Made by a program: the position numbers and the translations under genes. From assembly GCA_030765065.1 (NCBI GenBank), contig CM060980.1:57396364-57460363 (forward strand): DNA of 64,000 nucleotides, read 5' to 3'. Of the stretch, positions 1 to 64,000 are shown piece after piece. The notes under the pieces were generated by a model. It worked only from the letters and a program-made list of their open reading frames with translations, was not told the DNA's origin and ran no database searches. Numbering within the stretch: position 1 is the first letter of the stretch; every line of letters starts with the position of its first letter. The stretch comes from Deroplatys truncata. Lineage: Eukaryota; Arthropoda; Insecta; Mantodea; Mantidae.

Positions 1-1235
1 GCTCTAACTTTTGATTAAATTACCACATATTTAAGAATTTACATTACAAATAAAATGTGTATCTTGAATTTTATACGATAAGGCTGTTAAGTCTTCCTCA
101 TTCGGAAGAATTTTGTATAATTTTGTGTAACGGTAAACCATAAGATATAGATAGAAACGTACTACACAAAACGTAGATCTCTCACAATTTATTTAAAATA
201 ACTTTTATTGTGGCATCACATTATTATTTCTGAGATATTCGCTGTTATTGGTTTGATTTTTCAATACTTCTCACTTTTACTTTCTCTATACGTATAGTAA
301 GTAGGGGAAGTATTGTATTCCACCCAGAAATTCGATACCAAGATTTCACCGGAAATACATGAATCCAAAAAACGAATTTTTTGGAAACATGTCCATGTGT
401 GTGTCTGTGTGTCTGTGAACAGCATAACTCAGAAACGAACAGTCGGATAAATACCAAACTTGGTATTTAGGTTCAGTATCTTCCAGAGATGCGACACGAA
501 GGTTTTCAAGAAAATCCCCCCACCCCAAATTACCCTTTATATGGAAGATTTTTCGAAAATTTTAATTTTCTCAAAAATGGCTCCCACGATGTTGATTAAA
601 ATATCATATGTTTAAGATATTTTCATGACAAATAAAATGTATATCTCGAATTTTCTGGGAATGTCTCCAAAAGTATTCTTCATTGTGAACGACTTTTGCA
701 TAACTGGTAAACTATAAGAGATAGAAAATATTTTACTACACAAAAGTTGTAGATCGCGTTAAAATACACAATTTATGTCATATAATTTTTTTTGTTCGGT
801 GAGCCATTTTCGAGATATTGCTTGTTATTTCCTTAAATTTGCCAATACACTTTTTCTCAAATTCGTTATTCACTTTTTGTCTTGGTAATGCAAAGAGAAT
901 GGAATACTCCACATAGCAACCAGCTCTTAAAATATTTGACTATAGCTTAAAGCCTACCAATTTCCCTTGCATCTACAAGAAAATTAGCAATAAGATTAAC
1001 ATCTCGATATCTCGATTAACATGAAGCATATGGAGAATAAGCGTTTGTAAAAATAGTTAGTACAAGAGTATAGAAAGTCATGTGAGTGTAACACATCAGA
1101 TTTTTTTGAAGTGTTATTGCCATTGAGCTGTTACTCGGGATGTTATGGAAAGAATGACCGCATTTAAACATTTGAATATCACTTCGGTTTCTGAATCCCA
1201 TTTGTACATACAACGAAATGTATAATGAACAGGCA
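1..1235 (+). repeat. Family A repeat copy 1, split by a second A copy
   Basis: Bases 1-274 match the middle of family A: the 'gattaaaatatcacat' segment, then 'cattcggaag...tttgtataa', then 'gagatattc'. This can be seen by comparison with 31201-31500 and 44230-44520. The copy is cut at the window edge. After the copy at 275-1107, A-like sequence resumes near 1140 with the 'atggaaag...aaacatttga' and 'aacgaaatgtataatg' segments, so this copy was interrupted. It has no coding capacity. Family identity is by internal comparison only. Confidence 0.75.
275..1107 (+). repeat. Family A repeat copy 2 (near full length)
   Basis: It starts with TTTACTTTCTCTATACGTAT and the 'aagtaggggaagtattg' block. 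It then runs through the GT-rich tract at 389-418, the 'accaaacttggtattta' block and the 'agatgcgacacgaag' block, and ends with 'agaaagtcatgtgagtgtaa' and a T run. The ends carry an inverted ACTTTCT/AGAAAGT motif, which suggests a non-autonomous DNA transposon. Short reading frames here are by-products of the repeat, not genes. Confidence 0.8.
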
Positions 1236-1927
1236 TAGGAATTCTTAAGCAGTTGGTTTCAAGTTATCAACACTTAAACCATTATCGCCAGAGAGAACGC
1301 GCACAACAGCGGCCAAGGTTCACTGATAAGGCAAACAAAAAGTGGTTCGATTGGTGTATGCAAAAGTCTGCGCTAGGGTTGGGGTGGTGGGTTACCTGCG
1401 ATATACCTACCTATGGTGTAGTAACAGTTGAACTTTATTCTTGGGTCCTGGCTATAATGTTTAGAAAGTCCTCTGCCTGGTATCACGATAACAGAAAACA
1501 AGGTTTTGTAACTGACAGATGGCAATCTTCTCTAAGCCGCCTCAGGTGGGTCGAGATCTTCCGCGTTCCGCTAGAGGGAAGTTTCTCTGAGCCGTCCACG
1601 GTGTGACCAGGTCATCGGGCTTAGAATCGTTAGGGATCTCTGCGAATCTATGTCGGCGTGGCCTATAGCCTGCTGCGGTCCCTTTACCTCTTCTGTTCCT
1701 ACTAGAGATGGTAAGCACATAATATGCGCTTTGTGTCGAGGTGAGAGGTGTCCCCTCAGTTCTCTCGATTCATTAATTGCAGTTTTTTTTAGAATAGCTG
1801 TAGAAGTAAACAAATGTAACTCTTTTTATGAAAAAATATAATGTGCAGGTATCATTTAAGATCTCAAAAAGTTACAAGTTCGTGTGATGTTCAAACTTCG
1901 CAAAACACAAAGACAGCTGCTCCCCCC
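1236..1927. other. Unassigned sequence with one 117-codon open frame
   Basis: A plus-strand frame from 1253 to 1606 gives 117 residues with many Trp and Arg residues (WFDWCMQK, GLGWWV). I recognise no domain. Composition is less AT-rich than the flanks. No splice, promoter or poly(A) context supports a gene. It could equally be an unclassified repeat body. Confidence 0.2.
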
Positions 1928-1982
1928 CCTCTCTCTCTCTCTCTCTCTTTTGAAAATAGGAGTACAGATTTTCCAAATTTAC

Positions 1983-2054
<72 letters not shown>
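1928..2054. repeat. (CT)n and (AAT)n microsatellites
   Basis: A CT run at about 1928-1949 is followed by about 24 AAT units at 1983-2054. The poly-Asn, poly-Tyr and poly-Ile open frames across it are trivial translations of the repeat. Confidence 0.97.
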
Positions 2055-2056
<2 letters not shown>

Positions 2057-2870
2057 ATATAATAATCCACAAGGCATAGCCCTGTCGACATGCTCTGTCC
2101 TCAGTTAAACACACTGCACTTTGTACTTGGTCTTCCTGCTTGACGGTATCCTCTAGGTATATAATTTAATAAAATACTTTGCATTCGCTCTTCTTTCATC
2201 CTTAATATATGCTGGTACCAGTTTTTTATTTTCGTTGATTTTTTCATTTAAGTCCTATATATTTAACTTAGACATTACGTTACTATTTTTCAATAATAAT
2301 TATATTACTCATTAATCATTTATATAATCAAACAAAAACAATATTAATGGTACTAATAATGTAATAATTAAGAGATTGTCTTAAGCTTAACCTCCTAATT
2401 TCTCTTACCAATATCTTGGTCCCTGACACTACGTTCGTTTTTTCCCTCTCTGTTTTTCATACTAAACAAATATCAACAGTAAGGGAGAGTAGTGTACCTA
2501 TTAAAACTGTTAGTTCATAAGCCTCAAAGGTATAGTATTGTGATTCCTTAGAAAAGCTCAAGAAATCAAATAATAATCATTAACAGTTTGTAAAAAGTTA
2601 GGCCACTTTTGTATTGCTTTAACAGAGCATCGCTTAGACACTGCACGTCCCTCCGTGGCTGTGGCAGAATTTCACTTAACTCTCTTTACCACTAATTAAA
2701 GCCATTACCACAGAGTAGATACCATTATAGCACTATGAAAATAAAAATCATACAAATCCTAAAAGATTAGCTAAAACAAGAGTGGAAAATCTGATATGAG
2801 GGTATTACAAGGGCCTCACGCATTTGTGTCCCACCCATTCTGGATCACAAACAGGCTGGGCAGGTAAGGT
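2055..2870. other. AT-rich stretch with no recognised feature
   Basis: Stop codons are dense in all frames. I see no repeat relationship to other parts of the window and no RNA gene signature. Confidence 0.6.
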
Positions 2871-2877
2871 AAGGGTC

Positions 2878-3152
2878 GTCCTCCATGGTCTAGTGGCACC
2901 ATGTAGCCTCTACTTCAAACCCGCGGAGGTCGATGGGTTTATTTGGGCATAAAAATCCTTGGTATGGCTGCCTTCGAAAGGGAAGTAAAGGCGGTAGGTC
3001 CCTGTCGTAGATTTACGGCACGTAAACAAAACCTCAAGCCTATAAAGAGGCCTTTCAGAAAAATTTCCGGTCTTTCACGTCTAGTATAGAATGGGACGCT
3101 GAAGACCACAGCAGTTAAAGTACGTCCATAAATAAATAAATAAATAAATAGT
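2878..3152 (+). mobile_element. tRNA-derived SINE, family S1
   Basis: The head resembles a tRNA gene: 'ctccatggtctagtgg' as box A and 'ttcaaacccgcggagg' near box B. The conserved S1 body follows (cataaaaatcctt, ggaagtaaag, tagatttacggc, ctcaagcct, tctttcacg). It ends in 'ccataaataaataaata', a 3' tail of TAAA units. Five other copies lie in this window on both strands, which defines a family. It is transcribed by Pol III in principle and has no coding capacity. Confidence 0.85.
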
Positions 3153-3168
3153 AAGGTAAGGAGGAGGA

Positions 3169-3683
3169 GGCGAAGGTTTGCTCTCCTCGCTGTTCCAGAG
3201 TAAGAGATGGACAGAAGACCTGAATTGGTTTGGTGGCGAAATAAGCAGAAATAGCAGGTGAAGGTTCGCCCCCTTCGCTCTTCCAGAACAGGAGATGGAC
3301 AGAAGACCTGAATTGGTTTGCTGGCGAAATAAGCAGAAATGGAGGAGGTGAAGGTTCGCCCAGAACAGAAGATGGACAGAAGACCTGAAATGGCTTGCTG
3401 GCGAAATAAGCAGAAATGGAGGAGCTGAAGGTTAGCTCTCCTTGCTGCTCCAGAACAGGAGATGGACAGAAGACCTGAATTGGTTTGATGGCGAAATAAG
3501 CAGAAATGGAGGAGCTGAAGGTTACCTCTCCTTGCTGCTCCAGAACAGGAGATGGACAGAAGACCTGAATTGGTTTGATGGCGAAATAAGCAGAAATGAC
3601 AGGAGGTGAAGTTTTGCTCTCCTCGCTGTTCTGAATAGGAGATGGACAGAACACCTGAATTAGTTTGGTGGCGAAATGAATCT
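3169..3683. repeat. Minisatellite, about 90-bp unit, six units
   Basis: The motif 'gagatggacagaagacctga' recurs at about 3205, 3292, 3368, 3459, 3550 and 3640, with one unit shortened by about 13 bp. Most units are close to 90 bp, so the frame is kept and the minus strand stays open for 179 codons (3115-3654) with a repeated block of about 30 residues (ISAYFA.KP.QVFCPS). The open frame is explained by the period. I do not call it a gene. The array starts about 17 bp after the tail of the adjacent SINE. Confidence 0.93.
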
Positions 3684-3722
3684 TAGGAATCTAAGCCCAG
3701 AACAATAGAAGAGATAAATAAT

Positions 3723-4103
3723 AAAGCTTCTAATGAAATTAATTATACTTCCACACAAGACGTGGGTTGGACAAGGTTAGAAAGGTAGAATCAGATGACT
3801 GAAAAATTCAATGCCATGGCCGGGATTTGAACCACAGATCTCCCGGCCGCCTTCCGGCTGCTCTTACCTTTAAGCTACCATGGCAACATGCCGGTAGGAC
3901 ATTAAATTTCCCAACCAAGATCTCTTGTGGTTTACCGGGAAACATGTAAATCAGTTGGGAAATTTAATGCCTTACCGGCATGTTGCCATGGTAGCTCAAT
4001 GGTTAGAACAACCGGACGGATATCGGGAGATCTGTGGTTCAAATCCCGGCTATGGTATTAAATTTTTCAGTCGTCTGATTCTACCTTTCTAAAGCTTCTA
4101 ATG
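3723..4103. mobile_element. Inverted pair of tRNA-derived SINEs (family S3) with 13-bp target duplication
   Basis: Two S3 copies face each other: the left at 3779-3915 on the minus strand and the right at 3954-4090 on the plus strand. They are separated by a spacer of about 38 nt and could fold into a long hairpin. Each contains a tRNA-like head: box A near TAGCTCAATGGTTAGA and box B GGTTCAAATCCCGG. The perfect direct repeat AAAGCTTCTAATG occurs at 3723-3735 and 4091-4103, immediately outside the element, so the pair looks inserted as one unit. The left copy has about 40 nt of extra 3' sequence that the right lacks. Confidence 0.85.
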
Positions 4104-5984
4104 TTTTATATTCTGGACTCCAGGAAGTGAACCCTATTGATAATAACACAAAATTAGCAATATAGAAATCAGTGGTTTAAGGAAAGTTTTCTGTCAATAA
4201 TAAGAAATAAAAAAACTTGTAAAGGACGAAAAACGAGTAGAATTGATAGGCAATTGTAATCGGTGACTTTGTCACTTTCGCTTACAGTGTCACTCTACAA
4301 GACAGTGTTCACGTCTTGTAGAGGTTTACGTGGTTACGAGTGTTTGTCGTTAAAACACTGAGAAAATATTGCCTGGATGGGTGCTCGATAAACTTGCAGC
4401 AATCACTAGACATAATTTTCCACTAAAGCAACAGAAATATCTATCTTTTCTCCATAAAGTGTACGCTATATTATTACTGTTACAGCAATCATGATCTGGT
4501 TATCGAAGAGAGAGTGGATAAATTGTAGAGTTTCGGTGGAAACTGTCCAGCCTTTGACGTATTGCGAAACAGACCAGTCGCCACATGTCCTAAATAATAT
4601 GGTTATTTGGCCTTCAATAGCATCATAAAAATCTTTCCTGGTCCGCTCTTGTAAGTTTCCCTTACCATTAAAACACGGACTATAAAAGTAAAGATCACAG
4701 AAAGGGCAATAAATGCGGACAATCTCCGAGGCGAAATCTTGTAACAAAAGCACTCGATTGCGATTTTATTGGTGAATGATATATCTATATAACGCTGTTT
4801 CTTCCTTTGCCTTACATGCCATATTTGCCTCCAACCGATCGTTAAAATAAAGGAAAAGGAGAATAAAAAAGGGAATGCTACAGTTGCTGCTCCTTCTCCG
4901 GAGGCAATATTGCCTTCAGCGGAGCGTATCTAAGGGTCATTAGTGCGTTTCCCCAATACAACATATAGACCTAATGATCACACATCGTGTGACCGATCCG
5001 AAACCATTACAGCTCAAGCCAATGTTACTCGATGGTATTCCAGAGTTAAAGAATTCCACTTGAAAAAAGAATCTTAGGTATAACAATAGTTAGACTACGT
5101 CCTCTGCCCGTTTTGTCGAGATTCTACTCTGTTTTCTATGCAATTCTGGTTAATTATGACAAACATCTAGACAAAAATAGTTTGGTTGATAAGATCGAAC
5201 AGTTCATAAAGAATACTCCACATCAATAAAATAATAGGAATCGTTTATTTAAACAAGTATAACAATGCTACTAATGTATTTTACGTGATTATTACTTCCA
5301 TAGCTTTAGTTTTATTAAAAAATATGGAAGACAATCGCGTTTCAATAGCTGGTCTGCTCAGAAATTATATTCCAATTTTGTAAATTAAAATTGTAATAAA
5401 GATGTTATTTGTAAAACAAAATCAGTAGAGTTTATTCCTGAAATAGTCTTATTAAATTAAATTTAGTTTTGAATTTCTATAGCTAAATTTTCTCGAGACT
5501 GAGTCTTCCATAAATCTACCATGACTTTACCGCACATAATAATGGAATGAATTAAACTGAAACAGGAAAGGAATCTACAAGCTGCAAAGGAGCTTGCATT
5601 TGCATAATTATGATATTATAGTTTATAAATATTATCAATTCTATATTATAAATGATAATATTCACGTAAAGATTATTTGTATTTTATGAAAATTTCATAT
5701 CTAAGCGTTTTAATTCATAAAATACAATTATTGGTTATAAACAGTGGGGGACACTTCGCACACTGTGACCTAAATAGATCTATTATGGCTAACACCTCCA
5801 GGAGGAAGAAATCAAGCGAAGGAGCCACAGGAGGCTACAGAGACCCGCGGAAGTCCCTAACAGTTCCAGGTTCCAAGATGCGTCCTACTGCTGGAGCTGA
5901 CTAGAGAGGACGATCAATAATCCATCGTCCAAGCAGCTCTCTAGTGTTCACAGGAGTATTGTTTCTTTTGAGCAACAATCCGCG
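4104..5984. other. Unassigned sequence
   Basis: No family is recognised. The longest frame is 95 codons on the minus strand (4466-4753), with no known motif. A GC-richer patch at 5740-5990 contains a 75-codon plus frame (5677-5904), also unrecognised. This patch may be the body of a repeat that runs into the SINE downstream. Confidence 0.5.
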
Positions 5985-6216
5985 GATCTATCCGGCACCA
6001 TCATACGCCACGAAACCTAGAAACACCTGACAGATGAAAGAAAGGGAATAAAAGGGAAAGTAAATTGTGCTTGATGAGAAACCACACCAATATTTGCCTA
6101 CTGATAAGGAAAATCACGAAAAACCCAAGGTAACAGTGGGCGGTCGACGGGAATCGAATCCAGGACCTCCCGAATGCGAGCCACGCACGTGACTGCGGAG
6201 CTATCTCGCTCGGTTA
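5985..6216 (-). mobile_element. tRNA-derived SINE, family S2
   Basis: Read on the minus strand it starts with a tRNA-like head (GCGAGATAGCTCCGCAGT as box A, GGATTCGATTCCCG as box B). It is followed by the family S2 body: 'gggtttttcgtgattttcc', then a 'ggcaaatattggtgtgg' block equivalent to 'ggcgaatgctggggtgg' in other copies. The distal boundary is uncertain. Confidence 0.75.
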
Positions 6217-6353
6217 AATACAGTTAACAATATACACAAAATATTTGCTACATGTGCTGCTAGATGGCATGTCTATTCCGACAACCAATTCATCTTTGAG
6301 AGTTTTACGCTTTTATCAACAGTGATATCGGTAGTGAAATTTGCTAAGATTAG

Positions 6354-6392
6354 AATTCCAGAAACAACTTTAAAAAAGTTGTTTCTGGAATT
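6354..6392. repeat. Perfect 18-bp palindrome with 3-nt loop
   Basis: AATTCCAGAAACAACTTT is followed by AAA and then the exact reverse complement of the arm. It could form a stem-loop in RNA or a cruciform in DNA. No transcription context is visible. Confidence 0.95.
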
Positions 6393-6578
6393 TTATATTC
6401 AACTATATTGTTATCCAATTACTTACACTTACACATCAAATTCGACATAGACTTTCCGTCATTCTATTTGAACTAACTGAACTACGTAGTTCACGTAATT
6501 AACCATGAACAATCGAAATTCAATCAAAATATACACAGCTGAGCAACATCTGCGATAGTGTTAAAATATTACGTATAT

Positions 6579-6742
6579 TACGTAAATCTACGACACGGAA
6601 CCATCGCTTTACTTCCCTTCGACGGAAGCCATGCTAAGGATTTTTAAGCCCGAAAAAAACCATCGCCATCCGTCGGATTTAAACGCGCAACCTCGGGAAC
6701 TAGAGGCTAGCATGGTAACCACTACACCACGGAGGATGGCAT
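6579..6742 (-). mobile_element. SINE S1, 3'-truncated, minus strand
   Basis: The minus strand reads a tRNA-like head (CCTCCGTGGTGTAGTGG, box B GCGTTTAAATCC) and the start of the S1 body, ending near the 'tagatttacg' block. The 3' half seen in other copies is absent. Confidence 0.85.
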
Positions 6743-7689
6743 AGATGGTCTCGCGAGTTTTGGTAGGCATCGCATAAAATTAGATGATTAATGGCGTGAA
6801 ATGCGACCGAATTTCGAATTCTAAGCTAACTAGCAATTTTCACCTTGTGTCAAAGGTTATCTGCGCCAAGTTTGGTCGAACTCGGTGCAACGGCGTAGAA
6901 GACTATAACGAACATATATACACTGACTTGTATGTATATTAGGATTATCTGCTTACCTGAATTAGAGCTTAGCATTTCAAGACATATTTTTCAATCTGTT
7001 GCAAGTCATATATACACAGTAGCGATTGCTGTTTCTCCAAAACGATCTAGCATAAGCTGCATATTTTAACGTAACATTATAATCTTTTTCTGAAGTAAAT
7101 TTATGAATCTGTCTTCCCTAATATTCCGCTTAAACTACCGTTAAGAAAGAAGACACTTTTGGAAATATTTTACAGCTCGTTCAGAATATACATTTTATGT
7201 ACCACGTTATCCCAAATACATAACGTTTTAATAAAATTATATACAACTATTTATGAAGAAATAAAATATAAGCGAACAATTTTCCCTAAAGGGTTCAATG
7301 GAAAAATCGCGCAAAGAATTTTTCTAGTTACTATCACGAGAGTTGACGAGCTTAAATACCGAATTTCATAACTATATGTCCTTTATATTTATGTTGTTTA
7401 TAGACATATGGACCCTTTTTTATAAAACTACTTCTTTCTTTTGGATAAAGAAAGATCAAAGGCGTATCGTTGCTGAAATACCGATTTTTGAGTCCAATGT
7501 CCAATGATTTTTGAGTCCAAAATGTGCAACCAGTAAAAAAAGTAAAAGGGCATTAGGTGTATAATTTTATAAAGCTTCAAGGCCCTCTTAACGTCTCAGG
7601 TCAAAGATAACATGAATTGAAGTTATGAAAATTAAAAGAGTTCTGAAAAAAAGGCATGATCCAAAGCGCTGATACGTAACCCACATTTG
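6743..7689. other. Unassigned AT-rich stretch with one low-complexity repeat-like tail
   Basis: Bases 6865-6955 contain 'gccaagtttggtcgaactcgg' followed by 'aacgaacatatatacac' and 'tatattaggat'. This resembles the conserved tail of a widespread class of insect interspersed repeats, but I cannot name the family. A 70-codon plus frame at 7159-7371 has no recognised motif. Confidence 0.35.
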
Positions 7690-7815
7690 TCTTTTAAGAA
7701 TATGGGAAAAACGCAGAAAAAAAAACTGTATCCAAATTTCTCATCCATGATCGAGATTCGAAACGGGTCCTCCGACCACTAAGCACCACGCAAGCGGGAG
7801 AGAATACATGTTTTC
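7690..7815 (-). mobile_element. Possible tRNA-derived SINE head (S7)
   Basis: The minus strand contains a tRNA-like arrangement: TGGTGCTTAGTGGTCGG as box A and GTTTCGAATCTCGATCATGG around box B. It is followed by a T-rich stretch. Only one copy is present here, so the family is not established. Confidence 0.4.
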
Positions 7816-9659
7816 AGCAACTGCTTTTTTTTGGGAAATGAGAGGTTTCATTTCATGAACTCAACAGTTTGTTTCACTGAACCGAGTCCATGAATTGGTT
7901 TTGCACGATTCTTGATCCAGTGATCCATTTAGCTTTTACCTCTCGGTAAGATGGGCATTTGGTCTTAATTTTCTTTTTTTTCTCATTTATGTGCCGATAA
8001 GATTGTTTCTCGGATATGTCAGTCATTTTATTTTCATGTAGTCTACAAGAACCAGAGCCGATCTCAGGATCATCACCGACCAGATTGAGATGACCTTATG
8101 ACTCCTTTATCCGTTGCTGAGCATCAAACCGGATTATGCAAGTTACTGCAGCTCCCCAGTAGTCCTAATGACGCTGGGTCAATACTGGTCTCTCAAGGGG
8201 TCAAATCTGCTTGAGAAAATTCTTCCCTCTTGTAAACTTCTCAAATGAAAGGGTAGTTAAGCTAATCCTAAACACATTAGTATCATCGCAGTTTATTCCA
8301 CCCCCGGATAATTAGCCTTGATTACGTATTCCTCAGGTGGATGCAAGTTAGGCGTTATTTTCAACGGTGATTCAACATTTATCCAGAAACTTCATTAGTA
8401 TCTACAAAACTAGCAACTTCTAATATTAATTTCAAGATCTCTTTAGACATGTTTTTGTTAACACCAGTCAGCAAGTCAGTGTAAAATGGCCTGCGAACTG
8501 CATATCCACATTCAAGTTTCATAACGCAATATACAAACTCAAACTTCTGAAAAGTCGCTTCTTACTGATGCAATCTGTCTTCATGATCTCCTAGAAGTTA
8601 ACATTTTTAGAGATAAAATTCTCAAAACTAACAATGCACTGAAATAACTAACAGACAGAATAAAAATGTTGTCTTTGTGCGAGTACCAAAAACTGTGTCG
8701 GAATGGTAAATTGCTATAATAATTCCAATTAGATATGCAGGTAGGTAGGTAAAATATCTATGATGTTAAATTATTAATGTTATTATACAAATGCCTAGCA
8801 AATGGATCATGCTGATTTAATTTTCAAGTTAAATGTGAAGAAAGAAAAGATGAAAAATACTGTCTCTGTCTGGCTGACTGACTGATTGTATGAACAAATT
8901 TGATCTAGCTTAGCGCACTTTAGCCAGGAAATTGTCGATATTTTGCCAGTTCCAATGCTCAGCCAATAGATCTCGAAGTGCCAAACTTCTTGTTGGACTT
9001 TCTCTGTGAATGCAGTTTTTCGCCAGGACTGATTGTTAGTTAAATAAATAGTAGTTAATGTCGCTTTTGAATGAAAGACTTGGTTTTGATTCCTTAGCGG
9101 TTAATATTTCTAGGAATAGATATTCCAAAAACAGTATGAAAAAATGATCAAAAGATTTAATGCTATCGAAAAGGACTAAATATGGAAATACATTTAAAGG
9201 TTTATGAGTGTACGGGTACTTATAGTAGCAAAGGAATTGAAAATTGATCAATTATTATAACAATACAATGAATAGATAAAGATATTAATGAATAAACGCT
9301 TACTTCCTTGGGATCGAAAAGCCACTCAAGCGTAGCATTAGTGAAAAACGGAAGTGACGATACCATTGCAGTCCGTGTAGTTAATTTACAAACAGAATAA
9401 GTTAATACGTATCGTTACTCAAAAGTAATTAAAAACAGCATTAGATACCGGTAGTATACTAGCTTTATAAGTAAGCAGTACTCATCTAGATGTTCTTCCA
9501 TTCTGGATTCCCAGCCCAGAACCAAACAGAGTGGTGGATCTTCGACATGGTTAGAGATTAAATAGTATTCTGTAATACGTCAGTTTGAGTTAGGCCATTT
9601 TTATTTTTTCTTCATCTTTTTAAGCTGCCTAGTTCATTCACGATCACTTTTTTACTCTA
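7816..9659. other. No recognised feature
   Basis: AT-rich sequence with stops in all frames. The 71-codon minus frame at 9036-9251 is not similar to anything I know. Confidence 0.55.
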
Positions 9660-10110
9660 TCTTTATCTTCCTTTTCGGCAGGATGAGGCGAGAGGAGACA
9701 CCGGGCGGCCGATCCAGAAGCGAGAACACAGCAATGACAGAGTCCCTAGGTTTCCAGAAGTAGACACCCTGGCAGACGGACAGGCAGACAAGGACACTGC
9801 CCCACACAGACGGAGTCCAAAGCCCCCCCCCCCCCAGTCGCCTGCCACGCTTCACTGAAACACCATCGCACACTTCCGACTCTGAAAGCGACGAACGAAT
9901 GAAGGAAGGATGAATGAAATGATAAATGGAACGAAATGGAGGGGCAGGAAATTAAGGTGCTAAAAGAAACCATTCCATCGTTCGCCTGACAACCCGGGAA
10001 AATCCCCGAAAAAACCAATGGGTCTGATTGGGCGGTCACCGGGGATCGAACTTGGGAGCTCGCGAATGCGGGATCCAGACCTTGCCGCCTGAGCCATCCC
10101 GCTAGGTTTA
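9660..10110 (-). mobile_element. SINE S2, minus strand, with GC-rich distal part
   Basis: The minus strand starts with a tRNA-like head (GCGGGATGGCTCAGGCGG, box B GTTCGATCCCCGG), then 'attggttttttcggggattt' and the 'ggcgaacgatgg' block shared with the copy at 47740. The part at 9660-9880 is GC-rich, includes a C13 run near 9826, and may be the distal body or an older neighbour. Short frames here are not supported as genes. Confidence 0.75.
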
Positions 10111-10704
10111 TGCATTCTATAAACGCACGGAACTTCTCTGCATATTCCTTGCTGCACTAAAACGCCTTCGCCTCCCAGGCCTGGGAATCATATTGCTCTG
10201 TCATTGTCCAACAGATACATTCATGTATATGGTTTATTCCATAAACAGTTTGCCCTAACTTTTTCATTTCTTCATAACTTCGTAACATAAACTGATTTTT
10301 CATTTCTTCTGATTCCTCATTAGCAGTTTTTTATGTTTTCTACTATTTATCCTTTAGTAATTAGAAGCAGAATTTCATTCCACCCAAAATTCGACACCGA
10401 GACTTCAGTGAAATACACGTTTTGAGACTCCCTAAATGTATTTTTAGAAAAACGTCTATGTGCACGGGCGTGTTTGCCAACAACATAACTAAAAAATGAA
10501 AAGTGGGTTAAATACCAAACTTGATATTTAAGTTCAGCATCTCCCAGGGATGCGACACGAAGATCTTCAAGAAAATGCCACCAATTCGAACTCCGTTTAA
10601 ACGAAACATGTTCATTATTTTTTATTTTCTAAAGAATGGCTATAAAACGTTTGATTAAAATAATATATGTTTAAGATAGTATTTGCATGACAAGTGAAAT
10701 GATC

Positions 10705-10995
10705 TTTTTTCTTCTTCTACTTTAACACATTGCCCTCTCTTTGTAGGACTTACATCCCCAAGCACTTACAAGGCAATCCTTCGGTCAGTAACCTGTCAAG
10801 GAGCAAGCGAACTCTAGATCATAGCATATCTTGGATGGGTGATCAGCCCAATGACTGGTATGGTGGTGAAGAAAAAACAAACCAAATGTGGTGATGAAAG
10901 GGATGATAGAAAAATTCGCGGCCTTTGGTCAGTCCCGTGGGCTTGAACCCCGGACTTCTGAACGCAAGTCCACACCTACCGCGGCGTCGCGCGCC
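10705..10995 (-). mobile_element. SINE-like element S6 inside family A
   Basis: The minus strand shows a tRNA-like head (box B GGGGTTCAAGCCC near 10945), then a body containing the reverse of 'cttggatgggtgatca' (10831-10846), and a GAAGAAGAAAA tail near 10705-10720. The 'ggatgggtgatca' block resembles the internal promoter region of 5S rRNA. That resemblance is suggestive only. Confidence 0.45.
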
Positions 10996-11054
10996 ACCTT
11001 GTTCGCTATAAATGAAATGCTTACTTTTGAGGGTTTTTCCACTTTTCAGTGGTT

Positions 11055-11460
11055 ACCCTTTACTCCCACTCTTCATTCTTCACAATCTGCCAATCTTGCT
11101 TCTCCAGATACCTACTCCTCATCATCTTCACTATACCACTTCTCCAATTTGCTCGCGGTCTTCCACGTTTCCTCCTCCCTGATGGTGACTATTCCAGAAT
11201 AATCCTAGGCCATCTTTCTTCTATCATTATTCGGACTGACCATACCACTGCAGAGTTCTTCTTTCAATTCTGTCTGTAACTGGTTCGTCCATCCCCATTA
11301 ACTGGCTTACTTCTTCATTCCTTTTCCCCTCCAACCTAGACACTCTGGCTCCTCTACGTATTCCATCCATCTCCACTGCCTGTATTTTATTTTTCTGACT
11401 CTCAATTAATATCCAGCTCTCTGCTCCATATGTCCACTACCGTTCTAAGAATATTGTTTT
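11055..11460 (-). pseudogene. Non-LTR retrotransposon reverse transcriptase, C-terminal remnant
   Basis: Translation on the minus strand gives blocks typical of the C-terminal part of LINE ORF2: YGAESW, then R..GVSRLEGKRNEE, then IERRTLQWYG, then, after frame breaks, GRRKRGRPRANW. These match the region downstream of the polymerase domain. Stops and frameshifts break it, and the catalytic YADD-type segment is missing. It is dead copy debris inserted in family A. Confidence 0.75.
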
Positions 11461-11817
11461 ATTTCTCTAAATGTAATTCTGCTCCATGAGATGAAAGGTA
11501 TATTTTAAACTTTATGGGAATAGCCTGTGGAATCCTCCTCATTCTGAATGACTTTTGTATAATTGATAAACCGCAAAACATAGACAAAAGCTGACTACAC
11601 AAATAATGTAGATCTCATTAAAACACAGAGTTTATGTCAAACAAATTTTATTTTGTGGTGTTAACTATTTCCGAGATATTCCTGGTTATTGGTGTGAATT
11701 TTCAAACAGTTATACTTTTCTTAACTTGGAAGTCGTATTCGATTTTTTTCTCGTGGTCATACAAAGAACTTGTAATTTCAAAACCATAGCGATGCGCTCC
11801 TTAAAAAAATATGATGT

Positions 11818-12703
11818 ATTGCACTCACATGACTTTCTCTACTCTTGTACAAACTATTTTTACAGTTATTCTCCATCTACTTCATGTTAATCGAGCTGTT
11901 AATCTTATTTCTAATTTTCTTGTAGGTGCAAGGGGAATATGGTAGGCTTTAAGCGATAATCAAATCGTTTAAGAACTGGTTGCTATGTGGAGTATTCATT
12001 CTCTTTGCATGTCCAGGACATAAAAAAACGAATTTCGAACTCCCATTTGAGAAAATGTATAAATATTCCAAAATTCAAACAAATAAAAAGGAATATCTCA
12101 GAAATAGTTCACTCCAAAGAAATAAAAAGTATATGACATAAATTGTGTACTTTAACGAGGTCTACATTTATTCTGTAGTAAAATTTGGTCTTATCTCTTA
12201 CCAGTTTACCAGTTATGTGTAAGTCATTCAGAATGAAGAGGACGTTTGGAGATATTCCCAAAAATTCAAGATATACCTACATTTCATTTGCCATAAAATA
12301 TCTTAAACGTCATATTTTAATCAAAATTATTGGAACCATTTCTTAAAAAAAAATCAAAATGTTAAAAGAAATGTTCCATGTAAAGGATAGTTTGGGGTGG
12401 GGGCATTTTCTTGAAAATCTTCGTGTCGCATCTTTGGATGATAGTGAGCTCAAGTACCAAGTTTGATATTTATCTGACTTTTTGTTTTTGAGTTAACCTG
12501 TTCACAGGACACACACACACACACACAGACAGATAGACACGTGCGTACACACACACACACACACACAAACCCTGAGATGTTTCCAAAATGCTTTATTTGG
12601 ATTCAGGGCACCTCAAAACATGTATTTCCTATGAAATTTCGATATCGAATTTTGGGTGGAATACAATACTTCCTCCGCTTACTATACGTAGTAGAGAAAG
12701 TAA
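11818..12703 (-). repeat. Family A repeat copy 4, nested and inverted
   Basis: It begins 'gatgtattgcactcacatga' plus 'ctttctctac' and ends 'actatacgtagtagagaaag', so both termini are present. It carries a CA tract at 12511-12566, the counterpart of the GT tract in plus copies. It lies inside copy 3. Confidence 0.85.
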
Positions 12704-12862
12704 AAACTGACTATTGCTTTGGCTGCTGTATCCTACAACGATATTGTAAATGTGAATTGAAAATTTATCTGGAGTAACAAGAAAATGGATTAAGTTTTGT
12801 AAAGTAGTTTGCAAACGGATGAGCAGAGAAAGTCCTGTGAATGCAACACATCGGATTTTTTA

Positions 12863-14170
12863 TGTAGTTTGTGATTTCAGTGATGAATATTCCAGTCTCT
12901 AAGTTAACTAGTAATGGTTCGAACAGGTATTGCCGTAATATATTTCTGTTATAAATTAGTTAAGTGTTAATATGAAATATATTTAGGCGAATCGTGCTTG
13001 AATAAGTGTTTTTGCGCACTATTATATTTTATATTTACGAGCTTCTCATACTGTTGATATTCCTGTAGTTTAAAGGTTCACACATCTTTGGTTTTGCATA
13101 ATCACTGGTTTGAAGAACAATATATTAAGGCACTGAGCAACGTGTAACATTGCCGTTTGCGTGCTTCTCCATTACAGTCGTTCTTCGTTCCTGTTTCTTC
13201 TCTTTTCCAATACAATTACCGAAGGAGAACGGCACGAAATAGCCGCGTATAACCGAAAGTCATTAGTTTCTAATTGCCAATACAATAAGGGTGTAAACTG
13301 GAAATCTTAGACGCCTCAGCTCCTTAATGATATAAACAAAGAACCAGGCATATTTGCCAAGGTAGGCGTTGAAAGTTGTACACGCGAAATTTTTACAGCC
13401 TTGGGTGTTATGAGTGTATGTACACTGACCCGCATAGAAAGCTCCCCATTCCTACAGATCGTGTTGTGCTTTTCCTTCCGAAAGGTTTCCACCATCGGAT
13501 AATCGACCTTTGACTCCAAATAACCGTTATCAGTTTTCTATGTGAATGGACTGAAAAACAATTCATAGACATAAAAGTTAACCAATGAATAATATTATAA
13601 TCGATGTGAATTGAAGGGATGTTTCGGATATCGTCTGTCTAAAAGAGATTCACTACGATTGGTACACGTAGAAAGACAACCAATACAACATAATCCAGCC
13701 TTCTAGATGAAAAGGTGGAGAATTATTTTCATGTGTCGTTAAACTGAACTACAGGTAAAACATTTATATGAAAGCTTTTGTCAGCGATAATATTTTTTAT
13801 TTGGTTTATTTTTTTCTTTATTTAAGGTCGCATAACTTCGTGGTTATATTGCGATCACATTAAACACACAAGTCTATACTACAGAGCACCAAACAGTATT
13901 TCATATTAACATTTTAGAATACTTTGGTTGAGAGTTGCAACACTAGACACACTTGCTACATATTCGGTAGAATTTAAATAGCATGAGACTTCTGACACTT
14001 CTTAGAGGAGTATGTATCCATGACAATGTCCCCTATGCTGCTTGCTCTAACCAGTAAGGTGCCACCACCCTCCTTTCCCTTCGCCTATAAGCAGAAATTT
14101 GTGTGGTAACGTGTTACTATATTGGCGTCGTTTATTACTGCTCAATAATATTATGTCCCAGCGAGCTGTG
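12863..14170. other. No recognised feature
   Basis: AT-rich sequence without repeat matches inside the window. The 67-codon minus frame at 13316-13519 is unrecognised. Confidence 0.55.
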
Positions 14171-14171
14171 T

Positions 14172-14427
14172 AGTTCTCGAGGTCGCGAGTTCAAACTCAG
14201 CTGAGACCGATAGATTTTTTCGGGCATAAAAAACATTAGCATGGCTTCCTTCGGAAGGGAAGTAAAGCCGGTGGTCCCGTGTCGTGGATTTACGGCTCGT
14301 AAAAGAACCTCAAGCCTGATAAAGAGACCTCTGAGAAAAATTCACAGTCTTTCATGCCCAATAGAAAATGGGACGCTAAGGACCACAGCAGTTAAAGAGC
14401 GCCCATAAATAAAACTCAGTTTTTTCC
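14172..14427 (+). mobile_element. SINE S1, plus strand, 5'-truncated
   Basis: It starts within the tRNA head (tagttctcgaggtcgcgagt, box B GAGTTCAAACTC) and continues through the full S1 body. It ends 'gcccataaataaaactcag'. The A box half is missing. Confidence 0.88.
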
Positions 14428-15009
14428 AGTGAGCTGTTTGTTATTCCTCGCCCTGCTAAACTGCTGACACATATTCTAATACAACGTGGCAACGCAGCTC
14501 TTCCACTTCTCCGCTTAGAGTGAAACGTCATGAGTCTCAGTTTGTTTAAATAGCACTATAGTAATAAGTTTATAAAATTGGGGTTTACAATAATTCGTAT
14601 ACAAAAATTTTTGTAAGGTAGTTCCTCAGGTTGAAATATGTTGTTTTTTTATTTAGTGCTGTGGATAGGTCATATGGTATGTAATTTTTCTTTCTAACTA
14701 AATTGTACCGTGGACAATCCATGGCTATGTGTTTCACCAAAGAAAACATTTATATGTATCACATGTAGGAGGTTCCTCTCTTGAAAGTATGTAGCAATGT
14801 GTTAATTTTGTATGAACAATTCTTAGACGAGTAATTGTAACCTGTACTTATTTCTAATGAGAGTCATAGTTTTGTTTTGTAATCTTGTCATTGAAAGCGC
14901 ACAGAAAATAAAACAGATATGCCTACGCTATCATCTGTATAGTCCGTAATATGCCTTAAAGGAATAAGCATAAAAGAACCTAAAAGGAATATATAAAAAA
15001 ACAATTCTA
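14428..15009. other. No recognised feature
   Basis: AT-rich, no long frame, no internal repeat match. Confidence 0.55.
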
Positions 15010-15580
15010 GAAAAAGGTCCGTCTTTGTGTGTGTGTGAACAGCATAATTAAAAAACGTAAAGCCCTTTGATTGAAATCCATACGTTTAAGGTATGTTCAT
15101 GATAAATGAAATATATCTCTTGAATTTACTGGGAATATCCTGTGAAGTCCGTTTTATTTTGAATGACTATCTTATAACTGGTAAACCGTATGTGTTATAC
15201 AGAATCCTAATGCAGAAAAAATGTAAACCTCATTAAAGCACACAATTTATATTATATAAGCTTTTTGTGGAGTCCATTTCCGAGGTATTCATTGTTATTG
15301 GTTTGAACTTCGAATACTTACACTTTTCTTAGCCGGTAAGCATCTATTCGTTTTTGTTTTTGCTTTCTCATTATCACACAGTGACACGCTCTCTACAAAT
15401 CTGATACTATTGCTTTACCTACTGTATCCTTCAACGAAATGTGTAAATCTGTAATGAAAGTTTATCTGGATTAACAAGAATTAGATAGAATAATAAGTTT
15501 TCGTAAGAATATGTTAGATGTTGTATAAAAATAAACGATAATAAGAAGGGAAAATCATGTGAATATAACACAAGCTTTCT
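15010..15580 (+). repeat. Family A repeat copy 5, 5'-truncated
   Basis: It starts at the GT tract ('tccgtctttgtgtgtg'), lacks the ACTTTCTC head, and has deletions in the 'accaaacttgg' region. It ends at 'aaaatcatgtgaatataaca'. Confidence 0.75.
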
Positions 15581-15664
15581 CTACCGCTTATTTAATATTA
15601 GATGAGTCAGTCGTCCCTAACGAACCAGTTTTATGCAATCTGCAATTTATATTCTAACATGAAG

Positions 15665-15800
15665 ACATGTCGGCCCTTGTAGCCGTGATCGCTAGAGTGT
15701 ATAGTTTCGACGCTCCGCTAAGCTGAGGGTCGCGGGTTCGAGTCTCGCCATGGATATGGGTGTTTGTTTGCTTGTTTGTTTGTGTGTGTGTCTGTGTGTT
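15665..15800 (+). mobile_element. tRNA-derived SINE head (S4) with GTTT-rich tail
   Basis: 'ttgtagccgtgatcgctaga' resembles box A and 'GGGTTCGAGTCTCGCC' resembles box B, at tRNA-like spacing. A tail of gtttgttt/tgtgtg repeats follows. It is about 200 bp upstream of an S1 copy. Confidence 0.6.
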
Positions 15801-15993
15801 GTTTAATTGCTATAATAAGCAGTAAAGAATACAGTAAAACACAGTAATAATAAACTGGGTAAAAAAGGGAACTTAAAAAATACAAAACATAGGACCCAAT
15901 GGTATCTAAGGAAATTCTGTGTGACATGGGTATCTTTTGTTTCACGCTTAGCAAGATGACTATTGTGGCAAATGTTACAGTATCGCTTTTAAA

Positions 15994-16254
15994 CTCTAGT
16001 TCCCGAGGTCGCGGGTTCAAACACGGCGGAGGGCGATGGATTTTTTTTCGGACGTAAAAATCCTTGGCATGGTTTCCTTCGGAAGGGAAGTAAAGCCGGT
16101 AGTCCCGTGTCGTAGATTTACGGCTCGTAAAAGAACCTCCAGCCTAATAAAGAGGCCTCTGAGCAAAATTACAGGTCTTTCACGCCCAATATGGAATGGG
16201 ACGCTAAAGACTACAGCTTTTAAGGAGCATCCATAAATAAAACTCAATTTAATT
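15994..16254 (+). mobile_element. SINE S1, plus strand, 5'-truncated
   Basis: It begins at 'ctctagttcccgaggtcgcg', with box B GGGTTCAAAC. The complete body follows, ending 'ccataaataaaactcaattt'. It is close to the copies at 14172 and 25025, so the family is not very old. The 108-codon minus frame across it is a by-product. Confidence 0.9.
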
Positions 16255-16763
16255 TTCGCTTTTAAAGCATTTGTAATACAATCTGACACTAAGGAAACAT
16301 TTCCACGGCTGAAAATGTGCACTGTGATAAGCACATACTTCATTTTGTGTTAACTTTGTTAGCAAACTCTAGTGCTTCTAGATAGCTCATTTGTAAGAAG
16401 TGTATAGTCGTAAAACAGCTGCTTGCAGTAAAGGTGGTTGGAGTCAATTGTATGAACTCAGTTTCTCAATGTGTTGTAACATTCATAAATACTCTCGGTT
16501 TGAATTGTTCTGTTTCACAATGTTAATATCGTTTTAATTTGAAATTATGTTTTATTTTTATTTAATGGGTTACTATTGTTTAGCGTTTTTGATAAACTAC
16601 AGTTAGGTAAGTGTTTAAACGCGATAAAGGTATGTGCATTTTATGTTTTTATAATAAGAATTCTTCACATTTGATCTCGGACAATAAGCAAATTATATAT
16701 CACATAACATTTAGTATAGAAGTTGTAATAGTTGGGTTCTTTGATGCAGTGCTCAGAAATGTG
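16255..16763. other. No recognised feature
   Basis: AT-rich, with no repeat match or credible frame. Confidence 0.55.
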
Positions 16764-17961
16764 CACTACGTGACCAAAAGTATCCGGACACCTGGCTGTA
16801 AATGACGTACAAGTTCCTGGCGCCCTCCATCGGTAATGCTGGAAGTCAATATGGTGTTGGCCCGCCCTTAGCCTTGATGACAGCGTTCACTCTCGCAGGC
16901 ATTACCTTCAATCAGGTGCTGGAAGGTTTCTTGGGGAGTGGCAGCATATTCTTCGAGGAGTGTGGAACTGAGGCGAGGTATCGATGTCGGCGTTCCAAAA
17001 ACATCCCAAAGGTGTTCTATAGGATTCAAGTCAACTCTGTGCAGGCCAGTCCATTACAGGGATGTTATTGTCGTGTAACCACTCCGCCACAGCCCTGCAG
17101 TATGAACAGGTGCTCGATCGTGTTGAAAGATGCAATCGCCATCCCCGAATTTGATATTCAACAGTGGGAAGCAAGAAGGTGCTTAAAATATCAATGTAAG
17201 TTTGCGTTGTGATCGTGCCACGCAAAACAACAAGGGTGCAAGTCCCCTACAGGAAAACCACGACCACACCATAACACCACCAACTCCGAATTTTACTGTT
17301 GGCACTACACACGCTGACAGATGACGTTCCCTGCAATCGGATCGCCACATTGTGTACCATGATTCGTCACTCCACACAACGTTTTGCCGCCACTGTTCAA
17401 TCGTGTAATGTTAACGCTCCTTACACCAAGCAGGCGTCGTTTGCCATTTTCCTGCGTGATGTGTGGCTTATGAGCAGCCGCTCGACCATGGAATTCAAGG
17501 TTTCTCACCTCACGCCTAACTGTCATAGTACTTGAAGTGGATGCTGATGCAGTTTGGAATTCCTGTGTGATGGTTTGAATAAATGTCTCCTTATTACTAT
17601 TTACGACCCTCTTCAAATGTCAGCGGTCTCTATCAGTCAACAGACGAGGTCGGTGTGTACGCTTTTGTGCTGTACACATCTCTTCACGTTTCCACTTCAC
17701 TATCACATCAGAAACAGCGGACCTAGGGATGTTTAAGAGTGTGGAAATCTCGCGTACAGGCTTCTGACACAAGGGACACCCAATCATCTGACCACGTTCG
17801 AAGTCCATGAGTTCCACGGAGCCACCCATTCTGCTGTTTCACAATGTCTAATGACTACTGAGGTCGCGGATAATGAGTACCAACAGTAGGTGGCAGCAGA
17901 ATTTACCTAAGATGAAAAACGTATGTTTGTGGGGTTTCCGGATACTTTTGATCACATATTG
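16764..17961 (-). mobile_element. Degraded Tc1-like transposon with terminal inverted repeats
   Basis: The left end reads CACTACGTGACCAAAAGTAT plus CCGGACACC. The right end reads the inverse (GGTTTCCGGATACTTTTGAT plus CACATATTG). TA follows the right end, and the left flank is TG, probably a mutated TA. Length is 1198 bp, usual for a Tc1-like element. The transposase lies on the minus strand in broken frames: an N-terminal helix-turn-helix part from Met at 17829 (VREISTLLNIPRSAVSDVIV), a first catalytic block WSDESWY near 17370, the block GVGGVMVW, and a C-terminal MDWPAQS segment near 17040 followed by NPIEHLWD-like remnants. At least three frameshifts make it inactive. Confidence 0.88.
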
Positions 17962-18049
17962 TATGTTGTAATAAATATAATCTCCTGTTGGTAATTCATG
18001 CTGGCCATGAAAGGACTCTTTTGTAACAAACTTACTTGAAATCACTGTT

Positions 18050-19075
18050 TACCAAAGCTTGAACACGATTCTTTCAATGAAGTAAGTGCTAAAACTAATG
18101 TCCTTGTTGGTTAATGCAAATCTGAGGACGTGGTTGCATGGAAATTCTGACTCGGTATAGCATGGCGGGTGTGATGGATCTACAGGCCACCGTAATGCGT
18201 TGGCAGAGGCTTTCTAGATCTTCTGGTTCCTCTGCATAAACTTGTTGCTTTAACTAACCTCAGAGGAAGAAGTTCAGATGCGTTAGATCAGTTGATCTGG
18301 CTGGCCAGGGGACTAGTTCTTATCTTCCTATTCAATGGACAGGATGTGCTGCATTTAGATAATTGCACCATCGTGTTGAAACCACATCGTTAATTGTTCT
18401 TGCAGTAGTACATTTTCCAATAGTAAGAGGAAATCATTACGAAGAAGTTCCAGGTAGCGGCTCCTGTTAGAGCCTTTGAGAAGATGGTCGCTCAAGATTC
18501 CGCATCGGATATTCATTGTTTTTGGGAAGCTGCCTCCCTTGCCCATTGAGGATTATTAACACTTCAATATGCCTGTTGTGGCGATTTACGGTGCCGTTGT
18601 TGTGGAATCTTGATTCATCCGAAAACAGGACCTTGGGGACGAACCCCATGTCATTTACCACTCGGCCTAGCATCGGTTCACGGAAGTGTACACGAGCTTC
18701 GAAATCTCTCCCGTGGAGAGCTTGGTGTAGGTGCAAATGATATGGATGAAACTTATTGCCTTGCAGTGCTCGCACCACAGAATATGGGATAATGTTCACC
18801 TCGTGTGCAATTGCCGTGTACTAGCATGCGGACTATTTTGTATGGCATTCACAACAGCTTCCGCATTAACACCGGATGTCATTGGTGGGTTTCTCACAGG
18901 AGGCATCCTTGCAAGTTATGATGTTGCACGCAGACGTCTTTTCACATTCTGGAAAGCTTTTGGTGTTGGTTGCCGTCTATTTGAATATTCACCTGGTATA
19001 AACGTTGATGCTGCGCATTCGCTCTCGTCTCTCCGTAGATAAGGGGCATATCAGTGTATTCGTCTGACGAAAATA
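18050..19075 (-). pseudogene. Degraded Tc1/mariner-superfamily transposase (DDE)
   Basis: On the minus strand the pieces read in order. The N-terminus is near 19060 (IYGETRANAQHQRLYQ). Then come FHPYHLHLHQALHGRDFEAR and FVPKVLFSDESRFHNNGTVN at 18600-18750, holding the first Asp. RYLELLRNDFLLLLENV and MWFQHDGA at 18365-18450 hold the second Asp. A frame-broken C-terminus follows (WPARSTDLTHLNFF near 18290, with the third acidic residue). Order and spacing match insect transposases of the FTDES..HDGAP..SPDLTPLDF type. Multiple frameshifts and stops make it a pseudogene. Terminal repeats are not clear. Confidence 0.85.
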
Positions 19076-19179
19076 TAGCGAAGGACTGGCACAAATGTGA
19101 CAGTATGCTGTTACAACTGCATACGCATGAGAACTGAAGACATTCAAAATATCACTTTGCGGTGTAATATCGGTCAAAT

Positions 19180-20015
19180 GGGATAGAAATGTATAAAATC
19201 ACAGTTTGTGTTTAGATTATTATGCCCATTCCAATTAAAAATTTATGCAATGAAATTATAATTCCGTTAAAAACTCGGGGATTCTAAAACTACACTATTA
19301 TGTAATAGATTACCAAGCGTTGATAAAAAAACATTAACAACGCGAAGACTCAAACCCATGTTATTGGCGACTAGCGCTCACCAGTATAATTCTGCTTGCC
19401 CACTTGGACACTTGGTTGAGAGAACCTTCGCGGTTAAACCTTAGCCGTTATATACCAGATGCCGCGCAGGTACTGCCTCGCTACTTTGCTTGTATAATCT
19501 TTTGAGAATAGTTTAATTCTTTGTTGGATGTCTACCATGATTATTTAATTATTTAACGTGCATAAGCTATTATGTATGTTATTTGAGATGTACGTGTTGT
19601 AGTTTAAGCCGAAATTGAAATAAACATCTATTTAATAATCTTTGTGATTATTTGACTGTACAGCGTCCATTTTGGACATAGACGTGTCTCTAATTTATTC
19701 TAGCCTATCTTGTTCTCTATTTACAAAACTCTGCCATTTTGTTTTAATGGTTTTGATACTGAACATATATGATTGGTCTATTTTATCGGGGCAGAGGCGA
19801 AGGGTTGATCAGTTGACTGGTTATGTACACTATAACGTAAAAGTTTGTAACATCTGCTGGAATCCCGAAATCTGCGCTCAGTAAATGAGTCATATATTTT
19901 TGAACTGTGCTTTAGTGTCCCTTGAACCGCTTTTGCGCTGAACTATTTGCAATTGCAGCTTGAAGGGTGGCCTATCTTCCAAAATCGGTAGTGGTTCACC
20001 TGGTAGACAATAGAC
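19180..20015. other. No recognised feature
   Basis: AT-rich with no repeat match. The 70-codon plus frame at 19672-19884 is unrecognised. Confidence 0.55.
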
Positions 20016-20110
20016 AATAGATAGAGGAAGTACCGTATTTCATTTAGACATTGATATTGTGTTTAGGTCTCCTGAATCCGAAAAAAATCAGTTTTTACTT
20101 TAGAGTCTAA
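20016..20110 (+). repeat. Family A 5' fragment
   Basis: 'gatagaggaagtaccg' through 'cctgaatccgaaaaaaatca' corresponds to the first 100 bp of family A. The rest is missing. Confidence 0.6.
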
Positions 20111-20639
20111 CATGGTAGATGAATGAATTGTTTATTTATTACACATTTACATTTACATATTCCAATGTTGTTGGAGTGCTCATTATTTTAGGGCCCAATA
20201 CAACAAACAACAGTTGTTGGGTATATTGCATCCTGCTTCTTTCAAAATATATTTCTTATTAAAAGTGGACTTCAGTATTTAGTTCTTCCTAAGACACATC
20301 ATATTTCCGTCTCTGTTTCTTTGCTTTCTTCATTGTTTCAATCATTAAACTTTCCCTTTGGTTCTTGCCTTCATTGTTCTCTTATCTTCCCAGAAAAGTC
20401 GCCAAATTGTTCAATAAATTCTTTCCTGCTAATTCCAAATATTGTTAATGTCAAACTTTCTGTCTGTAAATTGTCCCACTGTTGTTCTATACTTCCTCTC
20501 TCCATACTCTAGTTTCTGAACATTCTGAAATACAATTGAAATTTTTTATTTTTATTTCCATGGAATGCACACACTTATTTTGTCACTTTTAGCCCACTTA
20601 ACCGCACTATTCTATTAAAATGATATAATATAAATACTA

Positions 20640-20990
20640 CTATGACAGAGAGAGGAAGTATTCCATTTCATTAGAAAATTCTATATTGCCTTAGATCCCT
20701 GAATCCGAAAAAGTACATTTAGAAAAATGTGTGTGCGTCTGTTTCCGAACAAAATAATTAAAAAATGAACTATTGCGTAAATGTTAAACTCGTATTTTCA
20801 GACCAATACGCTTCAAAGTTACAAAGCGAAGATTTTCGGGAAATTTCCGCATTACATGATTTAAAACATTTCATTAATTCTTAATTTCAAGAAAAGCGTT
20901 TGTAAAGATTTTCATTAAAATGGTGAATATTTGAAATACTGACCAAAAATAAAATATATATTTTGGATTTTCTTGTACAGCTTGTGAACC
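20640..20990 (+). repeat. Family A diverged copy
   Basis: The order of blocks is kept: 'agaggaagtattcc', 'ccctgaatccgaaaaagta', 'tgtgtgcgtctg', then the 'taaatgttaaactcgtattt' and 'aaaataaaatatatattttgg' equivalents. Divergence is higher than in the 43930 copy. Confidence 0.7.
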
Positions 20991-21624
20991 GCCCCCCGTT
21001 CCATGTAACTGAAAACCATGTATACATATAAAAGCTTACCTGCATAAAATTGTAGAACTCGTTATTATAATCAATCTGTGTCAAATAATCTCTCTGTATA
21101 ACACTAAACGTTTCCTGTTGCACTTTTGAATTTTACAATATTTTAAGAAATAAGGTTTTGAAACGTTATGTCGTTCTTCTGTTTCTAATATCTCATGCGA
21201 AAAGTATACAATATCAAAGCTTTCTTACTCAACATTGATTCTAACAGTATCTTGTGGTTCCAGCTTCCTGGGAACAGGAGTTCTATAATAATCTGTGTCA
21301 TGATTTACAGGAAGAGGATAAAAAATAAAGCCAGAAATAGGAGTACTTATGCATGTAAGAAGAAGTTATGTACAGTGCTATAAAGTTTATGTTTCGTAAC
21401 AGTTCTGGCCGACCTGATACACAAAATATAAAATCTTTATAACTATATATCATTAATGCAGAAACCATGGCTACACATATAAAGCGAGCTTTTGTTCTCA
21501 ATCATTTTGACTGTATGTATTCCAAAGAGTCTTTTTTCCTGGGAAATTTCTCGGCCTATATGAGAAATAAACAAAAGAGCGAGACATGGGTCTTCCTATT
21601 TTTACTTTATTTGCCACCAATCTA

Positions 21625-23135
21625 TAGTAGGTAACAGAGGTATTGCATTCCAATCCAAAAATTCAATATTGAGATTTCACCGGAAATACATACTTTGAAG
21701 TTCCCTGAATAAAACAATATTTTTAGAATAAGGTCCTGTGTGCGTGTATGTGTGTGTGTGTGAAGAGAGAAATGTTATATAATCTCGTATAACGGGGCAA
21801 TCATAAGGTATAGATAAAAACTTACTATACAAAAATTTATAGTTCTTTAAGACACGACTTATTTCAAATAATTATCTGTTGCACAGCCATTTCGGAGATA
21901 TTCGTCATTATTCGTTTGAATTTTTCAGCACTTTGTTATTTTTTTGAAATAGTTCCACTATTAGTTGTTTCTCGCAAGTCATGGAAAGAGTAAGGCCAGC
22001 ACATAGGGACTTATGGCTAACGATTCTGCTTTCTGTATCTCCCTTGTACCTACAACGAATTATGAAATGCAACTATTTCTGCATAGGTTTATTTTGATTA
22101 ATTTGAAGTTGGTAGAAAAGTAAGCTTTGATATAGTTGCAGCTCCACTATTGGAGAGCCAAACTTGCAGTAGTTGCTGCCCCACGTACGGTACAATGTTT
22201 CCGGTGGCCTTCGCCCCACGTTTACATTTCGGTGGCCCCCACGTTTAAAAGTCAGCTTTATATTTTAATGTTTATTTAAATATTATATGTATGTATGTAT
22301 GCTCCGGCTGCGTCAGTAGTAATTTTCAGAACACGTAGCTCTTAGTAAGACCGGTACGGCTAAGGAATGAAGCTTACACAAATTATAATTGTATTGTATT
22401 TTGTTTATTAATCCTTCACACGATTAATTAACCCTTCACTGATATATCCTACTTTTGAGCTGTGAGATTATCATTATTTGCACTTTTTAACAGCTAAACT
22501 TTTATTTAGTCTCACCGCAATAAAATTTCATGTCTCACACTGAACCCTTACCGAACTGCTCGGGTATGCAATCTTGTAGCGTCTCCCGCTTGAATTTGCA
22601 CATTTCCTCTATTTCAAGTCTCTGATTGGCTAATCCTACTCCAATAGAATACTTTTATTTAACTTAAAGCTTTTCTAGTTTTTGATTGGCTATTTATAAA
22701 CAGTTTTAAATATTACATTATTCTTTCAAGAATTATTAGTAGCCGTTATTAAACTTTCTAAATTATTGTTGTCTTAAGGTTACCTCATTGATACCTCATT
22801 GTTAACAACTTTCGACATCTAATTTATAATTATGTATGCTACGGTAGGCAGCTTGCTTCTATTCTCATAGCTCCTACATTGTTAAACTATGTAATACTCT
22901 CACATAACATTATTATACATGTACATAATAATATAAACAAATATAATGACTGTTACATACACTTTATATATTATATTATACACATATTGCTTTAAGGCGA
23001 GCTGTTATTATATTTTATATTATATAATAAGACTGAGTGTTAAAAAATACCTCAGCTTACTAAGTAAGCTAGTAAGAAAAGGTAGTATTTGTGTAAAAAC
23101 ATACGATAATGGGTTAAGAAAGTCACGTGAAGGTA
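21625..23135 (+). repeat. Family A copy interrupted by an L element
   Basis: The 5' part (21625-22126) carries the 'aggtattgcattcc', GT-tract and 'ataaggtatag' blocks, with an internal deletion. After the L insertion the 3' terminus resumes (23063-23135) with 'agaaagtcacgtgaaggtaa' and 'ctcaacagatgttttt'. The octamer AGTAAGCT occurs at 22119-22126 and 23063-23070 on the two sides of the insertion. Confidence 0.75.
22127..23062 (-). mobile_element. L element (LTR-like), minus strand, copy 1
   Basis: The minus strand starts near 23054 with TGAGGTATTTTTTAACAC, the L start with a 3-bp loss. It then shows 'gaggtaaccttaagacaaca', two CCAAT motifs ('agccaatcaaaaac' and 'tagccaatcagagac'), 'taacccttcactg'-type sequence around the poly(A)-like region, 'gacgcagccggagca', and the leader with 'gtgggggccaccgaaat' and 'gtggggcgaaggccaccgga'. 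No coding region follows. Eight extra bases separate the L start from the AGTAAGCT repeat. Confidence 0.75.
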
Positions 23136-23302
23136 ACTCAACAGATGTTTTTCAAGCGCGAGCTTTCAGGCTGCTACGAAAAGCAAGATTCTAATCTTAA
23201 GTATAGCACATCACCACACACTGAAAACTAATACTAATTAAGAAAAATGTTATGTCTCTGTTTGCATGATTCTTTTTTTTTTTTGTTTGTTTGCTTGTTT
23301 GT

Positions 23303-23572
23303 TTTAGTTTTATTTATGGACGCTCTTTAGCTAGAATAACTCTTACCGTCCCTTTCTGTATTGAACATGAAAGACCGGAAATTTAGCTTAGAGGCCTATT
23401 TATTAGACTTGAGGTTATTTTATGTGCCGTAAATCTAGGACACCGGATCATCGGCTTTACTTCTCTTCCGAAGGAAGCCATGCTAAGGATTTTTACTCGC
23501 GTAAAAACTCCATCGCCGGGTTTAAACCTGCGACCTCGGGAACTAGAGGCTAGCATAGTATCAGACGCCTCC
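23303..23572 (-). mobile_element. SINE S1, minus strand, nearly complete
   Basis: The minus strand reads tRNA head 'ctagcctctagttcccgagg', box B GGTTTAAACCCGGCG, then the body and the terminal 'gcgtccataaataaaact'. A 20-bp insertion lies in the 3' part relative to other copies. TTTG/TTGC simple repeats at 23273-23302 lie beyond the 3' end. Confidence 0.88.
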
Positions 23573-24177
23573 CTTTGCAGACTTATAATCTTAATTACTT
23601 ACGTAGAAAGGTAAAATCATACCGGCGAGGCAGCTCTTTCGTCTCGAGACGAAAAACACAAGATCGGCAGATTATTTTCATTTTTTACATGTCGCAGTAT
23701 GAATCACTTGCTCACTTTGGCGTGAAGATAATTTAAGAGAACGCGATGGCCGAATTTTCGTTAAGAACGTACCAAACGTTTCATTCAAACGTCAAAACAA
23801 AGTAACAATCTCGTTTGTTTTCATACGGAGTAATGGTTTCGCGTTTTCGGTTTCTGATAAGCATTAAACCAGCTTTAGTTTGTTTTCAATCTCTTCCATT
23901 TTCCACTTTGCGTTTATTTTTCTCAATATGCCAAGGCTCCCGCTGGTCAAAGAAAATGTGAGAGGTGACCAAAGAAAGGTATCTAAATCAAGTGGCTTAG
24001 CAGGAATATTGCTATTTATTGACCAGGAGACCTTGCCAAGTGGTATTCCAGATCACAAGTGACAATTTTGGGTGAAAGCTCAACGAAACTATGGTATTTC
24101 GGTATACTCTCCATAAAAGGTTTATACACATAACATACTGAAACACGCAAATAACCAATAATATTTAGTGGTAGAAA
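23573..24177. other. No recognised feature
   Basis: No repeat match. The 60-codon plus frame at 23880-24062 has no known motif. Confidence 0.5.
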
Positions 24178-24715
24178 ATGAAAAATCTGATGTTACATTC
24201 ACATGACTTTCTTTACCCTCTATCGATTATTAGTAGATTCCATTTTAATCCAAATATACCTTTGCAGAAATAGCTACATTACACATTTCGTTATAGATAT
24301 AAAGGAAACAGGAATGGTCAAATGTTTAAGAACTGGACGCTATATGCTGTCTTAAAATTCCATATCTTTCCATGCAATCTCGAGAAACAACTGAATGAGG
24401 AAAGGACTTTACAAAATAATCAAGCAATAAACAATTCAAACCTTTGATAACAGATATCTTGACAATGGCTTATGCTATAAAAAGTTATTTGAAATAAATC
24501 GTGTGCTTTAAAGGGATTTACGTTTTGTGTAGTACGTTTTCATCTATCATTTAACGTTTACTAGTTGTATAAGATTATGCAAAATTCCCACCAATTAAAG
24601 AGGACTTCAAATGATATTCCCACAACATTTAAGATATACATTTTATTCATCATGTAAATATCATTAATATATGCTATTTTAATCAAAATCGAGCCAATTT
24701 TTGAAAATAAAAGAT
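24178..24715 (-). repeat. Family A copy, truncated, minus strand
   Basis: It begins 'aaaatctgatgttacattca' plus 'catgactttctttaccc' and runs through 'acacatttcgttatagatat' and 'catgcaatctcgagaaac' to 'aatcaaaatcgagccatttt'-like sequence. The half with the GT tract is absent. Confidence 0.8.
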
Positions 24716-25024
24716 AACATAATCTGTTATAGTATCACACTACTCACCTAATATCGATACACATAGGTCTTTTTGGAACACATTTTACTTTATAACTCAA
24801 TTTAATTTGGTATGATATAGGACTATCTGTTCAATTGAATTTTCAACTGGCATCTTGCATATAGGGTCGTATATTGTTTCTTTTACCCTGTGTCCATTAC
24901 ATTTTTCATCTATACATATCTGTGAAGGGAGAAAGTGGCCTACACCTTCCTACTAAGTATTTATCATACAGTCAATGATTTTGCAGCATTTGTCGGCACT
25001 GCAAACTCAGCTCCTAATGAAAGT

Positions 25025-25320
25025 CATCCTTGGTGGTCTAGGAGTACCATGCTAGCCTATAGCTCCCGAGGTCGCGGGTTCAAACCTGGCGTAGGGCTAT
25101 GTATCTTTTCGGGTGTAAAAATCATTAGAATGGCTTCCTTCGAAGGGGAAGCAAAGCCGGTGGTCCCGGTCGTAGATTTACGGCAATAAAAGAAACTCAA
25201 GCCTGATAAAGAGGCCTCTGAACAAAATTTCTAGTCTTTCACGCCCAATATAGAATGAGGCGCTAAGAACTATAGCAGATAATCAGCGTCCATAAATAAA
25301 ACTCAATTTAATTTAATTTA
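25025..25320 (+). mobile_element. SINE S1, full length, plus strand
   Basis: This is the most complete head: 'tccttggtggtctaggagta' (box A), 'ctagcctatagctcccgagg' and GCGGGTTCAAACC (box B). The full body and 'ccataaataaaactcaattt' plus an ATTTA-rich tail follow. It serves as the reference for the other S1 copies. Confidence 0.92.
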
Positions 25321-26305
25321 GCCCTCTCCAGGTTGAACCGAAATCCCTCTGAGAATTACGTCTTCTTCATTGGCATTACCAAATCGTTGATTCCAAAATT
25401 GTGGAATATCAATGATATACATATACAAAAAGGATCAAAAGGGAACGACGAATTACTAAAACGGTTAGGCAGGTGTAGAATAGCTTCAGCGTAGCAGAAA
25501 GAACGAAGAACTTGCTCTCTTATGTAGGTAAACAAAAGCTCCTAACCTAACCCTCGGTATGTCTACTGCACGCATGTAACAAATTTCAGATACTTCTGAA
25601 TACCGTTAAACTTTACCAAATGAAGAAAGAATGGCCACCCAAGGGTTATTTAGAATATCTAGTCCTGCTGCTCTTGTAAAGTGAAATACAATGGGTATAA
25701 ATCTTCATTCTTTGAAATGTATCTTTTTTTGTGCTTGTATAACGTGTAACCTAAAACGTTTCTTAGGTTCAGTTTGGGTGAACACACAGAGGCGGCATGT
25801 GCCACGTGAATCGAGACGCCCAAAAAGGAAATCCCAAAAAGCCTGCCATTTTCTCAAGCACCTGTCGTCAATGAATGCTCCGAAAGTGGTAGACCCACTT
25901 TTCATTTCTTTAGGGACGAATATTTGATAGCTATGAAGAATGCTGTTATTCACGCCGTATTTTCTCGAGACCCAAAGTTTTGGAAGATATCACGCATTCA
26001 TCATTGGTTGAAAGGAAACCCAAGGGACAACTTAAACCGAGCGTATTTCCTCCATATAATAAAACATAAGCATCCTTTAAAAATTGATAGACTTGCATTA
26101 ACAGCTAATGCAGACTTGACGATCACTGAGAATGAAGAAATAATATAATAGGAAGATTAACGCAAATGCCAGCATTACGACAGCAATCTTCCAAACTTTT
26201 TAAGAGGACATTACAGGTCATAATCCTCCATTGTTAAATTTACTAACTCTATGACCTATTATCTCAGAAACTATTTAAGATACCAGACTGAAATCTTTAC
26301 AGAAC
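25321..26305. other. Unassigned sequence with overlapping short frames
   Basis: Frames of 78 codons (plus, 25691-25927) and 82 codons (minus, 25705-25953) overlap the same 240 bp. A 74-codon plus frame (25924-26148) follows. None shows a known motif. Overlap on both strands argues for chance or repeat origin. Confidence 0.4.
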
Positions 26306-26309
26306 ATAG

Positions 26310-26465
26310 TTGGAAAGGTAGAATCAGACTAAAAAATACAATGACACAGTTGGGATTTGAACCATGGATTTTCCGGTTTTCGACCGTATGCTCTAACCAA
26401 CTGGGCTAGTATGGCAACGTGCGGGTATGACATTAAATTTCCGAAATCTCTCACGTAAATATATA
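26310..26465 (-). mobile_element. SINE S3, single copy, minus strand
   Basis: The minus strand reads 'ggaaatttaatgtcatac', 'gcacgttgccatactag', box A CCCAGTTGGTTAGAGCAT, box B GGTTCAAATCCCAAC and a 3' end 'gtctgattctacctttcc'. It is the same family as the inverted pair at 3.7-4.1 kb, and shows that the S3 unit normally occurs alone. Confidence 0.8.
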
Positions 26466-27185
26466 TCAAATTATTTTCAGATGACCTATCCCAATGGTGA
26501 CTCACAATGTGGTAACTACAGGACATAGATGTATGCCTTATAAGTTCACTGATCTTCTTTTATCTAATAAGTTTATTTATTAAGAAAGATAGGTTTTTCT
26601 CAATTATACTATTCTTCGATTCAATTTACCAGCAGTAACCTTTTTAAAACATAATTAACCATGTTATTAACACAAAAGTAGATCCACAACATAACTTAGA
26701 TGTCTTTATTGTCCTAGAATTTGATTTAGGTTTCGTCAATTGTTTCTGTGAAACGGGTTATTTATTCGTGGAAAGACTGTTCAAAGTAAAATTGGAGAAA
26801 ACAAAGCTCAATTATATTTGCAAACAAAGAAACCATACGCCTTGAGCACACAGAAGTTGTTTTGTTTAACAGTAGTACCAGTTTTTACAGTAAAACGTCC
26901 CCTAAAAGATGGTTTAAATTTACCTCTCTACTCCTATCTTTTTCAGTCAAGTGGTGTAAAATTCAGAGTACAAAACTCTAGATGTATCTTTAAAATTCCA
27001 TTTAAAATATCAGTATTTCGTATTCATATTATATATATGCATATAAACATTACTTTCCAATTTATAAGACTGCATAAAAACCTAAAAGTTTCATTTTAGG
27101 CAATTTTCACAATTCCCTTACGTTATTTTCACAATTACGTCAAGTAGGAAATCTTTCGAGGTCTCCGGCCTGTTTCTTTAAAAAC
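26466..27185. other. No recognised feature
   Basis: AT-rich. The 93-codon plus frame at 26818-27099 has no recognisable domain. Confidence 0.5.
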
Positions 27186-28377
27186 TGTGTTACATTCTCA
27201 TGATTTTCTCTACCCTCTGTCACTTTTTATTGGGTATACAAATTATTCTTACAAAAGCGTATTATCCTATCTACTGCATTTTAATTGAGATAAACCTTTG
27301 CAGGAGCAGCTGCATTACGAGAGAGACACTGAAAATTTTTAGGAAATCAAACCAGAATTAGTTTTAAAAAAACTAAGTAACATTATTGTTTTTTAAAATA
27401 TTCCCCTTTGCATTCGATGAAACCATTCTTTAAAGCAATGATTCGTTACTGAGGCACTTCAGGCACTTCAGAAATCAGTTTTTTATAATTTTCCACTACT
27501 TAATCTGATAACGAAAAAGTGATTCAACACTTTTTTTTTAATTTTAGGAAACAAAAAGAAATCATAACATGGTAGCTAAGTCAGGGCTATATCGTGGAGG
27601 ATCGTGATGATCTTTGGGGCAACCAGATCTCAGTGCTAGTTTTACTGTATGCGACGATGCGTTGTCATGATATAACATTATTTTTCGTTTTGGGCGTTTC
27701 TCACGAACTTTTTAAAAAAACTTCGTGGCAAACAGACATTTGTGTACAATCGGCAATAACGGAATGTCTATCTTCTAAGGCTCTAGTAGTAATATGGACC
27801 GGTTTAGAAAAAAAAACTCCATCCTGTTACCAGCACTGCAAATTCGTGGAACTTTTGTAGGCAATAGGTTCTGTTCGAAAGACTCATTGAGTCGATTGAC
27901 TGTTCTTTTCAGGATCATAACAATAAATACAAGATTCATCACCAGTAACGATATTCCAAACCAAATTTGAAGTGCCGCCTTGGAATGTTTCCAGTGTTTT
28001 TCTGTCGGGAGCCAGTTTATGTGGAATCCATCAACAACAAAGTTTAACCGTTGATGTAAACGTTTTGTATTTCATTCATCCAATACTCAAATCACCCGAA
28101 TAAATTCATAAGACGTCCGTAATCTTCTTCAAGCATTGCTTTAACAGCGTCATATTTTCATCACTAACAGCGGTTCTTGGGCGTCCTTTACGAAATTCTT
28201 CACTAAGAAAAAGCCTATCTCTTTTGAATTTGCTGTTCCGTCAGAAATTGATCTTTAGATTGTTTAGGCGTTAATGACGATTTAAAATCATAAGAAATCA
28301 TAGTCTGGAAATGTTCTCTAGTCAAATTCGTTTTTGGGTGAACACAAAATGTGTAAATGATGATAGTTAACAAACTA

Positions 28378-29767
28378 CACGGCCGTTTCTGAAAATTGCA
28401 ACACCACGAAGGAAACCTGTGAAATTCAATGAATTTAATACCACAGGTTAGGTATATGCCAGGTAACAAATGATAAACTTTTCAAATCTATACATGACTT
28501 TTGAGCCCTAATATTCAGTATTTGGTGAGGCCCGCATGCGCTGCAATTAGAGCCGCTATACGCCGTGGTATTGAATAAAAAAGATTCTGAGTAAGTTCCT
28601 GTGGGATTTACCTCCACGCAGTTTGTATTCGAGCCCACAAATACGTGACACTGGTTACTGGAGGACCGTGACGCACCAAGTGTCGACCAACCATATTCCA
28701 GTCATGTTCGATAGGCGACATGTCAGGTGAACGTGCAGGCCAGGGAAGCAATGGTATCTGTCGCTCTTCGAAGAAGGCTTGTACATTCCTCGCAATATGT
28801 GGCCGGGCATTGTCCTGTTGAAATGTGGCCTTTGGGGCTGCCTGAAGCAGGGGTAGTACCTCAGGCTCTACAACCACCGTTAGGTTCCGGTTGCTGTTCA
28901 AAGTGCCCTCAATTCGTAGGAAGCGAGATCGCTTGTTGTAACCAGTGGCGCCCCAAACCATCACACCTGGTGTTTGTCCGCTATTCCGCTCAACAATGCA
29001 GCTCTCCAGATTGCGCTCACCACGGTACCGCCGGACGCTATGCGGCCATCACTGTGGGACACGTTGAAGCGGGACTCGTCCGAAAAGACTACATTATACC
29101 ACTCAGCACCCCAGTGACGGTGTTCACGTGCTCATTGCAGTCGGAGGAGCTTGTGGTTTCTGGACAATGGAAGCCGACGTAATGGCTGCATGCAACAGCG
29201 GCGACGAACCGTTGATGCAGAAGTTCACACTTGTTGCAATGCTCCAGCGTCGAGCCAACACTGTGGATGAAGCTGTACGGTCCGTTATGGTCATGCGGAA
29301 CAAGATGACGGTCATCCCTTGCTGTGGTCATGTTCAGTGGTCTAGTAACCGCTCTTCGCTGCGTACGACCTTCTTCTATCCACTACTTCCACACACGCAT
29401 CACTGTCGTAGCAGCATGCCCTGTATGAGCCGAAATGTCACGGTATGACAAACCCGCTTCCCGGAGACCGATCATTCTGCACCGTTCGAACTCACTCACA
29501 TGCCGATATGGCTCCCTTTGACGTCGACGAGACATACTGGCACTCTCTTTGTTTGTTTTCGCCTTGTTTGACAGCTCTGCACTGACTACACTGGGCGTAA
29601 CACTGACCTTGTTGGACCGACACGAGAGGGCTCTGTTCAGCCTACGTATACCCCATCTCTCTGCAAACCTAATCACTTATTGCTTGCACACTCTTCTACA
29701 CATCCACCAAGTTTGGAGTTATTCGGAAAATTCTTTCTTGGTGTTGCAAGTTTCACAAACGACAGTG
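28378..29767 (-). mobile_element. Tc1-like transposon nested in mariner
   Basis: The left end is CACGGCCGTTTCTGAAAATT plus GCAACACCA. The right end is its inverse (TTGGTGTTGCAAGTTTCACA plus AACGACAGTG). TA flanks both sides (28376-28377 and 29768-29769). The element is 1390 bp. It is less decayed than the mariner around it, as expected for a younger insertion. Confidence 0.9.
28515..29535 (-). pseudogene. Tc1-like transposase, frameshifted
   Basis: Met at 29535 begins MSRRRQREPYRHVSEFERCR, followed by GLSYRDISAHTGHAATTV (helix-turn-helix). The middle is broken into frames containing DDRHLV and WYNVVFSDESRFNVS-like sequence (first Asp). A long intact C-terminal frame at 28608-28964 carries GVMVWGATGYNKRS-like start, FQQDNARPH (second Asp), and LPWPARSPDMSPIEHDW (Glu), a DD34E-type triad. 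The last part, NLFYSIPRRIAALIAAHAG, is in a shifted frame ending at TGA 28515. It is inactive because of frameshifts, but all three catalytic positions are still readable. Confidence 0.87.
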
Positions 29768-30077
29768 TATTAGAGCAAATCGAGTAAACTATAAGGTAAT
29801 CAAATCGCAAAACGTTGGAAAGTAGCTGTCAAATATAAATAAATTTCATTTGTTATCAGAAACATGGCATTCTAAGAATTTTTAGTATCGCCCTCGTACA
29901 CATTTCGTTATAGACACAAAGGGAACAGCGATAGTCAGATGTTTTAGAGCTGGAGTCTATACGCTGGCCTTAAAATGAGATACTCTTTTCATGCAGTCGC
30001 GAGAAGCAATGAGCAAAGGTTTAGGCCGATCTAGTTTACCAATGTCCTTTGAGGAATCAATAAAGACTATTTTTTAT

Positions 30078-30822
30078 TTTCTCTACTTTTTACGTACCTT
30101 TTAGTAAATAGAAGAAGAATTGCATTCCATCAAAACATATATTACCGAGATTTTGCCGGAAGAGCACGTTTTGAAGTCCCTCAATCCAGAAAATAAATTT
30201 ACAGGAAAAGTGCCTTATGTTGTGGTGTGTGTATCTAGATAGTTCAAAATGAAAACTCGGTTAAATATCAAACTTAGTATAGCGTCTTCCGAGGATGCAA
30301 TACGAAGAGTTTCAAGAAACTAATCCACCTCAAACTACCCTTTATATGAAAAAATTGCATTTTTTCAGAAATGACATTAACGATTTTGATCAAAATGGCA
30401 TACTTTTTAAGAAACATATTAACACAATAAAAGTTATACCTTGTATTTTCTGCGACTAGAGATCTAAAAATACCACATTTTATATAAAAATTATCAAATT
30501 TAATCAATATTATACCAGATAATAGTTGTTGTAGCATTAATTATTTCTGAAATACTCTTTGTTATGGATTGCATTTTGAAACACTTAAACGTTTTTCAGG
30601 TGGTAAGACGATGTTTGTTTTTTCTCGTGAATCATGCCAAAAGCATAAAACTTCAAAACCATCACTTAGCTATCCGCTTTTTAAAAATCTGACTATTGCT
30701 TTGGCGAACTATATCCTTTTAATACCTAAAACGAATATGTGATGTATTGATTAAAAGTTATCTTATATAGAAGAATAAGCTTTTGTTGAAATAGTTTTGG
30801 AAGAATAAGTGGAGAAAGCTTT
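30078..30822 (+). repeat. Family A copy
   Basis: It begins 'gtaccttttagtaaatagaa' and runs through 'ttgcattccatcaaaac', 'cctcaatccagaaaat' and 'tcaaacttagtata', to 'gactattgctttgg' and 'gtggagaaagc'. It sits directly beside the next A copy, in the same orientation. Confidence 0.78.
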
Positions 30823-30979
30823 TCTTTTTACTTTCTCTAACAGTACCTAGTAGGTAGAGAAGGTATTGCTTTCACCCAAAGATTCGATACCGAAATTTCC
30901 CCGGAAATAGATGATTTTATGTCCTCGGAATCCAATAAAAGCATTTTTTAAAAAATGCAGAAAGCGTGTCTGTCTGTGC

Positions 30980-31036
<57 letters not shown>

Positions 31037-31670
31037 GCGCGCGCGCGTCTGTGAACAGCATACCTCTAAAACGAAGAGTCGGATAAACACCAAACTTAGT
31101 ATTTGGGTTCAGTATCTTCTAAATATGCGACATCGAGATTTTCAACAATATCCTTCATCAGTTTATATGGAACGTTTTTTTTTTTGAAATTTTTTATTTT
31201 CAAAAAAAGAGCTCTAACGATTTTGATTAAAATATCATAGATTAAAAATATTCACATGACAAATAAAATTTACATTCTTAAATTTTTTGGGACTATGAAG
31301 TCCTCTTCATTCGGAAGGAATTTTGTATAATCTTGTGTAACTGGTAACCGTCAGGTGATAAACGTACTACGAAAAGTCGTAGATCTCTTTAGAACGCACA
31401 ATTTATGTCGAATAACCTTTTTTGTGCCTTCAGGCCATTTCAGAGATATACGTTATTAGTGGTTCGAATTCTTCATTACTCGGTCATTCTTTTCAAGTCT
31501 TGTCAACATTCAATTGTTTCTTGCGATTGCATGGAAACAGTATGGAATTTTAAGGCCAGCGTATAGCGTCCAGTTCTTAAACATTTGACTATCGATGTTC
31601 CCTTTGTATCTATAACGAAATGTTAATGTAACTATTTATGCAAAAGTATCTCGACTTTCTTTTAGCGTGC
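30823..31670 (+). repeat. Family A copy with expanded GT tract
   Basis: It begins 'tttttactttctctaacagt' and contains 'ggtattgctttcacccaaag' and the diagnostic internal blocks. The GT tract is expanded at 30982-31035. The 3' terminus after 'aactatttatgcaaaagtat' is lost. Confidence 0.82.
30982..31035. repeat. (TG)n microsatellite inside family A
   Basis: About 27 TG units are followed by GCGCGCGCG. The position equals the short GT tract of other A copies, so the microsatellite was seeded by the transposon. Confidence 0.95.
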
Positions 31671-33575
31671 AATAACAGTATCATATGGTACTATATTGAT
31701 ATTAAAAGTACAAAAGAACTTTTAAATAATAATAAAGTTGATGTAATATATGTACATGAGGACAGAAGCTCTATGTATACCAAGAAGGTGTACAATGTTT
31801 TCCAGTAGAGAAAATATATTATCTACTCGTACTAACGTATTTCCGAATGTTTAACATAGCAGCTGCTAAGTCTAAGCGTATTCATGACATATACGTATGG
31901 TACCTTAAAATGACCCTACAACGGAAGTACGGCATCTGCTAGGAAGAAGACGCATGTGTTTACGCATTGAATTTCAGATAGAGAAACGCTTTAAGCCAGT
32001 GGACGTTAATGGCAGCTCAGGAATGTGTAAGAAAAATAGTTTCCTTTCCTTGAGAAGTGTTTCGAAACAGAGTAGACCAACATCGTAAATTTTTCTGACA
32101 CATCGATAGTCCTTTAGACTCGTACTTGGTTTACTAGAATCTAAAGAAACATTTTGATAGCATCAAAGTGCAATCTGATTGGCAGTTTAAGTATCAATCC
32201 CTTTCTCATGAAAGGAGGAAATAATGGAAATGGTGTTGCAGCAATTGAGACTAATGATTTTGAAACGGAAAACAATAAATGCTTTTAATGGCTGCTAAAT
32301 CTTATCGGATATTGGCTCAGTTAGGGAATAGTAGGATCTATCTCCTTTCTGGAAGGCATTTTAGTTGAAACCTAGGTTCCGCCATGGCAGAAGTAGAGGA
32401 TATAATACAGCGCTTCTGGTTTGTTAAATCCGAAAGTTTGCAATAGTTTGTTTCCATATTTATTTATACTGGTAATGCCTTATTTCTAAGATACCGGCTA
32501 CCGTACTTCTACCGTGGGATGATCAGCCGTCGTTTAATGTTAAACGCACGATTTAAATTGGTCGATAAGCAGTCAATCATTATCAAGGTCCTCCAAAATT
32601 AGTTTTTCCTAATGGTGCGTAGTCTAATGCCTTCTTAAGGTGTTATGTGTATTATACCCATCTACATTTTGTTTCGTAATTTTATCTATTAGATTGAACA
32701 CATCTAATTCTTGTACAACGTTATGATTTCTTTGATGTTCTAATGAGGCATAACCAATAAATAAGTAAAATCTGAATATAGTGTTCTGGCATCTTGATTA
32801 CTACACCGGGGCATACTCGTAGATTCAAACTTTACATTTATTCTCACACATATTTACATTTTGTATTACATCAAATTTTTCAGGTAAAATAACTACAACC
32901 TATACAATATCGAGAAAATAATATAGTAATAAATAAAAATAAAAGAAAGAGAAATATAAATTATTTGATTAGAGTAAAGGCGTAAAAACTTAATTACAAT
33001 TCTAAATTCTATATTTATCTATACTTCTGGAAACCAGCAAACTTAGCAACTGGCAAACAGCTACTATCTACCCCTATTTAACTATATTCACTGGAAACTA
33101 GCGAAAATGTACTGGTAGCCAGCACAGAACATTCTACTAAACTACTAATCATTTTAATAAGTTTATTTATATTTAATTTTATTTAAAATTTTCTTTAATT
33201 AAAAGTGTTTTATGAAGTTGAAGTTATCTATTTATAACATTCCATTGTTTCCATAGTAATTATTTAATGTATAGTAGTTTAATGTTTTATTTAATTCATT
33301 TATACGTTTATTTATGCATTTGTGTTTCTTGGCATAACCAATAACACATCTGAGGAACTACATTTCACTTTATTCTGCTTTCCTTTCTGCTGCTTTGTTC
33401 TAACAATCCTCAGAGCCAAAATGTAACCGCCATTGTTTCATAAACTTTTTTTGGTTCCAATTATATGCCGCCTTTGATATTTAGGTCATATCGGCTCTGC
33501 CTTTGGAACAATTGCTCATGGCAATGGTGTCCACTCGTTTACTGTCTGTTAATTTTGGGTTGTCTTTAAATTCAC
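31671..33575. other. No recognised feature
   Basis: AT-rich, no repeat match, no frame longer than about 60 codons. Confidence 0.55.
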
Positions 33576-33580
33576 ACACA

Positions 33581-33583
<3 letters not shown>

Positions 33584-33622
<39 letters not shown>

Positions 33623-33755
33623 CATACTTCCAGACTCTGGGGAGGATAGGAAATAATACCGCCTAATGAAAAATTAGCACCATCCAACCGAGAATCTAAC
33701 CTTGGGCCACTGGTTTTGGAGGCTAACCACCAGAGGTAGTTAAAACTTTAAATTG
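33584..33755 (-). repeat. (CT)n microsatellite and possible degenerate tRNA-like SINE head
   Basis: A CT run occupies 33584-33619. Minus-strand sequence at 33685-33745 reads CTCTGGTGGTTAGCCTCC and AAGGTTAGATTCTCGGTTGG, which resemble weak A and B boxes. Only one copy is present, so the SINE call is tentative. Confidence 0.4.
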
Positions 33756-34397
33756 TGTTGTCCGTTGTAATGTATCTTTTAAGTTATATTCACTTGTTCC
33801 ACATATTTGCTGAACTCTACTTTTATGCCGCTCTCTTATACATGAAGCATTGGAGCCTCGATAACTGAATGATGTCTGCTCCAAAACTGTATTATATTTA
33901 ATATTTGTACATAAAACATAATTACAACAGATCGATTACAATTGTTTATGATACCATTTTATCACAGTAAAGTTGTCAACTAGACGTCTATACCTTAGAA
34001 GTACAACCAGTACAAAAGAGAAGAAGAGGACAAAAAAGGGAGGAACACAGTAAAAACTGAGGATGAAAGTAAGGGAGAGAAACATGAATAAATAGGAAAG
34101 TGAAAGCTTTAAACTGAAGAAATAATAAAATATAAAATACAAGCATGTTCATAATGTAAAGAAACAAATTAATAGTTACAGGAGAAACGAAGATAACATG
34201 TAAGGAATACGCATATCATTGAAAAAGTAAAACATCAAAGGAAAATAAATAATAAAAGAGGTACAATTTCGAGAACATTAGAGGACAATAGAAGGAACAG
34301 AAAATTAGAGAGAGAGAGAGAGAGAGAGAGAGTAAATTGAAAATAAAAGGAAAAGAAGAGGGAGCAGACAACTAAAGTAAACAAGAGTTCGAACGTA
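33756..34397. other. AT/purine-rich stretch with (AG)n at 34307-34332
   Basis: There is a simple AG repeat and otherwise no feature. The two short minus frames are low-complexity. Confidence 0.6.
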
Positions 34398-35977
34398 CGA
34401 GGCGTTTTAATATTTTGCCGCTCCAGCACTGCAGTCGCGATTTTGAGCATGCGCGATCACTTCCGCCATTCATTAGAAACCTAACCGCAGCTGTGAGCGA
34501 TGGTCACTTGTGTTTTCTGTTGTTAGAGCGTTTCGAAATGTTCAAAACAAATTAACGACCCGCCGACTGTGAAGTCAGATCAATGATTCATTTTTGAATA
34601 TAAGGAATGTTACACCAGTTGAGGCAGTATTTTTAACACTTAAATGATTTCAGTCTAATTATATAATATGTAAATTCAATAACAGCCCGCGTTAAAGCCA
34701 TGTGTGTATGTAACAATATATAAAAGGTGCATATTACGGTCATTGTATATGTTTATATTATTGTATCCATGTGTAATAATGTTATTGCGTAATTTAATAA
34801 TGTAGGAGCTGTGAAAATAATAGGTTATAAGATGCTAACAATGAGGTCACCTTGAGGCAATAAGGAATTAGAAGGTTTAAATGTTACTTGTGATTCTTGG
34901 AAGCAATAATGTAATTTTAGTGACAGTTTATAAAAATTGCCAATCAACAACCAGAAAAAGCTTTAGTTAAATGAAGGTATTCTATTGGATTAGGAATAGC
35001 CAATCAGAGAATTGAAATATAGAAATTTACAAGTTTAGACGGTTGAAATCAATTCAGTTGGCTGCAGACAGCGTTACTAACCGGACGCAAAAGGTGTCCT
35101 CAAGAAATATGCTATGTATTCGTGTGAGACGAAAATAGTTTTTCGTGTTAAAAAGTGCAAGTAATTAATTAAAGAATCTCACAGCTCTGTATATCAGTGA
35201 AATGCTGTTTAAATCGTATCAAGTATTAATAAAAGGAGTGAAGTAAAATTATAATCTGTGTAAGCCTACATTCTTAGTCGTACCACAACCCTGCCAAGAC
35301 ATCCATATCTCTAACAATAATACTGACGCAGCCGAGGCAAACATAAATATATAATATTTAAAGGAACAGTCAAATTGCAAAGTTAATATTTTTTTTAAAC
35401 TTGGGGCAAAGGCCACCTGAAAGTACATTTGGAGCAAAGGTTACCGGAAAATGTTTACTAAACGTGCGGTTGCAACTACTACAAGTTCGGCTCCCCAACA
35501 GTTGCAATACAATACAACTCCTAAAATACTCCTTTCTCGCAGTAAACATTTATTGGCAATTGTGTGAGATTTATGGGGAGACAATAATGAGCAACAATGC
35601 CCGGCCATACTAGCCAAGCAAACACAAGATCTGATCGCATCATTTGTTTGGGAACAACTCGACCACCATCCCTAAAGTCCGGATTTGGCACTAAGCTATT
35701 TTCATCTGTTTCTTCATCTGAAGAAATTCCTTGGTGGAAAACATTTCAACTACGACGATGTTGTGAAACAAGAAGTGCAGACTTGGTTTTCATCAGAAGC
35801 GACATCATTCTTTGACGAATGCGTACAAAAACTGGTTTTCCGTTATGACAAGTGCCTGAATAATGGCAGTGACTATGTGGAGAACTGATGTAAGATAATG
35901 AATGATAGTAAAGCATTCGAAAAACAATGTTCTGTTATTTTTTAAAAGTTTATCGGTACTTACTTTAAAACGCCTCG
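34398..35977 (+). mobile_element. mariner deletion derivative (MITE-like), split by an L element
   Basis: Ends CGAGGCGTTTTAATA and inverse TTTAAAACGCCTCG form the terminal inverted repeats. TA is on the left flank. Left piece 34398-34619, right piece 35540-35977. The joined reading passes from the N-terminal helix-turn-helix region (HRQLCEIYGETIMS) straight to the C-terminal part (ARPH, then HPP.., HLFLHLKKFLGGKHFNYDDV and YDKCLNNGSDYVEN). The two internal catalytic Asp regions are missing, so it cannot code for active transposase. The same internal junction is seen in the copy at 46648. Confidence 0.85.
34620..35539 (+). mobile_element. L element (LTR-like), plus strand, copy 2
   Basis: It starts TGAGGCAGTATTTTTAACAC. 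It has CCAAT motifs near 34940 and 35000, 'tctcacagctctgtatatca', an AATAAA-like 'attaataaaaggag' near 35228, 'gacgcagccgaggcaaaca' near 35324, and the leader with two GGGGCAAAGG..ACC blocks (35401-35450). It ends inside the leader. CAGT is found before (34616-34619) and after (35540-35543), consistent with a 4-bp target duplication in mariner. Confidence 0.78.
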
Positions 35978-36469
35978 TGTGTAAACAGAAATGAAATAAT
36001 ATTAGAAACGGAAGAAAGGTATATGAAACACAACTATTTGTCCATACTTTAGAAACAGCGAGATAGAGACCTTAAATTGTTTATTATCATATTCATAATC
36101 TGTGGTTTGCGTATACATATACTGCTGTAGAAGTGTAGGATGACATGAAATGCCTACCAATTATTGTGTATTTATTAATGCCATATACTGTATTCGATGC
36201 TGTCGGATAATTATTTCCCGAATCAACACAGAAGGCACTTAACATAAAAATCTAAACCGACATAACCTATTTCTAACTTTCATATTGAAATATACAGCCT
36301 AAGTCCAAAGTAGTAAGGAAAATGGGGGAGAACGACTTCTATGTAAGATTCGAATGCATGCTGTCACTTCGCAGCGCTGAACGAATGGTAAAGATACCTC
36401 TCAAGTGTTAACTATTTTGATGCTTTATCTTTTAAATTGTTCTAATCTACAAGTTGCTCGTACAAGTCA

Positions 36470-36765
36470 TTTAAAAATTATCGGAAAAAGCAAAAAAAAT
36501 GATCCCACAGATTTGCTAAACTGTTCATTATTTTTCAACATATTCTCTCTTGACATTAATGCGCTTCGTGCAGCTATGCTCCATGGCCTTAATCCCCTCA
36601 CGGGAGTCAGATTCCTTCAGAACTGCAAACTCCACCTCAACTGTCGATTGAATTTCTTTATTAAAAAAATTCTTTATTCTTTCCAGTTTAAGGAACAGAT
36701 GGAAGTCTAATGCATCTAAGTCAGTGGATGTGGCAGCAAATACACCGTATTGAATTCTCAGTGCT
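36470..36765 (-). pseudogene. mariner transposase C-terminal fragment
   Basis: The minus strand reads HPLTDLDALDFHLFLKLER, then after diverged sequence GIKAMEHSCTKRINVKREYVEK. This matches the last part of mariner transposases (HPPYSPDLAP.DFHLF to the D/N-GDYVEK end), with the third catalytic Asp region kept. The N-terminal two thirds are absent. It abuts, tail outward, a plus-strand mariner N-terminal fragment. Confidence 0.75.
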
Positions 36766-37245
36766 ATGTGAGTTTCAGACGAAACAAATTGTTATTGTGC
36801 ATTCTGTGATTGTTCACAATGAATCAAGGGCATGTGAGGTGAAGGATATTGAATTTGTCGCACTTCGTTACCGTCAACTGAAAGAAGTGCATGGTGATAC
36901 ATTAATGAACGAAATATATGTGAGAAAGTGGTGTGAAAAGTTCAACAATGGGCGAATAACTGTGCATGACGAAACTCGAACTGGAGATTCGTCACTCATT
37001 ACAGATGATTTGAAGTTTCAGTGAACAACAAAATCGTGCAAGATAGACTCGTAACCGCATATGAGTTACAGATTTCTTTCCCAAACATTACTCCTTCTTT
37101 GTTTGGTGAAATTGTGACAAATAGATTGGCTTAATAGATTGGCGGCGGCAGCGAACTACTGTGCGGGAATTCTAAAGTTCGTGAACTGACAATACAAATA
37201 CATAAATAACGGAGGTGGTTATGTGGAGAAATATTTTTATTTATT
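36766..37245 (+). pseudogene. mariner transposase N-terminal fragment with internal deletion
   Basis: The plus frame to 37024 reads FVALRYRQLKEVHGDTLMNE, YVRKWCEKFNNGRITVHDET and SLITDDL, the double helix-turn-helix DNA-binding region of a mariner. A +1 shift then gives ISFPNITPSLFGEIVTNRLA. After about 60 bp a C-terminal end reads YINNGGGYVEKYF (37195-37240). The catalytic domain is deleted between them. It is a dead deletion derivative. Confidence 0.75.
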
Positions 37246-40200
37246 TACATCATGGTCAATCTACAGATGGATTAATGCGTTTTATTTCACACACCGCTTT
37301 ACAATAATTTCTTAATAACAAAATTATTTAATACATTGCCATAAACAGTACTGTTAAGTTCTTGAGCATCTCGTATGGCTTAGTTCTCTTTAGTCGCCCA
37401 CATCGTCATCCAACGCGCACGGCTTCCATTTTAGGATTGACATAGACCTGAAGATGCCGATAATGTTTTGCTGCAATCTTGAAATTTCTTCACAAACTGA
37501 AGCTATTTTGTTGTAAGTCATATGTGGTTTTTAATAAAGTATAATCTTTAAATTTAATAAAGTCTGAAGCAAAATCAAGATGATGCAATGTTGGTGCCAA
37601 CTTTTCTCGTTGTCTCCAATATCTGCTGTTGATTCTGCTGCCGGCTGCTCCCATGGCTGAGTTATGAATATTTTTCCTCAGGGTAGTCATGGATGTATTG
37701 TGAAGGACAACACCATTGTTTTTGAGAAATTTATTTTGAACTAATAATTAAGTTATTGAAGTGAATTGCCGACCGTTCAAGATGAAGAAATAGCATAATT
37801 ATGAATCGTAGCACTTGAAATTGTAAAGATGAATTATTAAACCTGCTAGTTTTTCAGCGTCAAAGTCACGGTAGGAAATAACTGTTTTTGCAAATAATGA
37901 AACTAGAAGCGCATCCTGAGTGAGTTGCTAAAATGCTTACCAACAAGATCCCTGGCGATTGCCGCTACGCACACAAGCGCTTCACTGGGCGCTTAAAATC
38001 ACACATATAAGTACCTTTGACGGTTCCAGCGAGACAGTAACAAACATGTACACAACTGTGTGCACGAATGTTGACCCGTACCAGTCACGACACCAGAGAT
38101 GAGTAACTCCCTGTTCTAAAATTGCACGCCTTTATTACTTTTAGATCCGGCTATATTTTATTAACCCACCACGTTATTTTTCATGCGCAACCAATAATTA
38201 AAATCCTCTTCATGTACGTCTCGTAACTGTGTTACCATGTGTAGCGGGGTTTGGGAATGGAAAAGGTTGTAATGGTGCGGTTCTAGGTGGTTGGGTTGCT
38301 AATTCGGGAGGATCGTTGTTGCTGCCGGCTACTCAGGTAGAGGAATTTGGATTCAGGAGTCTTACCTCAGGGAGTGTGGATGGGAGATAAATGAAGTTCA
38401 GTTTCTCCTCTCAGATGGCCCGTTTATTGGTGATCCACACTGAAGTTGAAGTCCTCGTACGAATTTCCTTTCCACATAAGACGCGATTTTTCCTGTCACC
38501 CGTGCTACTGTTTCCGTGCTCTTACCCTTTCTTAATTACTTTGCGAAGTTGAAGTATGTTACAATATTACGTTAATGACTTTTCCTTTTGTCATTCCCTA
38601 GCTACCCTGCTACTCACGTCTGCCTTAAACTGGTTTTCAATACACAAATAGTTACTCGAATACCGCTGCACTGTTTTCCCCTTTTATATAAAATATTTTG
38701 AATGTCTAGATCTATCTTACTTTCCCTCACATTTCCTACACAAATCTACTTCTTTCCCCCACGTTTCTACACAGAGACTTCTTCTCTCCCCGACGTTTCG
38801 ACACACAGTGAAGCATCTTACGCACGTTTGAACGTCGCTCTGCCTCATAGATAATTTTCTATTACACGCCTACCTTTCTAGTTTCTCTCTCACGTGACTT
38901 TTATTTATTCTGATTGGTTACATCTCTGAATTTTTCCTCCATCTACCATTGGCTCTCAATTTCATCTCCTGAGCCTCGCTCGCGTCTAACATTAACAAAT
39001 TATGTTCGCTTTACTGAATTTTCTATGCGCTTGACTGACTTCGGTTTCCTGCCCGTTGTCCTGACATCCTGCGTGTAATACACCTTTCCTATTGTCACTA
39101 AAGCGATTCCTAATGTAGTTTTTCTTGTCCTTGAATACGTCTGCAAACTTTCTGTGATTTACGCCAAGCTTGTTCGTTCTCAACTACACGTTTTCTACAT
39201 TTTATTTCATATTCTTATTATTAATTAATATCTACTCTCTTACGTTTTTTCTCTCTTCATGATTTTATTCCCTCTATCTCTAATTCTTAATGTTCTCTTT
39301 TATTCTTCCCTCATACTGGTGTTCCTTCTTATTATTTTGATTATATGCTTATTAATTATTCTTCTTATTCGTTATTGTTTATTATTTATTATTCGGGCGG
39401 ATCTTATCACATCACATGGCTTAGCTAAATTCTCAGAATCTAAGTACCTTTCTGTTTTCTAGAATTGGCCTACGTGTCTGTTTAAGCATACTGACCTTAT
39501 AACATAACTGCCTTCCCAGAAATTCTTAAGCTAATGTGCTCGTACTTCGGCTGTTTCTAATGACTTTGGCTAACCTGACTTCCTTAATTACCTTCGTCTT
39601 TCTGGACAAATTCTTTCAACCCACGCTTGTTACATTATATACTAATTTAGTATACGGAAATTATTTATTGCAATTATTTCTCAGTCTTACGTTTATTTCT
39701 TTATTTAATTATTTATATTTTCCGTATCAATCCAAACGGTTGTGACTTCCTGGATTAGCCTCGTACGTAAATACGGTGTAAAGTTAGCGACGAAAATGAA
39801 TGTAGAACACATATATCGCTTAACAGGTTGCATAAATCAAAATGAAAGGGGAAAGAGAGAGGGAGAGACCCTTTCCCTAGGTTAATCACAGTAAGGATAT
39901 GAAGTGATGTAAACATTTTTTTCTTACTTGTTGGTTTTAACGACTGTGGAAATCCTAAAATTTATATGATTACTTATATTTTGAGTATTTTCCATAATGT
40001 AATTTAAAAATGCATATCAAAATAATTAGAGTGTAAGGACAACCAAAGACAAATTAGGAGTTGAAAGTAATATAAAAAATATGAGGCAACATTACGAAAG
40101 GGAAAATTTGGGAAAAGATAAAAATGATAAAAAAAGTTACAAGGTGGAGAACTAAAGAACATTGATATCTTATATCTTTATAGATTTAAAAGAGCACGAA

Positions 40201-43200
40201 GGAAGGAAGAAGGGAGCACAAAAGAAGATGAGAGGACCGGCCGGAGGATATGAAAGTAAAACGCTCTGCAACGCCAAGTCACCGAATTTAATTGTATGAG
40301 AGTCATAAATCGCATATCCTGCTCGCCAGGAACAAAAACCGACTTGCACCACGATTGGGAAAACAGGTTTCCTTTTATTGCTTCTAATACATCTCTTGCC
40401 ACTTCGCACGGTTGCCGCTTGGTTCCGGTTGGCGATGCAGCAGGCGATTTCTCACATCATATACAATTCCTTTCCTCCGACTGCAAGAATGACCATATTT
40501 CTTTCCGCGTCTGGGACCTTATCGGGGCAATTAATTCCATCAGCGAGTCATTGGCAAGTGCGAGACACCAAACAGGCTCTTCGGAACAAAATCAGCGCAA
40601 AAAATATCTGTCCATGACCTCCAGATTGTGCGTCTTTGCCACCACGTCTGTGGGAAAAGTACTCAGCTGTTTTAATACCAAAAATGTGCAAGTAAAACTC
40701 TGTTGAAATAATAATAATAATAATTGTGTACAATGATGTAGCCTCAGGGGAGACAGGGTAGGCAATGTCTATTCCAAATGTTTATACAAATTGTTTTATC
40801 TGATTTTATTTTCTAGACTTCCGTCACATTTAAATATAGTAATTAGTGCTTTGTACATAAATAACTTAGTTTAATTGTTATACATTGAAAAACAGATATT
40901 TCGGTCTCTTGCACAAACCTTTCCTTCTCGAATAGATGTTTCCTTCTGCTTCTGACAGAACAAAGCGGTAAAATAATATGCGGTTACACTACTACCTTCA
41001 TTTTTCTTTCACAGCTGGGTTCTAGCATCCTTTAGATGGATACCTTGTCATATATCTACCCTAAGCAGTGCTCAAATACTGCTGCGTATGCTCTCTTTAC
41101 TCCACTCCATATTCGGTGCCTATGTTTGACTGGTTAGGATAGACGTGTCTATAATCGACCATTTTCGTGCAAGAATGGCGTGTGAATGTCGCCCACTCAC
41201 ATAGCGTTGTATTTCTTCTGAGTGTCGGGTGTTATTTGTTGTAGATTTGTTAATGTATCTATGACTTTTAAAGCTTGTATTAATACAATTAATTACGGCA
41301 TGCCCTGGGGAGCTAATTTTGACATTAATTTACGGCATGTCCTGGGGAGTTAATTTTGGCGTTGAACTTTGGACTCTATTTTGTTTTTAAAAAATCACAA
41401 TCAAAATGAACCTTCGAATAATAAACGGCATGTTTAAAATCTAAAATATCTCGACCCGCCCTAGATCCTCTTTCAAAAAGACGTAAAAGTGACAAGAATA
41501 TCTCAAGGTAATTGGTACCTAAAATACAGATTCTTTATTGGTTTAAGTCTAATACCATAATTAATGACAGAAAGATATAAATAATTAAATAAAGAAATGA
41601 TACTAAGATAAAGAAATAATTGCAATAAATAAAACTTCTGTATATTAAGTCAATGTATAATCCAGTAAGCTTGAGTTGAAAGATTTGTCCGGAAAGAAAA
41701 AGGTAATTAGCAAGTCATGTTAAGGAAATACATTAGTGTAAAAGTTCCTGGAGTGTATGGAGAGTTAAGTTGAGTACGTTTGGAAAGTCACGTAGTAGAA
41801 ATTCTGTAAATTAAAAAGGAAATTAAATTCTGAGATTCGAGGAGGTACGGCTTAGCAACAAGCTAAGAGACGCATAAGTAGAGCTTTAAGATGGTCCACG
41901 TGTGAAGGAACATTGGTAGGAGTAGCGAAAGATAGGTGGAGCTTAAGTGAAAAACAGAGCATGCATTCCTAATCAGATACATTCGTGCACACATTCGGCA
42001 TACGTTCGTGATTCTCTTGAATTTCTTGACTCTCGCGTGATTTACTCTCGTGTGTAAGTACATATGAACGCACTAACTTTAGAAAGATTTAGCGTCCGAG
42101 TAACACTTCTGCGACTTACGGCAACTGACGCCTTGCTTATTGTTGTTGTAAGTAATTAAATCGTAAATTCAACAGTCGGCGACTCTTCTCAAACTGGACC
42201 TTTTAGTCAACATTAAAATTTATCAGTTAACTAAACTGGTGTCATCCTTTCAAAATACACTCACGCATATCCTGAGCTAAAGAACTCTTGCATACCAATA
42301 CAAATTTTAAGCAGGGCATCAAATTGTCGCACCACGAACGTCTTCAAATCCTAAGCATTTGCACTGTCATTACTACTTCGGTGAAGAGTGCGCAGAAACC
42401 TCTGAAGCTAAAATTATAAAGCACAGTGAAACAGAAGGTAGTACTTAAATGCAGATATTATTTAAATGTTAGAAAGAAGCAGAATTGTTCATTATTTGTC
42501 TGTAACCTCTCCAAAGGAATATTAAAAATGTAACGCGTTCATCAGGATATGCGTTAACATCAGTGCAACTAGGCATACATGTGCTGAGTAAAAACGTCTG
42601 CCCAATTTTTTTGTTATGTTACGCTAGTCATTATGGGTGTGTGTCAATATAATCGTAAAAAGAAAACAACCTTCTTTTTGTAATTTTCACTTCATTTTTG
42701 TTCCTTAATATTCCAAGAATGTATTACTAAACTTATTAAAAAATTCCAACAGGCAGTGCTCAAAAAGTAATAAACTATCTCCGTTGTTCTACGCTCACTT
42801 TACACGAACATCGTCTCTTATTTATTTTTTACATGCACAATCTATCGTCAGATGTGACTTGGGTTTCTATGTGTTAAAACTAAAATAAATACACATCTTT
42901 GTAGCGATGCGTTTTCTTTATGCAGTTAAACTTTTTACCTTTTGATTTTGAAAACTTTTATCTTAATTAATTATGTACAGTCGTATGTATGGAAATGTGT
43001 GTCGGTGCTTCTGATTTCCTATGGTGTTTTTCTTCATTTAATGTTGGCAGAAACTCCTTATCATATGTCTCACACCTGCCCTAGGTAAGCCAATCTCTTA
43101 TTGATATCAATTCAAGTCCAACATACATGCATTAGTCTGTGAACAAATGTCAGGCCCAGGTGAGTGGCGAAAGGAGAGGAATACGGAAACATTTCACCTG

Positions 43201-43925
43201 AGTGACTTGAAGGCATCCTTCACATCTAGGTCTACTCCAAACCCTGGATGAGTCCATCTCGCATTGGTCTGATGTCAAAGTCTAGCACTTAAGCATTAAA
43301 TTATGAATACACGTCGGTTTCAGGCTCAGGAGCGAAGGAAAGGGCGTAGAAAGACATAGTTTAAGTGGAGTGCTAGAGTTAGTTAAAATGGGGATGGGGG
43401 TGGCAGAGGTGGTGTGATATTTCCTTACCAACTTAAACCACTGCACGTTATATGGCACGGCTCCCTGTACTAAACTGCACCTCAGATATATCAAAGTTGC
43501 TACAGCGATGACGTGCTACACTGTACTGATTTTTTTTATGGGTTCACACTACTATATAGGAACTGTTGTCTCAAAAGTGGATTGCTACTTGTTTCCCCCA
43601 GCTACCTGTTAGGTTTGTAAGTTTATGAGTTAGTACGAAGATATTACCATGTTGTAAGGGGAAATGCAGATTAATAAAACTCATTACATTGATGGTATAC
43701 TTGTGGATTTGTCAGAAAGTTCGAAGCTGCTTATTATGGCAATTTCGATCCCCAGTTGATTGGCCGCTTAGGATGAAACGTGACTATTGTTTTCTGGTGT
43801 GTTCGTAGGCTTTTGTCGTACTATCTCAATGCTCTATGTGTTTCATTTTGAGTCATGTTAAGCCTTTTATCAATGCTTAATTTAAAGTATTGTTGAACAT
43901 GATTGGGATGAAAACTCTGAATACT
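37246..43925. other. Long stretch without recognised genes or repeats
   Basis: There is no A, L or SINE match. Short frames at 37490-37690 (minus, 66 codons), 39259-39462 (plus, hydrophobic, Ile/Leu-rich, from AT-rich sequence) and 40296-40706 (plus, 136 codons) show no domain I recognise. The 40200-40700 part is less AT-rich and could be an old insertion. A tandem pair of about 37 bp occurs at 41288-41361 and a short (TAA)n run near 40706. Confidence 0.5.
41288..41361. repeat. Tandem duplication of about 37 bp
   Basis: Two copies of a unit containing ACGGCATG(C/T)CCTGGGGAG, followed by TAATTTTG, are adjacent, with few differences. Confidence 0.85.
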
Positions 43926-43928
43926 ACC

Positions 43929-44768
43929 TTTTACTTTCTATATTACGTAAAGTAAGTAGGATAAATTGCATTCATACTAAAAATTTTACCGAAATTTCAC
44001 CGGAAATACATGTTTTGAGACGCCCTGAATCAAAATAAAGCATTTTTGAAAACATGTCCGTGTGTGTGTGCGCGCGTGTGTGTTGTGTCTGTGAACAGCT
44101 AAACTTAAAAACGAAAAGTCGGATAAATACCAAACTTGGTATTTGAGTTTAGTATATTCCAACGATGCGACATGAGTAAATTCTCCACCCTCAACTACCC
44201 TTTGTATTGAATATTTTTCGAAATTTTTTTATTTTATAAAAATGGCTTTAACAATTTTGATTAAAGTACCACATATTAAAGTTAATCCATGACAAATAAA
44301 ATATAGGTCTTGAATTTTCTGGGAATAGCCTAAGAAGTGTTCGTCATTCGGAAGGACTTTTATATAACCTTGTATAACTTTTAAACGTTAAGCGATAGAC
44401 GAAACGAACCACACAAAAAATGCAGATCTCTATAAAACACTCAATTTACTTCAAATAGGTTTTTTGTGAAGCTGTTTCTGAGATATTCATTATTAAAGGT
44501 TCGAATTCTTCAATACTTGTATTTCTTTTCAAGTCCCATCGATTTTCAGTTGTTTCTTGCGATTGCGTGAAAACAGCATGGAATTTTAAGGTCAGCATAC
44601 AGGGTCTAGTTCTTAAACATTTGACTATCGCTGTTCTCTTTGTATCTATAACGAAATGTATAATGTAGCTATTTCTGCAAATAAGCGCTAGTAATAATAG
44701 TTTGTATACCAACTAATAAACGATAGGGATAGAGAAAGTCATATGAACCTATCACATAAGATTTTTTT
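43929..44768 (+). repeat. Family A full-length copy
   Basis: It runs from 'ttttactttctatattacgt' to 'atagagaaagtcatatgaac' and 'cacataagattttttt', without internal interruption. It includes the GT tract (44060-44090), the 'accaaacttggtatttga' block and the 'gactatcgctgttctc' block. It is the best reference copy in the window. Confidence 0.88.
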
Positions 44769-45282
44769 GATCCCGTTAGTTTAATTTTTTAGAAAATGCT
44801 TACTTTCTTAACTGTCCCTATTTCAATATTTCATAGTACAGAAAAAAGACTTTTTAATTCTAAAACAGCGTTTCGATCAATGTATTCAATGCATTATTAA
44901 TGGCTCTGACATTGAAGCTGATGGGACGAGAAGTGGAAACATTATAAAGGATCTGTTCTCTGAGGAAGATCTACAATAAATAGAAACACAAACACACTTT
45001 TAACCAGTTTTGCTCAATTTACACTCTGGCACTGGTTCAGTTTTTAGGCGAAAACAAAAAGCCACTTAAAGCACGAAGTTAAAACTTGCAGGTAATTAAA
45101 ATGAAAATATGTCATTATCCTATTTAAATGGAAAATTCAAGGCTAACATTTGAAAACCGAAGAAACACTCCATACAGTGTCCTAAAGTATTGTCTATAAA
45201 AACATACTCTTCAAATGCAATGTGTTACACTCGTACAACGTTTTCTACTCTTTAAAGATTCACATACATACCCTATATATTA
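44769..45282. other. Unassigned; one 45-codon open segment
   Basis: A plus frame at about 44845-44979 reads LKQRFDQCIQCIINGSD and ends SEEDLQ. It is too short to assign. It might be the C-terminus of a transposase, but I could not confirm this. Confidence 0.3.
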
Positions 45283-45515
45283 CCGAGGATGTCTCTGTGA
45301 TCCGCATTCGGGAGGTACCGGGTTCGATTCTTGATATCCGCCAACTCTGACCATGGTGTTTTTCGTGGTTTTCCCCTGGTCGCCTAGGCGAATACCGTGG
45401 TGGTGTATTCTACCACGAGTTCTCCCTTCCCCCATTTTCTCTGATTTCATATCTCCCTTTCACGTTTCCGGTGTGTTTTTGGGTCCTGCGGTGATGGCGA
45501 TGTCAGACAGATGGC
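45283..45515 (+). mobile_element. SINE S2, plus strand
   Basis: Box B reads GGGTTCGATTCTTG. The family signature 'ctctgaccatggtgtttttc' and 'gtggttttcccctggtcgcc' follows, then 'aggcgaataccgtggtggtg'. Box A is weak. The GC-richer sequence to about 45830 may belong to the same element, but has no match among the other S2 copies. Confidence 0.8.
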
Positions 45516-46132
45516 GTAGTGCTTGCACATTGGAAAGATTTCTACGAGGGTGCGTTATCCCGTCCAATAGGATCATTTCGTCGGGTCTTTGCCTCTACTG
45601 ATGCACGGGTGTTCAAACTGGAAGTATTAGGGACTTCTGCGCGTCTCTGTGGCCCTGTATACTTGCCGACCTGCGACCTCCTACAGCTCCTACACTCAGC
45701 TCCACCTCCCGAGGGGTGTATCCACAACAGATCAAGCTGGTCGCAGTATCGACGTGTCCCCCTTCAATTATTACATCATACATCCTACGTCCAGCTTATA
45801 CGACATTTATTAAAAGTGATTCTTCCATAGTGTCACGATATTGACGAAGTACGTTTTACTCAGAAGTTATTGGGAGTTAAGCAATAACCATTCAAATGTT
45901 TACATCAGTAAGCATGGAGGAATAGATTCAGCAGTGTTGGGGGAGGTAAGCTCTTGCGAAGAAGGAGAAACATGTGTTGCGCTTTCTCCTTATTCCTCTC
46001 CAAACTATTCTCACAAACGGTACCTGTTATTCTAGTTCTTTTTATTCCATATTAACTTTCAATTCTTATTTACACGCTTCATTGTAGGTTTATCGATACA
46101 GTAGATAAAGTGTTAGTCGGACTTTTAAAGAG

Positions 46133-46650
46133 CTTGTCGCTATGCGATGGCTTTGGAATGCCATGCTCTTTGCACGACTATGAGAAAAGAAAAAGAATTA
46201 GCGACTGAGTAGGTGAGAAATTTATAATATTTGAAAATTCAAACCAATAACAAAGAGTGTATGGTTAACTCTACAAAAAATATATATATTTTTCCTAAAA
46301 TGTGTGCTTCAACACAACATTTTTTGCGTGGTAAGACTTTGTCTATCTACTAAACTTGACGCATTTTAGAAAAGTCATTCTGAGTGAAATGGACTTCACA
46401 GTCTATTTTGAGAAAAATCAAGATATGCATTCTATCTGCTATGCAAATTGTTGGAGACATTTTTTAAAAAATAAAACAAGTTTGGTATTTAAACGACTTT
46501 TAGTTTTCGAATTGTGCTGTTCACAGACATACCTACAGATACACGCAGGGACTTTTATCTAAACATGCGTTTTGTTTGTATTTAGGGCCCTCTAAAATTC
46601 CCGGGGAAATCTCGATATCGAATTTTTTGATGGAATGCAATAGGCAAAGA
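46133..46650 (-). repeat. Family A copy, minus strand, cut by mariner derivative
   Basis: It runs from 'cgatggctttggaatgcc' to 'ttttgatggaatgcaatag'. The final ACTTTCTC-type terminus is missing exactly where the mariner derivative begins. Confidence 0.75.
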
Positions 46651-47282
46651 GGCGTGTGTTTAAAGTAAGTGCCGTTCTATTATATTGACGTTGCAGCGCT
46701 GCAGTCGCGATTTTAGCACGCACGCTCACTTCCTCCATTCATTAGGAAGACAGACGCAGCTGTGAGCGATGGCCACTTTGTGTTTTCTTGTTGTTAGAGA
46801 GTTTAAAAATGTTCAAAACAATCGAACTGTGAAGTCAAATCAGTGATTCGGTTTTTGAATGCGAGAAATGTTACGCCAGTAAACATTCATCGAAAATTGT
46901 GTAAGATTTATGGGGAAACAATAATGAGTGACAATGCCTGGCCACCTCCAGTGAAACAAACTCAAGTTCTGATCACATCATTTGACTGGGGACATTCGAT
47001 CACCCTCCCTACACTTCAGATTTGACGCCAAGGGATTTTCATGTTTCTTCATCTGAAGAAATTCCATGGTGGAAAACAGTTCACGATGATGTAGTGCAGA
47101 CTTGCCTTTCATCACAGGCGGCATCATTCTTTGACGAAGATATACAAGTTACGGCAAGTGTCTGAATAACGCGGTGACTATGTGGAGAAGTAGTGTAAAG
47201 TGATGAATGATAATAAAGTATTTGGAAAATAATCTTTTGTTATTTTTTTTAAAAACTAAACGGTACTTTAAAAACACGCTCG
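46648..47282 (+). mobile_element. mariner deletion derivative, second copy
   Basis: The inverted ends read GGCGTGTGTTTAAAGTAAGT and the inverse of CGAGCGTGTTTTTAAAGTAC. The N-terminal remnant NVTPVNIHRKLCKIYGETIM is joined to SDNAWP, then to a C-terminal remnant (DFH, DDVVQTCLSSQAASFFDED). It has the same junction as the copy at 34398, and about 635 bp total without an L insertion. Confidence 0.85.
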
Positions 47283-47399
47283 TTGTAAAGAAAATAAAAA
47301 GAACAATCACAAAGTTTCGGAATATTAGAGTATGGGGTATTTGGAAAACGTTTAAGGCGGAATAGAAGGTTATTTAACATATTGTATTGTTTATTGCTA

Positions 47400-47740
47400 A
47401 CGATCTTCATATCTCCTACGGTTTCATAGTTGTATAAAACTATACAAAATTCAATCAGAATAAAAATGACTTCACAGACTATTCACAGACAAGTCACAAT
47501 ATCCTAAATTCTATTCCTCATTTGCTCAATTTCTGAAATGTGATATTTTAATGAAAGTTGTAAGAGCTGTTTTGAAAAATAAAAAATAAGGACAACCTCG
47601 ACGTAAATGCGAGGTTTTTGAGTTATCTTTTCACAGACACATATACATTAACAGAAGGACATACTCGGACCTGAAAAGGTTTCTTTTTTTAATTCAGGGA
47701 CCTCTAAGTAAATTCTAGGATTTAATTTTGGGTGAATTAC
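47400..47740 (-). repeat. Family A partial copy, minus strand
   Basis: It contains 'actatacaaaattcaatcag', 'tgaaatgtgatattttaatg' and 'ttcagggacctctaagta', in the order of minus-strand A copies. It stops at 'ttttgggtgaatt' where a SINE follows. Confidence 0.7.
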
Positions 47741-48185
47741 CTGCCAGGTCCCAGGTTAAGCCCCGAGTTGATCCCCGCCCACTCTGCCCATGGGTTTTTT
47801 CGGGGTTTTCCGGGGTCGCCAGGCGAATGCTGGAGTGATTTCTTTCATCCCCTGAATTTCCTGTCCCTCCATTTTGTTCCTTAATCATTTCATTCAGCCT
47901 TCACCCCGTTTGGTCCATTTCAGGGTCGGCGATGATATTTCGTTCAACATGGCAGCAAAAAGGATGCTCTCTGTGCACTTTATACGTGCCTTGACCTTCG
48001 TTGGTTGCCGGGGTATAAGGACAGAACCGCCCGTTAGGGTAGCTGGGCCCTATTTGGAGCGAGGTCCCCCGGTCTCCTGTTCGACTGCCGTGGTGTCTAT
48101 ATCTGGAAACTGAAGGGACTGTGCCACCACTTCTGGTTTCGGGCACCCGATATCTCCCTTCACCTAATCCCTCCCTCTAGGGGGT
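47741..48185 (+). mobile_element. SINE S2, long copy, plus strand
   Basis: A degenerate tRNA-like head (cccaggttaagccccgag) is followed by 'ccactctgcccatgggtttt', 'ttcggggttttccggggtcg' and 'caggcgaatgctggagtg'. The longer body shares the 'cctgaatttcc' and 'cattttgttcc' pattern with the minus copy at 9.9 kb. Confidence 0.8.
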
Positions 48186-48404
48186 GCCGATACAGTTGCA
48201 AATATGTACAATATCTGCATTCACTAAAATGGTGCGAATCCTCTCTGCTTCATTGAACTTCCGAAACTTAATACTGTAGACATTTGTTGGACCAACTTCC
48301 CTTAATCAGTAACTAAATAAAGAAGCACATACAAATATAAGAATAGAATTAAGAACGACTTGAAGCATTATCTGGGTGCTAATAAAATAACGGACTAAAG
48401 ATTT

Positions 48405-49625
48405 CTATTAGAAAATTTGTGTGTTATATTTACTTGACTTTCTCTACCTATTGTAATTTATTTTTGTATAGCTTCTGCAAACTATTTTTACGAAAGCTCA
48501 TTTTTATATTTACTTCATCTTAATCGAGATAAACCTTTGCAAAAATAGTTGGATTACACATTTCGTTAAAGGTACAGTGGGGATAGAAGAAATTGAATCG
48601 ATATTCAGGTGTCATGCTCTTTAAATGGCATCGCGAGAAACAGGTGAATAGCAACAGCACTTTGCAAAAAGTTACGAAGGTATGGAACAGTTGAAACCAA
48701 TACTACCGGATATCCCGGAAATGGTCCACAAAAAGAAAGAAAAAAGTTTATTTGAAATAATTTGTGTATTTTAAATAGTTCTGCATTGCTTGTGTAGTGC
48801 ATCGTTTACTAGTTATACAAAATTATAAAAACTATTTCTGAATGAAGTGTACAGGCTACTCCCGGAAAATTCAATACATACATTTATTTTATTTTTCATG
48901 TAAATATCTTAAATGCACCATATTGTAATCATAATCGTTACAACCATTTTTGGGAAAATAACAAATTTTCAAAAATGTACCATATAAAAGGTAGTTAGGG
49001 TGGAACGATTTACTTGAAAATCTTCGTTTTGCATCTTTGGATGATAAAGATAATGGTAATAATAATAATAATAATAATAATCCAATGGAAGTACAGTCCA
49101 TAAAGGGTCTTGACCTGCCAACCCGACTGTCGGCCTTACGCCCACATACGCCCACGGCATCATCCAGCAGATAAGGGAAGGTAATGTGGTCAGCATCACG
49201 CATTCACCAGCCAAAATGTTGGCCCCGGCCTGCCTATCGCAACTCTTCACTTTCCTCACGATGCTGAGTAGGTACCTGTCCTATCACAGGACTTGAAGTT
49301 CAGACCCCATGGTTGGGATCGAATCCGGGCGCATCCCGTAACCGGAAACCAGAGCTTCACGCTGTGGCTCACGCCATAGGATAGCTTTGGACGATGCCGA
49401 ACTTAAACACCAAGTTTGGTATTTATCTTAATTTTTGTTTTGAATTATCTTGTTAACAGATTGACAAACATAAAGAGATACACACACATGGGTCTTTTAC
49501 TAACGTTTCTTTTTTTTTATTCGAGGGGCACAAAAATGTATTTCCGATGGAATCTTGATATCGAGATTGGGTGGAATGCAACGCCTTCTCTGTCTAATAG
49601 ATTCATGTTAGGGAAAGTAATAAAC
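48405..49625 (-). repeat. Family A copy containing a SINE
   Basis: It starts 'tgtgttatatttacttgact' plus 'ttctctacc' and ends 'ttagggaaagtaataaac'. It is collinear with the 11818-12703 copy except for the SINE insertion between 49045 and 49390. Confidence 0.83.
49052..49384 (-). mobile_element. tRNA-derived SINE S5 with (TAA)n tail
   Basis: The minus strand starts near 49380 with a tRNA-like head ('gtgagccacagcgtgaagc' and box B GGATTCGATCCCAACCATGG). It has a GC-rich body and ends in a (TTA)n tail, seen as TAA units at 49056-49081. A near-perfect direct repeat CTTTGGATGAT / CTTTGGACGAT (49034-49044 and 49386-49396) flanks it, as expected for LINE-mediated insertion. Confidence 0.82.
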
Positions 49626-50329
49626 TACTGCGGATTGTCATATGCGTAGTATTTTTGTAAGAAAGTAATTATATATGTTCGATGGAGTAAGAAATGCTTC
49701 CACGCAAGGGTATAAACCTTTATGTTCTCAACGACAGGCTTCGGTTTTATGAACGCTGTACTTTTTTGTATACTTTTTGCCTTTTGTGATGCAGCATTAG
49801 GACGTTTATTTGTACTATGTCATTTAAGTTAGTGCTGCAATAAACCAAATGCACGTGTATACTTAACGATGTTCCGAGAGCTAGAAAAGTACATACTATA
49901 AACACAACTGTGAACCATCTGCCGTCTGTTCTTGTATCAAAACACATTCATGAATCGATTTAATTGCAGTAATTGTTGAATTAATGCAAAAGTACTGTAC
50001 CATTCATTTGCTTAGGTCTCAGGCATTGTTTCAAGGAATGTTGAAGTAATATACTACATAGGATCATCTACATTAGGTCTATTCCAAATGTGTTTTTACA
50101 GTAACTCAGTAATCTTCTTAATGTGAAATTTATGGAAAACGCAGACATAAATAATTCTCTCCAAAACTAAGCGTTGTTGAAAGAAATGTCTTGAATAAAA
50201 GATGCTTGATATTATGGGGGAAAGTAAACACCATTAGTCGTGTTTTATTTGAAGGACGTTGTGATGGTCATTTTTGGGTCAATTTAATTTGACCCTAATT
50301 GTAGGTTCCAATTTAAAAAATGGTTTACT
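49626..50329. other. No recognised feature
   Basis: AT-rich. The 66-codon minus frame at 49747-49947 is unrecognised. Confidence 0.5.
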
Positions 50330-50920
50330 TCAGTGGTCCAAAAATGCAATACGATGGAGACACAAATGAATCAGAATTGCCCCTAAATCGATTAATTTTT
50401 GCAGACGACCAAGTAATACGTAATAACAAAATACTGAAGACGATTTATAGGTGATAAGAAAATTAATTGAAGGATATAAAATTTGAATAGTTACTATTAA
50501 TTTTAACAAAATAGTGTATTTACTACCATCAACAATAACCGGTTGAAAAATTAGCAGTTATTAATTAGGAAATTTGTAATTCAATAACCTGAAGTATTTG
50601 GGATCAATCATAGATGGCACTAGTAGATTAGAAATAGAAAAAAGAATAAGTGAAGAAATAAAAACAATTGGAACGTTGAACTCATTATCATAGAGCAGAA
50701 ACTAAAAATGTAATTTATAATCAATAGCACAAAGTATATTACTCTATGGAGTAGAAACGGAGCAATTAATAGCGAAAAGAAAGAAAATTATTTAGAATAG
50801 AGATACATTTTTGACGGAGGGCTTCTTGATTACAAGAAGGGATACTATTAGAAATAAAAAATTCGGGAAATAATGGATGTACAAAGGAATAATTTAGAAA
50901 TAGTAGAAAAAATATTTAAT
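50330..50920 (+). pseudogene. Non-LTR retrotransposon reverse transcriptase remnant
   Basis: Plus-strand pieces in order are PLNRLIFADDQVI (the catalytic FADD block, near 50385-50420), YLGSIIDGTSRLEIEKRISE (near 50590-50660), SILLYGVETEQL (near 50735-50770) and NNLEIVEKIF (near 50895-50920). This order is typical of LINE ORF2 from the reverse transcriptase palm to the C-terminus. Many stops and shifts are present. It is a different lineage, and the opposite orientation, from the remnant at 11.1 kb. Confidence 0.82.
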
Positions 50921-50974
50921 TCATACCTATTTGTTCGTAAACGACAAAACTTGAATTAGATGGTTTGTTACGTT

Positions 50975-51970
50975 ATTTGCCCCAGGTTTTGGGCGTCAAT
51001 TTGAAGAATGATAGTTGCTGCTACGTATGAAAAGCCGATTTGAAGTAGGAGTATTGAAGGAGTTGTATTATAGTTCAACTGTTGGGGAGCCGAACTTGTA
51101 GTTGCAACCGCACGTATAGTAAACAGTTTTCGGTAGCCTTCGCCCCAAATGTACTTTCAGGTGGCCTTTGCCTTAAGTTTTAAAAAAAAATATTAACTTT
51201 ATAATTTAACTGTATCTTTAGATATTATATTTATTTTTGCCTCGGCTGCGTCAGTATTTGTTAGAGACAGTTTTTCTTGGCAGGGTTTTGCAACGACTAA
51301 GAATGTAGGCTTCCACAGTTTTTAAGTTTTAACTCAATCCTTTTTATTAATCCTTGACACAAATTAAATAGCACTTCACTGATATAGAGAGCTGTGAGAT
51401 TCTTTTATTTAATACTTGCACTTTTTAACATGTATACTATTTTCGTCTCACACGAGTACGTAATTAATTTCTCGAGGACACACAAGCAACGCATTCAAAT
51501 TATGAGTACCGTCTGCAGGCAACTGAATTGATTTCAAACGTCTAAACTTGTAAATTTCTGTATTTCAAGGCTCTGGTTGACTATTTTTACTACAATAGAA
51601 TACCTGCATTTAACTAAAGCTTTTTCTGGTTGTTGATTGGCTATTTTTATAAATTGTCACTAAAATTTACATTATTGCTGCTCTAATAATGACTAGTAGC
51701 ATTTAAACTTCCTTACTCATTACTGCCTCAAGGCTACATCATTGTTACCTCATTGTTAGCAACTTAAAACCTACTTCTCACAGTTCCTACATTATTAAAT
51801 TACGTAATACTTTCACATAAAATTATTGAACATGTTTACAATAATATAAGCATATACAATGACTGTTATATTTTACAAATTATTACATACACATATTGCT
51901 TCAAGGCGGGCTGTTATTGAATTTATATTTATATAATTTGACTGAAATCAGTGTTAAAAATACTGCCTCA
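50975..51970 (-). mobile_element. L element (LTR-like), minus strand, longest leader
   Basis: The minus strand starts at TGAGGCAGTATTTTTAACAC (51970). It passes the CCAAT motifs, 'gacgcagccgaggcaaaa' and the leader GGGGC blocks, and continues past 'ccccaacagttg' to 'gctacgtagcagcaac'-like sequence. It ends 'attgacgcccaaaacctggg' plus 'gc', similar to the lysine-tRNA primer-binding sites of many LTR retroelements. No gag or pol frame follows. It abuts the reverse transcriptase remnant on its left. Confidence 0.75.
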
Positions 51971-52349
51971 AATTGTCTTGAAATAAAGTACGTATTTATA
52001 ATCCAACCAGCCAGAAACGAAATCGTAAAGAGGTTTCGTTGTTTCTCTTCGTAGTATACTCACAAAAAAGAAAAAGAAAAAAAAAACGCAAACTTGAAAA
52101 ATTGAGCCTTCAGCAATTAGACTTATGCCGCTTAAGCGTAAAGTACAGGTAGTACAAGATCAACACTTTTGGCACCTCTGCTGTAACAGAGGTGGTCAGT
52201 CATGGCCAGATTGGCTTAAAACACGCATAAATTGAATTCTAGATAATTCAGTTTTCCGTCTTTATTAATTTTTATGTGAGTGTATTAGCCAGTGCGGATG
52301 AACATGGAATATGAACACTGAACAAAACACACGGAATAAAACTGAAATA
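51971..52349. other. No recognised feature
   Basis: AT-rich. A short inverted repeat (gaaacgaaatc / gaggtttcgtttc-type) occurs near 52015-52045. Confidence 0.5.
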
Positions 52350-52665
52350 CAACACTTTTCCTTCACACTGCGACCAGCACTCGGCGGTTCGGCACCGGCT
52401 GCCGCAGTTCATACTCCGGCCGAAACAGTTATAATATCCCCGCAACCGTCTAGCGTTTTCATATTTTACTGCTACAGTTACAACGATATTAAGAATATAC
52501 CTTATCATAAGATATTTTGGAAATGTCCATCTCTATCCGCAAGTTTCCGGAATCTGTTCAGGAAATTTTCATTCACACTAGGGAGTTCAATATTGAGTGA
52601 ATTTTCCTGCCTGTTACTTTTAGTTCTTTCAATGTATGGGGTTTGTTGAATACACGTTATTTTTG
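52350..52665 (+). repeat. Repeat B, plus arm
   Basis: The segment is homologous to the reverse complement of 54170-54438. Shared blocks are 'ttcacactg', 'gccgaaa.agttat', 'aggaaattttcattca', 'tgagtgaatt' and 'tatggggtttgttg'. A 112-codon frame (52311-52649) spans it. Its counterpart in the other arm is broken, so I do not call it a gene. Confidence 0.7.
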
Positions 52666-52869
52666 AAGTTCCCCCATAGATAAAACTCACAGGGATCACG
52701 AGGGCCACGGTATTTTATGAATTACTTTATCTTCAACATTTTCCTGGATGAAATTTAATGACTCATAAGCTGTGTGCAAAGTAGTCTTGTTGGAAAAAAC
52801 TAGATTGACATTCGACGTCAGTCAGCTGTTCAGTAAGATGGTGTTAGTCATTCCTGTACCCCTTTGCAT

Positions 52870-53872
52870 TTTTACTTTCTCTACTACGTATAGTAAGTAG
52901 GGGAAGTATTGTATTCCACCCAAAAATTCGATACCGAGATTTCACCAGAAATACATGTTTTGTTTTGAGCATTTTTGGAAACATGTCCGTGTGTGTATGT
53001 GTGTGTTTGTCTGTGTGTCTGTGTGTGTGTGTGTGTGTCTGTCTGTCTGTGAACAGCATAACTCAGAAACGAACAGTCGGATAAACACCAAACATGGTAT
53101 TTAGGTTCAGTATCTTCCAGAGATGCGACACAAAAGTTTTCAAGAAAATCCCCCATCCCAGATTACCCTTCACATGGAAGATTTTTCGAAAATTTTAATT
53201 TTCTCAAAAATGGCTACAACGATTTTGATTAAAATATCACATGTTTAAGATATTTTCATGACAAAGTAAATGTATATCTCGAATTTTCTGGGAATGTCTC
53301 CAAAAGTATTCTTCATTGTGAACGACTTTTCCATAACTGATAAACCATAAGAGATAAACAAAATTTACTGTGCAAACAATGTAGATCCCGTTAAATTACA
53401 CATTTTTTATACATTTTTTTTTGATGAGTGAACCATTTTCGAGATATTGCTTATTATTCCCTTAAATTTTCCAATACTTATACTTTTTCTCAAATTCGTT
53501 ATTCCTTTTTCTTATGTCCTGGTAATGCAACATCAACTTTGGTTGCGGCTTGGGTTTATTTATTAATTCGGTTTTGTAAGGTTTCTCCAGATTGATTATT
53601 AAAGTTTTTGTTAGTAATTTCTGTTTTAACAATATTTATATCAGGATTAGGGGCAAATTTTGAATATGATTTAAAGAATGGAATGCGCCACATAGCAACC
53701 AGCGCTTAAAAGATTTGACTATCGCTTATAACCTACCATGTTCCCCTTGCATCTACAAGAAAATTAGCAATAAATCTCGATTAACATGAAGCATATGGAG
53801 AATAAGCGTTTGTAAAAATAGTTTGTACAAGAGTACAGAAAGTCATGTGAGTGTAACACATCAGATTTTTTT
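52870..53872 (+). repeat. Family A full-length copy carrying a mitochondrial insert
   Basis: It runs from 'tttttactttctctactacg' to 'cagaaagtcatgtgagtgta' and 'acacatcagattttttt', very close to the copy at 275-1107. It is interrupted only at 53531-53675 by a mitochondrial fragment. Part of its 3' end is repeated at 53873-54010. Confidence 0.88.
53531..53675 (+). pseudogene. ND5: NUMT: fragment of mitochondrial NADH dehydrogenase subunit 5
   Basis: With the invertebrate mitochondrial code the plus strand is open and reads STLVAAWVYLLIRFC, then DWLLKFLLVISVLTMFMSGL, then GANFEYDLK. This corresponds to the conserved central part of ND5 (family pattern HSSTLVTAGVYLLIRF..MF..GL.ANFE.DLK). TGA at 53593-53595 is read as Trp and ATA as Met. 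The T- and G-rich bias also fits ND5, which is coded on the minority strand in insects. The segment joins family A cleanly at 'ggtaatgcaa' and 'gaatggaatgcgcc', with loss of about 2 bp and no target duplication. Confidence 0.9.
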
Positions 53873-54166
53873 ATGTCCTGGACATACAAAGAGAATAGAA
53901 TACTGCACATAGTAACCATCTCTTAAAATATTTGACTATCGCTTAAAGCCAACCAATTCCCCTTGCATCTACAAGAAAATTAGCAATAAGATTAACATCT
54001 CGATATCTCGAGACACACAGACATACACGTACATGTTTCCAAAAATGATTTTTATGGATTCAGGGGTCTCAAAACATATATTTCCGGTGAAATCTCGGTA
54101 TCGAATTTTTGGGTGGAATGCAATACTTCCCCTACTTACTATACGTAGTAGAGAAAGTAATAAGCT
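53873..54166. repeat. Family A fragments: partial duplicate (plus) and opposed terminus (minus)
   Basis: Bases 53873-54010 repeat the 3' third of A ('ggacatacaaagagaataga' to 'attaacatctcgatatctcg'). Bases 54011-54166 are the 5' part of A in minus orientation, ending 'tatacgtagtagagaaagta'. Together with the copy before, this makes a fold-back arrangement. Confidence 0.8.
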
Positions 54167-54169
54167 GTA

Positions 54170-54438
54170 TGCAACAAACCCCATATATTTCAAGAACTAA
54201 AAGAAAGCATTAGGCGAACAATTCACTCAATTTCGGATATTCAACTCTCGAGTATGAATGAAAATTTCCTGAGAAGATGCCAGAAATATGCGGGTAGAGA
54301 AGGACAACATTTCCAACATCTCTTATGATTAACAATGAGGATGTGAGGGGGTTGGGAGATATAACTATTTCGGCGGGAGTCCGAGCTGCAGCGGCTAGCG
54401 CGGAGCAGCCGTGCGGTGGCGACAGTGTGAAAGAATAG
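54170..54438 (-). repeat. Repeat B, minus arm
   Basis: This is the inverted counterpart of 52350-52665 across the A cluster. It contains the GC-rich part 'gctgcagcggctagcgcgg' and, in reverse, the 'tatggggtttgttgcatac' block. It has diverged, with several indels. Confidence 0.7.
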
Positions 54439-55517
54439 CACTATATAAACAAGCATATTTAAACATGGATAATATTTTTCCAAAACTAGTCTTTTAGATC
54501 GTATCTACTAGTAAATAAATATGTTAGGCATGTTTACTCGAAAGAAGCACTAAAAAGCAGTTCACCAGCCATTTTGGACATTAAATGCGGTATAAAATGT
54601 ATTCAGTCGGAATGATATTTCAGATTTCATAAGCATAACAAAAAGATAGATTTTCTTTATTTGTAACTTTGAAGGATATTGGTTTGCTTAACTAAAAGTC
54701 TGGATTGTTTTTCACGTCCCCCTGAAAGGAATAAATAGGTTCAATGCTCTTAAATTTCGAGGTATGAATATTAATAAAGATGAGTAATATGGCGAGTTGT
54801 CTCCATACACGATACGATTGCAAAAACCAAAATTATCTTTCAATTTACTTCCTCTCATTCAATGTCCTGGGCCAATTTCTGTATTGCTTTTCCTTCTCCT
54901 GCTCTTTCTAAATCATAATAATTGGTTATATTATCTGTTTCACGCTTTCCATTCTTCTTCATATTCGCATTTCAAATCATTCTAGTTTTTCCTCATATTG
55001 CAACGTGAAAGTTTCTGCAATATACATACAACTCTCCAAACAAATCACTAAACTTATTCAAGAATCTTCAGAAAACGCTTCTTTTTTCTGTTAAAAGCTT
55101 CATTGTAGTGTATGGTTTAAATGGAAAAATCATAAACAACGTATCTGATACGTTACAATTCCACGACGTTCCCTAACCTCTAAGATTTATTTTCATACAT
55201 ATTGTACAACTTATTCATGAAACTGTATTCTTTAAAACACGACAGATGTTGGCCGAAATTGTTTCATATATTTTGCTGTAACTATACAGGAGTATGCAGG
55301 ACAGAACGACTATCAAATGTTTTAAAAACAGTCGCCATACGCTGGGCTTGGTAATACTCTTAGCCCCATTAGAAAAATAATGACTGGTGACTTAGCACTT
55401 CGAAAACTATAACATAAAATATAGGAAAATTCAAACTCACAACAGCGAATATATTTTAAATAGTCAAAGGCACAACATTTTGTATTGTATATAAATTGTG
55501 TATTTTTGTGTGTACTT
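54439..55517. other. No recognised feature
   Basis: AT-rich. A few A-like words occur near 55290-55420 ('gactatcaaatgttttaaaa', 'tacgctgggcttgg'), so a decayed minus A fragment may lie there. Confidence 0.45.
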
Positions 55518-56450
55518 TGCGACAGTATTTTTAACACTTAAATAATACCAGTCTAATTATGTACTATTAAAAAATAATAACAGACCACCTTAAAGCAATG
55601 TGTGCATAATATAATATATAAAGTGTATATTACAGTCATTGTATTATGTTGATATTATTATGTACATGTATAATAATGTTATGTGAATGTATTACCTAAT
55701 TTAACAATGTAGAAACTGTGAGAATAGAAGCTGAAAGTTGCTAACAATGAGCTAACCTTGAGACAACAATAAATTGGAAAGTTTAGTAATGCTACTAATA
55801 ATTCCTGGAACAATAATGTAATAGTTTATAAATAGCAAATCCAAAACTAGAAAAGCTTTAAGTTAAATAAGAGTATTCTATTGGAGTAGAATTAGCCAAT
55901 CAGAGACTTGAAATTGAGTAAATGTACGAATTTAGGCGATAGGCACTAGACGCTACAAGGAGGCGTTCCCGAGCAGTTCGATTTTGTACGTATTCTGTGT
56001 GAGACATAAAAATTCATTACGGCGAGAATAATATAAAGTTTACGTTAAAAAGTAATTAACAATAATCTCACAGCTCTATAGTAGGATACATCAGTGAAGT
56101 GTTATTTAATCATGTGAAGGATTAATAAACAAAATATAATATAATTATAATTTGTATAAGCCTTGTTCTTTAGCCCTGCTAAGAGATACGTGTTCTAAAA
56201 ATTACTGCTGACGCAGCCGAGGCATACATATATAATATTTAAATGAACACTAAAATGCAAAGTTGATTTCTAAACGTGGGGGCACAGGCCACCGGAAAAG
56301 TGATTGTGGGGCGAAGGCCGCCGGAAATTTTGTATCCTATGTGGGGCGAACACTCCAAGAAACATATCTCCCACAATACGTGGTGCAACCACAACAATAA
56401 AACTACTTCAAGTTTGGCGCCCAAAGCGTGGTGCTAATATCATAAAGATA
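55518..56450 (+). mobile_element. L element (LTR-like), plus strand, copy 4
   Basis: It starts TGCGACAGTATTTTTAACAC and keeps 'agccttgttctt', 'gacgcagccgaggcataca' and three GGGGCGAA/GGCCACCGGAAA-type blocks in the leader (56275-56360). Near the end it has 'agtttggcgcccaaagcgtg' plus 'gtgc', the clearest primer-binding-site-like motif in the window. A 96-codon frame (56304-56594) runs across the leader, with no known domain. Confidence 0.75.
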
Positions 56451-56464
56451 ATCTACTTCAAATT

Positions 56465-56815
56465 TTTCCTGAAGTTTTCTCTATCCCCTATGATTTCCAT
56501 CTATACAAAATTCAGTCAGAATGAAGAGGACTTTACAGGTTATTTAAAGAAAATTAAAGATATACATTTCATTCTCAAAAAGATGGTATTTTAATCTTGG
56601 AACTTTGGAACCATTTTTGAGAAAATAGAATAACGGAACATTCACGTGTATCTAAGAGCTATTTTAGGATAGAGGAATTTCATTAAAATCTTCGAGTTTT
56701 ATCCTTGAAATATGTTAGATTTATACACAAAGTTTGGTATTCTTCTGATCTCCCTCACACGCACGCACAGACACACACACACACACGGCCGTGCGCGTGC
56801 GCAAATGGCACTTTA
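56465..56815 (-). repeat. Family A partial copy, minus strand
   Basis: It contains 'ctatacaaaattcagtcaga', 'aagatatacatttcattctc', 'acaaagtttggtattcttct' and a CA tract at 56757-56785, in minus-strand A order. Both termini are missing. It directly follows the L copy. Confidence 0.75.
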
Positions 56816-57861
56816 AAAATTCCGTTGATAAAGAAGAATAAAAGATAAGATTAAGTGTAAATTTCCTTGAAAACTGCTTTCTTTGGTGAATGTTAAAACT
56901 TAATTATTGTTTTAAGCACAGGCCATAGATAAAAAAAAAGGCAACTATAAAGTAGCATTCGCAACATCGTATTTTTAAATGCAAGTTTTCTGTACACAAA
57001 GGAACATGTTTAAGGAATATAATGTACCATGTATCGAAGTAAGGAAATGCTAGGTGTATCGGCTTTCACATGGTCAATAAATTATTGAATAAATTAACAG
57101 GTTGACCTTTGTAGGAAATGTAAAAGACAAAGAGAAAGCTGAGAAATAAAAAGATAAGGGAGCGGGGAATGTTTCTTTGTTTAAAGAAGTGCGGCATTCT
57201 TTATTTTATTCTCTTTTATTGAAAGTAGAGGTTACCGAACTATAAAAATCCTTTTCTCACATGGTCGAATCACTTAGCACCGGTTTGACAAATGCTTTTT
57301 GTTTCTCCCCTTCCAACGGTACACCTTTCAGCTGTCGAAATGTTTGTGAAGATGGTAGAAGGCGTGTCTAAATAATGTGGGATAAGAAGGCGATCCTATC
57401 AAGACAGCCGAATGGTAAAACAAGATGCTTGTGATTTGGATGACCATAGACGGCTTCCTGAAGACTTGAGCTGAAGAACGCCTTTCCCCGACTTCTTTGT
57501 AAATAAGATTTGAATACAAGTTGTCGTTTCCGATTAATGGCTTCCATATTCATTCTCTCTGCTCTAGCTCTTCTTTATCTATCAGATCTAGCCGAGGAGC
57601 TTATTTCTAAGAGGAATCAAATCCAAGTGCTTAAACTTTGGAAGAGAACAAAAGAATTTGTGATGACATTATATTAAATCATTTGTTGTTGTTTTTTGTT
57701 TTTTTAACATTTTGAAATTTTCAATGAAAAATTTTCCTAGCAAATTCCAAAACAATATAAAGCAAGGACTGCATTTCGCCAATATTTTCCAATTGCCACC
57801 ACTTCTCTATTTTTATGAAGAAACTCTTGTATTAAATGTGACACAACGTAAGACATGGGTG
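56816..57861. other. No recognised feature
   Basis: Two overlapping minus frames (57328-57519 and 57368-57553) show no domain. No repeat match. Confidence 0.5.
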
Positions 57862-58410
57862 ATCGACCGAGATGGCTCAGCGATAATGTGTGAGGGTAGT
57901 TTCGGGTTCGATTCCCGTTGGACCGGACACTCTGACCATGGCATTTTATGTTGTTCCCCTGGATCGGTAGCGAATGCTGGGGTGGTTCCCTTTCTTCCAC
58001 GAATTTCCAGGCCATCATTTCCTTTCATTTGTATCAGGGTTGTAGGACCAGGTGACGGCGGTCAGTGTGTTTCGGCAGAACGGTGGAATTTGCGCTATGG
58101 AGATATTTCTCCCTGGCACTTGGCGGAACTCCTGGAGCCCTCTTTCTTCCTGGGAGTGTGTCGTCTACACCCAGGACCCTCAGTTGCGTGTGGATAAGTT
58201 AGGGCTAGCCGGCGTCAGCACTGGTTTCATGTTGAAATCCTTAAAACCTAGTACTTACTAGCGCAAATTGTAGTCCGATTTGGTCGTTCTTAGGGTCTCC
58301 TCTTCATTCCTTTCTCCCAGGGGTCACATTGGAGGCACAAAGGGCCGCAATGGCCTACGTGCGGTGCTGTACCCACTTACTGGAGGCCCTTCAGTCTGAG
58401 TATTCCTAAC
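57862..58410 (+). mobile_element. SINE S2, long copy, plus strand
   Basis: The head reads GACCGAGATGGCTCAGCGAT (box A) and GGGTTCGATTCCCG (box B). It is followed by 'actctgaccatgg', 'ttgttcccctggatcgg', 'agcgaatgctggggtgg' and a body rich in GC. This is the best S2 head here. A 161-codon plus frame (57712-58197) crosses the boundary into flanking sequence, so it is not a gene. Confidence 0.85.
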
Positions 58411-58659
58411 CCCTTCTAAGACATGGGTAGGAGAAGGAGTTTAACTGGAGCTCGTTTGTCATTACACTTTTCCACAATATGTCATTAGGTTTTATTATTT
58501 TCAATAAATGTTCAAGTGGAACAGTACAGATCCATATGATGAACTCATGCAATTTCTCTATTAGTGACAAATTCACATATATTAATCGTTGTTCAAGATA
58601 TTGCGATAGAGTGTCGTATGTGTGTGTTCGTATTCAAGTTTATATGTAGTGATTTGTGA

Positions 58660-59644
58660 TTTTTAATTAATTATGATTTAATTTAAACTATGTCTCGGCT
58701 GCATCAGTTATATTTTTTGTAGAGCAAGTTTCTCTTGATAAGGGTTGTAGGATGTAGAATAGTTTCAGACACTTTACATAAGTTATAGCTTTAAATTCTC
58801 ACTTCTTTAGTAATTCTTGAAGGTAATTGAATAATATATCAAGTAATAACAAACTACTGAAGTATTTACGTATGGAGCTATAAGATATTAAGTTCTATAT
58901 GTGTGCTAACGAACTGCAGTTTACAGAGAATTTCTTAAGTGCTTTATTCGCGTTAAAAGAATTATAAATCATAAAAATGTATATCTCTACAAATATATAA
59001 TGAAATGTATTTTACGGTTGTAGTAATTATCTGTTCCTAACTATATTTTTTAGAGGTCAAGATTTATCTTCTCCGCACTGCACTAATATTTTACATCTGC
59101 ACACTCTGAGCTTCATCTACTGAACTGAACTTGGCTTGGGTACGCTACCTCTTAGAGTCCAGAGCTTAAAAATTTTAAATTTAATGTTTCTATTTTCTGA
59201 TTGGCTAAGCCCACTTTACCAGAACACTGTTGGTTTGACTTTCATTGGATTTTTTTCACCCACGTGACTATTTACAAACTTTTCGACGTTATATCAGAGT
59301 TTTTCCATCGACTATTGGTAGCCTTCCTTAGCTTTCTAACTTATTGCTCAGCCAAGGTACAACTTATTGTTAGCCACTCTCTGCTTTCCAATTTATGACT
59401 GTTTGCTGCAAAAAAAAGAAAGAAAGAAAGAAAAAATGAACAGCTTGCTTCTACCCTCACAGCTCCTACGTTTCTACTAAGAAATACATTCATATAATAT
59501 TTGACACATATGTACAATAAATATACATAACACAATGGCTATAATATATACTTTATAGCAATTATGTTCGCTTATAGACAGGCTATTATTTTTATATTAT
59601 ATAATTAAATTGATAGCAGTTAAGGGATAAAAAGTACTGCCTCA
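58660..59644 (-). mobile_element. L element (LTR-like), minus strand, diverged copy
   Basis: The minus strand starts at TGAGGCAGTACTTTTTATCC (59644). It keeps 'gagctgtgag', a CCAAT-type 'tagccaatcagaaaata', and 'ctgatgcagccgagacata' at its other end (58686-58704). The leader is missing. Divergence from the other L copies is clearly greater, so it is older or a subfamily. Confidence 0.7.
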
Positions 59645-60354
59645 ATATGTATTTGCTCAGGAATTGTTTCAAATCAAGCAAAAATCTTTTAGCATGCGGA
59701 AAAAGCACTCAAATGCATCTACAAGGTGTTATAAAAGTCACTTTCCCGAAAATTGTGTATATGTTAACGCTCTCTGACATATTTTATGGATCGTGAGTGG
59801 TGATTGCTGATCCACGTGTAATAAAAATGTTTACAACTAGTGCTTTCTTTAAATTTTTAGGAAAGCGACTTTTAGCACACCTGTATATTCGTACGAACAA
59901 ACTCTTACGCTGGAAAAGAAAAAGAAGGAAAAAAACCAAGGATGACAAACTTTCAAGTGCATCCGTTAGGTGATGTCTATGAAAGGTCCAAGTTTGCAGC
60001 TACGCCTACCGCTACGAAAAAAGTATTTGTTACAAATTGTGTATTTAATGAGCCTTGTATTTTCTGTAGTAAGTTTATATTTTTAAGATTTCCTTATTCT
60101 GAAATCACTAACTTTTCCATAATCCCCTATTAATATGAGAAGAATGTATTTTTAATCCACGAGTTTTCTGTTTGCTGGTTTTATTCCAGACTCATGGGTT
60201 TTCATGATATAGCGAGTCACAGTTCAGATATTTCTGAGGAAGTCAAATACCAACAAAAGAAATGACAATATCTTCTAAATATCGAATATCTTTGCTTGAC
60301 TTCGATCTCTTATCAAGCAAGGTACAAATTATAAACCAAGTAACTACCCATAAC
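59645..60354. other. No recognised feature
   Basis: A 63-codon plus frame at 59942-60133 is unrecognised. No repeat match. Confidence 0.5.
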
Positions 60355-60640
60355 GACTTCTCTATCTCCTGTAGGTAGAAGGTATATTTTCTATCCCCTA
60401 AAAAATTCAATACTGCTGGTGCTAAGTACCGCGGATACTTTACAAGAATGCAACAAATTTCGCCCCATCCTAAACAGGTCTTTATAAGGACATTTCTTTT
60501 TCGTTATGTTTGATAATTTTTTTTTTCAAAAATGGCTATAGCCAAATTTTTAAAAATCTTATATGTTTAAAATATTAGCATGGCAAATAACACACGTATC
60601 TTGAATTTTCTGTAAATTTCCTACGAATACTCTTTCTTGG
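60355..60640 (+). repeat. Family A partial copy, 5' part
   Basis: It has 'tatctcctgtaggtagaagg', 'aaaaattcaatactg', then after a deletion 'ctttataagg', 'aaaatggctatagcc' and 'atatgtttaaaatattagca'. The GT tract is lost by deletion. Confidence 0.65.
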
Positions 60641-60753
60641 AGTTCGAGCTTAAATAAATAAACAAACAACCATATTTCCGAAATCTTAGTTGTTTAGGCT
60701 TTCCCATTAGTATACATAAACATAACAAAATGAACGATTCTCCTTATATAGCA

Positions 60754-61640
60754 TGAGGCAGTATTTTTAACACGTGAATAATTTAAATTAAATTATATAA
60801 TATGTAAATTCAATAACAGCCCGCCTTGAAGCAATATATATGTAATAATTTGTAAAAAAAAATGTATGTAACATCATTGCATATGCTTATATTATTGTAA
60901 ACATGTTTAATAAGGTTATGTGAATACATTGCGTAGTTTAATAGTGTAAGAGCTGTGAGAATAATAAGTTTAAAGTTGCTAACAATGAGGTAACCTTGAG
61001 GCAATAATGAGTTTGAATGCTACTAGTCATGATTAGGGCAGCAATAACGTAAATTTTGTGACAGTTTTTAAAATAGCCACTCAACAGCCAGAAAAAGCTT
61101 TAGAAAATGCAGATATTCTATTGGACTAGGATTAGCCAATCAGAAACTTGAAACATAGAAGCTTACGGGTTTGGATGGTTGAAATATGTCCAGTTGCCTG
61201 CAGACCTTGGTAGTGACCGGATCGAAGATGTATTCTCTATTACGTATTCGTGTGAAACGAAAATTATATATACGCGTTAACAAAGTACAAGTATTAAATA
61301 AAAGGATCTCACAGCTCTTGATATCAGTGTAGTGCTATTTAATTTGTGTCAAGGAATAATAAAAAGAAGTGAATTAAAACTTCAAATCTGTGTAAGCCTA
61401 CATTCTTGTCGCACCACGCCCTGATTAAGAGAAACGTGTCTCTAAAATAATACTGAAGCAGCCGAGGCAAAAACAAACATAAATAATATCTATAGAAGCA
61501 GTTTAATAACAAAGTTAATATTTTTTAAAACTTGGAGCGTAACAACAAAAATACATCTTCAAATCGGCTTTACATACGTAGCAGCCTATTACGTAACAAA
61601 CAATCTTCTTCAAAATTGACATCTATACGTGGAGCTAAAT
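60754..61640 (+). mobile_element. L element (LTR-like), plus strand, copy 6
   Basis: TGAGGCAGTATTTTTAACAC begins the element. The CCAAT motifs are present, followed by 'tcacagctcttgatatcagt', 'gaagcagccgaggcaaaa', a shortened leader, 'tacatacgtagcagcc', and 'attgacatctatacgtggag' plus 'c' at the end, aligned with the primer-site-like motif of the 50975 copy. Confidence 0.78.
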
Positions 61641-62427
61641 AAATAAATAAACTCTAAGAACAATACCTTCTCAAGCACGAGCTCCCTACAAGCAAAACCC
61701 GACTCGCCATATACATAAGTGAATGTTCTTGCATATGTAATCAGGTTCACACTACATAATTCGTAGCTATATTTAAATCGATGCTTATGGCTAATGTAAT
61801 GTGGATAGAAGAACCACCTTTATACAAACAGGATATCTGAGAAATGTAGATGGATAAGGGAAGTTGTATGAGGGTAAAGGTAAAGGTACGGACGAACGGA
61901 GGGGCTTCCACAAACGGAGCACGCACAGGCAAGTAGGCCTCTATCGTGATATCTATCTGGGAGGGAGGAATGAGGGCAGATACCCGAAGGGCGACAGATC
62001 GGATATTGACGGGCATGAGCAGGGTCCCTAACGTTTCCAGATAGAACGCAACGAGCTCACCAACAAGCCTCTAACCCTCGGCGGTCCTTCTAATGGGGCC
62101 AACTCGGAGGTGAGACCTCAATGAGTAGTCCCGCAACGACGCCAGGAAAGAAACCTCTACAAAGCGCCCAGCCGCAACCCGCCGAATAACGTTACCTGGT
62201 CCTTGAACCTGAAACAGATGACCAGGAAGATGTCATTTCTTGAGCAGGTGGTTGTGGTTCGTTTCTTAGGAGTATTTTTGATCGGGTTGGATATTTACCA
62301 ATAAAGGCCATCAGTTTTGTTTTTTCTGCTGAAATAATCAAATTTTACTTTAACATTGTTTTATCAAGTTGGTACAAAGCTAGTTGTTGTCTGTCTTCAT
62401 GCCAGAACGACCTGATCATCTGCAAAT
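61641..62427. other. Unassigned, partly GC-rich
   Basis: Bases 61850-62230 are clearly GC-richer than the surroundings and hold an 89-codon minus frame (61747-62016). I recognise neither an RNA gene nor a repeat family in it. Confidence 0.4.
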
Positions 62428-63305
62428 TGAGGCAGTATTTTTAACACTTAAATGATTTCAGTCTAATTATATAATATGTAAATTCAATAACAGCCCGCCT
62501 TGAAGCAATATGAGTATAAAATAATTTGTAAAATGTATGTAACAGTCATTGCATATTCTTATATTATTGTATACATGTGTAATAATGTTTTGTGAATATA
62601 TTACGTAATTTAATAATGTAGGAGCTGTGAGAAATAGGTCAAATGTTGCTAACAATGAGGTAACCTTGAGGCAATAATGAGTAATGCTACTAGTCATAAT
62701 TAGAGCAGCAATAATGTAAATTTGGAGACGGTTTAAAAATAGCCAATCAACAACCAGAAAAAGCTTTAGCTAAATGAAGATATTCTATTGGAGTAGGATA
62801 AGCCAATCAGAAACTGAAAAGGAGAAACATTTACAAATTCAGAAGTCAGTTGCCTGCAGACAGAGTTACTAACCAGACGCAAAAAGTGTCCTCAAGAAAT
62901 GTAGTATGTATTCGTGTGAGACGAAAAGTAAGTTTACGTGCTAAAAAGTGTAATTAATTAATAAAAAGAATCTCATAGCTCTCTATATCAGTGCAGTGGT
63001 ATTTAATTTGTGTCAAGGATTAATAAAAAGGAGTGTATTAAAACTTAAAATCTGTGTAAGCCTACATTCTTAGTCGTATCACAACCCTGCCAAGACTCCC
63101 ATGTCTAACAATAATACTGACGCAGCCGAGGCAAACATAAATATTTAATACTTAAAGAAACAAGCAAATTACAAAGTTAATTGTTTTTAAACTAGCGGCA
63201 AAGGCCACCTGAAAGTACATTTGGGGCAAAGGCTATCGGAAAGTGGGTACTATACGTGTGGTTGGAACTACTATAAGTTCGGCTTCCCAACAGTTGAAAT
63301 ATAAA
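62428..63305 (+). mobile_element. L element (LTR-like), plus strand, copy 7
   Basis: TGAGGCAGTATTTTTAACAC begins the element. It is very similar to the 34620 copy throughout: both CCAAT motifs, 'gtgtcctcaagaaatg', 'attaataaaaaggagtg', 'gacgcagccgaggcaaaca', and two GGGGCAAAGG blocks. It ends after 'ttcccaacagttg' and 'caactccaac'. No coding region follows. Confidence 0.8.
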
Positions 63306-64000
63306 ACAACTCCAACAAAATAAACCTGTATTTAAGACGGTTCGTCCTAATTTAAAACCAGATTATGTGCATAAACTGTAGGGACTATAGGCAGCGCAAC
63401 TAAACGGCAGTTGGCGTCGGCTGCTTCATTAGTGCAATGATTTCTGCGAACCTTTTACTCGCCATATACTTCTGCATTGTAGTGGAGTTTGACTTTGTAA
63501 CTTATTCACGTGCGAAAAGGCTTAATTAAGCCCATAAGCGAAGAACAAGAAAAAAAACAGCTTAAAGCGGATTAAGCCGTTCTTCCTCCCAACTGCTTGA
63601 TTTATCTTTAATCGTCCTTAATTGTATTCTCAATGCAACACTGAAATGAATAAACACGTTTCAAACTGTGTCATACTAAACCGAGCATTGAGGTTATAAT
63701 CAGGTTCTGCCAATTCTTGTTATGTTTTATTGTTGCCCTTATCTAATGCAATTGAAGTACATTTGAACCCAAAATTCCACTCATAGTTTCAAGGGGGAAA
63801 AAAGCTTGTTTTAGGAATATATGACTCCAGAAAATACGTTTAAGCCCGGTATGTATACGTCTATAGAAACATACAGTAAAAACGAGGACCTTAAGCACAA
63901 AATTTATTAATTAAATTCGTCAATTCCGAAGCTTTTCACGAAATTCACACTATTCCAAATTAACATTTACACGTGGAAATGTTTACTTTTTTATTTTCTA
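63306..64000. other. No recognised feature
   Basis: AT-rich sequence to the window end. No frame, repeat or RNA signature seen. Confidence 0.55.

Follow-up and report, generated by a model that had tools for sequence, protein, structure and literature searches.

A 144-base internal fragment of the mitochondrial gene ND5 interrupts a copy of the repeat family A in the nuclear DNA of Deroplatys truncata. Very probably, a break in this A copy was sealed by end joining with a loose fragment of mtDNA, leaving a dead numt. The fragment lies on the + strand at positions 53531-53674 of the window, that is, the whole stretch of 64,000 nucleotides analysed here (G000:C6:57396364-57460363). The window belongs to the 225-Mb contig C6 of an assembly of 4.29 Gb in 818 contigs, and the repeat is found on both flanks of the insert. 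The insert is dead, and a function is not evident.

Genetic code 5 leaves the segment 53512-53691 open; the translation contains ...STLVAAWVYLLIRFCKVSPDWLLKFLLVISVLTMFMSGLGANFEYDLK..., in which Trp is encoded once by TGA and Met twice by ATA. The 48-aa code-5 reading of the insert matched Drosophila ND5 of a solved complex I (PDB chain 8b9z_L) over all 48 residues (E = 2.9e-11). The same reading matched the Pfam family PF00361 with 22.6 bits, just above the cut-off of 21.5. At the DNA level, two long stretches of the same genome that resemble mtDNA matched the insert over 148 bp, one at 92.6% and the other at 93.9%; a single local shuffling of the searched DNA left zero matches. Judged by its sequence, the insert is a descendant of mtDNA. 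The initial annotation had named ND5, given its position and proposed a search of the code-5 translation against insect ND5; the open frame with its in-frame TGA and the two database matches bear out both identity and coordinates. The Trp within the motif AAW is encoded by a TGG codon and not by the TGA. Since the six readable long numts (L003-L008) have GGA or GGG (Gly) at this point, the change from Gly to Trp probably arose later, in the nucleus.

The host of the insert is a composite of family A sequences spanning 52869 to 54163. Its first copy (52869 to 53872) is split by ND5 into a part 5′ of the capture (52869..53530, + strand) and a part 3′ of it (53675..53872, + strand); where the latter is matched by the A copies ending at window 1107 and 11802, both matches stop at the same point, within a T run. 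A second, partial copy of the A middle follows head-to-tail (53866..54011, + strand) and has the site without ND5 (CAAAGAGAATAG), and an inverted copy of the A 5′ end (54011..54163, - strand) closes the composite. Two further family A copies in the window, at 272..1107 (+ strand) and 11802..12706 (- strand), contain the site without ND5 at 894-895 and 12003-12004, respectively. The composite is itself enclosed by a larger, imperfect inverted repeat (52355-52661 and 54159-54438, pieces 73-85% alike), and no further copy of these arms was found in the window and the fetched loci. The pattern of the A terminus had zero exact matches in viral_contigs. Several A copies were observed within single 10-kb stretches (L050, L051 and L054), as if A were partly clustered, and the amount of A per 10-kb sample stretch ranged from none in 5 of 16 stretches up to 4.4 kb elsewhere.

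Family A continues in register on either side of the insert. The typical change is from CAA-AG-AGAAT to CAA-[ND5]-AGAAT with 2 bp of A lost, and neither a target duplication nor a poly-A was seen at the ND5 joints. Flanks in register, a loss of about 2 bp and no target duplication had been described before for this insert, and the A copies at 272-1107 (+) and 12706-11802 (-), both with AG at the ND5 position, agree with this description. At the left joint the element reads ...ATGCAA, followed by CATCAAC; because a T precedes that C in the long numts, zero bases are shared and the joint is blunt. At the right joint ...GATTTAA is followed by AGAATGG. In L002, which of all numts matches best (96%), this part reads GATTTAAAGAAGATT, so that AGAA (53675-53678), common to the donor-like sequence and the target, is assignable to either side as a 4-bp overlap; with a donor that read GATTTAAAAAAG, like several other long numts, the overlap would shrink to 1 bp.

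When the joined flanks were used as a query, 20 other distinct A copies in the window and the fetched loci proved to span the site, all of them without ND5. Fifteen of 19 aligned spanning copies read CAA-AGAG at the site and the other four are close variants. One of these four, L050:6381-6691 (89.5%), is the nearest relative among the sampled copies; it also has no ND5 and reads CAA-ACAG (CAA-AC-AGAAT), with the 2 bp kept. A different stretch of ~70 bp, not ND5, begins a few bases to the right of the site in 5 of the 19 aligned copies. All these ND5-free sites belong to paralogous A copies, which stand in here for the exact pre-insertion locus, as numts of the genome do for the donor mtDNA. 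That the ND5 stretch might be a general part of family A has practically no probability left, with no point in its favour and none of the 20 copies carrying it. For this reason, the result that the initial annotation had named as contrary to a capture, the same 145 bp shared by every other A copy, was not seen, and among the sampled copies this candidate is ruled out.

From the joints and the ND5-free copies we infer that a double-strand break arose in the middle of a family A copy and that end joining filled it with a loose mtDNA fragment of ~145 bp from inside ND5. Two A bases would have been lost at the break (AG, or AC if the copy was like its nearest sampled relative), the left ends would have been joined bluntly and the right joint may have been aided by the short shared AGAA. 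The loss of 2 bp, the lack of a target duplication and joints with little or no overlap fit an end-joining capture of mtDNA. Primate numts are described as products of end joining, with blunt joints or 1-7 bp of microhomology and small deletions (PMC2567098, PMC2820518). As reported for 90 primate numts, one blunt side combined with microhomology on the other formed the largest class (33), followed by both sides blunt (30), and deletions occurred in 41 of the 90 (Hazkani-Covo and Covo 2008, PMC2567098; Hazkani-Covo et al. 2010, PMC2820518). The ND5 insert resembles these cases, as far as described there, in its small loss, the missing target duplication and joints that share little or nothing; if the right overlap is 1 bp, the scheme used for primates would class it as blunt on both sides. 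It differs in that the empty site is deduced from paralogous repeat copies and not from the orthologous locus of a sister species.

An intact ND5 frame across the insert would also be expected if a retroelement had inserted reverse-transcribed ND5 RNA. The insert, however, is an internal fragment with no poly-A at the 3′ joint and no target duplication, and two other ND5 matches lie within mtDNA-like stretches that have ~9.4 kb in common and, by eye, mitochondrial genes in frames on both strands, which for those two points to DNA and not one mRNA; we regard such a retrocopy as very improbable. Even less credit is due to an assembly chimera of mitochondrial sequence and an A repeat. The joints between ND5 and A are known from the assembly, which leaves this reading a small opening, but no other scored ND5 match is more than 96% like the insert, the insert has TGG in place of GGA or GGG, and three more numts are found inside A at other points.

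The time and place of the capture are less firmly fixed than its form. A tree of 40 ND5 pieces places the window insert as sister to L002, on a terminal branch of length 0.024; in a tree of 20 A copies (window plus 19), the terminal branches measure 0.042 for the window copy and 0.028 for its nearest relative, which is without ND5. These lengths derive from ~145 bp of ND5 and ~300 bp of A and carry no support values; taken at face value, 0.024 versus 0.042 would fit an order in which the A copy came first and ND5 was captured later, and with so little sequence a firm date is not given. Alternatively, an A copy elsewhere may have taken up ND5 first, the present locus being a transposed or duplicated daughter. 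This history has some room because just 40 of the 406 candidate ND5 places were scored. It is unlikely, given that the window's pair of insert ends occurred in none of the 39 other scored matches, that the insert was present in 0 of 20 other spanning A copies and that the terminal branch of the insert does not exceed the A copy's in length. We thus infer a capture in the present A copy where it is now located, which is likely but unproven. Accordingly, the earlier proposal of a break repaired after the insertion of A stands with regard to mtDNA inside a repeat and joints of end-joining form, whereas its timing in place is likely rather than established.

The genome is rich in numts. Searched against the genome, the 145-bp query had 40 scored ND5 matches, the window included, among 406 candidates; the DNA around all 40 was examined, and 366 candidates were unscored. 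The other 39 scored matches are separate numts, of which 17 comprise <300 bp of mtDNA, 21 comprise >600 bp in the fetched stretch and one measures 397 bp. Among the 40 scored of 406 candidates there was no second case of joints between element and mtDNA common to several copies. Taken at face value, 40 matches could stand for an A subfamily that carried ND5 through the genome; this candidate was rejected, as the flanks reveal separate numts with their own ends. Two long mtDNA-like stretches on contigs C638 and C15 have ~9.4 kb in common and contain long code-5 frames on both strands, which correspond by eye to ND4 and ND5 versus COX and ATP genes; for the long code-5 frames of L041 and L042 the gene names were assigned by eye. 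Two groups of long numts are near-identical, L006, L007 and L008 (99.8%) and L003, L004 and L009 (97-98%), and each group looks like nuclear duplications of one numt. A protein search for relatives of ND5 confirmed none in viral_contigs (85 pattern matches) or genome_contigs (580 pattern matches). No further mitochondrial genes were seen when 498 code-5 frames that contain TGA were crudely inspected by eye in their printed and hydrophobic part, a procedure unable to detect a tRNA numt.

The window contains a second numt, a 60-bp piece of mitochondrial tRNA-Trp (anticodon tca) at 54642..54701, on the - strand with respect to the tRNA gene, located outside A and 1 kb downstream of the ND5 piece. 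It is 87% and 85% like the two mtDNA-like stretches of the same genome, the better match having E = 2e-12 in a 224-kb search. No repeat copy spanning its flanks was found in the window and the fetched loci. The same search, with ~9.4 kb of mtDNA as query and E up to 1e-6, detected no numts in a 160-kb sample of the genome. Elsewhere in the window, two Rfam tRNA matches at 3812-3884 (-) and 3985-4057 (+) stand in divergent orientation 100 bp apart, and ARAGORN predicted zero tRNAs in the window. An open frame at 28608-29048 (-) resembles, by eye, part of a transposase of the Tc1/mariner type.

Three further ND5 numts lie inside other A copies, at L018:790-909, L023:772-908 and L031:747-907 (coordinates counted along the ND5 coding strand); those of L018 and L031 are, by eye, ~13 bp apart in A and have different joints. 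In L025, L029 and L035, family A is present on one side only, 3′ of the numt in ND5 orientation, with the joints of L025 and L035 at or near the A end. A joined-flank test of 23 loci against the window and the fetched loci identified a numt-free site for five, in A for L001 (the window copy), L018, L023 and L031 and in another repeat for L011, and 18 were without such a site. The three further numts inside A and the three beside it had suggested that family A draws mtDNA, for instance through frequent breaks in its copies. A made up 14.8% of a 160-kb sample (16 x 10 kb at round coordinates, with 2,500 of the 160,000 bases being N) and 12.1% of the window. For the comparison, 23 of the 40 numts had a 50-bp value on both sides, seven had one visible side and ten had none. 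Counted by sides, 11 of 46 in the 23 two-sided numts were in A (one-sided p = 0.07), which together with the three loci bordered by A on one side favours an attraction. The signal weakens to 11 of 53 (p = 0.15) when the seven one-sided numts, all outside A, are added, and to 9 of 44 (p = 0.20) or 9 of 51 (p = 0.34) without the window copy. Moreover, the numts flanked by A left and right, 4 of 23 (L001, L018, L023 and L031; two-sided p = 0.77) or 3 of 22 without the window copy (p = 1.0), fit the share of 14.8%, with the placement of L023 resting on values of 0.92 and 0.48. With A at 14.8% of the sample, most of the apparent attraction is gone and we consider it improbable; a preference of numts for A is not shown, and at these numbers a mild one is possible. 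The same figures indicate that the initial annotation overstated the rarity of the capture, given a numt-rich genome, A at ~15% of the sample and three more ND5 numts inside A.

A different regularity emerged post hoc, close to the score limit of the search. Of the other 39 scored ND5 numts, 12 have their left ends within query bases 11-27 (window 53541-53557), beside a G-rich stretch of ND5. The members are L011, L013, L022, L025, L027, L028, L029, L030, L032, L033, L038 and L039; their flanks differ at the joint, and L032 extends further left against one of six references. That the short numts of this genome come from preferred break points in mtDNA is a rather doubtful idea at present. Should the cluster hold on a full count, a defined break site in mtDNA would feed nuclear capture.

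The numt load of insects rises with genome size, as reported for 1,002 insect species (PMC10249859). The present genome is large and repeat-rich and holds many short numts within repeats or close to them, in line with what is described for insect numts (fig wasps, PMC7600805; PMC10249859). In the fig-wasp account, it is mostly transposable elements that later break up or copy numts (PMC7600805), whereas here the repeat was the target and the numt came second.

The ND5 insert is a clear but ordinary case of a well-known process; this genome has numts in plenty, and the literature describes them well. The insert illustrates cleanly how mtDNA can fill a nuclear break, and a single locus alters no view of the process. 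Short ND5-like nuclear pieces of this kind can mislead mitochondrial markers. An abundant repeat such as family A offers many insert-free sites, and hence the joints of numts could become readable at the level of single bases without a sequenced sister species.
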